A DNA stretch of 64,000 nt from Pseudomonas sp. ANT_H4 (GTDB lineage: Bacteria > Pseudomonadota > Gammaproteobacteria > Pseudomonadales > Pseudomonadaceae): assembly GCF_008369295.1 (NCBI RefSeq), contig NZ_VOBG01000006.1, forward strand, positions 124,001 to 188,000, given 5' to 3'. This document shows, piece by piece, positions 1 through 64,000 of this stretch (position 1 is the first letter of the stretch; each line of letters starts with the position of its first letter). Under the pieces are notes generated by a model. The model had not been told where the DNA came from and ran no database searches. It saw only the letters and a list, made by a program, of their open reading frames with translations. The position numbers were made by a program, and so were the translations under genes.

Positions 1-825
1 TTCCGGGTACAGCGATCGCGGCCAACGGGACGGTGCATGGTCCAGCAAGCGGTCGAGGACGTTTAGCCAGTCGTTCTGGTCGCTGTAGGTGCTGGCCAGG
101 CTGCCGGCCCTAACGAAGCCGGCGTTGGGCCCGATCAGCGGCAACTGCCTGGCGTAGCTGCTCAAGAGCAGGTTTTTCACGGTTTTTGGGTTGTACAGCT
201 GCGGATCGTCCAGCCCCAGCAACACATCGCTGTTTTTGAACAAGGCTTGCAGCGGCCGGCTGTCGTTAATGTCGTCCCAGTGCTGGGGGACGATTTCCAG
301 GCCCAGCGGGCTGGCGTACTGGCGCAGTTCACGCAGCAGGAACTCGCTGTCGTTGCCATACAGCACACCAATGCGCCGGGCCTGGGGCAGGATGTTGGCG
401 ATCAAGTGCAATTGCCGGTCCAGCGGTGGATCGCTCCACAGCAGGCTGATCTTGTTTGGCAGGACATTGCCCAGGCGTTGTCGGGCTTGCAGGCGGCTGA
501 TGCGCAGCACCAGAGTCGGCGGTCCCTGGGCGTCCTGCAAACGCCAGTCCAGGCTTTGCAAGTCCAGCAGGATAAGGCGGGTGCTGGCGGGCAACTGGCC
601 GGGAGCTGGCAGGTCTTTCAGTGGCTTGAAGTCGACCTTGTCCTCGGGGCGCTGCTGGCTGAGTGCCTGGGCGAATGCCTGTACGCCGGGCCCATCTTCG
701 GCGGCGATCAGCAGGATCTCGGCGGTCCAGGCGGGGGCAGCAAACATCAGACTGACAAGCAGCAGGCAACGCCTCCAGAAACTTGAGGAAAAGGGGGCGG
801 TCATCCGTGACTGAGCATGGTTCAT
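1..825 (-). CDS. Periplasmic ABC-type substrate-binding-like protein (partial, runs off left edge)
   Basis: The frame stays open from the ATG at 825 to the window edge, so about 275 residues are visible and the C-terminus is missing. It starts one base after the stop of the TonB receptor (827), which implies translational coupling. A second in-frame ATG lies at 804. The N-terminus has a charged stretch, a hydrophobic segment (LLLVSLMFAAPAWTA) and a probable signal-peptidase site, so export is likely. The mature part alternates strand and helix segments such as RLILLDLQSLDW and RRIGVLYGNDSEF, resembling the ABC_sub_bind type of periplasmic binding protein. No ABC permease or ATPase is visible nearby. 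By position it probably works with the receptor, perhaps as a ligand sensor or scavenger. The family is inferred from appearance only. Confidence 0.65.
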   Translation of the reverse strand, partial: MNHAQSRMTAPFSSSFWRRCLLLVSLMFAAPAWTAEILLIAAEDGPGVQAFAQALSQQRPEDKVDFKPLKDLPAPGQLPASTRLILLDLQSLDWRLQDAQGPPTLVLRISRLQARQRLGNVLPNKISLLWSDPPLDRQLHLIANILPQARRIGVLYGNDSEFLLRELRQYASPLGLEIVPQHWDDINDSRPLQALFKNSDVLLGLDDPQLYNPKTVKNLLLSSYARQLPLIGPNAGFVRAGSLASTYSDQNDWLNVLDRLLDHAPSRWPRSLYPE

Positions 826-826
826 G

Positions 827-2947
827 CTACAACTCTAACTCCGCACTGAAGTAGAGCACGTGGCGCTGGTCGTAGTTATTGTTGGGCCAGGTGGTGGGCT
901 GGTTATCGAGCCGTTGTTGCAACATGCCGGCCAGCTCCAGGTTGGCTTTGCCCAGGGCAATGCGTTTGGCCACCCGCATGTCGACCCGTTGGAAGCGATA
1001 TTGGTTGAGTGCATCGTCGCCATAATAGAACAACGCACTGGACCAGCCGGCGCCCCACTCACGCATCCAGCCGGCCGAGCCGCTGTTGCGGGCTGTTTGT
1101 TGCTGGTCGAGCGGGTTGCTGGCGCTGGCGTCGACGTAAGCATAGGTCAGCCGTAGGCGGTCGGCAGTGCTTACGTGCCAGTCGAGCTGAGTTTCAGTAC
1201 CGATAAAACGCGAGCTGTTGGTGTTGCTGGCAATGTACTGATTGTTGCGCAACGGTTCGCTGATCATGCCGGTGATTTCGTCATAGAACAGCTTCACATC
1301 GAGGTTTAGCCCGATGTCGGCGAAAAAGCCGTTGTAGCCCAGCTCACGGGAGCGCATCAACTCCTTGTCGAGATTACCCGGGCCGCGTGTCTTGACGAAG
1401 TACTGGCCTGAGGTCTGCCCATAGGCAGGGGAACTGAGGTTGGTGACTCGGTAGCTCCAGTTGACGTTGTTCTCGAACATGTCCGGCGAGCGGATGGCTT
1501 CGGAGTACACGGCGCGCAAGCCGTGGCGCGGGTTGATCAGGTAGTTGACCGCGACCCTTGGCGTCAGTGAGTTGCCGCTCAGGTGGGTGTTTTCGTACAT
1601 CGCGCCGCCCTGCAGCAACCAGTGCTCGCTGGCGCGCCACTCCAGGTGGCCGAACAGGCGCCAGGTGGTGTCGTCGAGGGTGCCGTTAAAGTAGGTGTCG
1701 GAGTCGGCGCGGTCATAGCGGTAATTCAGGCCACTGACCAGGCGCAGGCTGTCGGACAGGCTCAGGGTGTCTTGCAGCTCCAGGTCGTAGCGGCTTTCCT
1801 TGGTGCTTTGGTCGATGTTGCCGCAGACGCTGTCTTTGCCGCCGTTTTCCCATTGACCCAGGACTTGGTTGCCCAGGGCCTGTTCGGCCGCACTGCCCGG
1901 TGGCGCGCCATTCTGGCTGAATGCGTCCATATGCCGCGCCAACTTCTCGGCATAGTTGGGATTGAGCTGCCACAGTTGCGTCAGTTCGGGGCTGAACGAG
2001 ACTTTGGCATCGCAGGCTTTCCAGATTTGCCGGCGATCCCATTGCTGGGCCGAGCCCTGGATATACAGGCTGTGGTCGGGATTGAAATCGAAATTCCAGC
2101 GCAACGAGCCGGCATAGTCCTTGGCAGTGACGTCGGAATTGGTGCCGTTTTCGGTAATCCCGTCAAACACGGGTGTGTAGGTGTAGGGGCGCTGGTTGGT
2201 CCCTTCCTTGGCGCTCAATTGCCAATCGATGCTTTGTTGCTGGTTCAAGGTCTGGCTGACAGCCAGGCTGAAGCGACTCAGGCGCCTGCTGTCGCGGCGG
2301 TCGGCGCCGACACGGTCGCTGTCAAAACCATCGTCCTGTTGTCCGGACAGTGAAAGTCGCAGGTCGCCGGTTTCCCAGCCCATGCCCTGGCTGGCGTACC
2401 AGTCGTTGATCCCGCGCTCGCCCCGGATGACTTTCATCCGCGTGCCCTGGCTGTTGGCCGGTGAGCGGGTGAGGATGTTGACCACTGCCATCAGCGCGTT
2501 GGCGCCGTAGCTGACTGTGTTGGGCCCACGGAACACTTCGATGCGTTCGATATCCTCCATGGCCACCGGGATGTCGCTCCAGTCCACGGTGGCCAGGCCA
2601 GCGCGGTACACCGAGCGGCCGTCGATGAGCACCTGCATGCGCCGCGCTTCACTGGCATTGGTGCCGTGATAGTTGACGGCGGCCTGGTTGCCCGTGGTGT
2701 AGCCGACCATCATTCCCGGTACCAGCCGCAGCAGCTCGGCGATGTCCCGCGCGCCGCTGGCCTTGATCAGTTCGCTGTCGAGCACCGTCATGCTGCCAGG
2801 TACGGCAGCAGCCGACTGCTTGAGCCGGGTGGCGGTCAGGACTTGCGGCAGCGGTTGGCTGTCGAGGAAAAGATCGTCGGCAAGCAGCGGGGTGCTGAAC
2901 AACAGCGCCAGAAAGAAGGATGAGCGAGGAGGAGGGCCCAAATACAC
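827..2947 (-). CDS. TonB-dependent outer-membrane receptor
   Basis: A 706-residue outer-membrane active transporter. The frame is open back to 3055, but the GTG at 2947 is preferred. It gives a compact signal peptide (hydrophobic FFLALLFSTPLLA ending near residue 23) and keeps the gene clear of the divergent gpsA promoter region. A plug domain follows (about residues 25-165) with typical elements: VPGSMTVLD, ELLRLVPGMM, VLIDGRSVYR, DIERIEVFRGPNTVSYG and ANALMAVVNILTR. The rest is beta-barrel, ending in the aromatic-rich strand HVLYFSAELEL. The gene is coupled to the periplasmic binding-type gene downstream. The ligand cannot be read from the sequence; the plug resembles colicin/vitamin B12-type receptors as much as siderophore receptors. 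No Fur box or riboswitch was recognised in the short upstream region. Confidence 0.88.
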   Translation of the reverse strand: MYLGPPPRSSFFLALLFSTPLLADDLFLDSQPLPQVLTATRLKQSAAAVPGSMTVLDSELIKASGARDIAELLRLVPGMMVGYTTGNQAAVNYHGTNASEARRMQVLIDGRSVYRAGLATVDWSDIPVAMEDIERIEVFRGPNTVSYGANALMAVVNILTRSPANSQGTRMKVIRGERGINDWYASQGMGWETGDLRLSLSGQQDDGFDSDRVGADRRDSRRLSRFSLAVSQTLNQQQSIDWQLSAKEGTNQRPYTYTPVFDGITENGTNSDVTAKDYAGSLRWNFDFNPDHSLYIQGSAQQWDRRQIWKACDAKVSFSPELTQLWQLNPNYAEKLARHMDAFSQNGAPPGSAAEQALGNQVLGQWENGGKDSVCGNIDQSTKESRYDLELQDTLSLSDSLRLVSGLNYRYDRADSDTYFNGTLDDTTWRLFGHLEWRASEHWLLQGGAMYENTHLSGNSLTPRVAVNYLINPRHGLRAVYSEAIRSPDMFENNVNWSYRVTNLSSPAYGQTSGQYFVKTRGPGNLDKELMRSRELGYNGFFADIGLNLDVKLFYDEITGMISEPLRNNQYIASNTNSSRFIGTETQLDWHVSTADRLRLTYAYVDASASNPLDQQQTARNSGSAGWMREWGAGWSSALFYYGDDALNQYRFQRVDMRVAKRIALGKANLELAGMLQQRLDNQPTTWPNNNYDQRHVLYFSAELEL

Positions 2948-3142
2948 GGCACGGCCTTGATAATTACGAATAGCCGCCCATGTTAACTGAGGCGGGGGCT
3001 TTTGCCAGTCGCTGCCATCGCAATTACAGTGCCTCACTCGGTCTTTTTCCGACAAGCGCGGGAAATCACACGGGGGCTGGCCGCCAGCAGGTCGGCCCGT
3101 ATAATGCCGTCATCGCCACTGGTATGGATTAACGGATTGCAT

Positions 3143-4168
3143 ATGACTGAACAGCGCCCTATTGCGGTCCTGGGAGGCGGAAGTTTTGGTACCGCCGTGG
3201 CTAATCTGCTGGCTGAAAACGGTCATCAGGTACGTCAGTGGATGCGCGATCCCGAGCAGGCCGAGGCCATTCGAGTTAACCGGGAAAACCCTCGTTACCT
3301 CAAAGGCATCAAGATTCATCCCGCTGTCACGCCGGTCACCGACCTGCTGGCGACTCTGGACGCGTGCGACTTATGCTTCATCGCCCTGCCGTCCAGCGCC
3401 TTGCGTTCGGTGCTGGCGCCCCACGCCGAGCGCCTGGCCGGCAAGCTGCTGGTCAGCCTGACCAAAGGCATTGAGGCCCACACCTTCAAGCTGATGAGCG
3501 AAATCCTCGAAGAGATCGCCCCTCAAGCGCGTATCGGTGTGCTGTCCGGGCCGAATCTGGCGCGGGAAGTAGCCGAGCACGCGCTGACCGCAACGGTGGT
3601 CGCCAGCGAGGACGAGGAACTGTGTGAGCGGGTCCAGAAAGTGCTGCATGGCCGCACCTTTCGCGTCTACGCCAGTGCCGATCGTTTTGGCGTGGAGTTG
3701 GGCGGGGCGCTGAAAAACGTCTACGCGATTATTGCCGGTATGGCCGTGGCGCTGGGCATGGGGGAAAACACCAAGAGCATGCTGATTACCCGTGCTCTGG
3801 CGGAAATGACCCGTTTTGCGGTCAATCAGGGTGCCAACCCGATGACATTCCTGGGGTTGGCCGGCGTGGGTGACCTGATCGTCACCTGCTCGTCGCCGAA
3901 AAGCCGCAACTATCAGGTCGGCTTCGCCCTGGGCCAGGGTTTGAGCCTGGAAGACGCGGTAACGCGCCTGGGTGAAGTGGCCGAAGGGGTCAACACCCTG
4001 AAAGTGCTGAAAGCCAAGGCCCAGGAAGTTGGTGTCTATATGCCGTTGGTCGCCGGTTTGCATGCGATTCTGTTCGAAGGGCGCACCTTGAACCAGGTCA
4101 TCGAGCTGCTGATGCGCGCCGAGCCGAAAACCGATGTCGATTTTATTTCCACCAGTGGTTTCAACTGA
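3143..4168 (+). CDS. gpsA: Glycerol-3-phosphate dehydrogenase [NAD(P)+]
   Basis: Cytosolic enzyme that reduces dihydroxyacetone phosphate to sn-glycerol-3-phosphate, the first step of phospholipid backbone synthesis. The frame is open from 3002, but the ATG at 3143 gives the normal 341-residue protein. The nucleotide-binding glycine motif GGGSFGT lies at residues 11-17. Other family landmarks are LVSLTKGIE, the GPNLAREV loop, [12 protein letters not shown] with the catalytic lysine, and [11 protein letters not shown]. The length matches the family. It is followed after 10 bases by a DUF4389 gene and then sixA, probably one transcript; this order matches what I recall from other pseudomonads. 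Confidence 0.97.
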
Positions 4169-4178
4169 GGAACGCGCG

Positions 4179-4526
4179 ATGAACGATCCGAAAACAGCAC
4201 CCAAATATGAATCCATTGTCCTGCGCATCCTGTGGATGCTGGTGTTTGCCCTGGTGTGGCAAGTAGCGCAGTTCCTCCTGGGCGCGCTGGTGGTGGTGCA
4301 ACTGATCTACCGCCTGGTCTATGGCGCCCCGAACCTGAGCCTGATGAACGTTGGCGACAGCCTCAGCCAGTTTCTGGCGCAGATCGGCCGTTTCGGCAGC
4401 TTCCACAGCGAGCAGAAGCCTTGGCCGTTCGCCGATTGGCCAACCCCCCGTGCTCCGGAAGGCGAAGCTGCCCACAGCGTGCCGCCGGCACCGCATCCAG
4501 TGCGTGATGAGGAACCGAAGCTATGA
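4179..4526 (+). CDS. DUF4389 family membrane protein
   Basis: A 115-residue protein with one clear hydrophobic region (about residues 13-47, LRILWMLVFALVWQVAQFLL and the following VVQLIYRLVYG). That is long enough for one or two membrane passes. The C-terminus is proline-rich and polar. This pattern matches the DUF4389 family commonly found between gpsA and sixA in Pseudomonas. The ATG at 4179 follows a GAGGAA ribosome-binding sequence; the upstream open frame overlaps gpsA and is not used. Its stop overlaps the ATG of sixA by four bases (4523-4526), so translation is coupled. Function is unknown; it is probably an inner-membrane protein of an envelope-lipid operon. Confidence 0.85.
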   Translation: MNDPKTAPKYESIVLRILWMLVFALVWQVAQFLLGALVVVQLIYRLVYGAPNLSLMNVGDSLSQFLAQIGRFGSFHSEQKPWPFADWPTPRAPEGEAAHSVPPAPHPVRDEEPKL

Positions 4527-4972
4527 AAGTGTGGGTATTGCGTCACGGTGAAGCCGAGAGTCATGCCCGCAGTGATGCCGAGCGCAACCTGACCGTCCAT
4601 GGCCGCGAAGAAGTATTGCGCAGTGCGGGCCATCTGATCGGCCAACCGATCAAAGCCATCATTGCCAGCCCTTATGTACGGGCGCAGCAGACGGCGCAAT
4701 TGGTGCGTGAGGCGTTGGGATTTGAGCCGGGAGTACGCACGGAGCCCTGGTTGACCCCCGATTGCAGTCCGCTTCAGGTGCTGGATAAGCTCGACACCGA
4801 TGACAATGTGCTGTTGGTCAGTCACCAGCCGTTGGTGGGGAGTTTGATCAGCTTCTTGCAACATGGGCACCTGCGCCAGCCGCATCCCATGAGCACTGCG
4901 AGTCTGGCGGAGCTGGAAGGGGATTTCCCGTTGGCGGGGTTGATGAGCCTCAATAGCGTCAAGAATCCCTGA
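4523..4972 (+). CDS. sixA: Phosphohistidine phosphatase SixA
   Basis: A 149-residue histidine phosphatase of the phosphoglycerate-mutase-like superfamily. The catalytic RHGEAE motif is at residues 7-12. A conserved arginine is in IIASPYVRAQQTA (residues 50-62), and the second catalytic histidine is in VSHQPLVG. In E. coli SixA removes phosphate from histidine phosphotransfer proteins, acting on ArcB or on the nitrogen phosphotransferase system. The substrate here is not known. The start overlaps the stop of the upstream DUF4389 gene. The length agrees with short SixA proteins. Confidence 0.93.
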   Translation: MKVWVLRHGEAESHARSDAERNLTVHGREEVLRSAGHLIGQPIKAIIASPYVRAQQTAQLVREALGFEPGVRTEPWLTPDCSPLQVLDKLDTDDNVLLVSHQPLVGSLISFLQHGHLRQPHPMSTASLAELEGDFPLAGLMSLNSVKNP

Positions 4973-5005
4973 CCCATCGCGCTCCATTTGTGTGTGATAT
5001 ATAGT

Positions 5006-5027
5006 CAACCAAGCAAGTGCTTGGTTG
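5006..5027. promoter_or_regulatory. Palindromic operator upstream of acyl-CoA ligase (TetR-type shape)
   Basis: A 22-base inverted repeat with 10-base perfect arms (CAACCAAGCA and TGCTTGGTTG) around a 2-base spacer. It lies 32 bases before the ATG of the AMP-dependent ligase, just downstream of an AT-rich GATATATAG that could be a -10 element. Size and position suit a repressor of the TetR family, which often controls fatty-acid or acyl-CoA genes in pseudomonads. No regulator gene is adjacent, so the regulator is unknown. Confidence 0.6.
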
Positions 5028-5058
5028 GCTATCGTCGGAACACACAGGAGCGCGTCCC

Positions 5059-6726
5059 ATGTCTGTCGCTTTTCGTTTGCCGCTGCAGGTCTTCTTCGAA
5101 CGTGAAGCGCGCCATCCGCGCCAACGGTTTCTGGTCCAGCCCATCGGCGGCGGTCAAGTGCAGACCCTCACCTGGGGCGAGGTCGGCCATCAGGCCCGCT
5201 GCGCCGCGCACTGGTTGCGTTCGCGTGAACTGCCCCAGGGTTCGCATATTGCCCTGATCTCGAAAAACTGCGCCCACTGGATCATCGCCGACCTGGCGAT
5301 CTGGATGGCCGGGCATGTTTCGGTGCCGCTGTATCCCAACCTCACTGCTGATTCCGTCGCCCATGTCCTGGAGCATTCCGAGGCGGCCCTGGCGTTTATC
5401 GGCAAACTGGACGACTGGCCGGCCATGGCCTGCGGCTTCAAGGCTGGCTTGCCCACCATCAGTCTGCCGCTGTGCCCCGAGGGTGACTTTGATTACACCT
5501 GGGCCGACCTGCAGGGCTGTTCACCGATCCAGGACGACCCGGCGCCTGCGGCGTCTGATTTGGCCACCATTATCTACACCTCCGGCACCACTGGGCTGCC
5601 CAAGGGCGTGATGCACAGTTTTGCCGCGCTGGGATTTGCCGCCGTGCGCGGTACCCAATTGTTCGGCCTGGGGGAGGGCGATCGCCTGCTGTCCTACTTG
5701 CCGCTGTGCCATGTGGCAGAGCGAATGTTTGTCGAGATGGCCTCGATCTACACCGGGCAGACGGTATTTTTCGCCGAAAGCCTCGACACTTTTCTTACGG
5801 ATCTGCAGCGGGCCCGGCCGACGGCTTTATTCGGTGTGCCACGGATCTGGACCAAATTCCAGATGGGCGTCTACAGCAAAATCCCGGAAAAGCGCCTGGA
5901 GCGGTTGTTGAGCCTACCGTTTATCGGCAAGCACGTGGGCCACAAGGTGCTCGTCGGGCTGGGGCTGGACGCGGTGCGTGTCGCGCTTTGCGGGGCAGCA
6001 CCGGTGCCCGAGGCGTTGCTGCGCTGGTACCGGCGCCTGGGCCTGGATGTACTGGAGGTCTACGGCATGACCGAAGGCTGCGGCTACTCCCATGTCTGTC
6101 GTCCCGGCCAACAGAAAATCGGCTGGATTGGCCTGCCGTGTCCGCAGGTTGAGGTGCGCATTGATCCCGCCGGGGAAGTCCAGGTGCGCAGCGGTGCGAC
6201 CATGCTCGGTTACTTCAAGGACCCGGTCAAAACGGCCGAGACGATTACCGAGGACGGTTTCCTGCGTACTGGCGACAAGGGCGAGCAGGATGGTGAAGGC
6301 CGTTTGCGGCTCACCGGGCGCCTCAAGGAAATATTCAAGACCAGCAAGGGCAAATACGTGGCGCCAGCGCCCATTGAAAACCGCCTGGCGGAGCATGGGC
6401 GGATCGAGCAGGTGTGCGTCGTGGGTGATGGTATGGCTGCCCCGATGGGTCTGTGTGTGTTATCGGCGGTGGGCGTGCAAGAGGCGGCCGGTGCTGCACG
6501 TCATGCCTTGCAAGGCAGCCTGGAGCGCCTGCTGGAGGAGGTCAACCAAGTCCTGGATAAACATGAGCGCTTGCATCGACTGGTGGTGGTGAAAGACAGT
6601 TGGGCAGTGGAAAACGGTTTTCTGACCCCCACCCTGAAGATCAAGCGCAATGTGATCGAATCAAAGTACGGGTCACAGTTCCAGGCCTGGAGCGAGCGTT
6701 CCGAGGCGGTGCTGTGGCAGGATTGA
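5059..6726 (+). CDS. AMP-dependent long-chain acyl-CoA synthetase (FadD-like)
   Basis: A 555-residue adenylate-forming enzyme, expected to activate a carboxylic or fatty acid with ATP and load it onto CoA. The ATP/AMP signature TIIYTSGTTGLPKG is near residue 170. The YGMTEG motif is near 335, and the GDKGEQDGEGRLRLTGR hinge and IFKTSKGKYVAP segments come towards the end. The wording of these motifs resembles long-chain acyl-CoA synthetases of the FAA1/FadD15 type. The ATG at 5059 has a good CAGGAG ribosome-binding site; the open frame back to 5017 overlaps the operator. A hotdog thioesterase follows after 29 bases, a common pairing with acyl-CoA ligases. Confidence 0.9.
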   Translation: MSVAFRLPLQVFFEREARHPRQRFLVQPIGGGQVQTLTWGEVGHQARCAAHWLRSRELPQGSHIALISKNCAHWIIADLAIWMAGHVSVPLYPNLTADSVAHVLEHSEAALAFIGKLDDWPAMACGFKAGLPTISLPLCPEGDFDYTWADLQGCSPIQDDPAPAASDLATIIYTSGTTGLPKGVMHSFAALGFAAVRGTQLFGLGEGDRLLSYLPLCHVAERMFVEMASIYTGQTVFFAESLDTFLTDLQRARPTALFGVPRIWTKFQMGVYSKIPEKRLERLLSLPFIGKHVGHKVLVGLGLDAVRVALCGAAPVPEALLRWYRRLGLDVLEVYGMTEGCGYSHVCRPGQQKIGWIGLPCPQVEVRIDPAGEVQVRSGATMLGYFKDPVKTAETITEDGFLRTGDKGEQDGEGRLRLTGRLKEIFKTSKGKYVAPAPIENRLAEHGRIEQVCVVGDGMAAPMGLCVLSAVGVQEAAGAARHALQGSLERLLEEVNQVLDKHERLHRLVVVKDSWAVENGFLTPTLKIKRNVIESKYGSQFQAWSERSEAVLWQD

Positions 6727-6755
6727 GCACTCATAAAATCAATAAGGACACGTTA

Positions 6756-7199
6756 ATGAGCCTGTGGCGCACCCTTCCCAATATCGAGCAATTGAATGGC
6801 ATCCAGAAAAACACCATCGGTGAAGTGCTGGATATTCGCTTCGAAGCGTTTGACGATCAATCCCTGACCGCCAGCATGGTGATCGATCACCGCACCCATC
6901 AGCCTTATGGCCTGCTGCACGGCGGTGCCTCGGTGGTGCTGGCGGAAACCGTGGGCTCCATGGCCAGCTACCTGTGCATCGACGCCAGCAAGTTCTATTG
7001 CGTGGGCCTGGAAATCAACGCCAACCACCTGCGGGGCCTGCGTTCCGGGCGTGTCACGGCGGTGGCCAAGGCTATCCATATCGGTCGCACTACCCATGTC
7101 TGGGACATTCGCCTGACCAGCGATGAAGGCAAGACCAGTTGTGTATCGCGCCTGACGATGGCGGTGGTGCCTTTGGGCGAGAGTCCGCCGGCTCGATAG
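6756..7199 (+). CDS. Hotdog-fold acyl-CoA thioesterase (PaaI/YdiI/MenI type)
   Basis: A 147-residue single-domain hotdog thioesterase. The helix motif GLLHGGASVVLAETVGS (about residues 51-67) contains the HGG and catalytic glutamate of the YdiI/MenI subfamily. The start at 6756 has an AAGGA ribosome-binding sequence; the open frame back to 6600 lies inside the ligase gene and is a shadow. It hydrolyses acyl- or aroyl-CoA thioesters, and by position probably acts on products of the ligase upstream or relieves CoA trapping. Confidence 0.92.
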   Translation: MSLWRTLPNIEQLNGIQKNTIGEVLDIRFEAFDDQSLTASMVIDHRTHQPYGLLHGGASVVLAETVGSMASYLCIDASKFYCVGLEINANHLRGLRSGRVTAVAKAIHIGRTTHVWDIRLTSDEGKTSCVSRLTMAVVPLGESPPAR

Positions 7200-7296
7200 G
7201 CGTAGCATGAGTGTCATCATTCCTGGCAGTTACAGTCATTGCTGTCGGTGCCGCGCATGGTGACAATCAACCTCTGTTTTTAGTGATGGAACCGGT

Positions 7297-8106
7297 ATGT
7301 CGCAGCACGTGTTTTTTGCTCACGCCAATGGCTTTCCTTCGGCGACCTACGGCAAGTTGTTTGCCGCCCTGGCCCCGGAGTACGTCGTCGCACATTTGCC
7401 GCAGCACGGTCATGACCCCAGGTTTCCGGTGGACGACAACTGGCAGAACCTGGTGGACGAGTTGATCCACCACCTCGAACAGCAACCGGAGCCTGTGTGG
7501 GGCGTGGGCCACTCCCTGGGTGGCGTGCTGCACCTGCACGCCGCCATGCGCTGCCCGCAGCTGTATCGCGGGGTGGTGATGCTGGACTCGCCGGTGCTGA
7601 CCCTGGCCGACCGCTGGGTAATTCGCGCGGCCAAGCGTTTTGGCTTTATCGACCGCTTGACTCCGGCCGGTCGTACCCTGGGTCGGCGCGAAGAGTTCGC
7701 CGACCTCGACGCCGCCCGCAGTTACTTTTCCGGCAAGACCCTGTTTCGCGGCTTTGACCCTGAATGCCTGGAAGCCTATCTGCAACATGGTTTGCACCAG
7801 GTGGGCGACCGCCTGCGCCTGTGTTTTGACCCCGCTACCGAGATCAGCATCTACCGCGGAGTGCCCCACACCAGTCCCGGGCAGACCCGGCAATTAAAAG
7901 TGCCGCTGGCGGTGGTGCGCGGCCGGCAGAGCCGGGTAGTCATGCGCCACCATGCCAGTGGTGTGGCACGTCTGCCCATGGGCGAGATGCTGACCATGCC
8001 CGGCGGCCACATGTTTCCCCTTGAGCGCCCCCAGGACACCGCGACCTTGATCAAGAACCTGTTTGCCCGCTGGGAAACCCGCCAACGCGAGCGCAGTTGC
8101 GCATGA
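7297..8106 (+). CDS. Alpha/beta-hydrolase fold protein 1
   Basis: A 269-residue serine hydrolase. Early loop FFAHANGFPSATY, nucleophile elbow GVGHSLGGVL near residue 70, a DSPVLTL segment, and a late histidine in MPGGHMFPLERP. This layout fits the alpha/beta-hydrolase superfamily (esterase, lipase or thioesterase-like). The substrate is not known. Its stop overlaps the start of a second hydrolase by four bases, so the two are co-translated; I recall the same hydrolase pair beside gpsA and an acyl-CoA ligase in other pseudomonads. Confidence 0.9.
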   Translation: MSQHVFFAHANGFPSATYGKLFAALAPEYVVAHLPQHGHDPRFPVDDNWQNLVDELIHHLEQQPEPVWGVGHSLGGVLHLHAAMRCPQLYRGVVMLDSPVLTLADRWVIRAAKRFGFIDRLTPAGRTLGRREEFADLDAARSYFSGKTLFRGFDPECLEAYLQHGLHQVGDRLRLCFDPATEISIYRGVPHTSPGQTRQLKVPLAVVRGRQSRVVMRHHASGVARLPMGEMLTMPGGHMFPLERPQDTATLIKNLFARWETRQRERSCA

Positions 8107-8957
8107 CCACACCCGTCGAAGAGGTTCGCCTCAGCCTGCCGCATATTGAGCTGGCCGCGCATTTGTTCGGGCCTGAAGACGGTCTGCCGGTTATCGCCCT
8201 GCATGGCTGGCTGGACAACGCCAACAGCTTCGCCCGCCTGGCCCCCCAACTCAGTGGCTTGCGCATCATTGCCCTGGACATGGCCGGCCACGGTCACTCG
8301 GCCCATCGGCCGGCGGGGGCCGGTTATGCCTTGTGGGACTATGTCCACGATGTGCTGCAAGTGGCCGAACAACTGGGCTGGAAACGTTTTGCATTACTTG
8401 GCCACTCCCTTGGCGCCATCGTTTCCCTGGTGTTGGCCGGCGCCTTGCCCGAGCGTGTGACGCACCTGGGGTTGATCGACGGCGTGATCCCGCCGACCGC
8501 CACCGGCGAGAATGCCGCCGAGCGCCTGGGAATGGCGTTGCAGGCGCAGTTGAACCTGCAAGACAAGCGCAAACCGGTGTACAGCACCCTTGATCGTGCC
8601 ATCGAAGCGCGGATGAAAGGCGTGGTGGCGGTCAGCCGTGAAGCCGCAGAACTCCTGGCCCAGCGGGGGCTGATGCCGGTGCCGGGTGGTTATACCTGGC
8701 GCAGCGACAGCCGCTTGACCCTGGCTTCGCCGATGCGCCTGACGGAAGAACAGGCCATGGCGTTCGTGCGCAGAGTCGCCTGTCCTACACAGTTGGTGGT
8801 CGCCGAAGACGGCATGCTGGCGAAACATCCCGAACTGTTTTCCCAGCTTCCGTTCAATGTGGCGCGGTTGCCCGGAGGCCATCATTTGCACTTGAACGAC
8901 GCATCCGGAGCTGCCCTTGTTGCAGACTGTTTCAATCGGTTCTTCACCATGCCTTGA
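8103..8957 (+). CDS. Alpha/beta-hydrolase fold protein 2
   Basis: A 284-residue serine hydrolase starting at the ATG that overlaps the upstream stop (ATGA). Features are the oxyanion-hole region ALHGWLDNANSF, DMAGHGHS, the nucleophile elbow LLGHSLGAIVS near residue 100, the DGVIPP segment, and the catalytic histidine in LPGGHHLHL near the C-terminus. All three triad positions appear present. The substrate is unknown. Paired with hydrolase 1, it probably acts on esters or thioesters linked to the nearby acyl-CoA metabolism. Confidence 0.92.
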   Translation: MTTPVEEVRLSLPHIELAAHLFGPEDGLPVIALHGWLDNANSFARLAPQLSGLRIIALDMAGHGHSAHRPAGAGYALWDYVHDVLQVAEQLGWKRFALLGHSLGAIVSLVLAGALPERVTHLGLIDGVIPPTATGENAAERLGMALQAQLNLQDKRKPVYSTLDRAIEARMKGVVAVSREAAELLAQRGLMPVPGGYTWRSDSRLTLASPMRLTEEQAMAFVRRVACPTQLVVAEDGMLAKHPELFSQLPFNVARLPGGHHLHLNDASGAALVADCFNRFFTMP

Positions 8958-9006
8958 CTTGGCGGGGGCAACTGCCGAGGCTGGGCGGATTGAAAGGGAG
9001 TCAACC

Positions 9007-9063
9007 ATGAACGATTTCAACACCGCAGCGACCCCGAATGGCCAGGGCTTGCTGAGCCGATGA
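9007..9063 (+). CDS. Possible 18-codon leader peptide coupled to DUF4892 gene
   Basis: A short frame of 18 residues starting MNDFNTAATPNG, with a strong GGGAG ribosome-binding sequence six bases before its ATG. Its TGA overlaps the ATG of the DUF4892 gene (9060) by four bases, whereas that gene has only a weak ribosome-binding site of its own. It may be a leader that allows translational coupling. It could also be the leftover 5' end of a gene that has been lost. No homology is known to me. Confidence 0.35.
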   Translation: MNDFNTAATPNGQGLLSR

Positions 9064-9878
9064 GTATGCCGAAAGGATTTATCCGTATTTTGGGTCTGTG
9101 CTGTTTCAGCCCGCTGGTGTTCGCTGCCGACTTGCCAGGAAGCCAGGATTTGCCAGCCGTGGCCCGTCAGGCCGATGCACAGATCGTCGATTACCGCCCG
9201 GCGCAAGAGAAGGAACGCATCTACCCGATGGGTTCGATCCGCAAGATCAGCGGCCAGTTGCGCTACGAAGGCCAGGCCACTGCTCGCGGCCAGGCCACCG
9301 CCATCACTTATGAGTTGCCCGCCGAACACACCTCCAGTGCCGCCTTCACCGCGACGCGCGAAGCGTTGCAGGAGCAGGGCGCGCAGTTGCTGTTTTGGTG
9401 CCAGGCACGTGATTGCGGGGAAAGCAGCCTGTGGGCCAATGAGGTCTTCGGCAATGCGAAGCTGGTCGGCGCCGACAGCCAGCAGGAATATCTGCTGCTA
9501 CGCCTGGCGGCCCCCCAGGACAACTCCCTGGTGGCGCTGTATGGCATCACCCGTGGCAATCGTCGGGCCTATCTGCATGTCGAGCAACTCGACGCCAGTG
9601 CGCCATTGGGAGATTTGCTGCCGACCTCGGCAACCTTGTTGCGCGAGCTTAAAAGTACGGGCGAGCTGGACTTTCCCGCTCTGGGGGCCGATCTTGACGC
9701 CACGTGGCTGACCTTGATTTCCCGTGGATTGAACCTGGACGCCACCTTGCGGGTCAGTCTGACAGGCCCCAATGCCGAAGCCTGGCGTCAGGGCTTGATC
9801 GACAAGGGCGTGCGTGCCGCGCGGATGGAAACCGGGACCGCCGAGGCCAAGGGCCTGCACCTGCAATTGCTGCGCTGA
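9060..9878 (+). CDS. DUF4892 domain-containing exported protein
   Basis: A 272-residue protein with an N-terminal signal peptide (hydrophobic ILGLCCFSPLVFA, likely cut before ADLPG near residue 22). The mature part begins with a strand-rich domain containing YPMGSIRKISG and RYEGQATA, typical of the DUF4892 family known in pseudomonads next to the hydrolase genes. A QLLFWCQARDCGESSLWAN segment has two cysteines that could form a disulfide in the periplasm. An alternative ATG is at 9066. The function is unknown; it is probably periplasmic or envelope-associated. Confidence 0.82.
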   Translation: MSMPKGFIRILGLCCFSPLVFAADLPGSQDLPAVARQADAQIVDYRPAQEKERIYPMGSIRKISGQLRYEGQATARGQATAITYELPAEHTSSAAFTATREALQEQGAQLLFWCQARDCGESSLWANEVFGNAKLVGADSQQEYLLLRLAAPQDNSLVALYGITRGNRRAYLHVEQLDASAPLGDLLPTSATLLRELKSTGELDFPALGADLDATWLTLISRGLNLDATLRVSLTGPNAEAWRQGLIDKGVRAARMETGTAEAKGLHLQLLR

Positions 9879-9950
9879 CCGTTTCAGGGCGAACGGACCC
9901 GCGCCGTTCGCCTAAGCTCTCCTCTTACAGACTTCTTTTCGAGAAACCAC

Positions 9951-11027
9951 ATGCTCAACAACGATCGCCTGCTGGTGCAGATCCTGCTCCTGGTGCTGTT
10001 TGGTGCCAGCTTCTGGGTGATGGCGCCGTTCTGGTCGGCGCTGTTCTGGGGCGCGGTGCTGGCCTTTGCCAGTTGGCCGTTGATGCGCCTGCTGACCCGC
10101 TGGCTGAAGGGCCGAGAATCCCTGGCTGCCGGGGTCCTGACGCTGGGCTGGATGCTGCTGGTCGCTGTGCCTCTGGTTTGGCTGGGATTCAACCTGGCCG
10201 ACCATGTGCGTGATGCCGTGGTGCTTATCAAGGACATCCAGGTCGACGGCTTGCCCGAAGCGCCAACCTGGCTGGGCTCACTTCCCTTTGTCGGCGAGCG
10301 GCTGGTGGGCCTGTGGGACAGCATCGACCAGCAGGGCGCTGCCTTGATGGTGACCCTCAAACCGTACCTGGGGCAGGTCGGCAACTGGCTGCTGGCCCGC
10401 AGTGCGCAGATTGGCGGCGGGATACTGGAGCTGACCCTGAGCCTGGTGTTCGTGTTCTTTTTCTACCGCGATGGGCCACGGCTGGCAATGTTCATCCATC
10501 GCTTGCTGGAGCGCCTGATCGGCGACCGCGCCGGTTACTACATCGAATTGGTGGCGGGTACGGTGCAGCGGGTGGTCAACGGCGTGATCGGCACCGCTGC
10601 GGCTCAGGCGGTGCTGGCACTGATCGGCTTCATGATCGCAGGTGTACCCGGGGCGCTGGTGCTGGGGGTCGTCACCTTCCTGCTCAGCCTGATCCCCATG
10701 GGCCCGCCGCTGGTGTGGATTCCGGCCACGGCCTGGCTGGCCTGGAAGGGCGATTACACCTACGCGGTATTCCTCGGTGTTTGGGGCACTTTTATCATCA
10801 GCGGCGTCGACAACGTGCTTAAGCCGTACCTGATCAGCCGCGGCGGCAACCTGCCATTGGTGATCGTGCTGCTGGGGGTGTTCGGCGGGTTGATTGCGTT
10901 CGGCTTTATCGGTTTGTTTATCGGGCCGACGTTGTTGGCGGTGGCTTATAGCCTATTGACCGATTGGAGTACGACGCAGGCTCAGGCGCGGCGGGAAGAC
11001 AAGCTTGGTCAGCCTGATGGTGAATGA
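9951..11027 (+). CDS. AI-2E family (PerM/YdiK-like) inner-membrane transporter
   Basis: A 358-residue polytopic membrane protein with about eight hydrophobic segments, including a pair at the N-terminus and a group of four or five in the second half (for example FVFFFYRDGPRLAMFIHRLL followed by QAVLALIGFMIAGVPGALVL). The sequence pattern PMGPPLVWIPATAWL and GVDNVLKPYLISRG is typical of the AI-2E/UPF0118 family. Members are exporters or antiporters; substrates are mostly unknown, and the autoinducer role is proven for few. It ends immediately before the convergent histidine kinase gene, with no gap. Confidence 0.9.
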   Translation: MLNNDRLLVQILLLVLFGASFWVMAPFWSALFWGAVLAFASWPLMRLLTRWLKGRESLAAGVLTLGWMLLVAVPLVWLGFNLADHVRDAVVLIKDIQVDGLPEAPTWLGSLPFVGERLVGLWDSIDQQGAALMVTLKPYLGQVGNWLLARSAQIGGGILELTLSLVFVFFFYRDGPRLAMFIHRLLERLIGDRAGYYIELVAGTVQRVVNGVIGTAAAQAVLALIGFMIAGVPGALVLGVVTFLLSLIPMGPPLVWIPATAWLAWKGDYTYAVFLGVWGTFIISGVDNVLKPYLISRGGNLPLVIVLLGVFGGLIAFGFIGLFIGPTLLAVAYSLLTDWSTTQAQARREDKLGQPDGE

Positions 11028-12074
11028 TCAGGCGCGGGGCAACCACATCACCGCCGTCAGCCCACCGCCTGGCGTCTCTTCCAGGCCCAGCTTTCCACCG
11101 AGCCGCTCCACCGCTTCCTTGGCGATGGTCATCCCCAGCCCTACGCCGCCGGAGTTGCGGTTGCGCGAGCCTTCCAGGCGATAAAACGGTTCAAACACTG
11201 CTTCGCGCTTGTCAGTGGCAATTCCCGGCCCATGGTCGATCACTCTGATCACCAGCGCCTGGGGACTGTCCGTCAGCTCGATGCGGGCAGTGCCGGCATA
11301 GCGCAGCGCGTTATCCAGCAGATTATTCAGGCATGAGCGCAGGGCCATCGGCTGCACCTGCAACGGCACGGATTCACCGCTGCATTGAACGTCCGAGCCC
11401 TGGTCCTGGGCGTTTTCGCTGAGCGACTGCACCAGCGCCTGGACGTCCAGCCACTGTCGGCTTTCGCCGGTGCGTTGTTCGTGCAGGTAGCTGAGGGTGG
11501 CGTCGAGCATGCCGATCATGTCGTTCAGGTCCTGGCGCATCTGGCCCTGCAACTTTGTGTCCTCGACCTGTTCCAGGCGCAGCTTGAGCCGTGATAGCGG
11601 GGTGCGCAGGTCGTGGGAGACGGCGCCAAGCATGCGTGCCCGTTGGCTGACCTGCTCGCGGATACGTTTTTGCATCATGTTAAACGTCGACGCCGCTTGT
11701 CGGGCTTCCCGAGGGCCGGATTCGCTCAGTGGCGGGCTGTTCAGATCAAGGCTCAAGCGCTCGGCCGCCGCGCTCAAGCGCTGGATCGGCCGGCTGAGCA
11801 GCTTGGCGCCGTACCAGGCCGCGATGATCAGAGAGATAAACTGAAAGGTCAGCGGCACCAGCGGGCCGCCGAACCAGGGACGCGTAGGGTGCTTGCGCAG
11901 CAGGGTTGGCGTCGTGCCGTCTGCTTGTTCCAGCGTCACCTCGGCTGACTCTGGCGGCGGCGGAGGCTGGCCATAGTGGTGAAACCAGAAGATGGCGAGC
12001 ACATGGGCCAGTACGATGGCCACCAGCAACACACCGAACAACCGGCCGAACAGGGTGTTGAAGGCGTTGCGCAT
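11028..12074 (-). CDS. Sensor histidine kinase (EnvZ-like architecture)
   Basis: A 348-residue membrane sensor. A TM segment is at residues 10-32, a short periplasmic part of about 45 residues contains a PPPPP run, a second TM is near residues 75-90, and a HAMP linker follows. The phospho-acceptor box is GAVSHDLRTPLSRLK (about residue 155). The ATP-binding domain has an N-box (CLNNLLDNALRYA), G1 (DHGPGIATDKR), an F-box (EPFYRL) and G2 (GGVGLGMTIAKE). All catalytic motifs are intact. Its start overlaps the stop of the response regulator by one base, so the two form a coupled pair. The signal is unknown. Confidence 0.95.
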   Translation of the reverse strand: MRNAFNTLFGRLFGVLLVAIVLAHVLAIFWFHHYGQPPPPPESAEVTLEQADGTTPTLLRKHPTRPWFGGPLVPLTFQFISLIIAAWYGAKLLSRPIQRLSAAAERLSLDLNSPPLSESGPREARQAASTFNMMQKRIREQVSQRARMLGAVSHDLRTPLSRLKLRLEQVEDTKLQGQMRQDLNDMIGMLDATLSYLHEQRTGESRQWLDVQALVQSLSENAQDQGSDVQCSGESVPLQVQPMALRSCLNNLLDNALRYAGTARIELTDSPQALVIRVIDHGPGIATDKREAVFEPFYRLEGSRNRNSGGVGLGMTIAKEAVERLGGKLGLEETPGGGLTAVMWLPRA

Positions 12075-12838
12075 CAGCCGATATCCCGGGCGTCGAACAG
12101 GTAGCCTTCGCCGCGCACGGTCTTGATCAATTGCGGGGCTTTGGGGTCATCGCCCAGTTTTTGCCGCAAGCGCGAGACTAGCAGGTCGATGCTGCGATCA
12201 AAGGCTTCGATGGAGCGACCACGGGCCGCATCCAGCAGTTGCTCGCGGCTCAATACCCGGCGCGGGCGTTCGATGAATACCCACAGCAAGCGAAACTCGG
12301 CGTTGGACAGCGGCACCACCAGGCCGTCATCGGCCACCAGTTGGCGCAGCACGCTGTTGAGTCGCCAGTTGTCGAAACGGATATTGGCCCGCTGTTCAGT
12401 GCGGTCATCGCGTACCCGGCGCAGGATGGTCTGGATGCGCGCCACCAGCTCCCGGGGTTCGAAGGGCTTGGACATGTAATCGTCGGCCCCCAGTTCCAGG
12501 CCGATGATGCGGTCGGTGGGTTCACAACGGGCGGTGAGCATTAGGATCGGGATGTCTGACTCGGCCCGCAGCCAGCGGCACAGCGACAAGCCGTCTTCGC
12601 CGGGCAGCATCAGGTCGAGTACCACCACGTCGAAGGTTTCGGCTTGCATGGCCTGGCGCATGGCAGTGCCGTCGGTCACGCCGCTGGCGAGAATATTGAA
12701 GCGCGCCAGGTAATCGATCAGCAGTTCGCGGATCGGCACATCGTCGTCGACGATCAGCGCGCGGGTGTTCCAGCGTTTTTCATCAGCGGGAACCGCGCCT
12801 TTTTGCTCGTTATTCAGCAGAACGGAAGGGGTATGCAT
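12074..12838 (-). CDS. OmpR-family response regulator
   Basis: A two-domain DNA-binding response regulator of about 254 residues. The receiver domain begins TRALIVDDDVPIREL with the phospho-aspartate in VVVLDLMLPGEDG and the conserved lysine in MSKPFEP. A winged-helix output domain ends LIKTVRGEGYLFD. The frame is open to a GTG at 12868; the ATG at 12838 is chosen but neither has a strong ribosome-binding site. It is the cognate partner of the kinase that follows. Targets are unknown. Confidence 0.94.
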   Translation of the reverse strand: MHTPSVLLNNEQKGAVPADEKRWNTRALIVDDDVPIRELLIDYLARFNILASGVTDGTAMRQAMQAETFDVVVLDLMLPGEDGLSLCRWLRAESDIPILMLTARCEPTDRIIGLELGADDYMSKPFEPRELVARIQTILRRVRDDRTEQRANIRFDNWRLNSVLRQLVADDGLVVPLSNAEFRLLWVFIERPRRVLSREQLLDAARGRSIEAFDRSIDLLVSRLRQKLGDDPKAPQLIKTVRGEGYLFDARDIG

Positions 12839-13140
12839 GGTGCGATCATCTGCCTGGTTGGCCGCCACGCGCAGAGACGGCGGCTAGGTTGTTGCGTTCA
12901 GCATAGGCGCCCAGCCCGATGGCTGGAAGTGCTGGACTTTCGGGTCTTGCGAGGGAGGCTAAGCTGCGGGGGTGTTGCAGGCATGTCATGAATGTATCAG
13001 CTTTGAAATATATTCCCGACGACCGATAATATTGCCCATCAATGCGCGCAACCTGAGGATTTACCGATCATCGGATCCCGCAAAGGCGCTGCTTGCGCTA
13101 CAATCCGCGCCGATTTCGACTTGCCTGAGAGCCCATTCCA

Positions 13141-13839
13141 ATGTCCGTCTGCCAGACTCCTATCATCGTCGCCCTGGATTACCCCACCCGTGACGCCGCA
13201 CTGAAGCTGGCTGACCAGTTGGACCCCAAGCTTTGCCGGGTCAAGGTCGGCAAGGAACTGTTCACCAGTTGCGCCGCGGAAATCGTCGGTACTCTGCGTG
13301 ACAAAGGTTTTGAGGTGTTCCTGGACCTTAAATTCCACGACATCCCCAACACCACCGCCATGGCGGTCAAGGCCGCCGCCGAAATGGGTGTGTGGATGGT
13401 CAATGTGCACTGCTCCGGCGGCCTGCGCATGATGGCCGCCTGCCGTGAAGTGCTGGATCAGCGCAGCGGTCCCAAGCCGCTGTTGATCGGCGTGACCGTA
13501 CTGACCAGCATGGAGCGTGAAGACCTGGCCGGGATCGGCCTGGATATCGAGCCACAGGAGCAAGTGCTGCGCCTGGCTGCATTGGCACAAAAAGCGGGTC
13601 TGGACGGTCTGGTTTGCTCGGCACTGGAAGCCCAGGCGTTGAAAGCCGCCCACCCATCGCTGCAATTGGTCACTCCAGGGATTCGCCCAGCGGGCAGCGC
13701 CCAGGACGACCAGCGCCGTATCCTGACCCCACGTCAGGCGCTGGATGCCGGCTCCGATTACCTGGTGATCGGTCGCCCAATCAGCCAGGCGGCCGACCCA
13801 GCCAAGGCCCTGGCGGCGGTGGTGGCCGAGATCGCCTGA
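13141..13839 (+). CDS. pyrF: Orotidine 5'-phosphate decarboxylase
   Basis: A 232-residue cytosolic enzyme that converts OMP to UMP, the last step of de novo pyrimidine synthesis. It carries the N-terminal [12 protein letters not shown], the catalytic motif [11 protein letters not shown] (the D-x-K-x-x-D signature) and the C-terminal phosphate-binding region ending [11 protein letters not shown]. The length is that of the bacterial short form. A possible TACAAT -10 lies at 13099-13104, but no good -35 was found. It stands alone, between the two-component genes and a REP-rich gap. Confidence 0.97.
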
Positions 13840-13869
13840 TTCACTCGATCTCAAGGAGGGCTCGGTCAA

Positions 13870-13975
13870 TGTGGGAGCCGGGCTTGCCCGCGATGCAGGC
13901 GACCCGGTCTTTCAGTAACACCTAGGCGATGCTATCGCCGCGATGCGGCGATCCGACAAGTCAAGCTCCCACACT
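13870..13975. repeat. Pair of REP-like palindromes (BIME-type)
   Basis: Between the convergent ends of pyrF and the MDR oxidoreductase. The left end reads GTGGGAGCCGGGCTTGCCCG and the right end is an inverted version (AAGCTCCCAC). Between them is a second small palindrome around CGCCGCGATGCGGCG. This is the usual GTGGGAGC...GCTCCCAC form of pseudomonad REP pairs and may also serve as a two-way transcript end. Confidence 0.75.
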
Positions 13976-14004
13976 GACCATGCCCACAGGGTTGGGGCGG
14001 TGTA

Positions 14005-15012
14005 TCAGTTGACCTTCAGCACCAACTTCCCAAAGTTCTCCCCGTTGAACAATTTCATCAACGTTTCAGGGAACGTCTCCAGCCCTTCGACGATATCTTC
14101 CTTGCTCTTGAGCTTGCCCTGCGCCATCCAGCCGGCCATCTCCTGCCCAGCGGCGGCAAAGTTCGCCGCATGATCCATCACCACAAAACCTTCCATACGC
14201 GCCCGATTGACTAGCAATGACAGGTAGTTGGCTGGCCCTTTCACGGCCTCTTTATTGTTGTACTGGCTGATGGCGCCACAGATCACCACCCGTGCTTTCA
14301 ACGCCAGGCGGCTCAGTACTGCGTCGAGAATGTCGCCGCCGACGTTGTCGAAGTACACGTCCACACCTTTCGGGCATTCGCGTTTGAGTCCGGCGTGGAC
14401 GTCTTCGTTTTTGTAGTCGATGGCGGCGTCGAAGCCCAGTTCATCCACCAGGAATTTGCACTTGTCTGCACCGCCGGCAATCCCCACCACGCGGCAACCT
14501 TTGATCTTGGCGATTTGCCCGGCAATGCTGCCGACCGCACCGGCCGCACCGGAAATGACCACGGTCTCCCCGGCCTTGGGCGCACCGGTGTCGAGCAGGG
14601 CGAAGTAGGCGGTCATGCCGGTCATGCCCAACGCTGACAGATAACGTGGCAGCGGTGCCAGTTTTGGGTCGACCTTGTAGAAACCACGGGGCTCTCCCAG
14701 GAAGTAATCCTGTACACCCAAGGCGCCGTTGACGTAGTCCCCGACGGCGAATTTCGGATTGTTCGAGGCGATGACCTTGCCGACGCCCAGTGCCCGCATT
14801 ACTTCGCCGATGCCTACCGGTGGAATGTAGGATTTGCCTTCGTTCATCCAGCCGCGCATGGCCGGGTCGAGGGACAGGTATTCATTGCGCACCAGAACCT
14901 GGCCGTCCACAGGAGTACCCACCGGCACTTCCTGGTAAGTAAAGGTTTCCCGGGTGGCCGCGCCGACCGGACGTTTGGCGAGCAGAAATTGGCGGTTGGT
15001 CTGGGCAGTCAT
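14005..15012 (-). CDS. NADPH-dependent MDR oxidoreductase (CurA/leukotriene B4 12-hydroxydehydrogenase-like)
   Basis: A 335-residue medium-chain reductase that lacks the zinc ligands of alcohol dehydrogenases. The N-terminus is MTAQTNRQFLLAKRPVG. It has the cofactor motif VVISGAAGAVGSIAGQIAK (residues 150-170), the GIAGGADKCKFL segment, and the DVYFDNVGGDILDAVL signature of the CurA/PTGR family. These enzymes reduce the double bond of alpha,beta-unsaturated ketones or aldehydes with NADPH. The frame is open to 15123, but the ATG at 15012 matches the family start. The next gene lies on the other strand. Confidence 0.92.
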   Translation of the reverse strand: MTAQTNRQFLLAKRPVGAATRETFTYQEVPVGTPVDGQVLVRNEYLSLDPAMRGWMNEGKSYIPPVGIGEVMRALGVGKVIASNNPKFAVGDYVNGALGVQDYFLGEPRGFYKVDPKLAPLPRYLSALGMTGMTAYFALLDTGAPKAGETVVISGAAGAVGSIAGQIAKIKGCRVVGIAGGADKCKFLVDELGFDAAIDYKNEDVHAGLKRECPKGVDVYFDNVGGDILDAVLSRLALKARVVICGAISQYNNKEAVKGPANYLSLLVNRARMEGFVVMDHAANFAAAGQEMAGWMAQGKLKSKEDIVEGLETFPETLMKLFNGENFGKLVLKVN

Positions 15013-15236
15013 GGCAGGGACTCTCAATAAATGAACCTTGATTGATAGACCCTCTCGGCCTGAGGGGCAAGCGGTGCCGAGGGTGCGAATGGCCGTAGAT
15101 ACACTGCGCTGATAGTGATCCATGCTGGCTTATCACTACCACTCATGAGTACATAACCGGCCTTCTGATAGTGCTGACGCGCGGTTGCTGCCACTGACTA
15201 GACTGGGCCAACAGGTATTCATCTAAGGACATCACC

Positions 15237-15998
15237 ATGAGCATGATATTTTCCGGCCAGGTCGCCCTTGTGACCGGTGCGGCTGCGGGTATAGGCCGCG
15301 CTACGGCCCTGGCTTTTGCCGCAGAAGGCTTGAAAGTGGTGGTCGCCGATCTGGACGCGGCGGGCGGCGAGGGCACGGTCGCGCTGATCCACCAGGCCGG
15401 AGGCGAAGCGGTCTTCGTGCGTTGCAACGTCACCCTGGAAGCTGACGTGCAGCAGCTTATGCAGCAGGCTATGGCTACCTATGGTCGGTTGGATTACGCC
15501 TTCAACAACGCCGGTATCGAGATTGAAAAAGGCAAGCTGGCCGACGGCAGCCTGGATGAGTTCGATGCCATCATGAACGTCAACGTCAAGGGCGTGTGGT
15601 TGTGCATGAAATACCAGTTACCTCTGCTCTTGGCCCAGGGCGGCGGGGCGATCGTCAACACGGCCTCGGTTGCCGGGTTGGGTGCGGCGCCAAAGATGAG
15701 TATCTATGCAGCTTCCAAGCACGCGGTGATTGGGCTGACCAAATCGGCAGCGATTGAGTATGCGAAGAAGAAAATTCGCGTCAATGCCGTGTGCCCGGCA
15801 GTGATTGACACTGACATGTTTCGCCGCGCCTATGAAGCCGACCCGAGAAAAGCCGAGTTTGCGGCGGCCATGCATCCGGTCGGGCGTATCGGTACGGTCG
15901 AGGAAATCGCCAGTGCGGTCCTCTATTTGTGCAGCGACGGTGCTGCGTTCACCACAGGTCAGGCGCTCGCAGTCGACGGTGGTGCGACTGCCATTTAG
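15237..15998 (+). CDS. Short-chain dehydrogenase/reductase (classical SDR)
   Basis: A 253-residue SDR. Cofactor-binding TGAAAGIGRA is at residues 14-23, NNAG near 91, the catalytic serine is in NTASVAG, and Y-x-x-x-K is in SIYAASKHA near residue 157. The C-terminus is the family-typical GQALAVDGG. The aspartate in VVADLD after strand 2 suggests NAD rather than NADP. The ATG at 15237 has an AAGGA ribosome-binding sequence; a second ATG two codons later is possible. The substrate is unknown. It lies 205 bases before the broken MocR regulator, on the same strand. Confidence 0.93.
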   Translation: MSMIFSGQVALVTGAAAGIGRATALAFAAEGLKVVVADLDAAGGEGTVALIHQAGGEAVFVRCNVTLEADVQQLMQQAMATYGRLDYAFNNAGIEIEKGKLADGSLDEFDAIMNVNVKGVWLCMKYQLPLLLAQGGGAIVNTASVAGLGAAPKMSIYAASKHAVIGLTKSAAIEYAKKKIRVNAVCPAVIDTDMFRRAYEADPRKAEFAAAMHPVGRIGTVEEIASAVLYLCSDGAAFTTGQALAVDGGATAI

Positions 15999-16203
15999 GA
16001 ATCAGATGGCGCTTGCTGCTCAGAACGTCATTTAGGGTGCTGTGAGACTTTTCCGTAGATGGCAAGATGCCTCGTCAAGATGTGTTTCGATAGATAAATA
16101 ATTCAATAAAATCAAAGTGTTAATGAGTCGCTGGATGGGGCGCTCGCAAGCTTCTGTGCTTAACTGTTTTGGGTTGAATGACAAACAGTGAAGTGAGTGG
16201 CTC

Positions 16204-17627
16204 ATGGATTTAGGGATCGATCGACAAGCCCTTGTACCAGTAGTGCAGCAAATCGTCAGTGCGGTGGCCGTGTGGATTCGCGAGAGCGCAGTGAGCCCCG
16301 GGACACGCTTGCCCTCCATACGGAAGCTGGCTCATGACAACCTGCTCAGCCAATCCAGCGTGGTCGAGGCATTCGAACGAATGGTGGCCGAAGGGTTGCT
16401 GGCCTCAAGGCACGGTTCGGGTTTTTCGTCGCCCAGCAACCTGCCGCCGGCAGCCTCAGGGGCGAGAGCCAATGGTATGAGGGGGCGGAGCTGGGTTGGG
16501 GGCGCTTTACCGATAACCAACTGGGTGAGCTGAAACTGGGATGCGGCTGGCTGCCCGACACCTGGCGCGAGAGCGATGACATCAGTTATGCGATTCGTGA
16601 AGTCGCTCGCACCGACACCGCCGGGGTGTTCAACTACAGCACGCCCCTCGGCTTGCCGGCGTTGCGTGAACAACTGCTCAAGCGTCTGGCTCACATTCAG
16701 GTGGTCACCAGCGCCGACCGCATCCTGACCACCCACGGCGCCAGCCATGCCCAGGATCTGTTGATACGCACGCTGCTCAAGGCTGGCGACACCGTGGTGA
16801 TTGAAAAACCGGGACACGGCAACCTGTATCGCATGCTGGCGTTCCATGGCGTCAAACTGCTGGAGGTCCCCAGGACCCGCAGCGGCCCGGATATCCCGGC
16901 ACTGGAAGCGTTGTTGCTTGATCATCGTCCCAAGTGCCTGTTCATCACCAGCCTTTATCACAACCCGACCGGTACCAGCCTTTCCCAGGCAGTAGCTGAG
17001 CGCTTGCTGCATCTGGCCCATGTTCGGGACTTCTTCATCATTGAGGAGGATGTCTACGGCGATCTGCAACATGCCAGCTGCACCCGGCTCTCGGCGTTGC
17101 CTCATGAGGGCCGGGTCATCTATGTCTCAAGTTTTTCCAAGACCCTGAGCAGCGCCCTGCGGGTGGGGTATCTCACCGCCAGCGCGGCGATCATTGTTCA
17201 ACTGCTCAAGGTCAAAACCCTGACCGGCATCGGCACCTCGCGGTTCGCCGAGGCGGTGGTGGCCAGCCTTCTGGCCAATGGTACCTACCGCAAGTGGCTA
17301 CAGCGCCTGCGTCGACGATTGGGCACGGGAATGGCGATGACCTTGCAGGTGCTGGAGGATGAGGAGTGGGAGGTCTTTGCCGTGCCGGCGGGAGGGATGT
17401 TCCTCTGGGCCAGGCCGGGCACAAGCGACAGGTCCATGCTGGAGGCGCGGGCCCGCAAATTAAGGGTGTTGCTTTCACCAGGGACGTTGTTCAGCCCGAC
17501 GGGAGAAAACAGCGACTGGCTGCGCATCAATGTGGCCTATGCTTCTGATCAATGTGCCCTGGCGCTGTTCAAGGCCATGGGCCCTGCAGGATCGACCTCC
17601 ACCATTCTGAAAACGACGGGAATGTAG
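16204..17627 (+). pseudogene. MocR-type GntR/aminotransferase regulator, split by a one-base frameshift
   Basis: MocR-family regulators join an N-terminal GntR winged helix to a PLP-dependent aminotransferase-like domain. The first frame carries the HTH (about residues 1-75, TRLPSIRKLAHDNLLSQSSV) up to the end of the DNA-binding domain. The reading frame then breaks at a run of five T (16422-16426). Adding one T restores GFFVAQQPAAG and continues without stops into the second frame. That frame has the aminotransferase domain, including HNPTGTS and the PLP lysine region SSFSKTLSSALRVGY. The repaired protein would have 474 residues, the family norm. It is either a genuine pseudogene or a homopolymer sequencing error. 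Confidence 0.85.
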
Positions 17628-17741
17628 CTTTTTGCCATTATTCCGGCGCCAACGTCTTGTGCACCGGGGCCTCTCGTTGCGAATCTCGCTGTATGGACAG
17701 TGGGCTTGATGGCATTCGCCACTCCAAGAGGATTCAGTGCA

Positions 17742-19709
17742 ATGATTTCGGCCGTGCAACGACGTTTTGCCAACCTCGGTATGGCAAGGAAACTGGGCCT
17801 GGGGTTTGCCTTGGTGCTGCTGCTGACGGCCTTGGTGGCTGCCATTGGGGTGTGGTCCCTGCAAACCATCGGGCAGCGGTTCGAAGGCCTTAAGGCCATG
17901 TCCTCGCTCAACAGTGGCCTGTTGAAGGTGCGCCTGATCGAGCAGGACTACGCACTGCACGCCGACCCCAAGTCCGTTGACGCCTTGCATGAAAGCGTCG
18001 ATGCGTTGTTGGCCCAGGCGCAGATTCTCAAGGAGCAGTCTGCCGCCAATGTGCCGGTAATGACTGACGTGGAGCAGGCTCTGGGTGCCTATCGCAAGGC
18101 GTTTGACGAGTTTGTCGAACTGACCCAGGCCAAGGACCTGGCGCTGGAAATGGCCAGTTGGTCCGTCTCCAGCGTCTCCAATAACCTCGATGTGCTGCAG
18201 GCCGGGCTGGCCGATGATGGCGCTTATGGCCTAAAGGAAAGCCAGGGCAAGGAGGGCGCCGATTTTATCGAGCAGGCGGGTCAAGTCGGCCAGGTCTCGC
18301 GCTTGATGTTGCAAGCCATGAACGAAGCGCATGTGCGCCTGGATCAAAGCCGCAAGGGCGATGAGGAGAATGCCGGGCAAGGTAAGATCGAGCAGGCCGA
18401 CCAGGCCTTGGCCCAGGCCGAGCAACTGAAAACCACGGTCAAGGACCCCGGTTATCAAACGGTGCTCAATGAAGTGGCTGGGCATATCGCCGCCTTCAGC
18501 GAAAAACTCGGGGAATACACCGTCCTGCTGACCCAGGAAAAAGTGGTGTACCAGCAACTGCATGAGCGCGCCGACCAGGTGGTATCACGGGTCAACCAGG
18601 CCTACGACGCCGAAGATCAATCGATGCAGGGGCAACTAAAGAAAAGCGCGTTGCTGATCATCGGTTCTTCGGCCCTGGCCTTGCTGGTGGGGCTGATTGC
18701 CGCGTGGGTGATCACCCGGTTGATCGTCGCGCCGTTGCGCAGCGTGATCGCCGTCGCCCAGCAAATTGCCGCAGGGGATCTCAGCGGTCGCATGGAAGTG
18801 AGCCGCCGCGATGAGATCGGCCAGCTCATGCTAGCGATGCAGCAGATGGGCAATGGTTTGAGCAGCATGGTCAGCGGCTTGCAGGCCGGTATCGAGCAAT
18901 TGGCCAGTTCTGCCCATTCGCTGTCCAGCGTGACCGAGCAGACCAATATCGAAGTCAGCAGCCAGAAAGAAGAAACCGAACAAGTCGCCACGGCGATGAA
19001 CCAAATGACTGCCACGGTGCACGACGTCGCGCGCAACGCCGAGGAGGCGGCCCAGGCGGCGCAGACAGCCGACGATAAGGTTGACAGTGGTCAGCGAGTG
19101 GTGCGCCAGAGTCTGCAGCGCATCGAGCTGCTGGCCAATTCTGCGACGTCCGCAAGTACCAGCATCGAGAGCTTGAGTGCAGAAATCCAGAACATCGGCA
19201 CTGTGCTGGGTGTGATCAAAAGCGTGGCCGAACAAACTAATTTGCTGGCGCTCAATGCGGCCATCGAAGCTGCACGGGCAGGCGAGCAAGGGCGCGGATT
19301 TGCAGTAGTGGCCGATGAGGTTCGGGCGTTGGCCAAGCGGACCCAGCAATCGACCGAAGAAATCGAGCGGCTGGTAAGTACATTACGCAGCGCGGCGCAG
19401 TCTTCGGTGCAGCAAATCAAGCAGAGCGGTGAGTTGGTCAAGCTGGCCGTGAGCGACGCCCTCGAAACGGAAAGTGCCCTGGGCAGTATTGCGGCAGCGG
19501 TGTCGTTGATTCAGCAGATGAACCAACAGATCGCGGCGGCGGCTGAGGAGCAAAGCTCGGTGGCCGAAGAGATCAATCGCAGCGTCACCAGCATTCGTGC
19601 CAGTGCCGATCAATCGGCATTGAGCATGCAGGGCAATGCCGCGTCGAGCATTGAGCTGGCGCACTTGGGGGCAGAACTCAAGGGGATGGTCGGGCACTTC
19701 CGCCTTTGA
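17742..19709 (+). CDS. Methyl-accepting chemotaxis protein with HBM-type sensor domain
   Basis: A 655-residue chemoreceptor. The ATG at 17742 has an AAGAGGA ribosome-binding sequence; the open frame back to 17700 is less likely. TM1 is near residues 15-37. A long helical periplasmic domain of about 250 residues resembles the helical bimodular (HBM) sensors of McpS-type receptors. TM2 is near residues 300-325, followed by HAMP and a cytoplasmic coiled coil. The signalling tip is [20 protein letters not shown] followed by [20 protein letters not shown] receptors sense organic acids in Pseudomonas (McpS, McpQ), but the ligand here is unknown. There is no C-terminal pentapeptide for CheR binding. 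Confidence 0.93.
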
Positions 19710-19741
19710 TCGCTGCGCGGGCACAGCGATCAGGGAGGGTG

Positions 19742-20512
19742 TCAGTCGTAAATCGCCTTCTTCTTCCAGTCTGCATCGGCATCCACGACTTTCAAGCCTT
19801 CGGTCAACTCATTGACCTCATCTTCGGCGGGCTGGATGTTGGTCAGCACCATAGAGTTGGCGCGGGCCAGTTGCTTTTCCAGGGACTGCAGTTGTTGGCT
19901 GTAGATGGCAGGCTCAGGCTGCTTGCGCAGATACTGGACTCCGCGTTCAAACGCCAAGCGCGCCTGACCCGGTTGGGCCTGTTGCAAGGCCTGCTGGCCG
20001 AGGTTGTTGAAGAACTCAATGTGCAGCAGCACCAGGATGTGGCGAATTTCCTTGATCCAGTGCTTGGCCTCATTGGTCGGCAAAAAGCCGTCCTGGGCTG
20101 CGCGCGTGACTTGGCCGTGCAGAGCTTCCAGCAGGAAGCGCACGTCCTTGGCCTTGGCCTCGGTCTGAATCGGCCCTGGCGGGTTATTCACCGGAATCGA
20201 TTCGCCCTGAGCCACCAGCGCGTTCAGTTCCGCAATGCGTGCCTTGAGGGCGGCGCTGGATTTACTCAGGTGCAGCAGGCGTTGATTGGCGTTCAGTTCC
20301 AGGCGGGTCAGTAACAGCTTGAGCGCCGGGGTCATCAATTGGCCAGGAAAGGTCTCGGTGATTTCGCCACAGCGCCGCAGACGGTCATTGAGCTCGATCT
20401 GGGTCCGGGCCTTTTCCAGCTTGTTGTTTTCCACCACGTGGTTCATGTAGCCAATGGCGATCAGTATTACGATCCCGGCTATTACCAGCAGGGTGATCAT
20501 GAGTGGTGTCAC
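19742..20512 (-). CDS. Conserved membrane-anchored coiled-coil protein, unknown function
   Basis: A 256-residue protein with an N-terminal TM segment (about residues 5-22, MITLLVIAGIVILIAIGYM) and a largely helical cytoplasmic or periplasmic remainder rich in Q, L and E. I do not recognise a named family; it looks like a conserved pseudomonad hypothetical. The GTG at 20512 is preferred because an AGAGG sequence lies eight bases before it; an in-frame ATG is at 20500. It converges with the chemoreceptor gene, with 32 bases between stops. Confidence 0.7.
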   Translation of the reverse strand: MTPLMITLLVIAGIVILIAIGYMNHVVENNKLEKARTQIELNDRLRRCGEITETFPGQLMTPALKLLLTRLELNANQRLLHLSKSSAALKARIAELNALVAQGESIPVNNPPGPIQTEAKAKDVRFLLEALHGQVTRAAQDGFLPTNEAKHWIKEIRHILVLLHIEFFNNLGQQALQQAQPGQARLAFERGVQYLRKQPEPAIYSQQLQSLEKQLARANSMVLTNIQPAEDEVNELTEGLKVVDADADWKKKAIYD

Positions 20513-20871
20513 CGGTGTGACCTCTTTATTGGATGTGTGTTGAAGTGTAGTGATTGGTGCATGTGGCGGATAGGAGTGATCGACGAGCTGAGTCAGTCCT
20601 TTCCTCTATATAAGTAAGTGGTGCCTGTATGGATGCACATTGCCATCATTTGTTGGTGCGAACTATAGCGTCTTGTCGGGCGCCAGAATATAGGCGCCAA
20701 ACCCTGGGCGGCAAAAATGCCCGACAGGGCCGGTATAGGGCCGCGAAGTCATTGATTTAAATAAATTTATCCTTGGGGGTTGACGACATCCAAGTCCATC
20801 CATACAATGCGCGCCACTTACAGCGTAAAGCACACAGCAAAGCGCAGTTGAGTAGTGAATGTTGTACGCGT
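20513..20871. other. Intergenic region with palindromic segment and tRNA promoter
   Basis: No gene is visible in this 359-base gap. At 20674-20726 there is an inverted repeat (TGTCGGGC and GCCCGACA) that encloses two GGCGCC hexamers, with no T-run after it. From 20756 the sequence becomes AT-rich and ends in the promoter of the tRNA pair. Confidence 0.6.
20780..20808 (+). promoter_or_regulatory. Sigma-70 promoter of the tRNA-Glu/tRNA-Gly operon
   Basis: A -35 TTGACG (20780-20785) and a -10 TACAAT (20803-20808) are separated by exactly 17 bases. A GCGCGCC discriminator follows directly, as is usual for stringently controlled stable-RNA promoters. Confidence 0.8.
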
Positions 20872-20947
20872 GTCCCCTTCGTCTAGTGGCCTAGGACACC
20901 GCCCTTTCACGGCGGTAACAGGGGTTCGAGTCCCCTAGGGGACGCCA
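20872..20947 (+). tRNA. tRNA-Glu (anticodon TTC)
   Basis: Folds into a complete cloverleaf of 76 bases. The acceptor stem GTCCCCT pairs with AGGGGAC, the anticodon stem CCGCC/GGCGG carries loop CTTTCAC (anticodon TTC), the T-loop is GGGGTTCGAGTCCCC and the CCA end is encoded. Confidence 0.98.
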
Positions 20948-20949
20948 TT

Positions 20950-21025
<76 letters not shown>

Positions 21026-21031
21026 TATTTA

Positions 21032-21068
21032 ACAAAAACGCCGCTCAGTAATGAGCGGCGTTTTTGTT
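21032..21068 (+). terminator. Intrinsic terminator after the tRNA pair
   Basis: A perfect hairpin ACGCCGCTCA / TGAGCGGCGT with a GTAA loop, flanked by A-run and T-run, ends the tRNA-Glu/tRNA-Gly transcript. The flanking A and T runs make it bidirectional. Confidence 0.92.
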
Positions 21069-21166
21069 TGTGCGTTTTTTATAGGTAAGGGTTCATGGTG
21101 CGCCTGGATGTACCGCAGCCCTCCGTCGGTCCTCGGCGCTGTTGCCTGTCGTTGACAGGAAGCGGT

Positions 21167-21792
21167 TCAGTCAATGCTGTAGCGCACCGACAGCACGCCT
21201 TTTTTCTCGGCCAGGGCGAGGATTGTCACCTTGCCCACTTCTCTCAGGGCCTGCACGTGAGTACCGCCGCAGGCGTAAGCCGGCAGGTCGCCGAAGCCGA
21301 CTTCACGGGTGCCGTCTTCGAGCCCCATATGGCGTGGCAAGTCGGCGGCGATCCACTGATTGGCCTGGTTTTCAATGGTGTCGGCATCCATGGCTTGCGC
21401 TGATTCTCCCCGTATAAACGTGATCTTCCCTTCGCCCGGCCAGTGATGGGCCTTGATCGGCATCCAGCCCAAGGTCTCACCGACATTGCCGATCAAATGC
21501 CCGGCCGAGTGCAGGTGCGTGTGCAGGCGCGCCGCTCTTCATTGACGCGCGCCTGTAAGGGGCCGAGGGCGACCGGCTGATCGACGTAATGCACGATGCG
21601 ATCCGCCTCTTGTGCCACCTTCAGCACGGTACTGTTACCCAGCCAACCGGTGTCGAAGGGTTGGCCGCCACCCAGGGGATGGAAGATCGTCGACTGCAGG
21701 ACCACGGCAAACTGCTCTTCGTGAGGCGTGCACGCCAGCACTTCAACGTCAGCAATCAGGTGGTCATGGGTGAAAAACAGGCGCTGGGTCAT
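21167..21792 (-). pseudogene. Alanyl-tRNA editing protein (AlaX type), split by a one-base frameshift
   Basis: AlaX proteins are free-standing editing domains that hydrolyse mischarged Ser- or Gly-tRNA-Ala. The first frame (from ATG at 21792) shows STIFHPLGGGQPFDTG. The frame then breaks in the GC-rich stretch at 21525-21535. Restoring one C gives NEERRRLHTHLHSAGHLIG, joining the zinc-binding H-x-x-x-H to the second frame. That frame carries the other zinc ligands in ACGGTHV near the C-terminus. The repaired protein has 208 residues, as expected for the family. As written the first frame stops at 21493. It is either decayed or carries a sequencing error. It is divergent from the LysR gene. 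Confidence 0.85.
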
Positions 21793-21882
21793 TGTCTACA
21801 TCCGCATCAAGGTTCTGCTCGGTAGTATAGGTAGTGCGTTGATAGGTGATAATCCATTCAGATTTCAATGGATCTGTGCGTC

Positions 21883-22808
21883 ATGAGCATCAATCTTCCT
21901 TTGCCGTTGTTGGGTGAAATGGCGACTTTCGTAAAAGTGGTGGAAACCGGCAGCTTCTCCGAGGCGGCCCGGCAGATGGCGGTTTCACCGTCGGCGGTGA
22001 GTCGCAGCATCTCGCGTCTGGAAAAGGCCCTGGCTACTCGCCTGCTGCAACGCACCACTCGCAAGCTGCGCCTGAGCGAGGGCGGTGAGGAGGTGTTCAA
22101 GCGTTGCCGGGAAATGCTCAACGCGGCGCGCTCGGTGATGCAAATCAGCGGCCAGTACACCCATGAAGCCGAAGGGCTGGTGCGGGTCGGCGTGCCCAAG
22201 GCAGTGAGCGGTTTGTGGTGCATCCGCATATGCCGGAGTTTCTACGGCGTTATCCCAAGGTGGATGTACAGTTGATCCTGGAAGATCGGCATGTGGACTT
22301 GATCGACGATAACGTCGACCTGAGCATCCGCATCACCGATAGCCCGCCGCCGGGGTTGGTGGGGCGGCAGTTGTTGCCTATCGAGCATCTGCTTTGCGCT
22401 ACGCCGCAGTACCTGGCGCAACACGGCATACCAAGGCATCCCCATGATTTGCTGGAGCACAGCTGCATCTATCTGGGCGAAACGCCGGGGGATGCACGCT
22501 GGAAATTCCGCCAGGGTGGCAAGGCAGTGACGATCGGCGTGCGCGGGCGTTATGCGGCCAATCACACGGGGGTGCGGCTGGATGCGGTGTTGCAGCATGT
22601 GGGGATTGGCAGCTTGCCGTATTTCACGGCGCGCCATGTCTTAGACGAGGGGGCGCTGGTGCAGGTATTACCGGACTGGGATTTTATTGCGTCGTACCAC
22701 GGCGATGCGTGGTTGCTGCATTCACCCACGCGGTATCTACCGCCGAAGTTGCGGGTGTTTATTGATTATCTGGTGGAGTGCATGGCGAGGGAGCCGACGT
22801 TACGTTAA
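21883..22808 (+). pseudogene. LysR-family regulator, split by a one-base frameshift
   Basis: The N-terminal HTH (about residues 5-65, EMATFVKVVETGSFSEAARQ and SRSISRLEKAL) is intact. The frame breaks at a run of three T (22212-22214). With a fourth T the protein reads AVSGFVVHPHMPEFLRRYP and runs on through the effector domain to 22808, giving 308 residues, the normal LysR length. The C-terminal frame has DLSIRITDSPPPGLVGRQLL, typical of the LysR substrate domain. It is divergent from alaX with 90 bases between starts. It is a pseudogene or a homopolymer error. Confidence 0.85.
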
Positions 22809-22812
22809 TTGT

Positions 22813-22832
22813 GGAGCGAGCGTGCTCGCTCC
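22813..22832. repeat. REP-like hairpin between convergent genes
   Basis: A palindrome GGAGCGAGC-gt-GCTCGCTCC, flanked by GTG and TACAG, matches the core of pseudomonad REP units. It lies between the convergent LysR and PA2817-like genes and has no T-run. Confidence 0.6.
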
Positions 22833-22848
22833 TACAGTTGATCGCTAA

Positions 22849-23256
22849 TCAGTGCTTGGGCTGGTCATTGGACATGGCCAACAACTGCTTTTCCTGGTTC
22901 CAGTCAAACGGTTCGTCATTCTGCTCGGCTTCGAAGCGACGCTCTTCCAGGGCCTGGTACAGGTCCAGTTCGTCGTCCGGCATGAAGTGCAGGCAATCAC
23001 CGCCGAAGAACCACAGCAGGTCACGCGGTACCAGATGGGCAATTTGCGGGTAGCGCAGGATGACCTGGCTCATCATGTCCTGGCCCAGGTATTGGCTTTC
23101 GATCGGGTCGATGGGCAGCAGGGCGCGCAGTTCGTCGAAACGCTCCAGGAACAGCGCGTGGCTTTCCTCGGGAACCTGTTCGGCTTCACCGACGGCAACC
23201 AGGATGCTGCGCAGGTGGTCGAGCAAGGCGAGATGATCGGCAACGACGTTGGACAC
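22849..23256 (-). CDS. PA2817-family conserved protein
   Basis: A 135-residue acidic cytosolic protein. The GTG at 23256 is chosen because a GAGGA ribosome-binding sequence lies eight bases upstream and the N-terminus then reads (V/M)SNVVADHLALLDHL. Recognisable segments are ESHALFLERFDELRALLP and PRDLLWFFGGDCLHFMPDDE. I recognise it as the conserved protein that sits beside fadE in P. aeruginosa (PA2817 next to PA2815). The function is unknown. It lies 75 bases downstream-to-upstream of fadE on the same strand, so it is probably not in the fadE transcript. Confidence 0.75.
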   Translation of the reverse strand: MSNVVADHLALLDHLRSILVAVGEAEQVPEESHALFLERFDELRALLPIDPIESQYLGQDMMSQVILRYPQIAHLVPRDLLWFFGGDCLHFMPDDELDLYQALEERRFEAEQNDEPFDWNQEKQLLAMSNDQPKH

Positions 23257-23330
23257 GAGATAAGTCCTCAAGAGCAAAACGGGCGCGAGAGTATATAGCT
23301 CTAGCGCCCGCTTTTATATGACCGTTGGAC

Positions 23331-25778
23331 TCAGCGGACTTTTCCTTCCGTCTGGGCCAGCTCTTCCTTGCTGAAGTCATCCACGTCGATCACCTTGCGT
23401 CGTGCCGCTTCGGCGTCACGCAGGGTCTGCGCTTCGGCCGGTTGCAGCACGCCGGCTTGCAGCGCGGCGTCGATGGCATGTTCCCCGGCGGCTGGCTTGA
23501 GCTGGCCGCTCTTGAGGGCTAAGTGGAGTTTTTTCTGCAATGGATGGCTGACGGCCAGCAGGTCGTAGGCATGTTGCAGCGCGCCCACCGGGTCCTCGGC
23601 CGATTGCGGGCGATAGCAGCCAGCCAGCAATTCTTCCAGGGTTGGATCGCCCTTGGCACGGCCAATCACAGCGGCGACTTCGGCATCCAGAGCGTCGGAC
23701 GGACCCTTGTGGCGACGACCGAACGGGAACACGATCACCCGCAGCAGGCAACCCAGCACCTTGTTCGGGAAGTTGGTCAGCAGTTCATCCAGTGCCCGCT
23801 CCGAATGGCCGAGGCTTTCTTCCATGGCCCAGGCGAACAACGGACGCAGATGATCGGGTGAGTCGAGGTCGTGGTAACGCTTGAGCGCCGCCGATGCCAG
23901 GTACATATGACTGAGCACATCCCCAAGGCGCGCCGACAGGCGTTCGCGGCGTTTAAGTTCGCCGCCCAGCAGCATCATGCTCAGGTCCGCCAGCAGGGCA
24001 AACGCAGCTGCCTGACGATTGAGGGCGCGGAAATAGCCTTGGCTCAAACGGTTGCCAGGCGCTTTTTCGAAATGCCCGAAGCCCAGGTTCAGCACCAGGG
24101 TACTGGCAGCGTTACTCACGGCAAAACCGATGTGTTGCAGCAACAGGCCATCGAACTCTTTCAGCGCCTGGTCATGGTCTTCTCGACCGGCCAAGGCCAT
24201 CTCCTTGAGCACGAATGGATGGCAACGAATGGCCCCCTGGCCAAAGATCATCAGGTTACGTGACAGAATATTTGCGCCTTCCACGGTGATGAAGATCGGC
24301 GCGCCTTGCCAGCTGCGGCCCAGGTAGTTGTTGGGGCCCATGATGATGCCCTTGCCACCGTGTACGTCCATGGCGTGGCTGATGCACTCGCGACCGCGTT
24401 CGGTCAGGTGGTACTTGAGGATTGCCGACAGCACCGAGGGTTTTTCGCCCAGGTCTACCGCGTTGGCGGTGAGCATGCGCGCACTGTCCATCAGCCAGGC
24501 GTTGCCGCCGATACGGGCCAGGGCTTCCTGGATACCTTCAAAGGCCGACAGTGGTACGTTGAACTGTTCCCGCACTTGGGCGTATTGGCCAGTCACCAGG
24601 CTGGTGAACTTGGCTGCGCCAGTGCCGACAGCCGGCAGGGAAATCGAACGGCCCACCGACAGGCAATTCATCAGCATCATCCAGCCCTTGCCGAGCATTT
24701 CCTGGCCGCCGATAAGAAATTCCAGCGGGATGAATACATCCTTGCCGGAGTTAGGCCCGTTCATGAATGCCGCACCCAGCGGCAGATGACGGCGGCCAAT
24801 CTCTACGCCGGGAGTTTCGGTGGGGATCAGCGCGAGGCTGATGCCCAGGTCTTCTTCATCGCCCAGCAGGTGATCCGGGTCGTAGGCCTTGAAGGCCAGG
24901 CCCAGCAAGGTGGCGACCGGGCCGAGGGTAATGTAGCGTTTTTCCCAATTTAGGCGCAGGCCCAGTGTTTCCTGGCCTTCCCATTCACCTTTGCAGATGA
25001 CGCCGGTGTCGGGCATGGCGCCGGCATCGGAGCCGGCCAGCGGGCCGGTAAGGGCGAAGCACGGAATATCATCGCCACGGGCCAGGCGCGGCAGGTAGTG
25101 GTTGCGTTGTTCATCGGTGCCGTAATGCAGCAGCAGTTCGGCCGGGCCCAGTGAGTTGGGGACCATCACGGTGGAGGCGAGGTCGCCGCTACGGGTCGCC
25201 AGCTTCATGGCGACCTGGGAGTGGGCGTAGGCCGAGAAGCCCTTGCCGCCAAATTCCTTGGGGATGATCAGGGCAAAAAAGCCGTGCTGCTTGATGTGCT
25301 CCCAGGCGGCGGGCGGCAAGTCCATGGCCTGGCCGATTTCCCAGTCGCTGACCATGGCGCAAAGTTCTTCGGTAGGGCCGTCGATAAAGGCCTGCTCTTC
25401 TTCGGTCAACTGCACCTTGGGGTAGGCCAGCAGTTTGTCCCAGTCGGGGCGACCGCTGAACAGTTCGCCATCCCACCACACAGTGCCGGCGTCGATGGCG
25501 TCGCGCTCGGTCTCGGACATTGGCGGCAGAACTTTCTGAAACCAGTTGAACAGCGGCGCGGTGAAGTACTTGCGGCGCAGGTCCGGCAGCAGCAGGGGAG
25601 CGGCCACGACGGCGATCAGCACCCAGAAGACCAGCAGCAACCAGCCCGGCGCATGGCTGAAGGCGCCCATGGCCAACAGGTAGACGGCGACCACACCCAG
25701 GGCGGGCAGGGGCGCGGTGCGGCGGTGTGCCAGGTAGGCAATGCCGACCACCAGAACCAGTATCCACAACAACAGCAT
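23331..25778 (-). CDS. fadE: Acyl-CoA dehydrogenase, FadE type
   Basis: A large acyl-CoA dehydrogenase of 815 residues, the FadE type of gamma-proteobacteria, which carries an extra N-terminal membrane region and C-terminal domain. It catalyses the first step of fatty-acid beta-oxidation. TM segments lie in the first 70 residues (LLLWILVLVVGIAYLAH and LLLVFWVLIAVVAAPLLL). The flavin and substrate regions CFALTGPLAGSDAGA and MDVHGGKGIIMGPNNYLGR are clear. The ATG at 25778 has a GGAGG ribosome-binding site seven bases upstream; the TTG at 25784 is too close to it. It is divergent from the transglutaminase-like gene. Confidence 0.95.
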   Translation of the reverse strand: MLLLWILVLVVGIAYLAHRRTAPLPALGVVAVYLLAMGAFSHAPGWLLLVFWVLIAVVAAPLLLPDLRRKYFTAPLFNWFQKVLPPMSETERDAIDAGTVWWDGELFSGRPDWDKLLAYPKVQLTEEEQAFIDGPTEELCAMVSDWEIGQAMDLPPAAWEHIKQHGFFALIIPKEFGGKGFSAYAHSQVAMKLATRSGDLASTVMVPNSLGPAELLLHYGTDEQRNHYLPRLARGDDIPCFALTGPLAGSDAGAMPDTGVICKGEWEGQETLGLRLNWEKRYITLGPVATLLGLAFKAYDPDHLLGDEEDLGISLALIPTETPGVEIGRRHLPLGAAFMNGPNSGKDVFIPLEFLIGGQEMLGKGWMMLMNCLSVGRSISLPAVGTGAAKFTSLVTGQYAQVREQFNVPLSAFEGIQEALARIGGNAWLMDSARMLTANAVDLGEKPSVLSAILKYHLTERGRECISHAMDVHGGKGIIMGPNNYLGRSWQGAPIFITVEGANILSRNLMIFGQGAIRCHPFVLKEMALAGREDHDQALKEFDGLLLQHIGFAVSNAASTLVLNLGFGHFEKAPGNRLSQGYFRALNRQAAAFALLADLSMMLLGGELKRRERLSARLGDVLSHMYLASAALKRYHDLDSPDHLRPLFAWAMEESLGHSERALDELLTNFPNKVLGCLLRVIVFPFGRRHKGPSDALDAEVAAVIGRAKGDPTLEELLAGCYRPQSAEDPVGALQHAYDLLAVSHPLQKKLHLALKSGQLKPAAGEHAIDAALQAGVLQPAEAQTLRDAEAARRKVIDVDDFSKEELAQTEGKVR

Positions 25779-25979
25779 ATTCAATCCTCCGTGAAACCAG
25801 GGGCGAAATCACCTCAGAGCTTAGTCGGCATCCGAACAAACGGGTGATCAGGGTGTTACGTGGTGTGCCGGGCCATGTTGTTAATGCATGGGTATCAGGC
25901 GCCGACATTTGGCCGAATCGTCGTTATCCCAGGGCCGGACCTGTGGTTAGACTCCAGGCTTGCCTCGGAGATTAACCCC

Positions 25980-26639
25980 ATGAATGCGTACTTGAGTCCC
26001 AGCCGCTTCATCGATAGTGACCACCCAGCGGTGGTGGAGTTCGCCGAAAAACACCGCGGTTCGAGTGCTGACCCCTGTGACCAGGCAGTCAGTCTTTATT
26101 ACGCCGTCCGCGAGGCGGTGCGCTACAACCCTTACACCTTCAGCCGCGATCCGCAAACCCTGAGTGGCAGTTACGCCTTGGCTGCCGGCCAAAGCTATTG
26201 CGTGCCCAAGGCCACCCTGCTTGCTGCCTGCGCCAGGCATTGCGGCATACCGTCGCGCATCGGCCTGGCCGACGTGCGCAATCACCTGTCGACGCCGCGT
26301 TTGATCGAATTGCTCAGAAGCGACGTGTTCGCCATGCACGGCTACACCGAGTTGTATTTGCAGGGGCGCTGGGTCAAGGCCACGCCGGCGTTCAACCAGC
26401 AACTGTGTGAATTGTTCGACGTGCCGCCGCTGGATTTCGACGGTATCAACGACAGTGTTTTCCACCCGTTCAACCGTAAGGGCCAACGCTCCATGGAGTA
26501 CGTGGTGGACCACGGGCAATTTGCCGATGTGCCCGAGAAATTTTTCTTCGCTCATCTGGAGAAGTGTTACCCACACCTGTTTGGCGAGCAAATGCCGATG
26601 CTGCTGGGGGATATGCAGAGCGATTTGAGCAAGGCGTGA
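25980..26639 (+). CDS. Transglutaminase-like cysteine protease-fold protein
   Basis: A 219-residue protein of the transglutaminase-like superfamily. The active-site cysteine is in GQSYCVPKATLLAACARHCGIPSR near residue 70, with the histidine in MHGYTELYL and an aspartate downstream as the likely triad. The N-terminus resembles other bacterial proteins of the type, with DPCDQAVSLYYAVREAVRYN. The ATG at 25980 gives the standard start; the open frame back to 25860 overlaps the fadE promoter region. The substrate and role are unknown. Confidence 0.88.
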   Translation: MNAYLSPSRFIDSDHPAVVEFAEKHRGSSADPCDQAVSLYYAVREAVRYNPYTFSRDPQTLSGSYALAAGQSYCVPKATLLAACARHCGIPSRIGLADVRNHLSTPRLIELLRSDVFAMHGYTELYLQGRWVKATPAFNQQLCELFDVPPLDFDGINDSVFHPFNRKGQRSMEYVVDHGQFADVPEKFFFAHLEKCYPHLFGEQMPMLLGDMQSDLSKA

Positions 26640-26695
26640 ACCGGCGTATGCTGCCTCGGCATTCATCCACCATGTTCATCAAGTCAGGGGCGGTC

Positions 26696-27319
26696 ATGCT
26701 GAAAATCTGGGGTCGTAAAAATTCGTCAAATGTCAGGAAGGCACTGTGGTGCGCCGAGGAACTCGGCCTGGACTATGAGGCAATTGATGCGGGCGGGGCT
26801 TTTGGTGTGGTCGATACGCCGCAATACCGGGCGTTGAATCCGAATGGCCGGGTGCCGATGATCGAAGATGGCGATTTTGTGTTGTGGGAATCCAACACCA
26901 TCGTGCGTTATCTGGCCGCGCGCCATGCTGCGGATTCGAACTGGTACCCCGGCGATCTGCAAGCGCGAGCCAACGCCGAAAAATGGATGGACTGGACCAC
27001 GTCCACCTTCGCTGAACCGTTCAAGATCGTATTCTGGGGCGTGTTGCGTACCCCAGCCGGAAAGCAAAACTGGGACAGCATCCACGCCGGGCGCCAAGCC
27101 TGCATCGACGTATTGCAGGCGGTGGACCAGGCCCTGGCCACGCAACCCTACCTGTCGGGTGCCGAGATCGGCATGGGCGATATCCCCTTGGGCAGCTTTA
27201 TTTACGCCTGGTTCGAGATGCCTATCGAGCGGCCCGCAATGCCCAATCTAGAGGCCTGGTACCAGCGTCTTTGCCAGCGTCCGGCCTATCAAAAAGCGGT
27301 TATGACCGCGTTGACTTAA
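26696..27319 (+). CDS. Glutathione S-transferase family protein
   Basis: A 207-residue GST-like protein. The N-terminal thioredoxin-fold domain reads KIWGRKNSSNVRKALWCAEE with the typical serine/cysteine active-site region SSNVRK, then NPNGRVPMIEDGDFVLWESNTIVRYLA (the glutathione-binding P-M-I and E-S motif). The C-terminal helical domain contains GDIPLGSFIYAWFEM. The ATG at 26696 has an AGGGG ribosome-binding sequence; 26672 is an in-frame alternative. It probably conjugates glutathione to an electrophile, identity unknown. Confidence 0.92.
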   Translation: MLKIWGRKNSSNVRKALWCAEELGLDYEAIDAGGAFGVVDTPQYRALNPNGRVPMIEDGDFVLWESNTIVRYLAARHAADSNWYPGDLQARANAEKWMDWTTSTFAEPFKIVFWGVLRTPAGKQNWDSIHAGRQACIDVLQAVDQALATQPYLSGAEIGMGDIPLGSFIYAWFEMPIERPAMPNLEAWYQRLCQRPAYQKAVMTALT

Positions 27320-27454
27320 TACTGACTATTAATACAGGTGACTGTACTTGTGCGGCGCAGGCACGCACCATGGCTGTCATGCGCCGCCGTTGTATTGTCG
27401 GCCGCCCGTCCTTATTTAATAAGTAACTTCCTTCTTCTTGGTGCGTAATCCGAT

Positions 27455-28387
27455 ATGAGTTCCGCTCTGTCCATCCGGCAGCTAACCAAAACCTACGGCA
27501 ACGGTTTCCAGGCCCTGAGTGGTATCGATCTGGATGTCGCCGAAGGTGACTTCTTCGCCTTGCTCGGCCCCAACGGCGCCGGCAAATCCACCACCATCGG
27601 CATTCTCTCGACACTGGTGAACAAGACCAGTGGCACGGTGAATATCTTTGGCCACGACCTGGATAAATCCCCGGCCGCGCTCAAGCGCTGCATTGGCGTG
27701 GTGCCCCAGGAGTTCAACTTCAACCAGTTTGAAAAGACCTTCGATATCGTCGTGACCCAGGCTGGCTACTACGGTATCCCACCGAAAATTGCCAAGGAGC
27801 GCGCCGAGCAGTACCTGACGCAACTGGGCCTGTGGGACAAGCGCGACGTACCTTCACGCTCTTTGTCCGGCGGCATGAAGCGCCGCCTGATGATCGCCCG
27901 CGCCCTGGTCCACGAACCGCGCCTGCTGATCCTCGACGAACCGACGGCGGGGGTAGACATCGAGCTGCGTCGCTCGATGTGGACCTTCCTCACCGAGCTG
28001 AACGAGAAAGGTATCACCATCATCCTCACCACCCATTACCTGGAAGAGGCTGAGCAGTTGTGCCGCAACATCGGCATCATCGACCACGGCACCATTGTCG
28101 AAAATACCAGCATGCGTCAGTTGCTCGGCCAACTGCATGTCGAGACCTTTCTGCTGGACCTGAAGCACGACATGGTGGTGCCACCGCAGTTGATCGGCTA
28201 CCCGAATCGCCTGGTGGACAGCCACACCCTGGAAGTCCAGGTGGATAAAGCCGTGGGCATCACCGCGTTGTTCGGCCAACTGGCTACCCAGAACATCGAA
28301 GTGCTGAGCCTGCGCAATAAAACCAATCGCCTTGAGGAGTTGTTTGTGTCCCTGGTGGAGAAAAATCTGGCGAAGGTGGCGGTATGA
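27455..28387 (+). CDS. ABC transporter ATP-binding protein (YadG-like)
   Basis: A 310-residue ATPase. Walker A is GPNGAGKST (residues 34-42), the Q-loop is near VVPQEFNFNQ, the signature is SLSGGMKRRLMIARAL, Walker B is LLILDEPTAGVD and the switch histidine is in TTHYLEE. A C-terminal extension of about 80 residues follows. It pairs with the permease that overlaps it by four bases. The pair resembles YadG/YadH, an exporter of the ABC-2 type of unknown substrate. Confidence 0.94.
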   Translation: MSSALSIRQLTKTYGNGFQALSGIDLDVAEGDFFALLGPNGAGKSTTIGILSTLVNKTSGTVNIFGHDLDKSPAALKRCIGVVPQEFNFNQFEKTFDIVVTQAGYYGIPPKIAKERAEQYLTQLGLWDKRDVPSRSLSGGMKRRLMIARALVHEPRLLILDEPTAGVDIELRRSMWTFLTELNEKGITIILTTHYLEEAEQLCRNIGIIDHGTIVENTSMRQLLGQLHVETFLLDLKHDMVVPPQLIGYPNRLVDSHTLEVQVDKAVGITALFGQLATQNIEVLSLRNKTNRLEELFVSLVEKNLAKVAV

Positions 28388-29163
28388 ACTCCGAACTGCA
28401 ACCCAACCTTGTTGCCCTCAATACCATCGTCTACCGCGAAGTGAAGCGCTTTACCCGGATCTGGCCGCAAACCCTGCTGCCGCCGGCGATCACCATGGTT
28501 TTGTACTTCGTGATCTTCGGTAACCTGATCGGCCGGCAGATCGGTGATATGGGTGGTTTCACCTACATGGAATACATCGTGCCGGGGCTGATCATGATGT
28601 CGGTGATCACCAACTCCTACGGCAATGTGGTCTCCAGTTTCTTCGGCAGCAAGTTCCAGCGCTCCATCGAGGAATTGATGGTCTCGCCGGTCTCGCCCCA
28701 CACCATTCTGATTGGCTACACCGTGGGCGGCGTGCTACGCGGTTTGATGGTCGGGGTGATCGTGACCCTGCTGTCGCTGTTCTTTACCGATCTGCAGGTG
28801 CATCACCTGGGCGTTACCATTTTGGTGGTGGTACTGACGGCGACGATCTTCTCGCTGCTGGGCTTCATCAATGCGGTATTTGCGCGCAACTTTGATGACA
28901 TCTCCATTATCCCGACCTTTGTGCTAACGCCACTGACTTACCTAGGCGGCGTGTTTTACTCGATTACCCTGCTGCCGCCGTTCTGGCAGACGGTGTCGTT
29001 GGCCAACCCGGTGTTGCATATGGTCAACGCGTTTCGCTACGGGATTCTTGGGGTTTCGGATATCAAGATCGGTGTGGCGATCACCTTCATGCTCGTAGCG
29101 ACCGTGGTGCTGTATCTGGGCTGTGCGCGGTTGCTGGTGAGTGGGCGTGGGATGCGCACGTGA
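28384..29163 (+). CDS. ABC-2 type permease (YadH-like)
   Basis: A 259-residue inner-membrane permease with about six TM segments and the ABC-2 signature region (GGVFYSITLLPPFWQTVSLANP). Its ATG overlaps the stop of the ATPase gene, so the two are made together. It forms the membrane half of an exporter like YadGH. A terminator follows at 29181-29209. Confidence 0.92.
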   Translation: MNSELQPNLVALNTIVYREVKRFTRIWPQTLLPPAITMVLYFVIFGNLIGRQIGDMGGFTYMEYIVPGLIMMSVITNSYGNVVSSFFGSKFQRSIEELMVSPVSPHTILIGYTVGGVLRGLMVGVIVTLLSLFFTDLQVHHLGVTILVVVLTATIFSLLGFINAVFARNFDDISIIPTFVLTPLTYLGGVFYSITLLPPFWQTVSLANPVLHMVNAFRYGILGVSDIKIGVAITFMLVATVVLYLGCARLLVSGRGMRT

Positions 29164-29180
29164 CAGTGATGTGGGATAGC

Positions 29181-29209
29181 AAAACGGCCTCTAGATGAGG
29201 CCGTTTTTT
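29181..29209 (+). terminator. Intrinsic terminator, ABC exporter operon and convergent TetR gene
   Basis: Hairpin AAAACGGCCT / AGGCCGTTTT with a CTAGATG loop and T-run, directly after the permease stop and before the convergent TetR gene. The flanking A and T runs allow termination in both directions. Confidence 0.88.
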
Positions 29210-29215
29210 ATGGGG

Positions 29216-29761
29216 TTACCCTCGCAACACGATCTCGATCAACTCGTGCAACTCCTCAAGCTGCAACGGCACGGAGGAGAACAAAATCCGAAATACCGTC
29301 GGTGCCGCCAGCAGGTTAATCAGCCGGTCCACGCTGGGCAATACGTCACTGCTGCCCTGATAACGATCAAGGATAGCCTGCAACTGCCCACCCAGAATGC
29401 TCACGCAATACCCCGGCGTCTGGCTGCACTGCACATCACGCATCATGTTGCGCCCCGGCTGCGAATTCATCTCGTCCAGGTATTGCTCGGCCCACGCTCG
29501 TAAATCGCCACGCAGGCTGCCGGTGTTGGCAGGTGTGCTGTCTGGGCGCATGCGGGCCAGGGCGACGTCGGCGAGGAGGGCGGACAGGTCGCCCCAGCGT
29601 CGGTAAATCGTCGACGGCGTCACTCCCGCACGAGTAGCGATTTGCGGTACGGTCACGCTGGCGCGATCCTGCTCTTGCAGCAATTGACGCACCGCCGAAT
29701 GAACCGACTCTTGTACCCGGGCACTGCGGCCCCCCGGGCGGAGGCCTTCTTTTATAGCCAT
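29216..29761 (-). CDS. TetR/AcrR-family transcriptional regulator
   Basis: A 181-residue repressor. The N-terminal HTH is in VTVPQIATRAGVTPSTIYRRWGD (about residues 35-58). The C-terminal ligand domain resembles the TetR_C_16 type. The ATG at 29761 is used; the open frame further up is in the promoter region. It is divergent from an MFS transporter with 91 bases between, and imperfect inverted repeats of AAAGC...GCTTT at 29820-29838 could be its operator. It probably represses the MFS gene. Confidence 0.9.
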   Translation of the reverse strand: MAIKEGLRPGGRSARVQESVHSAVRQLLQEQDRASVTVPQIATRAGVTPSTIYRRWGDLSALLADVALARMRPDSTPANTGSLRGDLRAWAEQYLDEMNSQPGRNMMRDVQCSQTPGYCVSILGGQLQAILDRYQGSSDVLPSVDRLINLLAAPTVFRILFSSVPLQLEELHELIEIVLRG

Positions 29762-29852
29762 GCTTAAAACCTTAACACAAAGAATTTGCTTTAAGGGCGA
29801 CGGAGTAGCACACTCCACAAAAGCAAAATATTAGCTTTAGCGGGGCGTGCTC

Positions 29853-31046
29853 ATGGCAATTGTCACTTCTCATCGTTGCAGCCTGGTGTTCCTGGCAATC
29901 ACCTTGCTGACATTTCTCGCCGCCTCCAGCGCGCCGACGCCGTTGTATCACCTCTACCAGGAAGACCTGCATTTTTCCGCTGGCGTGCTCACCCTGATCT
30001 TCGGCGTGTATGCCCTGAGCTTGCTGGCGGCTCTGTTGACCGTCGGTTCGCTGTCGGATCACCTGGGGCGCAAGCCAGTGATCTTTGTCGCGCTGGTCCT
30101 GGATATGCTGGCGATGTTGCTGTTTATCAATGCCGACAGTGTTGCCTGGCTGATTGCCGCCCGCACGCTGCAAGGTTTCGCCACCGGCATGGCCACGGCG
30201 GTGTTGGGTGCAGCGTTGCTCGACACTGACCGTCAGCGGGGCCCGCTGGTCAACAGCGTTGCGCCGCTATTGGGCATGGCGTGTGGCGCCATGGGCAGCA
30301 GTTTGTTGGTGGAGTTCGCGCCGCTGCCCACACAGTTGATCTATTGGACGCTGTTCGCCCTGTTGGCGTTGCAGTGCCTGTATGTCTGGCGCCTGCCGGA
30401 AACAGTGAGTCGCATACCCGGTGCGCTGGCATCCCTGTGGCCGACCTTGCATGTACCGCCCCAGGCGCGACGAGCCTTGTGGCTCTCGCTGCCGGTGGAT
30501 ATCGCGGTGTGGGCTATGAGTGGCTTTTATCTGTCCCTGGCGCCTTCGCTGGTGCGGGCGGCGACTGGTTCGACCTCCAATCTGATCGGCGGCGGCCTGG
30601 TGGCAGTGTTGACGTTGAGCGGCGCGGTGATGATTTTCAGCTTGCGCAATCGCCCGGCGGACAAAGTCCTGCGGCTGGGAGCGAGCTTGCTCGCCGTGGG
30701 CGTGGCGCTGATTCTCGCGGCGGTCCACAGCGCCAGCCTGCCGCTGTTTTTCTTCGCCACTCTGGTCGCCGGCAGCGGGTTTGGCGCGGGCTTCCTCGGC
30801 GCATTGCGCAGCGTCGTACCGTTGGCATTGCCTCACGAGCGTGCCGGCTTGATATCGGCGTTCTACGTGCTGAGCTACCTGGCGTTCTGCTTGCCGTCGC
30901 TGTTGGCGGGCCACCTCACTCGCACCTTTGGCCTGATAGCCACCACTGATGGTTATGGGCTCGTGCTGATCGTGTTGGCGCTCAGTGCCTTGGTCGGTTT
31001 GATGATGCAGGACTCTGCCAAGGCCAGGGCGACGTCGGGCGGTTGA
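29853..31046 (+). CDS. Major facilitator superfamily drug/metabolite exporter (DHA1-like)
   Basis: A 397-residue MFS transporter with twelve predicted TM segments. It has the motif A-like GSLSDHLGRKPVIF between TM2 and TM3 (about residues 65-80) and the antiporter-like GAALLDTDRQRGPLVNS region. The start at 29853 is used. It is divergent from the TetR regulator, a standard local-repressor/efflux arrangement. The substrate is not known. Confidence 0.9.
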   Translation: MAIVTSHRCSLVFLAITLLTFLAASSAPTPLYHLYQEDLHFSAGVLTLIFGVYALSLLAALLTVGSLSDHLGRKPVIFVALVLDMLAMLLFINADSVAWLIAARTLQGFATGMATAVLGAALLDTDRQRGPLVNSVAPLLGMACGAMGSSLLVEFAPLPTQLIYWTLFALLALQCLYVWRLPETVSRIPGALASLWPTLHVPPQARRALWLSLPVDIAVWAMSGFYLSLAPSLVRAATGSTSNLIGGGLVAVLTLSGAVMIFSLRNRPADKVLRLGASLLAVGVALILAAVHSASLPLFFFATLVAGSGFGAGFLGALRSVVPLALPHERAGLISAFYVLSYLAFCLPSLLAGHLTRTFGLIATTDGYGLVLIVLALSALVGLMMQDSAKARATSGG

Positions 31047-31092
31047 TCGGTAATAATCCGCGCTCCGTGCAACCCAGAATCGAGATTCAAGC

Positions 31093-31404
31093 ATGAAGAT
31101 CATCCGCAGCAAGGACTTCACCGGTAGCCGTGCCTGGGAGGCACTGGACATCGCCAGGATGAACGGCATCACTACCCGCTTGCACTGGACCGATCAGCCT
31201 TATCGCTGGCACATCAACGATGGCGAGGAGGTGTTTGTGGTGCTGGATGGTCAGGTGCAGATGCACTATCGCGAAAACGGTACAGAAAAAAGGGTGTCAC
31301 TTGAAGTCGGCGACATCTTCTACGCCAGCATCGGCACCGAGCATGTGGCCCATCCGCAGGGGGCGGCGCGAATTCTAGTGATCGAATCCGAGGGCAGCGA
31401 ATAG
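31093..31404 (+). CDS. Small cupin-domain protein
   Basis: A 103-residue single-domain cupin. Motif 1 is in RWHINDGEEVFVVLDGQVQMHY and motif 2 is in VGDIFYASIGTEHVAHP. The histidine and glutamate ligands for a metal are mostly present, so it could be an isomerase, epimerase or dioxygenase, or a mere binding domain. Nothing in its context settles this. The next gene (SLAC1-type) is 105 bases downstream. Confidence 0.85.
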   Translation: MKIIRSKDFTGSRAWEALDIARMNGITTRLHWTDQPYRWHINDGEEVFVVLDGQVQMHYRENGTEKRVSLEVGDIFYASIGTEHVAHPQGAARILVIESEGSE

Positions 31405-31509
31405 CCTTGTATTGGTAAAACAGATAACAGTTAGAGATATTACCCGTTTTATAGATATTCGATCGGCTTCTACCATGGCCTCAACCTGATACGAGGAAGA
31501 GGATTACCC

Positions 31510-32664
31510 ATGACCTGCCCCAACAGCATCACCACCGGTTACAAACCGTTCAGCCACCTGGCCCGTCCTCGGGAAGTCATTCGCCAGTTCACCCCCAACT
31601 GGTTTGCCGCCACCATGGGCACCGGGGTGTTGGCGCTGGCCTTGGCGCAAGTGCCGGTCAACCTGCCTGGGTTGCATGCCATCGCCGAGGCGCTGTGGCT
31701 GCTCACGATCTTTCTGTTTGTTTTGTTCAGTGGCCTGTACGCCGCACGCTGGGTGATGTTTTTCCATGAGGCGCGGCGGATTTTCGGCCATTCCACGGTC
31801 TCGATGTTCTTCGGCACCATTCCCATGGGCCTGGCGACCATCATCAACGGTTTTCTGCTGTTTGGCCTGCCACGCTGGGGCGAGGGCGTGGTGCAATTGG
31901 CCGAAGTGCTGTGGTGGCTGGACGTGGCAATGTCCCTGGCGTGCGGGGTGCTGATTCCCTACATGATGTTCACTCGCCAGGAACACAGCATCGACCAGAT
32001 GACTGCGGTCTGGCTGTTGCCGGTGGTTGCCGCCGAAGTCGCCGCCGCCAGCGGTGGCCTGCTGGCACCGCACTTGGTCGACGCCCATTCGCAACTGGTT
32101 ATGCTGGTGACCAGCTACGTGCTGTGGGCGTTTTCCCTACCGGTGGCGTTCAGCATTCTGACCATCCTGATGTTGCGCATGGCCTTGCATAAACTGCCTC
32201 ACGCCAACATGGCTGCGTCGAGCTGGCTGGCCCTCGGTCCCATCGGCACCGGTGCCCTTGGCATGTTGCTGCTGGGCAACGACGCCCCGGCAATCTTTGC
32301 CGCCAACGGCTTCCCAGGTATCGGCGAGATTGCTGAAGGCCTGGGCCTGATCGCTGGTATTACCCTGTGGGGCCTGGGGTTGTGGTGGATGCTGATCGCG
32401 GTGCTGATCACCTTGCGCTACCTGCGGGCCGGTATCCCGTTCAACCTGGGCTGGTGGGGTTTCACCTTTCCGCTGGGGGTCTATGCCCTAACCACCTTGA
32501 AGCTGGCAGGCACCTTGCACCTGGGTTTTTTCAGCGTCTTCGGTTGTGTGTTGGTGGCTGCCCTGGCCCTGATGTGGCTGATCGTCGCCAAGCGCACGGT
32601 GCAGGGGGCCTGGAAAGGTGAGCTTTTTGTTTCACCGTGCATTGCGGGACGAGGGAATAAGTAA
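31510..32664 (+). CDS. SLAC1/TehA-family anion channel or C4-dicarboxylate-type transporter
   Basis: A 384-residue protein of the TDT family with about ten TM segments. The N-terminal FTPNWFAATMGTGVLALALAQ is the family hallmark, and the C-terminal YLRAGIPFNLGWWGFTFPLGVYALTTLKLA also matches. A GAGGA sequence precedes the ATG. TDT proteins include SLAC1 anion channels, TehA (tellurite resistance) and Mae1 malate transporters. The substrate here is unresolved; nitrate, sulfite or dicarboxylates are possible. Confidence 0.9.
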   Translation: MTCPNSITTGYKPFSHLARPREVIRQFTPNWFAATMGTGVLALALAQVPVNLPGLHAIAEALWLLTIFLFVLFSGLYAARWVMFFHEARRIFGHSTVSMFFGTIPMGLATIINGFLLFGLPRWGEGVVQLAEVLWWLDVAMSLACGVLIPYMMFTRQEHSIDQMTAVWLLPVVAAEVAAASGGLLAPHLVDAHSQLVMLVTSYVLWAFSLPVAFSILTILMLRMALHKLPHANMAASSWLALGPIGTGALGMLLLGNDAPAIFAANGFPGIGEIAEGLGLIAGITLWGLGLWWMLIAVLITLRYLRAGIPFNLGWWGFTFPLGVYALTTLKLAGTLHLGFFSVFGCVLVAALALMWLIVAKRTVQGAWKGELFVSPCIAGRGNK

Positions 32665-32757
32665 TCAGGATTAGGTAAAGTCGTGGCCTGGCGCTCAAGT
32701 GCAAAGTCCCAAGCGTCAGATCAACAACAGCCTTCAGGCCACGCAGGAACATGGACG

Positions 32758-34632
32758 ATGAGTCACCCCTCGCAATTTACCTTGCTGCGCAAACGGCGTT
32801 TTTTGCCATTTTTCATTACCCAGTCCCTGGGTGCATTCAACGACAACATCTTCAAGCAATCGTTGATCCTGGCGATTCTCTACAAGCTGACCATCGAGGG
32901 CGACCGCTCGATCTGGGTCAACCTCTGCGCCTTGCTGTTTATCCTGCCGTTCTTCCTGTTCTCGGCCCTGGCCGGGCAATTTGGCGAGAAGTTCAACAAG
33001 GACGCGCTGATCCGCATGATCAAGCTCGGCGAGATCGTGATTATGGCCGTGGGCGCCGTCGGCTTTATGTTCAACCACCTTGAACTGATGCTGTTGGCGC
33101 TGTTTGCCATGGGCACTCATTCGGCGCTGTTCGGCCCGGTGAAGTACTCGATCATGCCCCAGGCGTTGCATGAAGATGAGTTGGTGGGTGGCAATGGCCT
33201 GGTGGAGATGGGCACATTCCTGGCGATTCTGGCGGGGACCATCGGCGCAGGGATCATGATGTCCTCCAGCCATTACGCGCCGGTAGTGTCTACCGCCATC
33301 GTCGGCGTTGCGGTGTTGGGCTACCTGGCCAGCCGTAGCATTCCTCGCGCAGCCGCCGCCAGCCCTGAGATGCGCCTGAACTGGAATATCTTCAGCCAAT
33401 CCTGGGCCACCTTGCGCCTGGGCCTGGGGCAAACGCCGGCTGTGTCCCGTTCGATTGTCGGCAACTCGTGGTTCTGGTTTGTCGGTGCGATCTATCTGAC
33501 GCAGATCCCGGCCTATGCCAAGGAGTGGCTGTACGGCGATGAGACCGTGGTCACGCTGATCCTGACCGTATTCTCGGTAGGTATCGCGCTAGGTTCGATG
33601 CTCTGCGAGAAACTCTCCGGGCGTAAAGTGGAAATCGGCCTGGTGCCCTTTGGCTCCTTTGGTCTTACGGTGTTTGGCCTGCTGCTGTGGTGGCATTCCG
33701 GCGGTTTCCCGCAGAACGTCCAGGCCAACGACTGGATCGCTATGCTCAGCTACGGTCAAGCCTGGTGGGTGTTGATCGATATCCTCGGCCTTGGCGTGTT
33801 TGGCGGGTTCTACATCGTGCCGCTGTATGCGCTGATCCAGTCGCGCACCGCCGAAAAAGAGCGGGCGCGGGTAATCGCGGCCAACAACATTCTCAATGCG
33901 CTGTTCATGGTGGTCTCGGCAATTGTCTCGATCCTGCTGCTGAGCGTGGCCAAGCTGTCGATCCCCGAGTTGTTCCTGGTGGTGTCGCTGCTCAACATCG
34001 CGGTCAACACTTACATCTTCAAGATCGTTCCCGAGTTCTCCATGCGTTTCATGATCTGGCTGCTCAGCCATTCCATGTACCGCGTTGAACATCGCAACCT
34101 GGAACTGATTCCCGACGAAGGTGCGGCGCTACTGGTGTGCAACCATGTGTCGTTTGTCGATGCATTGTTGATTGGCGGCGCGGTGCGTCGGCCGATTCGC
34201 TTTGTCACGTACTACAAGATCTACCGTTTGCCGGTGCTGAACTTTATCTTCCGCACTGCCGGGGCGATTCCGATTGCCGCGCGGCATGAGGATATCCAGA
34301 TCTACGACAAGGCGTTCCAGCGTATTGCCCAGTACCTCAAGGATGGCGAACTGGTGTGCATCTTCCCGGAAGGCAAGTTGACGGGCGATGGCCAGATCAA
34401 TGAGTTCAAGGGCGGGTTGACGCGGATTCTTGAGGATACGCCGGTGCCGGTGATTCCGTTGGCTTTGCAGGGGTTGTGGGGAAGCTTCTTCAGCCGTGAC
34501 CCGGCCAAGGGGATGTTCCGTCGGTTGTGGTCGCGAGTGACGCTGGTGGCAGGGCCGCCAGTGACGCTGGAGACGGCGACGCCGCAAGCATTGCAGGAGT
34601 TGGTGGGGCAGTTGCGGGGGAGTGTCAGGTAG
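32758..34632 (+). CDS. MFS transporter fused to PlsC-type acyltransferase (lysophospholipid flippase/acyltransferase)
   Basis: A 624-residue two-domain membrane protein. The first about 410 residues form an MFS permease (start FFITQSLGAFNDNIFKQSLI, typical of LplT). The last about 190 form a 1-acyl-glycerol-3-phosphate acyltransferase domain: NHVSFVDALL carries the catalytic HX4D and FPEGKL the second block. In E. coli, LplT flips lysophospholipids and Aas re-acylates them. Here both activities are on one chain, without the acyl-ACP synthetase domain of Aas. The ATG at 32758 is chosen over one at 32751, which is out of frame. It probably repairs lysophospholipids at the inner membrane. Confidence 0.9.
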   Translation: MSHPSQFTLLRKRRFLPFFITQSLGAFNDNIFKQSLILAILYKLTIEGDRSIWVNLCALLFILPFFLFSALAGQFGEKFNKDALIRMIKLGEIVIMAVGAVGFMFNHLELMLLALFAMGTHSALFGPVKYSIMPQALHEDELVGGNGLVEMGTFLAILAGTIGAGIMMSSSHYAPVVSTAIVGVAVLGYLASRSIPRAAAASPEMRLNWNIFSQSWATLRLGLGQTPAVSRSIVGNSWFWFVGAIYLTQIPAYAKEWLYGDETVVTLILTVFSVGIALGSMLCEKLSGRKVEIGLVPFGSFGLTVFGLLLWWHSGGFPQNVQANDWIAMLSYGQAWWVLIDILGLGVFGGFYIVPLYALIQSRTAEKERARVIAANNILNALFMVVSAIVSILLLSVAKLSIPELFLVVSLLNIAVNTYIFKIVPEFSMRFMIWLLSHSMYRVEHRNLELIPDEGAALLVCNHVSFVDALLIGGAVRRPIRFVTYYKIYRLPVLNFIFRTAGAIPIAARHEDIQIYDKAFQRIAQYLKDGELVCIFPEGKLTGDGQINEFKGGLTRILEDTPVPVIPLALQGLWGSFFSRDPAKGMFRRLWSRVTLVAGPPVTLETATPQALQELVGQLRGSVR

Positions 34633-34635
34633 GTT

Positions 34636-34663
34636 GATCGCTCCCGCTTTCGCGGGAACGATC
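34636..34663. terminator. Hairpin between convergent genes (possible two-way terminator or REP half)
   Basis: Near-perfect inverted repeat GATCG-c-TCCCGC / GCGGGA-a-CGATC with a TTTC loop, located between the MFS-acyltransferase stop and the convergent exporter. There is no T-run, so termination is uncertain; the form also fits a single pseudomonad REP unit. Confidence 0.5.
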
Positions 34664-34669
34664 CGGGGT

Positions 34670-34984
34670 TCAAGCGCTGATCTTGAGCCCCACTAGCCCG
34701 GCAATAATCAATGCCACACTGGCCAGCCTGAACAGCGCCATGGATTCCCCAAACAGGATAATCCCGGCAATCACCGTGCCCACTGCACCGACTCCGGTCC
34801 AGATGGCATAGGCGGTGCCCAGCGGCAGTTCTTTCATGGCCAATCCCAACAAGCCCAGGCTGACAGCCATGGCGGCAATCGTCAGGGCTGTTGGCATGGG
34901 TTTGCTGAAGCCGTCGGTGTATTTCAGGCCAACGGCCCAGCCGACTTCAAAGAGACCTGCAAAAAACAGAATGATCCAGGACAT
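34670..34984 (-). CDS. sugE: Small multidrug resistance protein, guanidinium exporter Gdx/SugE
   Basis: A 104-residue, four-TM SMR protein. The N-terminal [19 protein letters not shown] contains the essential membrane glutamate (residue 13). [17 protein letters not shown] is the SMR signature. The Gdx (SugE) subgroup exports guanidinium in exchange for protons, unlike the multidrug EmrE group. The ATG at 34984 has a strong GGAGG sequence; the upstream frame is untranslated leader. A guanidine-II-like riboswitch in the leader supports the guanidinium-export role. Confidence 0.93.
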
Positions 34985-35004
34985 GAAAACCTCCATCGAT
35001 AGAA

Positions 35005-35060
35005 GGGGTCGTCCCCAGTGAGTACCTTGATCGAGCCGCGAGGTCGTCCCCGCGAAGCTC
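35005..35060 (-). promoter_or_regulatory. Guanidine-II (mini-ykkC) riboswitch upstream of sugE
   Basis: Read on the minus strand, two hairpins both have an ACGA tetraloop. The first is CGCGGGG-ACGA-CCTCGCG (35037-35054), with an outer extension GAGC/GCTC to 35060. The second is GGGG-ACGA-CCCC (35005-35016). Two stem-loops with ACGR loops are the definition of the guanidine-II (mini-ykkC) riboswitch. The second hairpin ends 20 bases before the sugE start and just before its GGAGG, so ligand-dependent pairing could set ribosome access. Such riboswitches control sugE/Gdx genes. Confidence 0.85.
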
Positions 35061-35071
35061 GATAGAGTGCC

Positions 35072-35097
35072 GAAACTTGATCGTGTGATCAAGTTTC
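35072..35097. repeat. Perfect inverted repeat between symporter and sugE leader
   Basis: Eleven-base arms GAAACTTGATC and GATCAAGTTTC around a 4-base spacer, starting six bases after the symporter stop. It may be a weak terminator for the symporter (no real T-run) or an operator site for the sugE promoter. Confidence 0.6.
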
Positions 35098-35102
35098 AAC
35101 CG

Positions 35103-36068
35103 TCAGTCGGTCTGCTGTTGCGCCAACAGTTCGCGATCTTCCTTCTCGCTCATCCGGCGGAAATACGTCGACAGCAACGCCCCGGAAATGTTGTGCCAGA
35201 CGCTGAACAGCGCGCTTGGCACCGCCGCCAACGGCGAAAAGTGCGCACTCGCCAAGGCGGCGCCCAGCCCTGAATTCTGCATGCCTACTTCCAGCGCCAA
35301 CGACTTGCGTTGTGCCAGCGGTAGCTTGAACACGCGGCCGGTGAAATAACCCAGCAGGTAACCGAAGCTGTTGTGCAGCATCACCACGGCCATGATCAGC
35401 AGGCCTGACTCGGCAATCTTCGCCTGGCTTGCGGCCACCACGGCGGCGACGATGATCACGATGCTGACTACCGACACCAGCGGCAACACGTCCACGGCAT
35501 GGCGCACCCGATCGCCCAGCAACCGTTGCGCCAGCACACCGAGCACGATGGGCAGCAACACCACCTGCAGGATAGACCAGAACAACTCCATGAACGACAC
35601 CGGCAGCCAGGCCGAGGCCAGCAGCCAGATCAGCGCCGGGGTGAGCAGCGGGGCGAGGAGGGTGGTGACGGCGGCGATGGCCACTGACAGCGCCAGGTCG
35701 CCACGGGCCAGCCAGGTCATGACATTGGACGAGGTGCCGCTGGGGCAGCAACCCACCAGGATCACGCCGACGGCAATTTCCGGCGGTAGCTGGAAGGCCT
35801 GGCACAGCAACCACGCCACGCCGGGCATGATCACAAAATGCGCGACCACGCCAAGCGCTACACGCCACGGGTGACGGGCGACCTCGGCGAAGTCTTCAAG
35901 TTTGAGGGTCAGCCCCATGCCGAACATCACCAGCCCCAGCAGTGGGACGATGGCGCTCTTCAGGTCGATAAACCAGCTTGGTTGCAGGAACGCGACCACG
36001 GCAAAAATCAGCACCCAGTAGGCGAAGGTGTTGCCGACGAAGCGGCTTAAAGCGGTGAGTGCGCGCAT
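35103..36068 (-). CDS. Bile acid:sodium symporter family (BASS) transporter
   Basis: A 321-residue inner-membrane carrier with about nine or ten TM segments. The sequences VGVILVGCCPSGTSSNVMTWLARGDLALSV and MLHNSFGYLLGYFTG, with GMQNSGLGAALAS, match the family signature, including the crossover motifs of the sodium sites. BASS proteins in bacteria import organic acids or other anions (for example pantoate or glycolate) with sodium. The substrate is unknown. It precedes the sugE riboswitch on the same strand but is separated by the inverted repeat. Confidence 0.93.
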   Translation of the reverse strand: MRALTALSRFVGNTFAYWVLIFAVVAFLQPSWFIDLKSAIVPLLGLVMFGMGLTLKLEDFAEVARHPWRVALGVVAHFVIMPGVAWLLCQAFQLPPEIAVGVILVGCCPSGTSSNVMTWLARGDLALSVAIAAVTTLLAPLLTPALIWLLASAWLPVSFMELFWSILQVVLLPIVLGVLAQRLLGDRVRHAVDVLPLVSVVSIVIIVAAVVAASQAKIAESGLLIMAVVMLHNSFGYLLGYFTGRVFKLPLAQRKSLALEVGMQNSGLGAALASAHFSPLAAVPSALFSVWHNISGALLSTYFRRMSEKEDRELLAQQQTD

Positions 36069-36199
36069 GGGGTGGTCCTTGTTATTGGAGAGCGGTTTGT
36101 CGAGTGACAGAAAATCCGAGGCGGTAATCCGATCGAATGTGTGTGGCTTGCTTGCGATAGCTATAGGTATCTATATGTTTTGGGGTGGGTTGGGTATGG

Positions 36200-36562
36200 G
36201 TACATATCCGTTATTTTGGTTGGGGCGGATTAGGGTTACGCCCTTACGGCGTGTCACTTTTGGAAAAGAGCCCGGAATGCCGGCCCAGCCAAAAGTAACC
36301 AAAAGGGCTCTTGCCCCACCACTTGGTGCCTCGCTGGGGCTCGGCATGCCTTCACTCCGGCATTGCTCCGTGGGCCGCGGCGCTGGGCCAGGGATGGCCC
36401 ATCGCGGCGACCCACGGAGCAATGCCTTCGTTCGGGCACGCCGAGCCCCAGCGAGGCGCCGATAGGTAGGGCAGGAGCGCTTTGGTTACTTTGCCGCTTT
36501 TGCAAAGTGACACGCCGTAAGGGCGTAACCCTAAGCCGCCGTTACCGCAGCAACGGATATGT
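36200..36562. repeat. Large imperfect inverted-repeat element (dispersed, about 360 bases)
   Basis: Outer arms at 36200-36260 and 36503-36562 share GTACATATCCGTT and a long match around TTAGGGTTACGCCC and GGCGTGTCACTTT in opposite orientation. Inside are further nested arms: GGTGCCTCGCTGGGGCTCGG pairs with 36440-36460, and GGCATTGCTCCGTGGG (36359) with CCCACGGAGCAATGCC (36411). The core near 36375-36410 is also palindromic. It has no transposase. This form is known as a dispersed repeat in fluorescens-group genomes. The open frames crossing it are not genes. Confidence 0.8.
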
Positions 36563-36597
36563 ACTCAACCGAACCTGCCCCCTAGCTATCAGCATTT

Positions 36598-37518
36598 TTA
36601 GATCCCCTGCGGGGTTTCTTCGCCGCCCAAAGCCTCAACCAACGCCGGCAGGAAGACGCCAAACGTCAGCATCATCAAGGCAAAGCTTGCGTCCTGCTGG
36701 CCCAGGGCTTCGTCGCCGCCGTCCTGTTCTGCCTGGTCTTGCAGCAGGTCTTCGAACTTCAGGCGCTTGACCACCATCTTGTCATCCAGCATGAAGGACA
36801 GCTTGTCCTGCCAGGCCAGGGACAGTTGCGTCACCACCTTGCCGGTGCTCAGGTGCAGCTGGATTTCTTCGCCGGTCAGGTCCTGGCGCTTGCAGCGCAC
36901 GATGCCGCCGTCTTCGTGGGTGTCGCGCAACTCGCATTCGTCGAGGACGAAGAAGTCATCGGCTGGCTTTTGCGTGGTGACCCAGTCGGTCATGGTGGCG
37001 GTCGGGGCCATTTTCACGGTCAGCGGACGTACCGGCAGGGTGCCGATCACTTCACGCAGGGTGGACAGCAGGTCTTCGGCACGCTTTGGGCTGGCCGAGT
37101 TGACCAGGATCAGGCCCTGTTTCGGCGCGATGGCGGCGAAGGTCGACGAACGACGGATAAAGGCGCGGGGCAGGAAGGCCTGGATGATTTCATCCTTGAT
37201 CTGGTCGCGTTCTTTTTTATAGACCTTGCGCATTTGCTCGGCTTCGATCTCTTCGACCTTTTCCTTCAGCGCATCACGCACCACGCTACCCGGCAGGATA
37301 CGTTCTTCCTTGCGCGCAGCGATCAGCAGGAAGTCACCGCTGACGTGTACCAATGGCGCGTCTTCGCCTTTGCCGAACGGGGCGACGAAGCCGTAAGTGG
37401 TCAACTCCTGGCTTGCACAGGAACGCGCCAGTTTGGTGGCCAGTGCAGTTTCCAACGCCTCGGCATCAACAGGCAGATCTTGGGTCAGGCGATAGATAAG
37501 CAGGTTTTTGAACCACAT
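36598..37518 (-). CDS. rdgC: Recombination-associated protein RdgC
   Basis: A 306-residue protein that forms a ring around DNA and limits RecA filament formation, keeping recombination in check during replication restart. The family N-terminus [20 protein letters not shown] is present, and the length matches RdgC exactly. The ATG at 37518 is used rather than 37542. Recognisable interior sequence includes [11 protein letters not shown]-like and [12 protein letters not shown]. It lies between the large inverted repeat and the tRNA cluster, with no operon partner. Confidence 0.97.
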
Positions 37519-37627
37519 GGGGTGAGTCTCTCCTTTATACAAAGGGGGGCATTATTCCCCGCGTAGCGCCGTAGGCCAACCCCGCCTAAGCCATTGGAAG
37601 GCCTGAAAAAAATATTTAAGAAAGTGC

Positions 37628-37656
37628 TTGCCAGAGTTTGGGTCGCTCCGTAGAAT
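37628..37656 (+). promoter_or_regulatory. Promoter of tRNA-Val/tRNA-Asp copy 1
   Basis: -35 TTGCCA (37628-37633) and -10 TAGAAT (37651-37656), spaced by 17 bases, with a GCGCGCC discriminator immediately after. The same discriminator is seen before the tRNA-Glu operon. Confidence 0.75.
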
Positions 37657-37677
37657 GCGCGCCACACCGAAAGTGAA

Positions 37678-37753
37678 GGGTGATTAGCTCAGCTGGGAGA
37701 GCATCTGCCTTACAAGCAGAGGGTCGGCGGTTCGATCCCGTCATCACCCACCA
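37678..37753 (+). tRNA. tRNA-Val (anticodon TAC), copy 1
   Basis: 76-base cloverleaf starting GGGTGAT. Anticodon stem TCTGC/GCAGA with loop CTTACAA (anticodon TAC), T-loop GGTTCGATCCC, and an encoded CCA. Confidence 0.98.
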
Positions 37754-37772
37754 TTCGCTTACAGTGTTACGC

Positions 37773-37849
37773 GCAGCGGTAGTTCAGTCGGTTAGAATAC
37801 CGGCCTGTCACGCCGGGGGTCGCGGGTTCGAGTCCCGTCCGCTGCGCCA
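37773..37849 (+). tRNA. tRNA-Asp (anticodon GTC), copy 1
   Basis: 77-base cloverleaf starting GCAGCGG. Anticodon stem CCGGC/GCCGG with loop CTGTCAC (anticodon GTC), T-loop GGGTTCGAGTCCC, and an encoded CCA. Confidence 0.98.
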
Positions 37850-37891
37850 TATTAAGGTTTCCTGGACCGCTGAACGCCAGGTCACCGCGAG

Positions 37892-37917
37892 AAGCCCGCT
37901 CAAGTAGCGGGCTTTTT
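37892..37917 (+). terminator. Intrinsic terminator after tRNA copy 1
   Basis: Hairpin AAGCCCGCT / AGCGGGCTT with a CAAGT loop and a following T-run ends the first tRNA-Val/tRNA-Asp transcript. Confidence 0.9.
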
Positions 37918-38018
37918 GTTGTCTACGATTTCAAAAAATGAAGTATTTTAAATAAATTGCATTTAAATCAACACATTAGAATTTTTTGTGAGAGAATGCG
38001 CCTCGCAACGAAGGTGAA

Positions 38019-38094
38019 GGGTGATTAGCTCAGCTGGGAGAGCATCTGCCTTACAAGCAGAGGGTCGGCGGTTCGATCCCGTCATCACCCACCA
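38019..38094 (+). tRNA. tRNA-Val (anticodon TAC), copy 2
   Basis: Identical to copy 1 across all 76 bases, including CCA. Upstream sequence AAGGTGAA is close to that before copy 1, but the promoter is more AT-rich, with a possible GAGAAT -10 at 37992. Confidence 0.98.
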
Positions 38095-38112
38095 TTACTT
38101 TCAACGCTACGC

Positions 38113-38189
38113 GCAGCGGTAGTTCAGTCGGTTAGAATACCGGCCTGTCACGCCGGGGGTCGCGGGTTCGAGTCCCGTCCGCTGCGCCA
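38113..38189 (+). tRNA. tRNA-Asp (anticodon GTC), copy 2
   Basis: Identical to copy 1 across 77 bases, and the 40 bases after it are also nearly identical to those after copy 1. It is part of the duplicated tRNA unit. Confidence 0.98.
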
Positions 38190-38230
38190 TATTAAGGTTT
38201 CCTGGACCGCTGAACGCCAGGTCACCACGA

Positions 38231-38258
38231 AAAGCCCGCTTATAAAGCGGGCTTTTTT
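38231..38258 (+). terminator. Intrinsic terminator after tRNA copy 2
   Basis: Hairpin AAGCCCGCTT / AAGCGGGCTT with T-run. It closes the second tRNA transcript and, given the A-run on the other side, probably also ends the convergent kdp transcript (kdpE stop at 38270). Confidence 0.9.
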
Positions 38259-38269
38259 GTGCCTGGAAT

Positions 38270-38962
38270 TTAGAGCCCTACCAGTCGATACCCCACCTGC
38301 AACTCGGTAATGAAGTACTGCGGTTGTGCGGGGTTCGCCTCCAGCTTCTGGCGCAGATGGGCCATATGTACGCGTAGATAATGGGCGCGTTCCACGTAAT
38401 CCAGGCCCCAGACTTCCAGCAGTAACTGCCTGTGGGTCAGCACTCGGCTCTGCCCGCGAATCATCGCGCACAACAGGCGGTACTCGATGGGCGTCAGGTG
38501 TACCGGCTGGCCCTGGCGCCATACCTCATGGGTGGCCAGGTCGACTTCAATCTCGCCAAACGCCACTTTGCTGGTGGCTGTCACGGTGCCGGTTTGCCCA
38601 TGTCGACGCAGTTGTGCGCGGATACGTGCCAGCAGCTCGGGCACGCCGAAGGGTTTGGTCAGGTAGTCATCGGCACCAGCGTCCAGGGCGGCGACTTTTT
38701 CCTCTTCGCGATCCCGCGCCGACAACACCAGGATCGGCACCGCCAGCCAGCCCCGCAATTCGCTGATCAACTGTTTGCCGTCGCCATCCGGCAAGCCGAG
38801 ATCGACGATCACCAGGTCCGGCTGGCGGCTGGCGGCATGGATCAAGGCGCGCTTGACGCTGTCGGCCTCGAAGACCTGGAAGCCTTCATCTTGCAGGGCG
38901 ATACCGACAAAACGGCGGATATTGGCCTCGTCTTCAACAATCAGAATGCGCGCAGTGCTCAT
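38270..38962 (-). CDS. kdpE: KdpE response regulator
   Basis: A 230-residue OmpR-family regulator. Its receiver domain begins RILIVEDEANIRRFVG, has the phospho-aspartate in LVIVDLGLPDGDG and the lysine in LTKPFGVPEL; the winged helix contains HLTPIEYRLLCAMI and a C-terminal YFITELQVGYRL. It activates the kdp promoter when phosphorylated by KdpD. Its ATG (38962) overlaps the kdpD stop by four bases. Confidence 0.97.
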   Translation of the reverse strand: MSTARILIVEDEANIRRFVGIALQDEGFQVFEADSVKRALIHAASRQPDLVIVDLGLPDGDGKQLISELRGWLAVPILVLSARDREEEKVAALDAGADDYLTKPFGVPELLARIRAQLRRHGQTGTVTATSKVAFGEIEVDLATHEVWRQGQPVHLTPIEYRLLCAMIRGQSRVLTHRQLLLEVWGLDYVERAHYLRVHMAHLRQKLEANPAQPQYFITELQVGYRLVGL

Positions 38963-41616
38963 AGGGTTTCCATGGATGGCGGGGTGCCCGCTGGTAAAGT
39001 GATGACGAAATGCATGCCGCACTCGGTGCCGGGGTTGGCTTCAATGCACCCGCCATGGGCTTCGATGATGCGCTTGACCAGTGCCAGCCCCAGGCCGATG
39101 CCAGCGACGGCGGACTCCTGCTGGCCGCGAGTGAAGGGTTCGAACAGGTTGTGAGCAGCACAGCCCGGCCCGGCGTCGTTGACTTCCAGCAGGATCTTGT
39201 CCCCAGCCTGGCGGGCGCCAACAGTAATGCAGGTGCCGTCGGGGGTGTACTTGGCGGCGTTGTCCAGCAGGTTGACCAGCACCCGTTCGATCAATAGTCC
39301 ATCGACCTCCACCAGTGGCAACTGCGCGTCAATGGCGGTGTGTACGACGTGCCGGGCCAGCGGTTCGCGCAGCTGGCGCAGGGCGCTGCCGACGATTTCT
39401 TCCAGGGAGTGCCATTGCCGATTGAGCCGCACTCCGTGTTCTTGCATGCGGGCCATGTCCAGCAGGTTTTCAATCAGCCGTTGCATGGAAGTGGCTTGTT
39501 CGTGGATGTCGTGTAGCAAATCAGTCAGGGGCCCGGGTGGGGCGTGGGGCAGTGCGGTGTCGGCGGCGCCGATCAGCGTGGTCAAGGGCGTGCGCAAGTC
39601 GTGGGAAATGGCGGCGAGCAGGGTGTTGCGCATTTTCTCGCCTTCCATCTGCACCAGTGTGCTTTGCGCCACTTCGACGAAATGCACCCGCTCCAGGGCG
39701 ATCGCCAGCTGGCTCATGCAGGCTTCCAGCAACCGGCGCTCTTGCGGTTCGCTCAGGCGTTCGCGCTGGGCCAGTTCCAGCACCAGCACACCGCGTACGC
39801 GCATCGGTGCCTTCAATGGCAGGTAGCAACCTTTGGCGGCCGCCAGGGTGTCGGTGCCCTGGCCCGCCGGGCGGCCATGGTCGTAGCTCCATTGGGCGAT
39901 GCCTTCATCGATGGGCAGCACGCCCGCACCAACGCTATGGAGACGGTCTTGCGCATCTGGCAACGCCAGGCCCACCCGCGCCTCGAACACGCCGCTGAAG
40001 GTACGTAGTGCCACTTCGCTGATCTGCTCCACGGTCAACGCCGCCGACAGGTCGCGGGCCAGTCGCGCCAACGACGTTGCACGCCGCTCCCGGGCCGCGG
40101 CGGTGCGTGCTTCATGGCGTAGACGGGCGGTGAGTTGCCCGGTGATCAAGGCGATGCCGAGCATCAAGGCAAAGGTGAAGAAATACTGGGTGTCATTGAC
40201 GGTGAAGGAATAGCGCGGCTGCACGAAAAAGAAGTCAAAACACAGCACCGCGAGCATCGCCGCCCAGACGCCGGGACCGCGCCCATAGCGCAGGGCCACC
40301 AGCACCACGGTGAGCAAAAACACCATGACCACGTTGGCCAGGTCGAACACCTGAAGCAGCAGCGCGGCGATGGCGCTGGCGGTGAAGCAGGCCAGGCTAG
40401 CCCAGACATAGGCCAAGGTGCGACCCGGCGCAGGTGCTGGCTTTTCAAGATTTTTGACGGGGGCGCTGGCGGGTAATACACCGTGGGCAATGACGATCTG
40501 ATCAATCTGCGGATGGTGACGGCTGATTCGATCACTGACCGACTGGTGCCAGAACCGCCAGGCCTGGCGGGGATGATGGCCCAGCACCAGCCGGTTGGCG
40601 TTGTGCTCACGGGCACAGGCTGCCAGCGCCTCGGCGACGTCCATGCCTGGCAGCGTTGCGGTATCGGCTCCAAACTCAGTGGCCAGGGCCAGGGTTTTCA
40701 TGGCCGTCAGATAACGTTTGGCACCGCGACCTTGGGCCGAAGCCACATGCACGACGATCCAGTCTGCCTCAAGCTTCTGCGCCAGCCGCGCCGCTTCACG
40801 CACCAGGCGTTCATCACCGGCGTCGCCCGCCACGCCGACCAGCAGCCGCTCGCGGGCTGGCCACAAGGCTTTGATTGAGCGTTCGCGGCGATACACCCGC
40901 ATCTGCGTGTCGACACGGTCGGCTGTGCGGCGCAGTGCCAGCTCGCGCAGGGCCAGCAGGTTGCCCTTGCGGAAAAAATGCCGTGACGCACGCTCGGCCT
41001 GAGGCCCCAGGTAGACTTTGCCGTCCTTCAGACGCTGCAACAGGTCATCGGGCGGCAGGTCGACCACCACCACTTCGTGGGCATTGTCGAACACGTGGTC
41101 GGGTACGGTTTCCCGCACGCGGATACCAATGATCCCACTGACAAGATCGTTAAGACTTTCCAGGTGCTGGACGTTGAGGGTGGTCCACACGTCGATGCCG
41201 GCGCTGAGCAGTTCTTCCACATCTTGCCAGCGTTTGGGGTGGCGCGAGCCAGGGGCGTTGCTGTGGGCCAGTTCGTCGACCAGCAGCACTGACGGATGCC
41301 TGAGCAGGGCAGCGTCGAGGTCGAATTCGGTAAGGGCGACTTCGCGGTGTAACAGGGCGGTGCGGGGCAGTTGTTCCAGACCATGGAGCAGGTCGGTGGT
41401 TTCCTGGCGACCGTGGGTTTCCACGACGCCCGCGAGCAGGTCGCGGCCCAGGGCGACTTCTCGTTGCGCTGCCGCGAGCATGGCGCAGGTCTTGCCCACG
41501 CCGGCATTGGAGCCGAAGTAGATACGCAATTTGCCGCGCAAGGCGGCTTGTTCTTCCTGATGGAGTCGGGCCAGCAAGGCGTCGGGGTCGGGGCGATCTT
41601 CGTTTAATGCGGGCAT
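38959..41616 (-). CDS. kdpD: KdpD potassium-sensing histidine kinase
   Basis: An 885-residue sensor. The N-terminal KdpD domain with Walker A GSNAGVGKT (about residues 34-42) and a Usp-like domain (about residues 245-370) with HPRQAW precede four TM segments (about 395-500). A GAF-like region follows, then the kinase with AISHDLRTPLTTLIGA, NLLDNAAKYTPD and GIGLGLALVKR. ATG at 41616 with GAGGA is preferred over TTG at 41628. It autophosphorylates at low potassium and controls kdpE. Confidence 0.97.
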   Translation of the reverse strand: MPALNEDRPDPDALLARLHQEEQAALRGKLRIYFGSNAGVGKTCAMLAAAQREVALGRDLLAGVVETHGRQETTDLLHGLEQLPRTALLHREVALTEFDLDAALLRHPSVLLVDELAHSNAPGSRHPKRWQDVEELLSAGIDVWTTLNVQHLESLNDLVSGIIGIRVRETVPDHVFDNAHEVVVVDLPPDDLLQRLKDGKVYLGPQAERASRHFFRKGNLLALRELALRRTADRVDTQMRVYRRERSIKALWPARERLLVGVAGDAGDERLVREAARLAQKLEADWIVVHVASAQGRGAKRYLTAMKTLALATEFGADTATLPGMDVAEALAACAREHNANRLVLGHHPRQAWRFWHQSVSDRISRHHPQIDQIVIAHGVLPASAPVKNLEKPAPAPGRTLAYVWASLACFTASAIAALLLQVFDLANVVMVFLLTVVLVALRYGRGPGVWAAMLAVLCFDFFFVQPRYSFTVNDTQYFFTFALMLGIALITGQLTARLRHEARTAAARERRATSLARLARDLSAALTVEQISEVALRTFSGVFEARVGLALPDAQDRLHSVGAGVLPIDEGIAQWSYDHGRPAGQGTDTLAAAKGCYLPLKAPMRVRGVLVLELAQRERLSEPQERRLLEACMSQLAIALERVHFVEVAQSTLVQMEGEKMRNTLLAAISHDLRTPLTTLIGAADTALPHAPPGPLTDLLHDIHEQATSMQRLIENLLDMARMQEHGVRLNRQWHSLEEIVGSALRQLREPLARHVVHTAIDAQLPLVEVDGLLIERVLVNLLDNAAKYTPDGTCITVGARQAGDKILLEVNDAGPGCAAHNLFEPFTRGQQESAVAGIGLGLALVKRIIEAHGGCIEANPGTECGMHFVITLPAGTPPSMETL

Positions 41617-41634
41617 GTCATTCCTCAAGAGAGT

Positions 41635-41764
41635 CTGTAGGAGCGAGGGGGACGCCTAGTTCTTGCTCGCGAAAAACCTGAGAGCGCCGTTGGGTGTCAG
41701 GTTTCCCGCGTAATCGTTAACGACCTTCGTCGGAACGCCGCCCGGAGCAAGCTTGCTCCTACAG
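41635..41764. repeat. REP-like pair between kdpB and kdpD
   Basis: Terminal halves CTGTAGGAGCGAG and GGAGCAAGCTTGCTCCTACA are inverted copies of the pseudomonad REP core. It lies in the 161-base gap that separates the structural genes (kdpF-A-C-B) from the regulatory genes (kdpD-E) and could reduce or protect transcript across the junction. Confidence 0.7.
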
Positions 41765-41777
41765 GGGAGTTGGTCCG

Positions 41778-43850
41778 TTACACCAGACCTAGTCCAGTCA
41801 ACACCATGTCAATTACCTTGATCCCGGCAAACGGCACCAGCACCCCACCCACGCCATAGATCAGCAGGTTGCGGTTAAGCAACGCCGCCGCACCAATGGC
41901 CCGATAGGTCACGCCGCGCAGCGCCAGTGGAATCAACGCGACAATGATCAGCGCGTTGAAAATCACCGCACTGAGAATCGCCGAGTTGGGACTGGTCAGG
42001 TGCATTACGTTTAAGGCGCCGAGCTGCGGATAGGTCGCCACGAATGCCGCCGGGATGATCGCGAAATACTTCGCCACGTCGTTGGCGACGCTGAAGGTGG
42101 TCAGGGCGCCACGGGTCATCAGCATCTGTTTGCCGACCTCGACCACTTCGATCAGCTTGGTCGGGTTGCTGTCCAGGTCGACCATGTTGCCGGCCTCTTT
42201 CGCTGCCTGGGTGCCGCTGTTCATTGCTACCGCCACGTCGGCCTGGGCCAGTGCCGGGGCGTCGTTGGTGCCGTCGCCGGTCATGGCAACGAGCTTGCCC
42301 TGGGCCTGGTAGTCGCGGATCAGTTGCAGCTTGTCCTCCGGGCGAGCCTCGGCGAGGAAGTCGTCGACACCAGCCTCCACGGCAATCGCCGCGGCGGTCA
42401 GGCGGTTGTCGCCGGTGATCATCACCGTCTTGATGCCCATGCGCCGCAATTCGGCGAAGCGCTCCTTGATGCCGCCCTTGACCACGTCCTTGAGCTCTAC
42501 CACGCCCAATGCCTTGGAACCGTCGGACACCACCAGCGGGGTGCTGCCGCGCCGTGAGACTTCATCGACCTTGGCCTGCAACGCCGCCGGAAAGCTCCCA
42601 CCCAAGGCTTCGATATGACTGCGAATAGCATCCGCCGCACCCTTGCGAATGGTCCGGCCCTCGGGCAGGTCGACGCCGCTCATGCGGGTTTGTGCGGTGA
42701 AGTGGACAAAGCTGGCGCCCAGGGCGTTGATGTCTCGCGCCCGCAGGTCAAACTTCTGTTTGGCCAGCACCACAATGCTGCGACCTTCAGGGGTTTCATC
42801 GGCCAGGGACGCCAGTTGCGCGGCGTCCGCCAACTCGGCTTCCTTGATACCCGGTGCAGGCAGGAAACTGCTGGCCTGGCGATTACCCAGGGTGATGGTG
42901 CCGGTCTTGTCCAGCAACAACACGTCGACATCGCCAGCCGCCTCGACGGCCCGGCCTGAAGTGGCGATTACATTGGCCGACATCATCCGGCTCATCCCCG
43001 CCACGCCAATGGCCGAGAGCAGGCCGCCGATGGTGGTGGGGATCAGGCACACCAGCAACGCCACCAGCACTGTGGCACTGATCACGCTGCCGGTGCCGCT
43101 CATGGCTACGGCAAAAATCGAGTAGGGGCTCAGGGTGGCGATCACCAGCAGAAACAATAGGGTCAGCCCCACCAGCAAAATGTTCAGGGCTACCTCGTTG
43201 GGCGTCTTCTGGCGCTTGGCGGACTCGACCATGGAGATCATGCGGTCGAGAAACGACTCACCGGGGTTGACGCTGATGCGCACCACCAGCCAGTCCGACA
43301 GCACCCGCGTGCCGCCGGTGACCGAGGAAAAGTCGCCACCCGCTTCGCGAATCACCGGAGCCGATTCGCCGGTGATCGCGCTTTCATCCACCGAGGCCAC
43401 GCCTTCGATCACCACACCGTCCAGGGGCACCAGGTCGCCGGCTTCGATCAGCACCACGCTGTCCTTGCGCAACAGACTGGCTTCAGTGGGCAACCAGGCC
43501 GCACCGTGCCGGGGTTGTTGCAGCAATTTGGCCAGGGTCTGGCGCTTCATGCTGCGCAGGCTTGCTGCCTGGGCGCGGCTGCGTCCCTCGGCCAGGGCCT
43601 CGGCGAAGTTGGCGAACAGTACGGTGAACCACAGCCACAGGGTGATGCTTAAAATAAAGCCGCTGGGGGCTTCACCCGCTCCGCCCAGGGACTGGAACCA
43701 CAGTAGCGTGGTGAGAATGCTGCCCAGGTACACCACGAACATCACCGGGTTTTTCCACTGGGCCTGGGGCAGCAGTTTCTTAAAGGCGTCGACGCAGGCG
43801 GTGAGCACAATGCGCCGATCAAACAGAGGTAAACGAGCATTCTTGATCAT
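41778..43850 (-). CDS. kdpB: KdpB, potassium-transporting ATPase catalytic subunit
   Basis: A 690-residue P-type ATPase. The TGES loop (ITGESAP) is near residue 160, the phosphorylated aspartate is in [10 protein letters not shown] near residue 312, the nucleotide-binding region has FSASTRMSG-like FTAQTRMSG and KGAADAI, and the hinge is [20 protein letters not shown]. All catalytic motifs are intact. KdpB hydrolyses ATP to drive potassium through KdpA. It follows kdpC by 12 bases, not kdpA as in the E. coli order. Confidence 0.98.
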
Positions 43851-43862
43851 GAGGGGAATCTC

Positions 43863-44522
43863 TTACTCACTGGCCGCAATAGGGGGCTGACGCAGGGGCA
43901 GACGAGCGTCCAGCGCGAGGTTGAGTTGCAGCACATTGACCCGTGGCTCGCCGAGCAGGGCGAGGGTGCGGGCAGCGGTGTGGTCGTTCACCAGTTGCAG
44001 CAGTTCGGCTTCGGGCACCTGCCGCAGAAGGGCCACCCGTGCCAGTTGGATCCGTGCGTTGGCCACTGAGATATGTGGGTCCAGGCCGGAGGCAGAGGCG
44101 GTGACGGCATCCACCGGCACTTGCGCATCGGCGGCGAGGGCGTTCTCCTGGCGATACGCCAAAACCCGCGCACTGACCTGGTCGATCAGTTTCTGGTTGG
44201 TCGGCCCCAGGTTGCTGGCGCCGCTGGAACCGGCGTTGTAGGGCTGCGACACGCTTTTGCTCGGGTCTTGCGGGTCGGCGCCGAGGGTCATGCTTGGGCG
44301 GCCGTGGAAATACTCCGGGCGGGTGAAGTGCTGGCCGATCAGGGCCGAGCCGATCACCAGGCCGTCGCGCTCGATCAGCGACCCCTGGGCCTGGAATGGG
44401 AACAACAGTTGTGCGGCAAAGGTGGTGAATATCGGGTATGCCAGGCCCGTAAGGGCCATGAAAAACACCGCCGAGACCAGCACCGGGCGCAACAGCCCTT
44501 TGAATATCGATTGAGTCGTCAT
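43863..44522 (-). CDS. kdpC: KdpC, potassium-transporting ATPase C subunit
   Basis: A 219-residue inner-membrane protein with one N-terminal TM (about residues 10-38, RPVLVSAVFFMALTGLAYPI) and a periplasmic domain. It has the family motifs GQHFTRPEYFHGRPS, SGASNLGPTNQKL and DAVTASASGLDPHIS. KdpC stabilises the KdpFABC complex. The ATG at 44522 has an AAGGA sequence. It is somewhat longer than E. coli KdpC (190). It sits between kdpA and kdpB. Confidence 0.97.
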   Translation of the reverse strand: MTTQSIFKGLLRPVLVSAVFFMALTGLAYPIFTTFAAQLLFPFQAQGSLIERDGLVIGSALIGQHFTRPEYFHGRPSMTLGADPQDPSKSVSQPYNAGSSGASNLGPTNQKLIDQVSARVLAYRQENALAADAQVPVDAVTASASGLDPHISVANARIQLARVALLRQVPEAELLQLVNDHTAARTLALLGEPRVNVLQLNLALDARLPLRQPPIAASE

Positions 44523-44532
44523 CAACGTGTCC

Positions 44533-46239
44533 TTATTTATACGTCTGGCCGGACAGCAACTGCAGTTGCTCCACCAGCGGGCCAAGCGCGAGCGCCGGCA
44601 GGAAGGTCAGGCCGCCGACCACCAGCACCACGAACACCACCAGCAACATAAACAGCGGGGTGGCGGTGGGGATGGTGCCAGCACCGGCAGGTACGGTTTT
44701 CTTCATCGCCAGGGAACCGGCCACTGCCAGCATGGGCAGCATGGTGAAGAAACGTCCGATCAGCATCGCCAGGCCAATGGTGGTGTTGAAAAATGGTGTA
44801 TTGGCGTTTAAGCCGGCAAAGGCCGAACCGTTGTTGGCGGTACCCGAGGTGTAGGCGTACAGCACCTCGCTGAAACCGTGGGGGCCGAGGTTGTTGAGGC
44901 TGGCCATGGTGTCGGGCCACACGGAGGCGAGGGCGGTGAAACCAAGGATGCTGATGGGGTGCGCGAGTACCGAGAGCATCACCAGTTTCATCTCCCGGGC
45001 CTCGATCTTCTTGCCGAGGAATTCGGGGCTGCGGCCGATCATCATGCCCACCAGGAACACCGTCAGCAGTGCGTACTGGATCAGGTTGATAAAGCCCACG
45101 CCGTCGCCGCCAAACACGCAGTTGAGCATCATCTGCGCCAGTGGCACGAAGCCGCCCATGGGTGTCAACGAGTCATGCATGGCGTTGACAGAACCGGTGG
45201 TCGCGGCCGTGGTAGTCGCAATGAACAAGCTGCTGTCGGCGATGCCGAAGCGCAGTTCCTTGCCTTCCATATTGCCGCCGCTCTGCTCTATCGACAGCGT
45301 CTGATTGGCGCCGGCCTGGGTCAGCAACGGGTTGGCGTTCTGCTCCGAACCGTAGACCAGGGCCAAAAAGCCGATGAACATCACCAGGAATGTGCCGAAA
45401 AACACCCAGCCCTGACGGCGACGCACCAGCATGCTGCCGAAGGTGTAGGTCAGTGCCGATGGGATCAGCAACATGCTGAGGATGTGCAGGATGTTGGTCA
45501 GCGGCGTCGGGTTTTCGAACGGGTGCGCGGCGTTCATGCTGAAAAAGCCACCGCCATTGGTGCCGATGTGCTTGATCGATTCAAAGCTGGCCACTGCGCC
45601 GACGATCAACTGTTGTTGCGCGCCTTCCAGCGTCGTTGCCAGGGCTTGGGACGCGAAGGTCTGCGGCATGCCTTGCCAGACATACACCAGCGCCATGCCC
45701 ACGCACAGCGGCAGCATCACCCGGTAGAGGGTGCGGGTGAAGTCGACCCAGAAGTTGCCGATGTCCGCCGAATTGGCGCGGCTCAATCCGCGAATAAACG
45801 CGGCCGCCGCGACCACGCCGGAGGTGGCGCCGACAAACATCAGAAAGGTAATGACCGCCATCTGGCTGAAGTTCGATAGGCTGGTTTCGCCCGAGTACGC
45901 CTGCCAGTTGGTGTTGGTAATAAAGGACGCGGCGGTGTTGAACGCCAGGTCCGGTGCCTGCGCTGCCAACCCCAGGGGGTTGATCGGCATGACTGCTTGC
46001 AGGCGCAGGATGAAATAACCCAGCAGCATCATCGCCGCGTTCGACAACACCAGCGCCGAGCCATAACGGGCCCAGCCCATGGTCTCCAGGGGATCAATGC
46101 CCAGCAGGCGAAACGTCGCACGTTCCGGCAGGGCGTGGCGGGTCCCGGTAAATACCCGGGCCAGCCACCTGCCCATCAGCACGGCGAGCCCGGTCATCAA
46201 CCCCAGGACCAGCGCAAATTCCAGCAAAGTGCTTAACAT
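44533..46239 (-). CDS. kdpA: KdpA, potassium-transporting ATPase channel subunit
   Basis: A 568-residue channel-like subunit with about ten TM segments and four pore loops. The selectivity-filter regions are [48 protein letters not shown] and [13 protein letters not shown], all as in KdpA. The ATG at 46239 has a GGAG sequence. It binds and moves potassium, with KdpB supplying energy. It is 13 bases after the 27-residue peptide and 10 bases before kdpC. Confidence 0.98.
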
Positions 46240-46252
46240 ATCGAGGCTCCGT

Positions 46253-46336
46253 TCAAATCTTGCCCATGGCGACAATGGCCATGGCAGTCGCAGCAAAAAA
46301 CACCAGGGAGATGCCTACAAAGATCAAGTCGTACAT
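46253..46336 (-). CDS. 27-residue membrane peptide in the kdp operon
   Basis: A single hydrophobic segment [18 protein letters not shown] followed by MAIVAMGKI, with a good GGGAG ribosome-binding sequence six bases before the ATG. It lies between kdpF (10 bases upstream) and kdpA. It is too small for normal gene finding. It may be a second KdpF-like stabiliser of the KdpABC complex. I do not recognise an exact family. Confidence 0.7.
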
Positions 46337-46346
46337 GGCGAACTCC

Positions 46347-46445
46347 CTAGAACTTTTCGGCGCGAATAAGGGCATAACCCAGATAAGCGAACAGGCCCAC
46401 GGCACATGAGCCGCTGGCGATATAAATGAACGTGAGTGTCAACAC
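46347..46445 (-). CDS. kdpF: KdpF small subunit
   Basis: A 32-residue one-TM peptide starting at GTG with a GGGGAG sequence seven bases upstream. The C-terminal YLGYALIRAEKF resembles the end of E. coli KdpF (YALINAEAF). KdpF binds lipid-side and stabilises the KdpABC complex. It is the first gene of the operon, just downstream of the AT-rich promoter region. Confidence 0.85.
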   Translation of the reverse strand: MLTLTFIYIASGSCAVGLFAYLGYALIRAEKF

Positions 46446-46855
46446 GGTAAAGCTCCCCTTATTAATAAGCCGCAATAGCGGACGCGGGGAGGTTAAGGGA
46501 CGGGGTATCAAGCTCAGGCACTGATTGCGGGTGCGGGTATTAAGACGGCGTATAGATGAGTGTGCAGAAAGTCACGGTAGTGGGGTTGTTGGCGGTGGTT
46601 CAATAGAGGTGACGTAATCGTTATGACCAATAGCCTTTTTATACGCGTTCTTTACGCGGTATTTGGAGCCCCAGTCATGACCTGAGGGAATGCCCCCATA
46701 CCCATTGGTCGATTGCGCCCGGTTGTGCATAAACGGTTATCTATACCCACGCGAAGACTTCAAGGCGAACCACTCGACGCAGGATGCGCGGCGTTCGCCC
46801 TCTAAAAATGGCCTGTAAAGGCAATAAAAATAGTCTGTCTGGGGAATCGCACAAC
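46446..46855. promoter_or_regulatory. Divergent kdp/BCCT control region
   Basis: A gap of 410 bases without a gene between kdpF (minus) and the BCCT transporter (plus). The segment 46571-46626 is repeated almost unchanged at 51917-51971, upstream of a 38-residue membrane peptide. On the minus strand both contain TCTATTGA followed about 17 bases later by CTACCGTG, which may be promoter or regulator contacts. No confirmed KdpE box was recognised. Confidence 0.55.
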
Positions 46856-48442
46856 ATGAAATACCCATTGCGTCCGTTGGTCTTCTGGCCAACCTTTCTG
46901 ATTTTGCTGGCGGCGGTAATTGCCAGTTATGTCGACCTGAATGCGTTCCTTGCGGTCAGCAAACAGCTCAATACGATGATTCTCGAAAACTTCTCTTGGC
47001 TGTTTAGCGCTGGCTCGTTTGCCATGGTGGTGCTGACGGGCATCGTCTACTTGTCGCCGCTGGGCAAGGTGCGCATCGGCGGTGAAAACGCCAAGCCCCT
47101 GCTGAGTAAATGGCGCTGGTTCATGGTCGCGCTGTGTACCACGTTGGCAGTGGGGGTGTTGTTCTGGACCACAGCCGAGCCGCTCTATCACCTGTATTCG
47201 CCCCCCACCAGCCTGCCGATCGAGGCCGGTAGCGCGGCGGCCAAGAGCTTTGCGATGTCGACGATGTTCCTGCACTGGACCATCACCCCCTATGCGATTT
47301 ACCTGGTGCCGTCCCTGGTGTTTGCGTTGGTGTTCTACAACCTGCGCAGCAACTTTTCCATTGGCGCCATGCTGCAACCGTTGCTGGGCGAGCAGCGGGT
47401 CAAGCGCTACGCGGGGCTGATCGATACCCTGGCGATGTTTGCCCTGGTGGCCGGCATGGCCTCGTCCCTGGGCACCGGCGCACTAACGTTGTCCGGCGGC
47501 CTGAGCCAGTACATCGGCGGCGAAACCACGCCCTTGCGTCTGGGGCTGATCATCGCCGTGATCGTCATCACCTTCGTTGCCTCGGCCGCCAGTGGTTTGC
47601 AACGCGGCATCGTCATGCTGTCCTCGTTCAATACCTGGATCATGCTGGCCCTGGGGCTGTTCGTGCTGCTTTGTGGACCGACCCTGTACATGGTCAGCCT
47701 CGGCGTCGAATCCCTCGGTGTTTACCTCGATACCTTCTTCAGCCGCAGCCTGTTTACCGGAGCCGCCAGTGGCGACACCTGGCCGCAAAGCTGGACGGTG
47801 TTCTACTGGTCGGTGTGGTTCGCCTGGGCGCCGGTGAGCGCGCTGTTCCTCGGCAAGATCGGCCGGGGCTACACGGTGCGCGAATTTATCCATATCAACA
47901 TGCTGTACCCGGCGTTGTTCACCGCAGCGTGGATCTGCATCTTCTCCGGGTGCAGCCTGTATTTCGATGCGCTGGGTGATGGCAGCTTGAACCGCGTGCT
48001 CAATGAGCAGGGCATCGAGCATGTGCTGTACCAGATGTTCCAGCAGTTGCCGGCCAGTGGCCTGATGATCGCGTTCCTGTTGTTCGTCGCCTTTATCTCG
48101 TTCGTCACCGCCGCCGACTCCAGCACCGATGTCATTGCCAACCTGTGCAGCAAGGGCGTCACCGCCGATTCCGACCTGGACGGCAACCCGGCGCTCAAGA
48201 TCGTCTGGGGCGTAATCATCGGCACCGTGTCGTGGGTGATGGTGGCCTTTGTCGGCATCGACGGGGTGAAGATGCTCTCCAACCTCGGCGGCTTGCCGGG
48301 GATGATCCTGGTACTGCTGGCTAGCACCTCGTTGATCTACTGGCTGAAAAACCCGGCGTTGCTGGAGGTGAAAAACCTTGCGGTGACGACGCCGGAGCCT
48401 GGCCTGCGTGGCGCCAGCCCGTTACCGGATTTTGTCCGCTGA
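46856..48442 (+). CDS. BCCT-family betaine/choline/carnitine-type transporter
   Basis: A 528-residue secondary carrier with twelve TM segments. The BCCT signature is in SWTVFYWSVWFAWAPVSALF with the aromatic cluster of TM8, and GRGYTVREFI follows. TM4 contains GMASSLGTGALTLSGGL. BCCT proteins import quaternary ammonium compounds using sodium or proton gradients. The ATG at 46856 has a GGGGA sequence. An S15-type hydrolase gene follows at 94 bases, so the imported compound may be hydrolysed after entry. Divergent from kdpF. Confidence 0.93.
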   Translation: MKYPLRPLVFWPTFLILLAAVIASYVDLNAFLAVSKQLNTMILENFSWLFSAGSFAMVVLTGIVYLSPLGKVRIGGENAKPLLSKWRWFMVALCTTLAVGVLFWTTAEPLYHLYSPPTSLPIEAGSAAAKSFAMSTMFLHWTITPYAIYLVPSLVFALVFYNLRSNFSIGAMLQPLLGEQRVKRYAGLIDTLAMFALVAGMASSLGTGALTLSGGLSQYIGGETTPLRLGLIIAVIVITFVASAASGLQRGIVMLSSFNTWIMLALGLFVLLCGPTLYMVSLGVESLGVYLDTFFSRSLFTGAASGDTWPQSWTVFYWSVWFAWAPVSALFLGKIGRGYTVREFIHINMLYPALFTAAWICIFSGCSLYFDALGDGSLNRVLNEQGIEHVLYQMFQQLPASGLMIAFLLFVAFISFVTAADSSTDVIANLCSKGVTADSDLDGNPALKIVWGVIIGTVSWVMVAFVGIDGVKMLSNLGGLPGMILVLLASTSLIYWLKNPALLEVKNLAVTTPEPGLRGASPLPDFVR

Positions 48443-48535
48443 CCGACTGATCCTGCGTGTCTTCTCATGCGTTCCAGCTTGAACGCGTGGGAGTCGTTTG
48501 CTTGCAATAACGTCTACCCGCTTCTGGAGTTACCG

Positions 48536-50545
48536 ATGGAAATCGTTACCGAGTTTGCCCACAAGGTCCGTGAAATCGAGCATTGCCTGATCCCGCTGAG
48601 CGATGGCACACAACTGGCCGCCCGCATCTGGCTGCCGGAAACCGCAGGCGATCAAGCTTTCCCGGCGATCCTCGAATACCTGCCGTACCGCAAGCGCGAC
48701 GGCACTGCCGTGCGCGATGCACTGACCCATCCGTGGATGGCCGGGCAGGGCTATGTCTGTGTGCGGGTGGACATGCGCGGCAACGGTGAATCCCAAGGCC
48801 TGATGGCCGATGAATACCTGCTGCAGGAACAGGATGACGCCCTCGAAGTGATCGACTGGCTATGCCAGCAACCCTGGTGCGACGGCAACGTGGGGATGAT
48901 GGGCATCTCCTGGGGCGGCTTCAACGGCCTGCAAGTGGCGGCGCGCCAGCCCGAGGCATTGAAGGCGATCATCACCCTGTGCTCCACCGATGACCGCTTT
49001 GCCGATGACATCCATTACAAGGGCGGCAACCTGTTGATGGAGAATTTCGGCTGGGCCGCCACCATGCTCAACTTCAGCGCTGCGGTGCCCGATCCTTTGC
49101 TGATGGGCGAAGACTGGAAAGCCATGTGGCAGGAGCGCCTGGACGCCATGCCGCTGCTGGCCGAGACCTGGCTGCAACACCAGACCCGCGATGATTACTG
49201 GCGCCATGGTTCGGTGTGCGAGGACTACTCGGCGATCAAGGCGGCGGTGTATGCCGTCGGTGGCTGGGGCGATGCCTACAAGAATGCCGTGCCACGGCTG
49301 ATGGAAAACCTGCCGGGTGCGAAGAAAGCGATGATCGGCCCGTGGATTCACAAGTACCCGCATTTCGCTGTGCCCAACCCGGCTATCGGCTTTTTGCAGG
49401 AGGCCAAGCGCTGGTGGGATCACTGGCTCAAGGGCATCGACAACGGGGTGATGGATGACGCCACCTGCACTTTTTACCTACAGGACGTTCTGCCACCCAA
49501 GGGCAGTTACGCCGAGCGGCCGGGTGTGTGGGTGCGGACATCGGGCTGGCCTGATCCTCAGGTTCAATGGACCGATTACAGCCTCGACGACGCGGGTCTT
49601 GCGCCGGGCCGCCAGCCATTGGCGACTGCACGCAGTGTCTGTTCGCCACTGACCACTGGCCTGCATCAAGGTAAATATTGCGCCATCTGGTTCGGTCCCG
49701 ACGGCCCGACGGATCAGCGCCGCGACGACGCTCACTCCCTGTGCTTCGACTCCCTGCCGCTGACCGAGCCGCTGGCGCTGCTGGGCGACGTGCGTTTGAA
49801 CCTGCGAGTGGCCAGCGATACCACCTGCGGGCAACTGGTGGCCCGTCTTAATGCCGTGGCCCCCGATGGTCAGGTCACGCAGATCACTTATGGCGTGCTC
49901 AATCTCACCCTTCGCGAAGATGTTTCCCGGGTGACACCGCCGGTGCCGGGCGAACCGATGGACGTGCAATTGAGCCTGGATCACGTCGGCATGCGCCTTC
50001 CGGCTGGCTACCGTTTGCGCCTGGCCCTCAGCACCGCCAGTTTCCCGCTGCTGTGGCCCAGTCGCGAATTGACCACCCTGACCTTGCTGCCCGAACTGCA
50101 AAGCGTGCAGTTGCCCGTTTTTACCGGCGAGGCTATAGAGTGCCCGTTCGAAGCCCCGCAATCAGCCCCGCCAGCGGCCCTGGAAGTCCTGCGCGCCGCC
50201 GTGCCGAAACGCACGCTGATGGAAGATGTCGGCAGCGGTGAAGTCTGCGTGAAGATCGAGGATGACCTGGGCGCGGTACGTTTCACCGATCATGGGTTGT
50301 CGGTGGACCAGCGCTGCACCGAGCAGTACCGCACCTTGGCGTGGGACCCGTTGTCGACCCGTGCCGATATCCAGTGGCACTACCGTGTCAGTCGTGATCA
50401 GTGGTCGGTGGAGGTGGACAGCAGCCTGCATGTGCACGCCGATGCTCAGTGGTTCTACATCGAGGCCGAGCAAGTGGCATGGGAAAATGGCCAGTGGGTG
50501 CATCGTCGCCAATGGAGCAAACGTGTAGCCCGGGTCGCGCTGTGA
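48536..50545 (+). CDS. CocE/NonD or S15-type alpha/beta hydrolase
   Basis: A 669-residue hydrolase of the X-Pro dipeptidyl-peptidase (S15) superfamily. The nucleophile serine is in MMGISWGGFNG (about residue 125), the histidine is in IGPWIHKYPHF, and a C-terminal jelly-roll domain (about residues 370-560) follows. The ATG at 48536 has a GGAG sequence. CocE-type enzymes cleave esters such as cocaine, and S15 peptidases cut X-Pro dipeptides. With a BCCT partner, a quaternary amine ester or amide is a plausible substrate. This is inference. Confidence 0.9.
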   Translation: MEIVTEFAHKVREIEHCLIPLSDGTQLAARIWLPETAGDQAFPAILEYLPYRKRDGTAVRDALTHPWMAGQGYVCVRVDMRGNGESQGLMADEYLLQEQDDALEVIDWLCQQPWCDGNVGMMGISWGGFNGLQVAARQPEALKAIITLCSTDDRFADDIHYKGGNLLMENFGWAATMLNFSAAVPDPLLMGEDWKAMWQERLDAMPLLAETWLQHQTRDDYWRHGSVCEDYSAIKAAVYAVGGWGDAYKNAVPRLMENLPGAKKAMIGPWIHKYPHFAVPNPAIGFLQEAKRWWDHWLKGIDNGVMDDATCTFYLQDVLPPKGSYAERPGVWVRTSGWPDPQVQWTDYSLDDAGLAPGRQPLATARSVCSPLTTGLHQGKYCAIWFGPDGPTDQRRDDAHSLCFDSLPLTEPLALLGDVRLNLRVASDTTCGQLVARLNAVAPDGQVTQITYGVLNLTLREDVSRVTPPVPGEPMDVQLSLDHVGMRLPAGYRLRLALSTASFPLLWPSRELTTLTLLPELQSVQLPVFTGEAIECPFEAPQSAPPAALEVLRAAVPKRTLMEDVGSGEVCVKIEDDLGAVRFTDHGLSVDQRCTEQYRTLAWDPLSTRADIQWHYRVSRDQWSVEVDSSLHVHADAQWFYIEAEQVAWENGQWVHRRQWSKRVARVAL

Positions 50546-50629
50546 ATGATCAAGTGGCAGGATGCCCATAAACCTGATCACCCGCTGGCGCCAGTTCATC
50601 GGTGCCAGCGCTTGCCATTGGAAACCCTC

Positions 50630-51565
50630 ATGTCGCGCCGAAACGTCGATCTTCCACCGCTCAACTGCTTGCAGACATTCGAGGCTGCAGCTCGCCATTT
50701 GAGCTTTACCCAGGCCGCCCATGAACTGAACCTGACCCAAAGCGCGGTGAGCCGGCAGATCAAGCGCCTGGAAGAAGACCTGGCGCGCCCGCTGTTCCAT
50801 CGACTGGCACTGGGCATCAGCCTGACGCCTGCAGGTGAGCGTTACTTTCGCACTATCCAGCGTTTGTTGCGCGAGCTGGATCGCGAGTCGGCCGAGTTGC
50901 GCCGCCGAGGGGCGGATCGCCAACTCACGCTGGCCAGCACGCCGACCATCAGTTCAATCTGGCTCGCCGCGCTGTTGCCCGCTTTCCAGAGTCAGCACCC
51001 GGACCTGGATATCCGCATCCTGTGCAGCGAGAGTCCGAGCCATCTGGATGTCAGCGAGTATGACCTGGGCTTGTTTTATCACCTGGATGAGCTGCCTGCG
51101 CCTCACGGCCTGGAGCTGACGCCGGTATTCGACAGCGAGCAGGTCATCACTGTCTGCAGCCCCAGCTATGTGGAGCGTCACGGGCCGATCCGCGACCCGC
51201 AGCACCTGCTTCATGCCCACACCTTGCTGATCGTCGAGGATCACTATCACGACTGGCTGACCTGGACCGACTGGTTCGTCGATGCCGGCGCCCATTACCA
51301 CGCCCCGCGCCATGCCTTGCGCACCAACAGCTACCAACTGCTCATGCAATCGGCGGTGATGGGCCATGGCGTAGCCCTGGGCTGGAAAAGCCTGCTGGAG
51401 GGTGAGTTGGCGGCAGGGCGCCTGCAAATGGCCTTGCCCCACAGCATGCTCAGCCGCGGGCGCCTGCAACTGATGCAACCGCACCATCGCAACCCGCCAT
51501 CGGCTGCCCGCAGTTTTCGCCAGTGGTTGCTGGCACATGCCTACACCTTGAAAACCACCTCCTGA
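50630..51565 (+). CDS. LysR-family regulator (GcvA-like)
   Basis: A 311-residue regulator. The HTH at about residues 8-67 reads NCLQTFEAAARHLSFTQAAH and LTQSAVSRQIKRLEEDL. The effector domain continues to the end, with ESPSHLDVSEYDLGLFYH. It follows the hydrolase gene on the same strand; the open frame back to 50546 is mostly leader. It probably controls the BCCT/hydrolase pair, since all three are on the same strand and consecutive. Confidence 0.93.
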   Translation: MSRRNVDLPPLNCLQTFEAAARHLSFTQAAHELNLTQSAVSRQIKRLEEDLARPLFHRLALGISLTPAGERYFRTIQRLLRELDRESAELRRRGADRQLTLASTPTISSIWLAALLPAFQSQHPDLDIRILCSESPSHLDVSEYDLGLFYHLDELPAPHGLELTPVFDSEQVITVCSPSYVERHGPIRDPQHLLHAHTLLIVEDHYHDWLTWTDWFVDAGAHYHAPRHALRTNSYQLLMQSAVMGHGVALGWKSLLEGELAAGRLQMALPHSMLSRGRLQLMQPHHRNPPSAARSFRQWLLAHAYTLKTTS

Positions 51566-51763
51566 CCTGACCTTTATCGGCCTGCGCCCAAGCAGGTCAC
51601 TGGCGAATACCTGGTGGACGGCGCACCGCTGCATCACGTCGTAATGCCGGAGCACCCAATGGGCGCCATGGCCGCCATGCTCGATCCGCGCGTGGACGAA
51701 ATTCCCCAGGAACTGGTGATCGACGAGCCAGCGTCCGCCAGTGATCCAGGCGTGAAGAGCTGA
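51566..51763 (+). pseudogene. Gene remnant: 3' end of an unidentified coding sequence
   Basis: A 66-codon frame directly after the LysR stop, without its own start except internal ATGs. It has strongly coding-like third-position GC and ends DPRVDEIPQELVIDEPAS plus ten residues and a stop at 51763. It reads like the C-terminal end of a longer, hydrophilic protein whose 5' part has been lost. I do not recognise the family. It could be a short independent gene starting at MPEHPMGAMAAM (about 39 residues), which lacks an obvious ribosome-binding site. Confidence 0.5.
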
Positions 51764-51768
51764 TCGGA

Positions 51769-51885
51769 TTACTTGGCTTTTTTCTTTTTCGGTTGGCGCG
51801 TGGACAGATGGTCAAAGCAAAAGGACGCGGCGCCGAACAGCGCAATCATTGAAAGTACTATCATGCCGAGTGTTGAGCTTTCCAC
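51769..51885 (-). CDS. 38-residue single-TM small protein
   Basis: Starts at GTG 51885 with an AGGA ribosome-binding sequence seven bases upstream. It has one hydrophobic helix (GMIVLSMIALFGAASFCF) and a basic tail QPKKKKAK, so an N-out, C-in inner-membrane orientation is likely. The upstream region (51917-51971) nearly duplicates the segment before kdpF, suggesting shared control. Too small for ordinary gene finding. Function is unknown; it lies 111 bases downstream of the catalase-like gene on the same strand. Confidence 0.6.
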   Translation of the reverse strand: MESSTLGMIVLSMIALFGAASFCFDHLSTRQPKKKKAK

Positions 51886-51916
51886 GGTGACTTCCTACGA
51901 GTGTGAGGGGTAGGAA

Positions 51917-51971
51917 GCCACGGTAGTGGCGGGGCGCCAGTGTCTCAATAGACTCGACGCAATCGTTATGA
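51917..51971. repeat. Copy 2 of the kdp-upstream segment
   Basis: About 55 bases almost identical in layout to 46571-46626, sharing CACGGTAGTGG, TCAATAGA, GACG and AATCGTTATGA with matching spacing. Part of it lies between the 38-residue peptide and the stop of the catalase-like gene. Confidence 0.7.
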
Positions 51972-51996
51972 TCGCCCTCGAATCTATATGAAACCT

Positions 51997-53127
51997 TTAC
52001 AAGTTACGGCTGTGACGGTAGTCGCTGACCGCTTCGTACACCGCTTTGCGCAGTCGGTTGATCCCGCCAATCGGCCGGTGCTCTTCCAGGCCGAACCACG
52101 GGTTGAACGACTGGTTATCGCAGGCCAGGTTCAGCGCCGGCGTATCGAAATCCTGGGCCGGGATCTTGATGTTGGCGACAGTTTTATAAGGTGCATCGCT
52201 TTGCTTCCACTCGATGCTGGTGTCTTCGATCGGCATGTATTTCTGTGGATTCTGCCGCTGGATTTGCAGGACAAAACACGCCGCCACACGGTCGGTGGAC
52301 AACTGCTGATTCAAGGCGCTGCGCAGGAAGTTCGGCAGGTCCTGATTCTGTTTGGGCAGGGAGTACTCCGGGCAGCTTTGCGGGTCGGGTGCGACGCGAA
52401 ACTTGGCGTTGGCCGTGCCGAACTTGTAGGGCGATACGGAAAAGTAGGTGGTCTGGGTCGTACTGGCAGGCGCTGGGGCCAGGGTCGCCAGGGCGATAAA
52501 CAGGTGGCGCACCTGCCAACTGCGCGGGTCGAGGCTTGGGAAGAAGGCCATGACTTTTTTGCCATCGGCCTGGGCGCCTACGTTCTGCGCGTACTCAGCA
52601 ACGTCGCTGACAAAGAAGTTCGGATGACTGAACATAACGAAATCCTGTTCGCTGCGCGCCTGCTGATCGGCCAGCAGTTGCTTGCCCGGTACATCGAGCA
52701 ACTTGATCGCCATGCCCCGGGCATCGCGAATGCTGTCGAACTGCGGGTAGGCGTTGCCGTTGGACAGGCGCAGGGTCGCCTGCCAGGTTTTGCCCGGCTC
52801 GGCAAAAACGCCCTGGCGCAGGGCCGGGTCGAGGTCCGCCAGCACGCTGACCTCGGCCTTCACGCAGCCGTGAGCCTTGGCATGGGCGTCGCGTAAATAA
52901 CGCGTGCCCTCGCGGTGCTGATCGACGATGCGCACCGCTGTCTGAATGATGCCTTGGGTCATGGCGGCTTCCCCTGGCGGGATTTGTTCATCCGGCGACA
53001 CCGGGCCGCTGTGTTGCCAGGCGAACCAGATGGTGGACAGCAACCAGCCGAGCAAGCCCAGGCCCACCAGCCACAACAGGGTCTTGCCGAGAAACGTGCC
53101 GAGGCGCAGCCAAAGTCGAGCGAGCAT
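51997..53127 (-). CDS. Membrane-anchored catalase-family haemoprotein
   Basis: A 376-residue protein with an N-terminal TM (about residues 13-36, GKTLLWLVGLGLLGWLLSTIWF) and a reduced catalase-like domain. The catalase-like signature ALRLSNG-type (ATLRLSNGNAYPQFD), FVMFSHPNFFVSDV and the C-terminal FNPWFGLEEHRPIGGINRLR are typical of the short SrpA-like catalase group. These proteins lack the full catalase length and often act as peroxidases, or on lipid hydroperoxides. It lies 30 bases after the RoxA-like cytochrome gene, so the pair is probably co-transcribed. Whether it makes true catalase activity is doubtful. Confidence 0.88.
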   Translation of the reverse strand: MLARLWLRLGTFLGKTLLWLVGLGLLGWLLSTIWFAWQHSGPVSPDEQIPPGEAAMTQGIIQTAVRIVDQHREGTRYLRDAHAKAHGCVKAEVSVLADLDPALRQGVFAEPGKTWQATLRLSNGNAYPQFDSIRDARGMAIKLLDVPGKQLLADQQARSEQDFVMFSHPNFFVSDVAEYAQNVGAQADGKKVMAFFPSLDPRSWQVRHLFIALATLAPAPASTTQTTYFSVSPYKFGTANAKFRVAPDPQSCPEYSLPKQNQDLPNFLRSALNQQLSTDRVAACFVLQIQRQNPQKYMPIEDTSIEWKQSDAPYKTVANIKIPAQDFDTPALNLACDNQSFNPWFGLEEHRPIGGINRLRKAVYEAVSDYRHSRNL

Positions 53128-53157
53128 TGAAAAATCCTTTTTGACGAAGACGGTTGA

Positions 53158-54966
53158 TCAGGGCAGTTGCTGTTCCAGCGGGCCGCCCAGTACTTTCAAA
53201 TATTCCAGCAGCGCCCAGCGTTCCTCGGGTAGCAAGCCACGCCCGATCACGCCGTTACCCCGCTTGCCGGCACGGAATTCGTGACCGCTGTTGTGGTTGC
53301 CGGTGATCTGCGTATCGAACAGGAAGGCGTTTTTAAAGGCCCAGGTTTGATAGCCCAGGTGACGCGGGTCGTAGTCGAAGGTGCCTTTATAGAAGGTACG
53401 GCTGCGCTCGTCCTGGGGAGAGAGCAACTGGTAGATCGTCGGTACCGAGCCGTTGTGCAGGAACGGCGGCGTGGCCCACACACCGGCCAGCGGGCGTGCC
53501 TTGTAGGCGCGTAACTCGCGCACGCCAATCGGCAAGCCGTAGCCGTCCAGGCGCGGGCGTTCGGCCGGGGTGACACCGGCAGCGCGATAAGCATGCTCTT
53601 CGACGAAGGCGGTGACGTAGGCCAGCCCCTTGGCCACCGATATTTGTCGCAGGTCCAGAGGCTCGGTTGGCGTCGGGTGCAGCTCGACGTTCAACTGCGC
53701 CAATTCTGCCGGGTCCCATTGCAGGGCGCTGAGGTCGTAACGCTGGTCGGCGATGTTGCTGGCGGTACCAGGGTCGGTGCCGATCACCTCGACGGGGAGC
53801 ACTTTCAGTTGCTGCACCGGGCGACCATTGACTTGGGTAACGGTTGGCTCGTGGCAGCCTGCGCAGTTTTTGCTAAACAGGGCGCGGCCTTGAGCCGCCA
53901 GTGGCTTGTCGACGACGCCGAACAGTTCTTCAGGCCAGGTGGGGGGCTTGAGCCGTTGCAGGGTTTCCTCAATCAGGTTCAAGTCGCGAACTCGCACGCT
54001 GGACGGGTAGCGCGCATCGCCCTTGAGAGGCTGGCCGGCGCTGTCGAAGAAATCCAGGGTTGCGCCCACGCCCAGGGCTTCACCGATATTGCGCGCCATG
54101 GGTTGCTGGGCCGAGCCGTTCCATTGCACCCAGTCGAAGTTCCACATGTCCCACAGTTGCGGGTAATCCACCGGGGCGTTGGCGATGCGGTAGTTGTCCG
54201 GGGAAATGGCATCGCCGAAGCTGGCATTGGCGATGCGGCCGAAGGCGTCGGTGCGGCCTGGGCCTTCTTCGGTGGGGTAGAGGCCGCGATGGGTGTCGTT
54301 CCAGGCGACCTTAAGGAAATTGTTCAGGGACTTTTTGAAGTCCTGGCGCAGCTGGCTATGTTGGGCATCGTATTCATCCCCCAGCACCGAGCGGGCGAAA
54401 CGCTCGAATTTCCACGGGTTGTAATAGGTGGACGCGAGGCTGGCCACTAACGCCTGGCCGAAACTGCCACCACGCAGGGTAGGGACGCTGGAGGGCAATA
54501 CGTGCTGGGCTGAACCACCGTCGATGCGTAAGGCCTGGCCCTTGAAGTGCAGCTCGCCGGTGTGGCAGGCGGCGCAAGTGATGTCTAGAAACTCGTCGTT
54601 GCTGCCGGCGTTCTTGTGTCGGGCGAAGCCGACAGGCAGGTTGCCGGGGTTTTGGGCTGTGACCTGTTGTCGCGGGTCTACCAGGAAGCCGAAGCGCGCC
54701 AGGTATTCGGGCGCGGCAAAACGTTGCTGGGAAAACGGCAGTTCCAGTGCGGTGAACCAGTCATAGCGCAGGCCCTTGACCTGAGTGCCCTGGGGCGTGA
54801 AGTAATACGTCTGGCGATCGGCCGCACTCCATTGATTCTGGTAGTGCACCTGCTCCACCGGCACGTACTCCGGCAGTTTCGGGTTGGCAACGTAATAGAG
54901 CAGCACTGCAAGGCCGACGCCCAGTAATGCGAGGGCCAGGAGTAAAACACGGGAAAAAATGCGCAA
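53158..54966 (-). CDS. Dihaem cytochrome c, RoxA/diol-synthase-like
   Basis: A 602-residue protein with an N-terminal TM or uncleaved signal (about residues 5-28) and two CxxCH haem sites: CAACHTGEL near residue 132 and CAGCHEPTV near 370. The ARPLAGVWATPPFLHNGS segment resembles the signature of the RoxA-type dihaem family (PF21419 as I recall), which includes rubber oxygenase RoxA and the P. aeruginosa fatty-acid 10S-dioxygenase/diol-synthase pair (PA2077/PA2078). It may also be a simpler peroxidase of the CcpA group. Its partner downstream is the catalase-like protein. Substrate unknown. Confidence 0.88.
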   Translation of the reverse strand: MRIFSRVLLLALALLGVGLAVLLYYVANPKLPEYVPVEQVHYQNQWSAADRQTYYFTPQGTQVKGLRYDWFTALELPFSQQRFAAPEYLARFGFLVDPRQQVTAQNPGNLPVGFARHKNAGSNDEFLDITCAACHTGELHFKGQALRIDGGSAQHVLPSSVPTLRGGSFGQALVASLASTYYNPWKFERFARSVLGDEYDAQHSQLRQDFKKSLNNFLKVAWNDTHRGLYPTEEGPGRTDAFGRIANASFGDAISPDNYRIANAPVDYPQLWDMWNFDWVQWNGSAQQPMARNIGEALGVGATLDFFDSAGQPLKGDARYPSSVRVRDLNLIEETLQRLKPPTWPEELFGVVDKPLAAQGRALFSKNCAGCHEPTVTQVNGRPVQQLKVLPVEVIGTDPGTASNIADQRYDLSALQWDPAELAQLNVELHPTPTEPLDLRQISVAKGLAYVTAFVEEHAYRAAGVTPAERPRLDGYGLPIGVRELRAYKARPLAGVWATPPFLHNGSVPTIYQLLSPQDERSRTFYKGTFDYDPRHLGYQTWAFKNAFLFDTQITGNHNSGHEFRAGKRGNGVIGRGLLPEERWALLEYLKVLGGPLEQQLP

Positions 54967-55224
54967 GATAACTATCCTTGTCGAGTGGTAGCGCTGTTAT
55001 GTCATCACCTAACGGGTGCGGCAAGTAACCATGAGCCCTGCTCATGGACGGTTTCTGGCGGTCCCAGCATCCGTTGCAGAGCGTTGGTATGGATGAAAAT
55101 GCGTTTAAACACGTGAACTTATCAGAAGTTTCCTGCTCACATGCCGGTAGCCATTGGTCGTGGCCGCCTGATAAGCTCGCGACTTTACTCGAATGCCCTT
55201 TTGGCGCATGAACAAGGAAATAGC

Positions 55225-55944
55225 ATGAAACAGCATCGGTTGGCGGCGGCGGTGGCCCTGGTTAGCCTGGTACTTGCGGGTTGTGATTCGCAAACCAGCG
55301 TAGAGCTGAAAACCCCGGCGCAGAAAGCTTCCTACGGTATCGGCCTGAACATGGGCAAAAGCCTGGCTCAGGAAGGCATGGATGACCTGGACTCCAAAGC
55401 GGTCGCCCAGGGCATTGAAGATGCCGTCGGCAAGAAAGAACAGAAGCTGAAAGACGACGAACTGGTCGAAGCCTTCGCCGCACTGCAAAAACGTGCTGAA
55501 GAGCGTATGACCAAGATGAGTGAAGAGTCGGCAACCGCTGGCAAGAAATTCCTCGAAGAAAACGCCAAGAAAGACGGCGTTGTCACTACCGCTTCCGGTC
55601 TGCAATACAAGATCGTGAAGAAAGCTGAGGGTGCTGAGCCCAAGCCTACCGACGTAGTGACTGTTCACTACACCGGCAAGCTCACCAACGGCACCACCTT
55701 TGACAGCTCCGTGGATCGCGGCAGCCCGATTGACCTGCCGGTCAGCGGCGTGATTCCAGGTTGGGTTGAAGGCCTGCAACTGATGCACGTGGGCGAGAAG
55801 GTTGAGTTGTACATCCCATCCGACCTGGCCTACGGTGCCCAGAGCCCGAGCCCGGCGATTCCAGCCAACTCCGTGCTGGTATTCGACCTGGAATTGCTGG
55901 CGATCAAGGACCCGGCCAAGGCTGAAGCACCAGCTGCCAAGTAA
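55225..55944 (+). CDS. FKBP-type peptidyl-prolyl isomerase lipoprotein (Mip/FklB-like)
   Basis: A 239-residue lipoprotein. The N-terminus has the lipobox LVLAGC at about residues 15-20, so it is lipidated and probably in the outer membrane. An N-terminal helical dimerisation domain (about residues 30-125) precedes the FKBP domain, which contains VHYTGKLTNGTTFDSS and VIPGWVEGLQLM. It speeds proline isomerisation in periplasmic proteins. The ATG at 55225 is chosen; upstream codons precede the lipobox incorrectly. A strong terminator follows at 55961. Confidence 0.94.
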   Translation: MKQHRLAAAVALVSLVLAGCDSQTSVELKTPAQKASYGIGLNMGKSLAQEGMDDLDSKAVAQGIEDAVGKKEQKLKDDELVEAFAALQKRAEERMTKMSEESATAGKKFLEENAKKDGVVTTASGLQYKIVKKAEGAEPKPTDVVTVHYTGKLTNGTTFDSSVDRGSPIDLPVSGVIPGWVEGLQLMHVGEKVELYIPSDLAYGAQSPSPAIPANSVLVFDLELLAIKDPAKAEAPAAK

Positions 55945-55960
55945 CACGCAGCTGAACACC

Positions 55961-55992
55961 CAACGCCCCGTCTCGACGGGGCGTTGTTGTTT
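55961..55992 (+). terminator. Intrinsic terminator after the FKBP gene
   Basis: Hairpin CAACGCCCCG / CGGGGCGTTG with a TCTCGA loop, followed by TTGTTT. It ends the FKBP transcript. Confidence 0.9.
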
Positions 55993-56170
55993 CTGGTGCA
56001 ATCGTACCTCTCAATCCCCGCAGCCCTTGTAAGACCGCCGCGATGCCATCGCAGCCTCGCTAAAGCTCGACAGCTCCTACAGTGCTTTGAATCCAGTGCA
56101 AATCCAACCGAACGTGTGCGACTGAGGGCAGTCTGATAAAAGACCTGAGTGCGGGTATCCGCAGATGCCC

Positions 56171-56200
56171 CCCAAGTCAATGAAATCTTGGGTTTTTTTT
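56171..56200 (+). terminator. Orphan intrinsic terminator (possible small RNA end)
   Basis: CCCAAG (56171-56176) and CTTGGG (56187-56192) form a stem with a 10-base loop, followed by eight T. The FKBP terminator lies about 180 bases upstream and no gene lies between, so a short separate transcript could end here. The stem is only six base pairs. Confidence 0.5.
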
Positions 56201-56282
56201 ATATGCGCAAAAAACGCCCGATCTGACCGTGGGCCTTGTAATCCGGGCCTTGCAGCCGCGAAAATGCGCTCTGTTCACAAGG

Positions 56283-56305
56283 TTATCCACAACTTGTGTG
56301 GATAA
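56283..56305. promoter_or_regulatory. Two perfect DnaA boxes in inverted orientation
   Basis: TTATCCACA (56283-56291) and its complement TGTGGATAA (56297-56305) are separated by five bases; both match the DnaA 9-mer consensus exactly. The flanking GGTTATCCACA/TGTGGATAACC arms also form a hairpin followed by TTTT. They lie 31 bases before the start of the DUF1232 gene. They could be a DnaA-binding control site or a terminator. Confidence 0.65.
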
Positions 56306-56335
56306 CCTTTTCTGTCGCCTGGAACTGGAGTGACA

Positions 56336-56791
56336 ATGAAAGCACCCTGGAATTTCACCCGTTTCCTGCCTTTGGCCGCACGCCTTCTTGGTCGCGGTCG
56401 TTTGCCGACCCTGTTGTTCGCGGTGGCTGCCAAAGGCTCCAGCCAGGGTAACCGGCTGGGAAAGCTCAAGGACGACCTCAAGTTGCTGCAGGCGCTGTGC
56501 CTGGCTTATTGGCGCGGCGAGTACCGGGCGATCAGTCCCAAGGCCCTGGTGTCGGTGGTGGCGGGCTTGATGTACTTCCTCAGCCCCATCGATGCGATCC
56601 CGGACTTTATCCCCATGTTCGGCATGCTCGACGACATTGCCGTGCTGGCATGGGTCATGAAGACCCTGGACGGCGAACTGAGCGCTTTTCGCGCCTGGCG
56701 TGAACGCCAGCGCCCCGAAAAACTTGCGGTGGTTGAGCGCCTGCCTGACACACCGCAGCTTCTGGAGCAGGAAAACCCGAAAAAAAACTGA
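56336..56791 (+). CDS. DUF1232 (YkvA-like) membrane protein
   Basis: A 151-residue protein. The family motif is YFLSPIDAIPDFIPMFGMLDD near residues 82-103, and the hydrophobic core VSVVAGLMYFLSPID and DIAVLAWVMKTL suggest one or two membrane segments. The ATG at 56336 has a GGAG sequence six bases before it. DUF1232 proteins have no established function. Two DnaA boxes lie immediately upstream. Confidence 0.9.
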   Translation: MKAPWNFTRFLPLAARLLGRGRLPTLLFAVAAKGSSQGNRLGKLKDDLKLLQALCLAYWRGEYRAISPKALVSVVAGLMYFLSPIDAIPDFIPMFGMLDDIAVLAWVMKTLDGELSAFRAWRERQRPEKLAVVERLPDTPQLLEQENPKKN

Positions 56792-56888
56792 GCGCGTGGA
56801 TTATCCCCCTGCGCTCTTTGTGGCTGTTAGGATTACACTCCTAAGGAAAGTACTTACTCAGTAAGTGTTGTGATCCTACGGGGCAGTC

Positions 56889-57227
56889 ATGGATATACAA
56901 ATAATTTCACGGGATGGCGAACCCGAATACGCGGTTTTGCCATGGGCTCAGTACCAGGCATTGTTAAAAACCGCCGGTCTGCAGCAGCCTACGACGCCTT
57001 CATCGAATATCCCCCAGGCCGCTGTCGATCAGGATTTTCGGCCATTGGCGCACCTGTCCAGCTTGCGCGAGGCAAAGGGCCTAGCCATCGAGACTCTGGC
57101 CCGCACCGTGGGTATCAGCCCGTCGTACCTGGGCTTGATCGAAAGCGGCGAACGCCAGCCGGATGCCGCCATCCGCCGCAGCTTGGCCTGGGAACTGGGT
57201 ATCGCCGGTTGGAGGGATGAAGTGTGA
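56889..57227 (+). CDS. XRE-type helix-turn-helix protein with N-terminal antitoxin-like part
   Basis: A 112-residue protein. Residues 1-30 (MDIQIISRDGEPEYAVLPWA and on) resemble the short N-terminal part seen before XRE domains in antitoxin-like regulators. The HTH is at about residues 55-105 with LREAKGLAIETLARTVGISP and SYLGLIESGERQPD. It overlaps the next gene by four bases (GTGA at 57224). No toxin partner is obvious; the downstream 123-residue protein is conserved but unrecognised. Confidence 0.85.
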   Translation: MDIQIISRDGEPEYAVLPWAQYQALLKTAGLQQPTTPSSNIPQAAVDQDFRPLAHLSSLREAKGLAIETLARTVGISPSYLGLIESGERQPDAAIRRSLAWELGIAGWRDEV

Positions 57228-57595
57228 GCGTGCGCATCAGCCGTCAACACTGGGATGGGTTGCTCAACGAACTCGACCAGGCTCGCCGCCAGCGACACCT
57301 CTTGACCTATCGCGCCCTGTTGGAGCGCCTGCAATTTCCTACCCCGGCCATGCAAACCCTGACAGCCGCCCTGGAGCATTTGGCGGCCCTGGATGCCAAG
57401 GCCGATCAACCGTTGCGCAGTTCCCTGGTGATCAGCCAGGGCGCTAGCCGCCTGCCACGTACCGGCTTTTTTGAGTGCGTCGAGCGCCTTGGTCGCTTTT
57501 GCGGGCCGTCCGATGGCGTCGCTGCCGCATCATGGCACGCATCGGAAGTGGTCCGAGTGTTTGAGTACGATTATCCTGAATCGGTGGAGGCCTGA
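57224..57595 (+). CDS. Conserved 123-residue protein, unknown function
   Basis: A cytosolic mostly helical protein starting at GTG that overlaps the HTH gene stop. Contents include RRQRHLLTYRALLERLQFPTP, ALEHLAALDAKADQPLR and SSLVISQGASRLPRTGFF. I do not recognise a named family. It is the middle gene of a three-gene operon; the Sel1 gene starts at the next base after its stop. Confidence 0.75.
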   Translation: MSVRISRQHWDGLLNELDQARRQRHLLTYRALLERLQFPTPAMQTLTAALEHLAALDAKADQPLRSSLVISQGASRLPRTGFFECVERLGRFCGPSDGVAAASWHASEVVRVFEYDYPESVEA

Positions 57596-57985
57596 GTGCT
57601 CTGGAAACTCAAGGCGTATGTCAGCTATTGGCTAGCGCGCAAACTGTTTCATTGGTCCTGGTTCATGCAGCAGCCCCGTGGCTGGCACTGGCTGGAAGGT
57701 CAGTTCGCGCGCATGGCCAATCTGGGGAATGTAGAGGCGCAAAGTTTCTACGGGCATATCCTGACCTTTCGCGGCCAAGGCCTCGGCGCCCGTGAAGAGG
57801 GGGTGCGCTTGCTGCGCCTGGCCGCTCAGGCCGGTGATGGCAAGGCGGCTTATCAGGTGGGCGTGTTAAGCCTGGCGGGAAGCCTGGGCAAAGCGCCGGA
57901 CCCGGTGGAAGCGGCCCGTTGGTGGAAAATCGCCGCCAAGGCCGGGCATCCATTGGCGGCCATTCGCCTGGAACAGCTGGGCTGA
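57596..57985 (+). CDS. Sel1/TPR-repeat protein
   Basis: A 129-residue protein with at least two Sel1-like repeats: NLGNVEAQSFYGHIL through EEGVRLLRLAAQAGDGKAAYQVGVL and DPVEAARWWKIAAKAGHPLAAIRLE. A short hydrophobic N-terminus (YVSYWLARKLFHWSWF) may be membrane-associated. Starts at GTG 57596 immediately after the stop of the 123-residue gene. Sel1 repeats usually bind proteins; the role is unknown. Confidence 0.88.
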   Translation: MLWKLKAYVSYWLARKLFHWSWFMQQPRGWHWLEGQFARMANLGNVEAQSFYGHILTFRGQGLGAREEGVRLLRLAAQAGDGKAAYQVGVLSLAGSLGKAPDPVEAARWWKIAAKAGHPLAAIRLEQLG

Positions 57986-57990
57986 ATCCC

Positions 57991-59769
57991 CTACAGGGAT
58001 TCTGGCTCCCCCAGTTCCAACCGCAAGCTATCAATCACATGAATGCTATACCCCGCCACATTCTTGGCGTGGTGCTTGGCCTGCGATGCCAGCTCGGCCA
58101 GTTGGCTGGCATCGAGATGCCCACAGCTCTGTGGATGCAAATGCACCACGCCAATGGACAGTGACAACAACGCAAACTCCTGGCGCACCCCTTGCCGATT
58201 CAGCGCGATAAAACAGCCAGCTTCCAGGTGTTCGCTGCGGTAAAAACGTCGGCACTGAGTCTGGAAGTCATCCACTAGTTGATTCAGCCGCTTGCGCCAA
58301 TCCTGGGCACCCAACACCAGCAAAAAATCATCGCCGCCTATGTGCCCGACAAAGTCGCGGCTCGGGTCTACCCGATCGTTCAGGCATTGCGCCAGGCACA
58401 GCAGCACTTCATCGCCGCGCCCATAGCCATAGATGTCGTTGAACGGCTTGAAGCTGTCGATATCCACATAGCAGATCACCGATTCGCGCTGCTGCTGCAA
58501 GAGCCGCGTCAGGCACTGCTGGATTGGCACGTTGCCGGGCAGCAGGGTCAGCGGGTTGGCGTAGCGGGCCTGCTGGATTTTCAGTTCGGTAATCAATTTG
58601 AGCACATCAATCACCCGGCCCAGTCCCAGGTAGTTACCGTTGAGGGTGATGATGAAATCTTCTTCAATCCGCTGCCGCGCACGGCTAGTGAGCAGGCGGC
58701 TGACCTGTTGCAAGGACTGGCTCAACTCCACGGCGAGAAAGTCGTCACTCATCAAGCGGCTGATGGGCTTGCGGGCAAACAGGTCGGTGGCAAAGGGCTT
58801 GAGCAGCGCGTCCGAGAGCGAATGTCGATGCACGATGCCAATGGGCTGGCCACGCTCATCCAGCACCGCCAGTGAGTTGAGGTTGGCCTGGCGGCGAAAG
58901 GCCTCCAGCACTTGGGCGGTGGCTGTGTCTTGGCCCACCGCCGGCTGCTCGTTGAGCAGGGCGCTGAGGTCGCTGGTCTCATCGTTGAGGGGCACGATGG
59001 TGTTGTCCGGTTTGGGCAACATTAACCGTGCTTCCTGGGGCGGATGTTCCTGAGGGCGGCAGAGTAGATAACCCTGGATCAGGTCGACGCCCATTTCCGT
59101 CAGCACGGCCAGTTCTTCTGATAACTCGATACCTTCGGCGATCACCTGCGCACGGGACGCCCTGGCGATTTGCAGGATCGAGCCGACGAACTCGCGCTTG
59201 AGTGCGTCCTGGTGGATGCCATCGATAAAGTGCCGGTCGATCTTCACATAGTCCGGGCGCAACTCGGACCACAAGCGCAGGCTGGAATAGCCGGCGCCCA
59301 GATCGTCGAGGGCAATCGAAAACCCCATGGCGCGGTAGTGATGCAATGCGGTTTGCAGCAGTTGAAAATCGTCGGTCGGGGTTTGTTCGGTGAGTTCGAT
59401 CACCACCTGGCTGGGAGGAATGCCGAAGTCACGCAGTAGTTGCAGAGTGCGTCCCGGTTGGTGGGCGGTTTCCAGCAGGGATTCTGGCGAGACGTTGAGA
59501 AACAGCTTGCCCGGCAGTTTCTGTTCGCTGAACCGCCTGCAGGCGCTTTGCCGGCAGGCCATTTCCAGCTCACTGAGACGCCCAGCGTGGCGGGCCACGG
59601 AGAACAGTGCGACAGGGGAGTGCAAAGGGCTGTTGGACGGGCCGCGGCTCAATGCTTCGTAACCGAGGATGCGCCGTTCGGAGAGGGAAATGATCGGTTG
59701 GAACAGACTGTGCAAACTGCCTTGAGCCAGGATGGAACCCAGGGCATTCAGCTGTTCGGTCATGGTCAT
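57991..59769 (-). CDS. EAL-CBS-GGDEF regulator of cyclic di-GMP (GGDDF variant)
   Basis: A protein of 592 residues with domain order EAL, CBS pair, GGDEF. All key EAL residues are in place: EALSRGP, LFLNVSPESL, VIELTEQ, IALDDLGAG, DYVKIDR and IAEGIE, so phosphodiesterase activity is predicted. CBS domains lie around residues 275-405. The diguanylate cyclase site reads GHIGGDDFLLVL, GGDDF instead of GGDEF, and no RxxD inhibitory motif is seen. It could be a pure phosphodiesterase with a sensing GGDEF domain. Start chosen at 59769, with 59763 as an alternative. I recall the homologue as PA3258. Confidence 0.92.
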   Translation of the reverse strand: MTMTEQLNALGSILAQGSLHSLFQPIISLSERRILGYEALSRGPSNSPLHSPVALFSVARHAGRLSELEMACRQSACRRFSEQKLPGKLFLNVSPESLLETAHQPGRTLQLLRDFGIPPSQVVIELTEQTPTDDFQLLQTALHHYRAMGFSIALDDLGAGYSSLRLWSELRPDYVKIDRHFIDGIHQDALKREFVGSILQIARASRAQVIAEGIELSEELAVLTEMGVDLIQGYLLCRPQEHPPQEARLMLPKPDNTIVPLNDETSDLSALLNEQPAVGQDTATAQVLEAFRRQANLNSLAVLDERGQPIGIVHRHSLSDALLKPFATDLFARKPISRLMSDDFLAVELSQSLQQVSRLLTSRARQRIEEDFIITLNGNYLGLGRVIDVLKLITELKIQQARYANPLTLLPGNVPIQQCLTRLLQQQRESVICYVDIDSFKPFNDIYGYGRGDEVLLCLAQCLNDRVDPSRDFVGHIGGDDFLLVLGAQDWRKRLNQLVDDFQTQCRRFYRSEHLEAGCFIALNRQGVRQEFALLSLSIGVVHLHPQSCGHLDASQLAELASQAKHHAKNVAGYSIHVIDSLRLELGEPESL

Positions 59770-59782
59770 GGTGTTCTCTGTC

Positions 59783-59820
59783 GAAAAAAAAGGACCGGAT
59801 ACGTTACGTATCCGGTCCTT
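59783..59820 (-). terminator. Intrinsic terminator after prc (minus strand)
   Basis: Hairpin AAGGACCGGATACG / CGTATCCGGTCCTT with a TTA-type centre, followed by eight T on the minus strand. It lies between the prc stop (59888) and the EAL-GGDEF gene and separates their transcripts. Confidence 0.93.
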
Positions 59821-59887
59821 CATTTCACGACAGAATGATGTCTATTTGATGACACTCCGGGGAGTGATCATATTAAATTGCCATCAT

Positions 59888-61969
59888 TTACTGCTTGGCC
59901 ACTGTCTTGCTGATTTTCAAGTAGTCCAGCAGAATCCGCCCGGTCTCGCTCAGGTAGGCGTCGTCTTCCGGCTTAGTTTTTTCAGGCTCGGTCGGCAGCG
60001 CATCTTCATCTTCTTTCTTCAGTTCCTTGAGTGGGTCTTCACCCTTGGCCTTGCGGCGGGTGTTCTCCAGTACAAGTTGCTGACTCTCGATGTCGCTGTG
60101 CTGCGCGCGGCGATCCACTTCATTGAGGCTGACGGTTTTCTCGGCCATCAGCTTCTTGGCCAGGGCCAGCTTGTCGCGGATAAACACGAACTCGGCATCC
60201 TTGGCGGAGCGGGCGTCATGTTCGGCCTTGAGCTGGGCCAGGAAGGGCTTGAACGGGTCCGATGCAGGCTTGATCGCAGGACGGATGGTGTCCCACGGCA
60301 TGGCTTCGGGCAGGGCGCTCTCGCCGATTTCCTTGGTGTCGATGATCGACGGGAAATCGATATCCGGCAGTACGCCCTGATGCTGGGTGCTCTGCCCGGA
60401 AACCCGATAGAACTTGGCCAGAGTCAGTTTCAGTTCGCCATGGTTCAGCGGCTGAATGGTCTGCACGGTGCCTTTGCCGAAGGTCTGGCCGCCGATGATC
60501 AACGCGCGGTGGTAGTCCTGCATCGCGCCGGCGAAAATCTCCGAAGCCGACGCCGAGAGGCGGTTGACCAGCAACGCCATCGGCCCTTTGTAGAAGGCGC
60601 CCGGGTTCTCGTCTTCGAGCACGTCGACACGGCCGTCAGCATTGCGGACCAACACGGTCGGACCCTTGTCGATAAACAGGCTGGTCAGCTCGGTGGCTTC
60701 CTGCAAGGAGCCGCCGCCGTTGTTGCGCAGGTCGATGACCACGCCGTCGACTTTCTCTTTCTGTAGTTCGGTCAGCAGCTTCTTGACGTCGCGAGTGGTG
60801 CTCTTGTAGTCAGGATCACCGGCGCGGAACGCCTTGAAGTCCAGGTAGAAGGCCGGGATTTCAATTACGCCGAGTTTGTAGTCCTTGCCATCCTGCTTGA
60901 GGTTGAGCACCGATTTTTTCACGGCCTGGTCTTCAAGCTTCACGGCTTCACGGGTAATCGAGACGATTTTGCTGGTCTGGTCGTTTGGCGCGTTGCTGTG
61001 AGGAATCACTTCCAGGCGTACCACGGTGCCTTTTGGTCCACGGATCAGCTTGACCACTTCGTCCAGCCGCCAGCCGACCACGTCGACCATCTCTTTGTCG
61101 GCCTGGGCTACACCGATGATCTTGTCAGCCGGAGCGACCTGCTTGGTCTTGTCCGCCGGACCTGCCGGCACCAGGCGCACGATCTTGACCTGGTCGTTAT
61201 CGCTCTGCAGGACGGCACCGATGCCTTCCAGGGACAGACTCATATTGATATCGAAATTTTCCGCGTTATCTGGTGACAGATAATTGGTGTGCGGGTCGTA
61301 GGACATCGCAAAGGTGTTGATGTAGGCCTGGAAGATATCTTCGGCACGGGTCTGATCCAGACGCGCCAACTGATTCTTGTAGCGCTTGGTCAACAGCTCT
61401 TGAATCGCTTTAGGTTCTTTACCGGCGATCCTCAAGCGCAGGACTTCATCCTTGACGCGCTTGCGCCACAGGTCATCCAGGGCGGCGGTGCTGGTCAGCC
61501 AAGGGGCGTCCTTGCGATCCACCAGCAAGGTTTCCTTCTGGGTGAAGTCGAGCTTGTCGACGCCTTTGTTCAGCTCACCCAAGGCGAAGTCCAGACGCGC
61601 TTTGACGCGGTCCAGGTAACGCTTGTAGATGGTGAAGCCGGGCTGCAAATCGCCGCTTTTGAGGAAGTCGTCAAACTGCGTCTTCCACTTATCGAACTCG
61701 GCAATGTCGCTGGCCAGGAAGTAGCTGCGCGAGGGATCCAACAGCTTTAGGTAGCTGTCATAGATGATCACCGAGCGCGCATCGTCCAGCGGCGGTTTGC
61801 TGTAGTGGTGACGCTTGAGCAACTCGACGACGTTAAGGCTGGCAATCACCTCGTCGCGATCAGGCTGAAGTTTGTCCCAGCTGTTGGCTGCGAACGTATT
61901 GGTCGACAGTGGCAACAGGCCGAGGCCAATGAAAAGAGCGAGGGCGGTGCTGGGGAACAAATGCTTCAT
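59888..61969 (-). CDS. prc: Tail-specific periplasmic protease Prc (AlgO)
   Basis: A 693-residue periplasmic serine protease of the C-terminal processing family. A signal peptide at residues 1-28 (HLFPSTALALFIGLGLLPL) precedes a helical N-terminal domain, a PDZ domain with GIGAVLQSDNDQVKIVRL, and the protease core with VVIDLRNNGGGS. The catalytic serine and lysine are in RLSASASEIFAG and QTFGKGTVQ. DUF3340 follows. It degrades misfolded periplasmic proteins, and in P. aeruginosa (AlgO) it can act on MucA. ATG at 61969 is used; 62002 is an alternative. It has its own terminator downstream. Confidence 0.95.
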   Translation of the reverse strand: MKHLFPSTALALFIGLGLLPLSTNTFAANSWDKLQPDRDEVIASLNVVELLKRHHYSKPPLDDARSVIIYDSYLKLLDPSRSYFLASDIAEFDKWKTQFDDFLKSGDLQPGFTIYKRYLDRVKARLDFALGELNKGVDKLDFTQKETLLVDRKDAPWLTSTAALDDLWRKRVKDEVLRLRIAGKEPKAIQELLTKRYKNQLARLDQTRAEDIFQAYINTFAMSYDPHTNYLSPDNAENFDINMSLSLEGIGAVLQSDNDQVKIVRLVPAGPADKTKQVAPADKIIGVAQADKEMVDVVGWRLDEVVKLIRGPKGTVVRLEVIPHSNAPNDQTSKIVSITREAVKLEDQAVKKSVLNLKQDGKDYKLGVIEIPAFYLDFKAFRAGDPDYKSTTRDVKKLLTELQKEKVDGVVIDLRNNGGGSLQEATELTSLFIDKGPTVLVRNADGRVDVLEDENPGAFYKGPMALLVNRLSASASEIFAGAMQDYHRALIIGGQTFGKGTVQTIQPLNHGELKLTLAKFYRVSGQSTQHQGVLPDIDFPSIIDTKEIGESALPEAMPWDTIRPAIKPASDPFKPFLAQLKAEHDARSAKDAEFVFIRDKLALAKKLMAEKTVSLNEVDRRAQHSDIESQQLVLENTRRKAKGEDPLKELKKEDEDALPTEPEKTKPEDDAYLSETGRILLDYLKISKTVAKQ

Positions 61970-62107
61970 GCTGATTCGACGCGGGGGCAATTGATAACGC
62001 ATATTAGGCCGTCTTTGAAGTCGCCGGTTCCATATGGGCCGGTCGCATAATGCAAAAAGCCCGGCGCTACAGCAACGGGCTCAGTCCAGACTCACTATGG
62101 AGGCACT

Positions 62108-63070
62108 GTGAAAGCATTGCAAGGCGTTGACGGTCATGTGGAGTGGCTTGAAGAACCAAGTCCTACGTGCGATGTAGGGCAAGTGCGCATTCGCGTGGCA
62201 GCTGCTGGATTAAATCGGGCCGATTTATTACAACGGTCGGGGCTTTATCCGCCACCGCCCGGCGCCAGCCAAGTGCTGGGCCTGGAGTGTTCCGGGGTGA
62301 TCAGCGAAGTCGGTGCCGGCTCGTCCTGGCAGGTCGGTGAGCGGGTTTGCGCGCTGTTGGCCGGTGGCGGCATGGCCGAGGAAGTGGTGGTCGACGCGCG
62401 GCATGTGCTGCCTGTGCCGCAAGGTTTGTCGTTGATCGAAGCGGCGGCGTTGCCGGAGGTGTACAGCACCGCCTGGCTCAATCTGTTCCAATTGGCGGCG
62501 CTCAAGCCTGGTGAAAAGGTGCTGTTGCATGCTGGCGCCAGTGGCGTGGGTTCGGCGGCGATCCAGCTGTGCAAGGCCTTTGGCAGCCCGTGCTGGGTCA
62601 GCGTAGGCTCGGCAGAGCGTCTGGCGTATTGTGAGGGCCTGGGCGCCCAGGGCGGTGTGGTACGTACTGATGGTATCGAGAGCCTCAATGACTTCGGCCC
62701 GTTCGACGTCATCCTTGATCCGGTGGGCGGTAACTACGCTGCGCTGAACCTCAAGCTACTGGCTCGCGACGGTCGTTGGGTGCTGATTGGCCTGATGGGC
62801 GGTCGCGAGGCCCAGCTGGACCTGGCCCAGGTGCTGGCCAAGCGTGTGCAAGTGCTGGGGTCGACTTTGCGCAGTCGTGATGATCAGTTCAAGGCCGATT
62901 TGTTCAGCGATTTGAGCCAGCATGTCTGGCCGCTGTTTGCCGAGGGGCGCTTGAGCCCGCAACTGGCCAAGACATTTCCGATCAAGGATGCCGAAGGGGC
63001 GTTTGCCGAATTGGCGACCAACCAGATTTCCGGGAAATTGGTGTTGGTGATCGACGAAACCTTGAACTGA
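62108..63070 (+). CDS. NAD(P)H quinone oxidoreductase (PIG3/QOR-like MDR)
   Basis: A 320-residue zinc-less medium-chain reductase. Segments include NRADLLQRSGLYPPPPGAS near residue 38, VLLHAGASGVGSAAIQLCKA (NADPH-binding, about residues 138-157), VGSAERLAYCEGLGA and FDVILDPVGGNY. It resembles PIG3 and quinone oxidoreductases. It starts at GTG 62108 with a GGAGG sequence five bases upstream. It is divergent from prc, as I recall in P. aeruginosa. Confidence 0.94.
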   Translation: MKALQGVDGHVEWLEEPSPTCDVGQVRIRVAAAGLNRADLLQRSGLYPPPPGASQVLGLECSGVISEVGAGSSWQVGERVCALLAGGGMAEEVVVDARHVLPVPQGLSLIEAAALPEVYSTAWLNLFQLAALKPGEKVLLHAGASGVGSAAIQLCKAFGSPCWVSVGSAERLAYCEGLGAQGGVVRTDGIESLNDFGPFDVILDPVGGNYAALNLKLLARDGRWVLIGLMGGREAQLDLAQVLAKRVQVLGSTLRSRDDQFKADLFSDLSQHVWPLFAEGRLSPQLAKTFPIKDAEGAFAELATNQISGKLVLVIDETLN

Positions 63071-63095
63071 CCCACTAATCGGGAGCCGGAATTAT

Positions 63096-63125
63096 TGTGG
63101 CAAGGGGGCAAGCCCCCTCGCCACA
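63096..63125. repeat. REP-like hairpin between convergent genes
   Basis: TGTGGC-a-AGGGGGC / GCCCCCT-c-GCCACA palindrome in the 62-base gap between the quinone reductase stop and the convergent HAD gene. It could also act as a terminator, but no T-run follows. Confidence 0.65.
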
Positions 63126-63132
63126 GGGGGTT

Positions 63133-63786
63133 TCAGATCCAGTGATGAATCGGCCAACCGGCCTTTACAGCATGCTCACGTAACACCGGGTCTGGATTCA
63201 CCACCTGCGGGTGATCCACCTTGAGCAACAACGGCAAATCATTACGCGAGTCGGAATAGAAGGACGCGCCTTCCAGGCTCTCGCCTTCCTTATCCAGCCA
63301 CTCCAGCAAGCGGGTGATCTTGCCTTCGCGGTAGGTCAGTACACCCACCGTATTGCCGCTGTACACGCCATGTTTGACTTCCAGCTCAATTCCCAGCACT
63401 TCATCAATGCCGATACGCGCCGCAATCGGCGTGACCAGATGGGTACCCGAGGCTGAAATCACCAGGATACGGTCGCCGTTCTTGCGGTGTTGGGCGATGG
63501 TCTTGGTGGCATCGCTGTAGATCAGCGGCTCGATGATGTCTTCCACCCACGGCTCAACCAAATGCTCGATTTCTTCCGGGGTGCGGCCAATCATCGGCTC
63601 CAGGCTGAAGTCCATGAAGACCTCCATGGCCAACTCGCCCTTGCTGTAGGCGTCCATCAGTTCGTTGTTCTTGCGCATGAACGATTCCGGGTCGACCCAA
63701 CCCAGCCGGCCCATCTGCTCGCTCCAAAGGGTCGCGCAGTCGCCGTGGATCAGGGTGTCGTCCAGATCAAAAATTACCAAAGCCAT
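63133..63786 (-). CDS. HAD-family phosphatase (HAD-IB, SerB-like)
   Basis: A 217-residue HAD-superfamily hydrolase. The nucleophile and acid/base aspartates are in IFDLDDTLIHGDC (residues 4-16), motif II is in LVISASGTH, and motif III/IV is SFYSDSRNDLPLLLKV near residue 180. The HAD-IB cap matches SerB-type and similar phosphatases. The substrate is not known. It probably forms an operon with the ABC ATPase upstream (gap 38 bases). Confidence 0.92.
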   Translation of the reverse strand: MALVIFDLDDTLIHGDCATLWSEQMGRLGWVDPESFMRKNNELMDAYSKGELAMEVFMDFSLEPMIGRTPEEIEHLVEPWVEDIIEPLIYSDATKTIAQHRKNGDRILVISASGTHLVTPIAARIGIDEVLGIELEVKHGVYSGNTVGVLTYREGKITRLLEWLDKEGESLEGASFYSDSRNDLPLLLKVDHPQVVNPDPVLREHAVKAGWPIHHWI

Positions 63787-63824
63787 CAGTCTTTCTTCCT
63801 CAAATCGTCCGAATCCTCAATCCC

Positions 63825-64000
63825 TCAGGCTACCTCACATAGAGCGCTGGGATCGATGGAGAGTGCCAAGCGTACTCCGTCAGGGTGCAAGTCGTCTGCC
63901 GAACGGTTGAGCACGTCCACCACCAGTTCCACGCCTCGGGCTTCGACGCGATAGCGGATCACGTTGCCCAACAGGCTATGGCTGCGCACTAGAGCGTCGA
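63825..64000 (-). CDS. ABC transporter ATPase, C-terminal fragment (TOBE domain), partial
   Basis: The final 57 codons of a gene entering from the right edge. It reads DALVRSHSLLGNVIRYRVEA and then VELVVDVLNRSADDLHPD up to a stop at 63825. This is the TOBE-like tail of PotA/spermidine- or iron-type importer ATPases. I recall an ABC ATP-binding gene at the same place in P. aeruginosa (PA3254). Only the tail can be judged from here. Confidence 0.7.
   Translation of the reverse strand, partial: DALVRSHSLLGNVIRYRVEARGVELVVDVLNRSADDLHPDGVRLALSIDPSALCEVA

Follow-up and report, generated by a model that had tools for sequence, protein, structure and literature searches.

RESULTS

Two adjacent haem-protein genes

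The window analyzed here is a 64,000-nucleotide stretch of the genome of Pseudomonas sp. ANT_H4 (contig NZ_VOBG01000006.1). Its minus strand carries two neighboring open reading frames, one for a dihaem cytochrome (P0002) and one for a catalase-fold protein (P0001), together with the features listed in Table 1. A first-pass annotation of the sequence had described such a pair of haem-protein genes separated by 30 bases, and we found both frames, and the gap between them, exactly where it had placed them; in many relatives (e.g., L038-L041) the called frames overlap by 4 bases. Upstream of the cytochrome gene we noted by eye a candidate promoter whose TTGCC and CATAA elements are kept in 13 of 13 aligned sequences, namely, that of the window and those of 12 genomes of its genus. 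Each gene occurs in 40 of the 59 genomes sampled from the genus; these 40 are the same for both, and the two genes are adjacent in every one. Given this conservation, we regard the two frames, on sequence grounds, as real genes rather than chance ORFs. The same genome also encodes four full catalases (PF00199 scores, 563 to 647 bits) and one CCP/MauG-type peroxidase, and no lipid gene was present among the window neighbors that we scanned.

Table 1. Positions of the gene pair and its features within the window
Feature	Position	Strand	Basis or remark
Candidate sigma70-like promoter: TTGCCG, 17 bases, CATAAC	54996..55024	-	by eye
P0002, dihaem c-type cytochrome, NF040606 subfamily	53158..54966	-	602 aa, TTG start
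P0002 N-terminal hydrophobic helix, residues 2-27, probable inner-membrane anchor	54886..54963	-	AlphaFold2 model, hydropathy
P0002 first haem-c motif CAACH, residues 131-135 (H135)	54562..54576	-	sequence; C131, C134, H135 invariant in A2 and A3
P0002 VQWNG with W282	54115..54129	-	aligned with PA2077 W251 of PMC4496055 (RoxA W302 equivalent)
P0002 ARNIGE, residues 291-296 (R292, N293, E296)	54079..54096	-	alignment A2
P0002 second haem-c motif CAGCH, residues 368-372 (H372)	53851..53865	-	sequence, alignments
P0002 HNGSVP (H504), RoxA/MauG-type motif, within PFLHNGSVP	53440..53457	-	Pfam match, alignments
P0002 C-terminal GHEF (H562), collinear with C-terminal GHDF of RoxA	53275..53286	-	
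Intergenic gap, 30 bases, catalase-like gene downstream of cytochrome gene	53128..53157	-	
P0001, catalase-fold haem protein, y4iL-like family	51997..53127	-	376 aa
P0001 N-terminal hydrophobic helix, residues 2-38, probable membrane anchor	53014..53124	-	AlphaFold2 model, hydropathy
P0001 RDAHAKAHG, residues 79-87 (R79, Ala81, distal His82)	52867..52893	-	alignments
P0001 Ser167 at catalase distal Asn position (N137 of coral allene oxide synthase)	52627..52629	-	alignments
P0001 RKAVY, residues 360-364 (Arg360, Tyr364), catalase proximal R-x-x-x-Y haem ligand motif	52036..52050	-	profile alignment

A dihaem cytochrome related to RoxA and PA2077

The cytochrome had been described as RoxA-like. 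We found that P0002 scored 60.4 bits against PF21419 (RoxA-like_Cyt-c; cut-off, 26.7) and 579.7 bits against NF040606 (cut-off, 150), spanning positions 1 to 523 of the 524 in the latter model. The orthologues of PA2077 and PA2078 that we identified scored 528.7 and 488.2 bits against this same model, and the PA2077 orthologue aligned with P0002 over its full length at about 30% identity (1e-65). The NCBIfam models for RoxA, RoxB, and RoxC, which have cut-offs of 900 to 1000 bits, gave local matches of 51.5 to 59.9 bits only, which rules out that P0002 is RoxA itself. When its AlphaFold2 model (pLDDT, 88.2) was searched with Foldseek, RoxA (4b2n) was the sole match with an E value up to 0.001 (1.8e-10; TM, 0.45), and VIA-align ranked RoxA (Z of 16.1 over 406 residues) ahead of MauG (12.3) and CcpA (10.9).

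A cytochrome tree of 63 rows, built by a quick method after 46 of the 92 cytochromes from our loci had been left out and 17 others added, placed P0002 in a 19-row clade (support, 95) in which every row is paired with a catalase-like gene. The PA2077 and PA2078 orthologues formed a separate 8-row clade (99). L090_6835 (genome G105), which is itself followed by a catalase-like gene, grouped with these orthologues and L074 (support, 88). NF040606 cytochromes often have no catalase-like gene in their vicinity (31 of the 63 rows). The kinship to RoxA and to the PA2077/PA2078 family thus held up, and P0002 did not fall among simple dihaem peroxidases, but it is an NF040606 member outside the PA2077/PA2078 clade rather than a RoxA.

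At the residue level, P0002 has the features described for FadCcp, namely, two CxxCH motifs, a PYxHNGSV-type motif (with Phe for Tyr), and, for the export signal, a hydrophobic N terminus. Across alignments A3 (34 rows) and A2 (20 rows), the CxxCH cysteines and the histidines H135, H372, H504, and H562 do not vary. Both haem histidines are required by PA2077 and neither by PA2078 (PMC4496055). In A2, the inter-haem Trp of PA2077 (W251) is kept as W282 and is replaced by Ser in the PA2078 orthologue; 10 rows, half of the alignment, have Tyr here. Similarly, the PA2077 orthologue retains R292, N293, and E296, where the PA2078 orthologue has G, D, and V. The distal Phe (PA2077 F269, PA2078 F260, and RoxA F317 in PMC4496055, whose numbering fits the PA2077 orthologue after addition of a 21-residue signal peptide) was not found, as it lies within an insert that is absent from P0002 in A2.

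These data bear on two other accounts of the pair. One, which we consider unlikely, is a periplasmic H2O2 defense in which P0002 would be a dihaem peroxidase fed by the respiratory chain and P0001 a small catalase or peroxidase. The NCBI subfamily name, di-heme-cytochrome C peroxidase, favors it, but that name also covers the PA2077 and PA2078 orthologues and so is no evidence of peroxidase activity. Likewise, E296 might serve acid-base chemistry, for which RoxA has no such residue (PMC6797691), but PA2077 has the same Glu. An alignment of the P0002 profile with the CCP-type peroxidase that this genome encodes spanned residues 350 to 599 only and thus did not reach E296. The structural ranking of RoxA ahead of MauG and CcpA speaks against this defense, as do the four catalases and the CCP/MauG-type peroxidase already in the genome. 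The other account, which we find improbable, makes P0002 a RoxA-like oxygenase of an isoprenoid, carotenoid, quinone, or hydrocarbon, with P0001 removing H2O2 or hydroperoxides harmful to the oxygenase haem. RoxA is indeed the best solved relative of P0002, and PMC6797691 reports that RoxA is inhibited by H2O2, which destroys the haem, and that no catalase-like activity was found, so that a protective catalase-like partner would make sense. Over its full length, however, P0002 is homologous to the fatty-acid enzyme PA2077, and the RoxA, RoxB, and RoxC models match it only locally.

A catalase fold with an altered distal side

P0001 scored 24.9 bits against PF00199, just below the cut-off of 25, and on this score we excluded that the 376-residue protein is an ordinary catalase. 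A sequence search against the PDB returned no match. Its AlphaFold2 model (pLDDT, 92.8) has a clear catalase fold, for which the best VIA-align match was coral allene oxide synthase (Z of 28.3 over 301 residues), with the 33-kDa catalase-related protein 3e4y at 26.8 and true catalases at 25.2 at most; Foldseek ranked a mycobacterial catalase-related protein first. R79, H82, R120, R360, Y364, and R371 are kept in all 24 cytochrome-partnered rows. A proximal Tyr within TYFSVSPYKFG was discarded as a candidate, since the profile alignment places this ligand at RKAVY. The single relative found in pNGR234a (34.6% identity over 79% of P0001; 2e-37) is probably y4iL (cd08152 family). In the catalase-like tree, from which 47 of 140 rows were left out (close Pseudomonas relatives and L118), P0001 fell in a 19-row clade whose rows are all paired with a cytochrome.

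The protein had also been likened to allene oxide synthases. In coral allene oxide synthase, T66 precedes the distal His, and such a Thr-His pair is said to mark those catalase-related enzymes whose substrates are fatty-acid hydroperoxides. P0001 has Ala81-His82 in its place. Ala or Val precedes the distal His in most of the 93 aligned rows, and Val does so in the catalases that aligned. A motif count over 139 genes, which included stray matches and 24 misses, returned one Thr, in L172, which has no partner. The distal Asn, which is Ser in P0001, is present in most cytochrome-partnered relatives by the same kind of count, in which some rows were missed or misplaced. Because the Thr-His pair is absent, "allene-oxide-synthase-like" is a statement of fold, for which the comparison stands, and not of reaction. 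The prevalence of Ala or Val is consistent with H2O2 defense, as is the proposal, put forward as a hypothesis in PMC5103461, that a yeast y4iL-like gene inactivates H2O2.

Both proteins had been called membrane anchored, and the hydrophobic N-terminal helices in their models make this probable. An N-terminal hydrophobic stretch occurs in 22 of 24 cytochrome-partnered rows versus 14 of 69 others, a comparison for which the test on independent pairs had no power. These N termini, along with the close match of P0001 to 3e4y, which we take to be a peroxidase, would also suit the repair or clearance of peroxidized envelope lipids, with P0002 as an electron-donating lipid-hydroperoxide reductase and P0001 as a lipid-hydroperoxide peroxidase. 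We judge this scarcely more probable than an oxygenase of another hydrophobic substrate, since PA2077, the homologue whose reaction is known, makes hydroperoxides, and its overexpression without PA2078 is lethal (PMC4496055).

Conserved pairing and varied partners

The pairing extends beyond the genus: in a sample of 398 genomes of the phylum, the two genes are adjacent in 20 of the 24 genomes that have both. Outside the window's family, a patatin phospholipase lies within three genes of 5 of 13 distinct paired loci (L086 = L118, L087, L117, L163, and L188), including those of Thalassotalea and pNGR234a, and is absent from the other 8. Such partners have no role in an H2O2 defense pair and point to acyl lipids rather than to other hydrophobic substrates; they are compatible with lipid repair.

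Other members of the catalase-like family adjoin COX-like haem peroxidases (L092, L114, L119, L148, L187, and L248), with examples in several alphaproteobacteria (Phenylobacterium, Paracoccus, and Methylobacterium among them) and a cyanobacterium. On two rhizobial plasmids the COX-like peroxidase is paired with a P450 in place of the catalase-like gene. A COX-like gene on an Acaryochloris plasmid has no catalase-like gene among its listed neighbors, and a catalase-like gene on a plasmid of Nostoc sp. HK-01 has no annotated dioxygenase neighbor.

Outside the window's family, the phylum sample holds 33 catalase-like places: 6 next to the cytochrome, 6 with a DyP peroxidase at most two genes away, 1 next to a COX-like peroxidase, and 2 that are fusions, one with DyP and one with a LodA oxidase. 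For the remaining 18, none of these partners turned up when a few reference proteins served as BLAST queries and selected neighbors were scanned with Pfam, so that other partners, such as lipoxygenases, may be present there. Among all 139 relatives of P0001 (137 distinct, as L086 = L118 and L070 = L133), 10 have a DyP peroxidase within two genes, L210 is fused to a LodA-type oxidase, and L116 lies beside an FAD amine oxidase. LodA-type fusions of the family also appear in PMC4417212. These neighbors and fusions would fit H2O2 defense, and the mixture of partners at the 33 places suggests that the overall role of the family may be a general one in peroxide handling. In the literature that we searched, mostly outside subscription papers, no pairing of a dihaem cytochrome with a catalase-like protein is described.

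DISCUSSION

We tentatively favor the reading that the pair is a module of two enzymes, lying at the inner membrane on its periplasmic side, in which lipid hydroperoxides are formed and processed, while regarding it as far from assured on sequence and models. P0002, as a PA2077 homologue, would add O2 at its N-terminal haem to an unsaturated acyl chain, either a free fatty acid or a lipid. The hydroperoxide would then pass to the haem of the anchored P0001, with Tyr364 as its ligand and His82 as the distal residue, and be converted there by lyase, isomerase, or peroxidase chemistry to an oxylipin or a harmless product. We infer O2 rather than H2O2 as the oxidant, and likewise the lipid substrate, the hand-over of the hydroperoxide, and the periplasmic location.

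Several observations argue for such a module. P0002 shares an NCBIfam model with the PA2077 and PA2078 orthologues and a full-length alignment with the former, and has in common with PA2077, and not PA2078, the inter-haem Trp and the R-N-x-x-E of ARNxGE. P0001 has coral allene oxide synthase as its best VIA-align match and six residues kept in every partnered row. The pairing is conserved in the genus, in the phylum sample, and in both 19-row clades. Patatin neighbors, the COX-like partners that recall the Nostoc system, and the catalase-like gene that follows L090_6835 all point in the same direction. Against it stand Ala81 in place of Thr, Ser for the distal Asn, the lack of the distal Phe, Tyr for the inter-haem Trp in half of the aligned relatives, the DyP-linked, LodA-linked, and partnerless relatives, the scanned window neighborhood with no lipid gene, and the loci without patatin. 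The oxylipin module proposed in the first-pass annotation keeps its family kinship, catalase fold, hydrophobic helices, and pairing; P0002 is, however, not a RoxA, and P0001 lacks the Thr-His pair. A grouping of the cytochrome with simple dihaem peroxidases and a lack of conserved pairing, which that annotation had named as grounds for refutation, were both looked for and not seen.

As far as we are aware, the main examples of bacterial oxylipin synthesis come from PA2077/PA2078 of P. aeruginosa and from a few cyanobacteria. If the pair makes or processes lipid hydroperoxides, there would be a second oxylipin or lipid-peroxide route, present in 40 of the 59 genomes that represent the genus here and also in marine and symbiotic bacteria. 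The y4iL-like catalase family, called uncharacterized in two papers, would gain a testable function, including for the NGR234 symbiosis-plasmid gene near a patatin phospholipase. It is possible, though we would put it as more doubtful than the module itself, that the locus exemplifies a third kind of pair besides lipoxygenase-catalase and COX-catalase, in which the dioxygenase is a periplasmic dihaem protein of c type from the PA2077 family and works with a membrane-anchored catalase-fold hydroperoxide enzyme. If so, the y4iL family would provide the second step of bacterial oxylipin synthesis in general, as an interchangeable enzyme found wherever its dioxygenase partner is, be it cytosol or periplasm. 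Many pseudomonads would then have an unrecognized oxylipin pathway at the envelope, separate from the diol-synthase operon.

Comparison with known systems

The nearest parallel is the PA2078-PA2077 oleate diol synthase operon of P. aeruginosa (FadCcp), in which PA2077 is a 10S-dioxygenase and PA2078 a diol synthase (PMC4496055). It too is a two-gene operon with exported dihaem cytochromes of the NCBIfam model of P0002, in which the hydroperoxide made by one enzyme is processed by the other. Its second enzyme, however, is another dihaem protein rather than a catalase-fold one, and P0002 is about 30% identical, falls in another clade, and lacks the insert with the distal Phe. We rejected the possibility that the pair is this operon; the two are distinct, since genome G564 carries both.

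By description, the same logic of a dioxygenase and a catalase-related second enzyme operates in Nostoc punctiforme, where a catalase-related 10S-hydroperoxide lyase can transform what the 10S-dioxygenase makes (PMC13049297). There the dioxygenase is a COX relative, whereas in the window it would be a c-type dihaem protein, and both window proteins have hydrophobic N termini. The catalase-related allene oxide synthases and lyases of coral and Acaryochloris (1u5u, 3dy5) share with P0001 the catalase fold, a similar length, the haem residues, and, on their side, partnership with a lipid dioxygenase; they differ in that this partner is a lipoxygenase (fused in coral), in having Thr before the distal His, and in being about 18% identical. 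RoxA (4b2n) shares the overall dihaem architecture and motif order with P0002 but differs in its family models and in F317, for which no position was found in the alignment. The 33-kDa Mycobacterium avium catalase-related protein (3e4w, 3e4y) has the short catalase fold and was the best Foldseek match of P0001; its solved chain has no anchor, and we know of no dihaem partner for it. Finally, y4iL of Sinorhizobium fredii NGR234 (cd08152) differs from P0001 in having no N-terminal hydrophobic stretch by simple hydropathy and in being separated from the cytochrome gene by a small gene, yet this relative is clustered on pNGR234a with both a dihaem cytochrome and a patatin phospholipase.

The gene pair and its surroundings

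P0002, the dihaem cytochrome c, and P0001, a catalase-like protein of the y4iL-like family, each begin with a hydrophobic helix, and in many relatives the called cytochrome and catalase-like ORFs overlap by 4 bases. By eye, we identified a candidate sigma70-like promoter 5' of the cytochrome gene (TTGCCG, 17 bases, CATAAC), of which TTGCC and CATAA are conserved in all 13 aligned sequences. The nearest named relatives of the window proteins in our trees are those of P. putida 17522, which points to Pseudomonas as the genus. Elsewhere, the genome that contains the window encodes a further short catalase-like protein (G000:C23:38271-39110, locus L005; open frame of 391 aa, 94 bits to the Pfam catalase model PF00199), besides four full catalases.

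Features of the dihaem cytochrome/catalase-like region of the window
Feature	Position	Strand	Remark
Dihaem cytochrome, 602 residues (P0002)	53158-54966	minus	
Catalase-like protein, 376 residues (P0001)	51997-53127	minus	30 bases downstream of cytochrome
FKBP-type isomerase ORF	starts 55141		divergent

Conservation of the pairing

In a sample of 59 genomes of the genus, close P0001 matches (at least 66%) occurred in 40, close P0002 matches occurred in the same 40, and the two genes were adjacent in every one. The other 19 had neither, three of them carrying a distant catalase-like gene only and one a distant cytochrome only. Two genomes have an intact catalase-like gene and a damaged cytochrome gene, which is in pieces in G033 (L073) and has an internal stop in G057 (L048).

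Across 398 genomes of the phylum, P0001 was matched in 42, P0002 in 41, and both in 24, where 4.3 would be expected without regard to kinship. Adjacency was found in 20 of these 24 (14 of the window's family, plus G393, G375, G442, G430, G105 and G244); both genes were present but not adjacent in G243, G224, G232 and G257. Trees built by a quick method (93 catalase-like rows, 63 cytochrome rows) placed P0001 and P0002 each in a 19-row clade, with supports of 93 and 95, and every row of either clade had the partner within two genes. Since the two sets differ (L180 and L183 only in the catalase-like clade, L089 only in the cytochrome clade), an exchange of partners is possible, or some rows may be placed unreliably.

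Family and fold of the two proteins

P0002 scored 579.7 bits against the NCBIfam subfamily model NF040606 (cut-off 150), and fell below the RoxA, RoxB and RoxC models (51.5 to 59.9 bits; cut-offs 900 to 1000). For its AlphaFold2 model (pLDDT 88.2), RoxA (4b2n) was the sole PDB match with an E-value up to 0.001 (Foldseek, 1.8e-10), and VIA-align gave Z-scores of 16.1 over 406 residues for RoxA, 12.3 for MauG and 10.9 for CcpA. Two other arrangements of related cytochromes recur: two genomes of the genus (L080:4589-11316 and L081:491-7243) share one gene order, in which a second, distant RoxA-like dihaem cytochrome is flanked by a 1150-residue ORF of unknown kind on one side and a calcineurin-like phosphoesterase on the other, and on two Rhizobium plasmids (L237:3603-10270 and L242:3603-10257) an NF040606 cytochrome comes after an HTH regulator gene and before genes for an S8/S53 peptidase and a serine protease.

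A profile built from 20 P0001 relatives matched catalases (best E-value 5e-16), the Mycobacterium avium catalase-related protein 3e4w (1e-15) and coral allene oxide synthase 1u5u (8e-7) among PDB sequences. With the P0001 model (pLDDT 92.8), VIA-align ranked 1u5u and 3dy5 first (Z 28.3), followed by 3e4y (26.8) and true catalases (25.2 or less); by Foldseek E-value, 3e4y and 3e4w came first and 1u5u third. Arg79, His82, Arg120, Arg360, Tyr364 and Arg371 are conserved in all 24 cytochrome-partnered rows. The residue preceding the distal His, Ala in P0001, is Ala in 17, Val in 5, Gln in 2 and Thr in none of these rows, and the distal Asn position, located by motif, is Asn in 16 of 24 and Ser in P0001 and one P. 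putida.

Lipid-enzyme neighbours

Our survey of paired loci outside the window's family covered 13 distinct ones, with L086 and L118 counted as a single locus. A patatin-like phospholipase gene lies at most three genes away in five of them. The order patatin, SMP-30, cytochrome, catalase-like is found in L086, L087 and L117 (Thalassotalea, Pseudoalteromonas and a relative), the phospholipase of L163 is encoded on the other strand, and pNGR234a has catalase, a small gene, di-heme cytochrome and patatin. L153 has SMP-30 without patatin, and seven of the 13 (L088, L089, L090, L091, L168, L180 and L183) have neither. In L168:2662-7872 (Candidatus Methylumidiphilus), two different dihaem cytochrome genes flank a catalase-like gene.

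Among ten further plasmid cytochromes, patatin stands beside the gene in S. fredii CCBAU 25509 and one gene away in R. etli IE4803, a P450 is one gene away in M. radiotolerans, and an oleate hydratase is about 3 kb away in B. barranii. One record (L241) is unannotated, and the remaining annotated ones have no lipid gene annotated beside them.

The established pairing, homology and, at part of the loci, phospholipase context are most economically accounted for by a periplasmic module that would make and process a lipid hydroperoxide. We infer the reactions as follows: a dihaem oxygenase like PA2077, the 10S-dioxygenase of Pseudomonas aeruginosa, would form the lipid hydroperoxide in the periplasm, and the catalase-fold haem protein would then process it. 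Our literature search found no paper on this combination of proteins.

Other partners of the catalase-like family

The 139 catalase-like genes from every locus that we examined, a biased set in which 137 are distinct, had within two genes a cytochrome in 69 cases, a DyP peroxidase in 10, an animal-haem-peroxidase (COX-like) gene in 5 and none of these in 55. The phylum sample is less biased; of its 33 catalase-like genes that lie outside the window's family, six adjoined a cytochrome, six had a DyP gene within two genes, one adjoined a COX-like gene, one was a DyP fusion, one a LodA fusion, and 18 had no cytochrome, DyP, COX-like or LodA partner. COX-like neighbours occur in G440, two Phenylobacterium MAGs, a filamentous cyanobacterium, Methylobacterium currus and Paracoccus yeei. 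Given these DyP, COX-like and LodA partners or fusions and the many genes without them, the catalase-like family may handle peroxides broadly, and the substrate of P0001 is not readable from its fold.

In the main rival to a lipid module, the two proteins would instead form an H2O2 pair. PMC4417212 presents LodA-type oxidases as producers of H2O2 and reports y4iL-type fusions to them; H2O2 removal was proposed, untested there, for a yeast relative of the catalase-like family in PMC5103461. The lipid hydroperoxide module remains the most economical account.

Several loci show other architectures. L210:3852-6809 (G243) encodes a LodA-type quinoprotein oxidase (PF17990, PF18417) fused to a catalase-like domain, as reported for LodA group III. 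In G440, a 900-residue ORF (L092:10688-13390) combines a catalase-like domain with a region that resembles a DyP-type peroxidase in BLAST but has no Pfam match; close to it are genes for a COX-like haem peroxidase and for a separate catalase-like protein. On plasmids of S. medicae and R. etli, genes of the COX-like family are found next to P450 genes; in the rhizobial plasmid loci L245:2724-5641 and L246:2712-5614 the two genes are adjacent, overlapping in one, and might correspond in bacteria to the dioxygenase-P450 fusions of fungi.

Comparison with the PA2077/PA2078 operon

We searched 148 genomes of the family with the RoxA-like model PF21419 for orthologues of PA2077 and the diol synthase PA2078, and identified them in G564 as tandem genes whose products have 624 and 634 residues. 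The haem histidines of this tandem agree with those in PMC4496055 (PA2078 H130 and H365; PA2077 H130 and H375), its HNGS histidines lie at 544 and 553 (543 and 553 in that paper), and the published W251/F269 and S243/F260 fit exactly after addition of 21- and 23-residue signal peptides. Two mismatches with that paper are the CxxCH letters printed for PA2077 and the C-terminal His, at 612 here and 611 in print.

NF040606 also takes in both orthologues, and a full-length alignment of P0002 with the PA2077 orthologue gave 30% (1e-65). The inter-haem Trp (W282 in P0002) is common to P0002 and PA2077 but changed in PA2078, as are R292, N293 and E296; the Trp position is Tyr in 10 of 20 aligned rows. 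According to PMC4496055, mutation of either haem histidine inactivated PA2077 but not PA2078. The distal Phe of both enzymes sits in an insert that P0002 lacks. In the cytochrome tree the orthologues form a clade separate from P0002, and with them is grouped (support 88) a G105 cytochrome, L090_6835, itself followed by a catalase-like gene. Because orthologues of both the window pair (64% and 68%) and PA2077/PA2078 occur together in G564, the window pair is distinct from the PA2077/PA2078 system.
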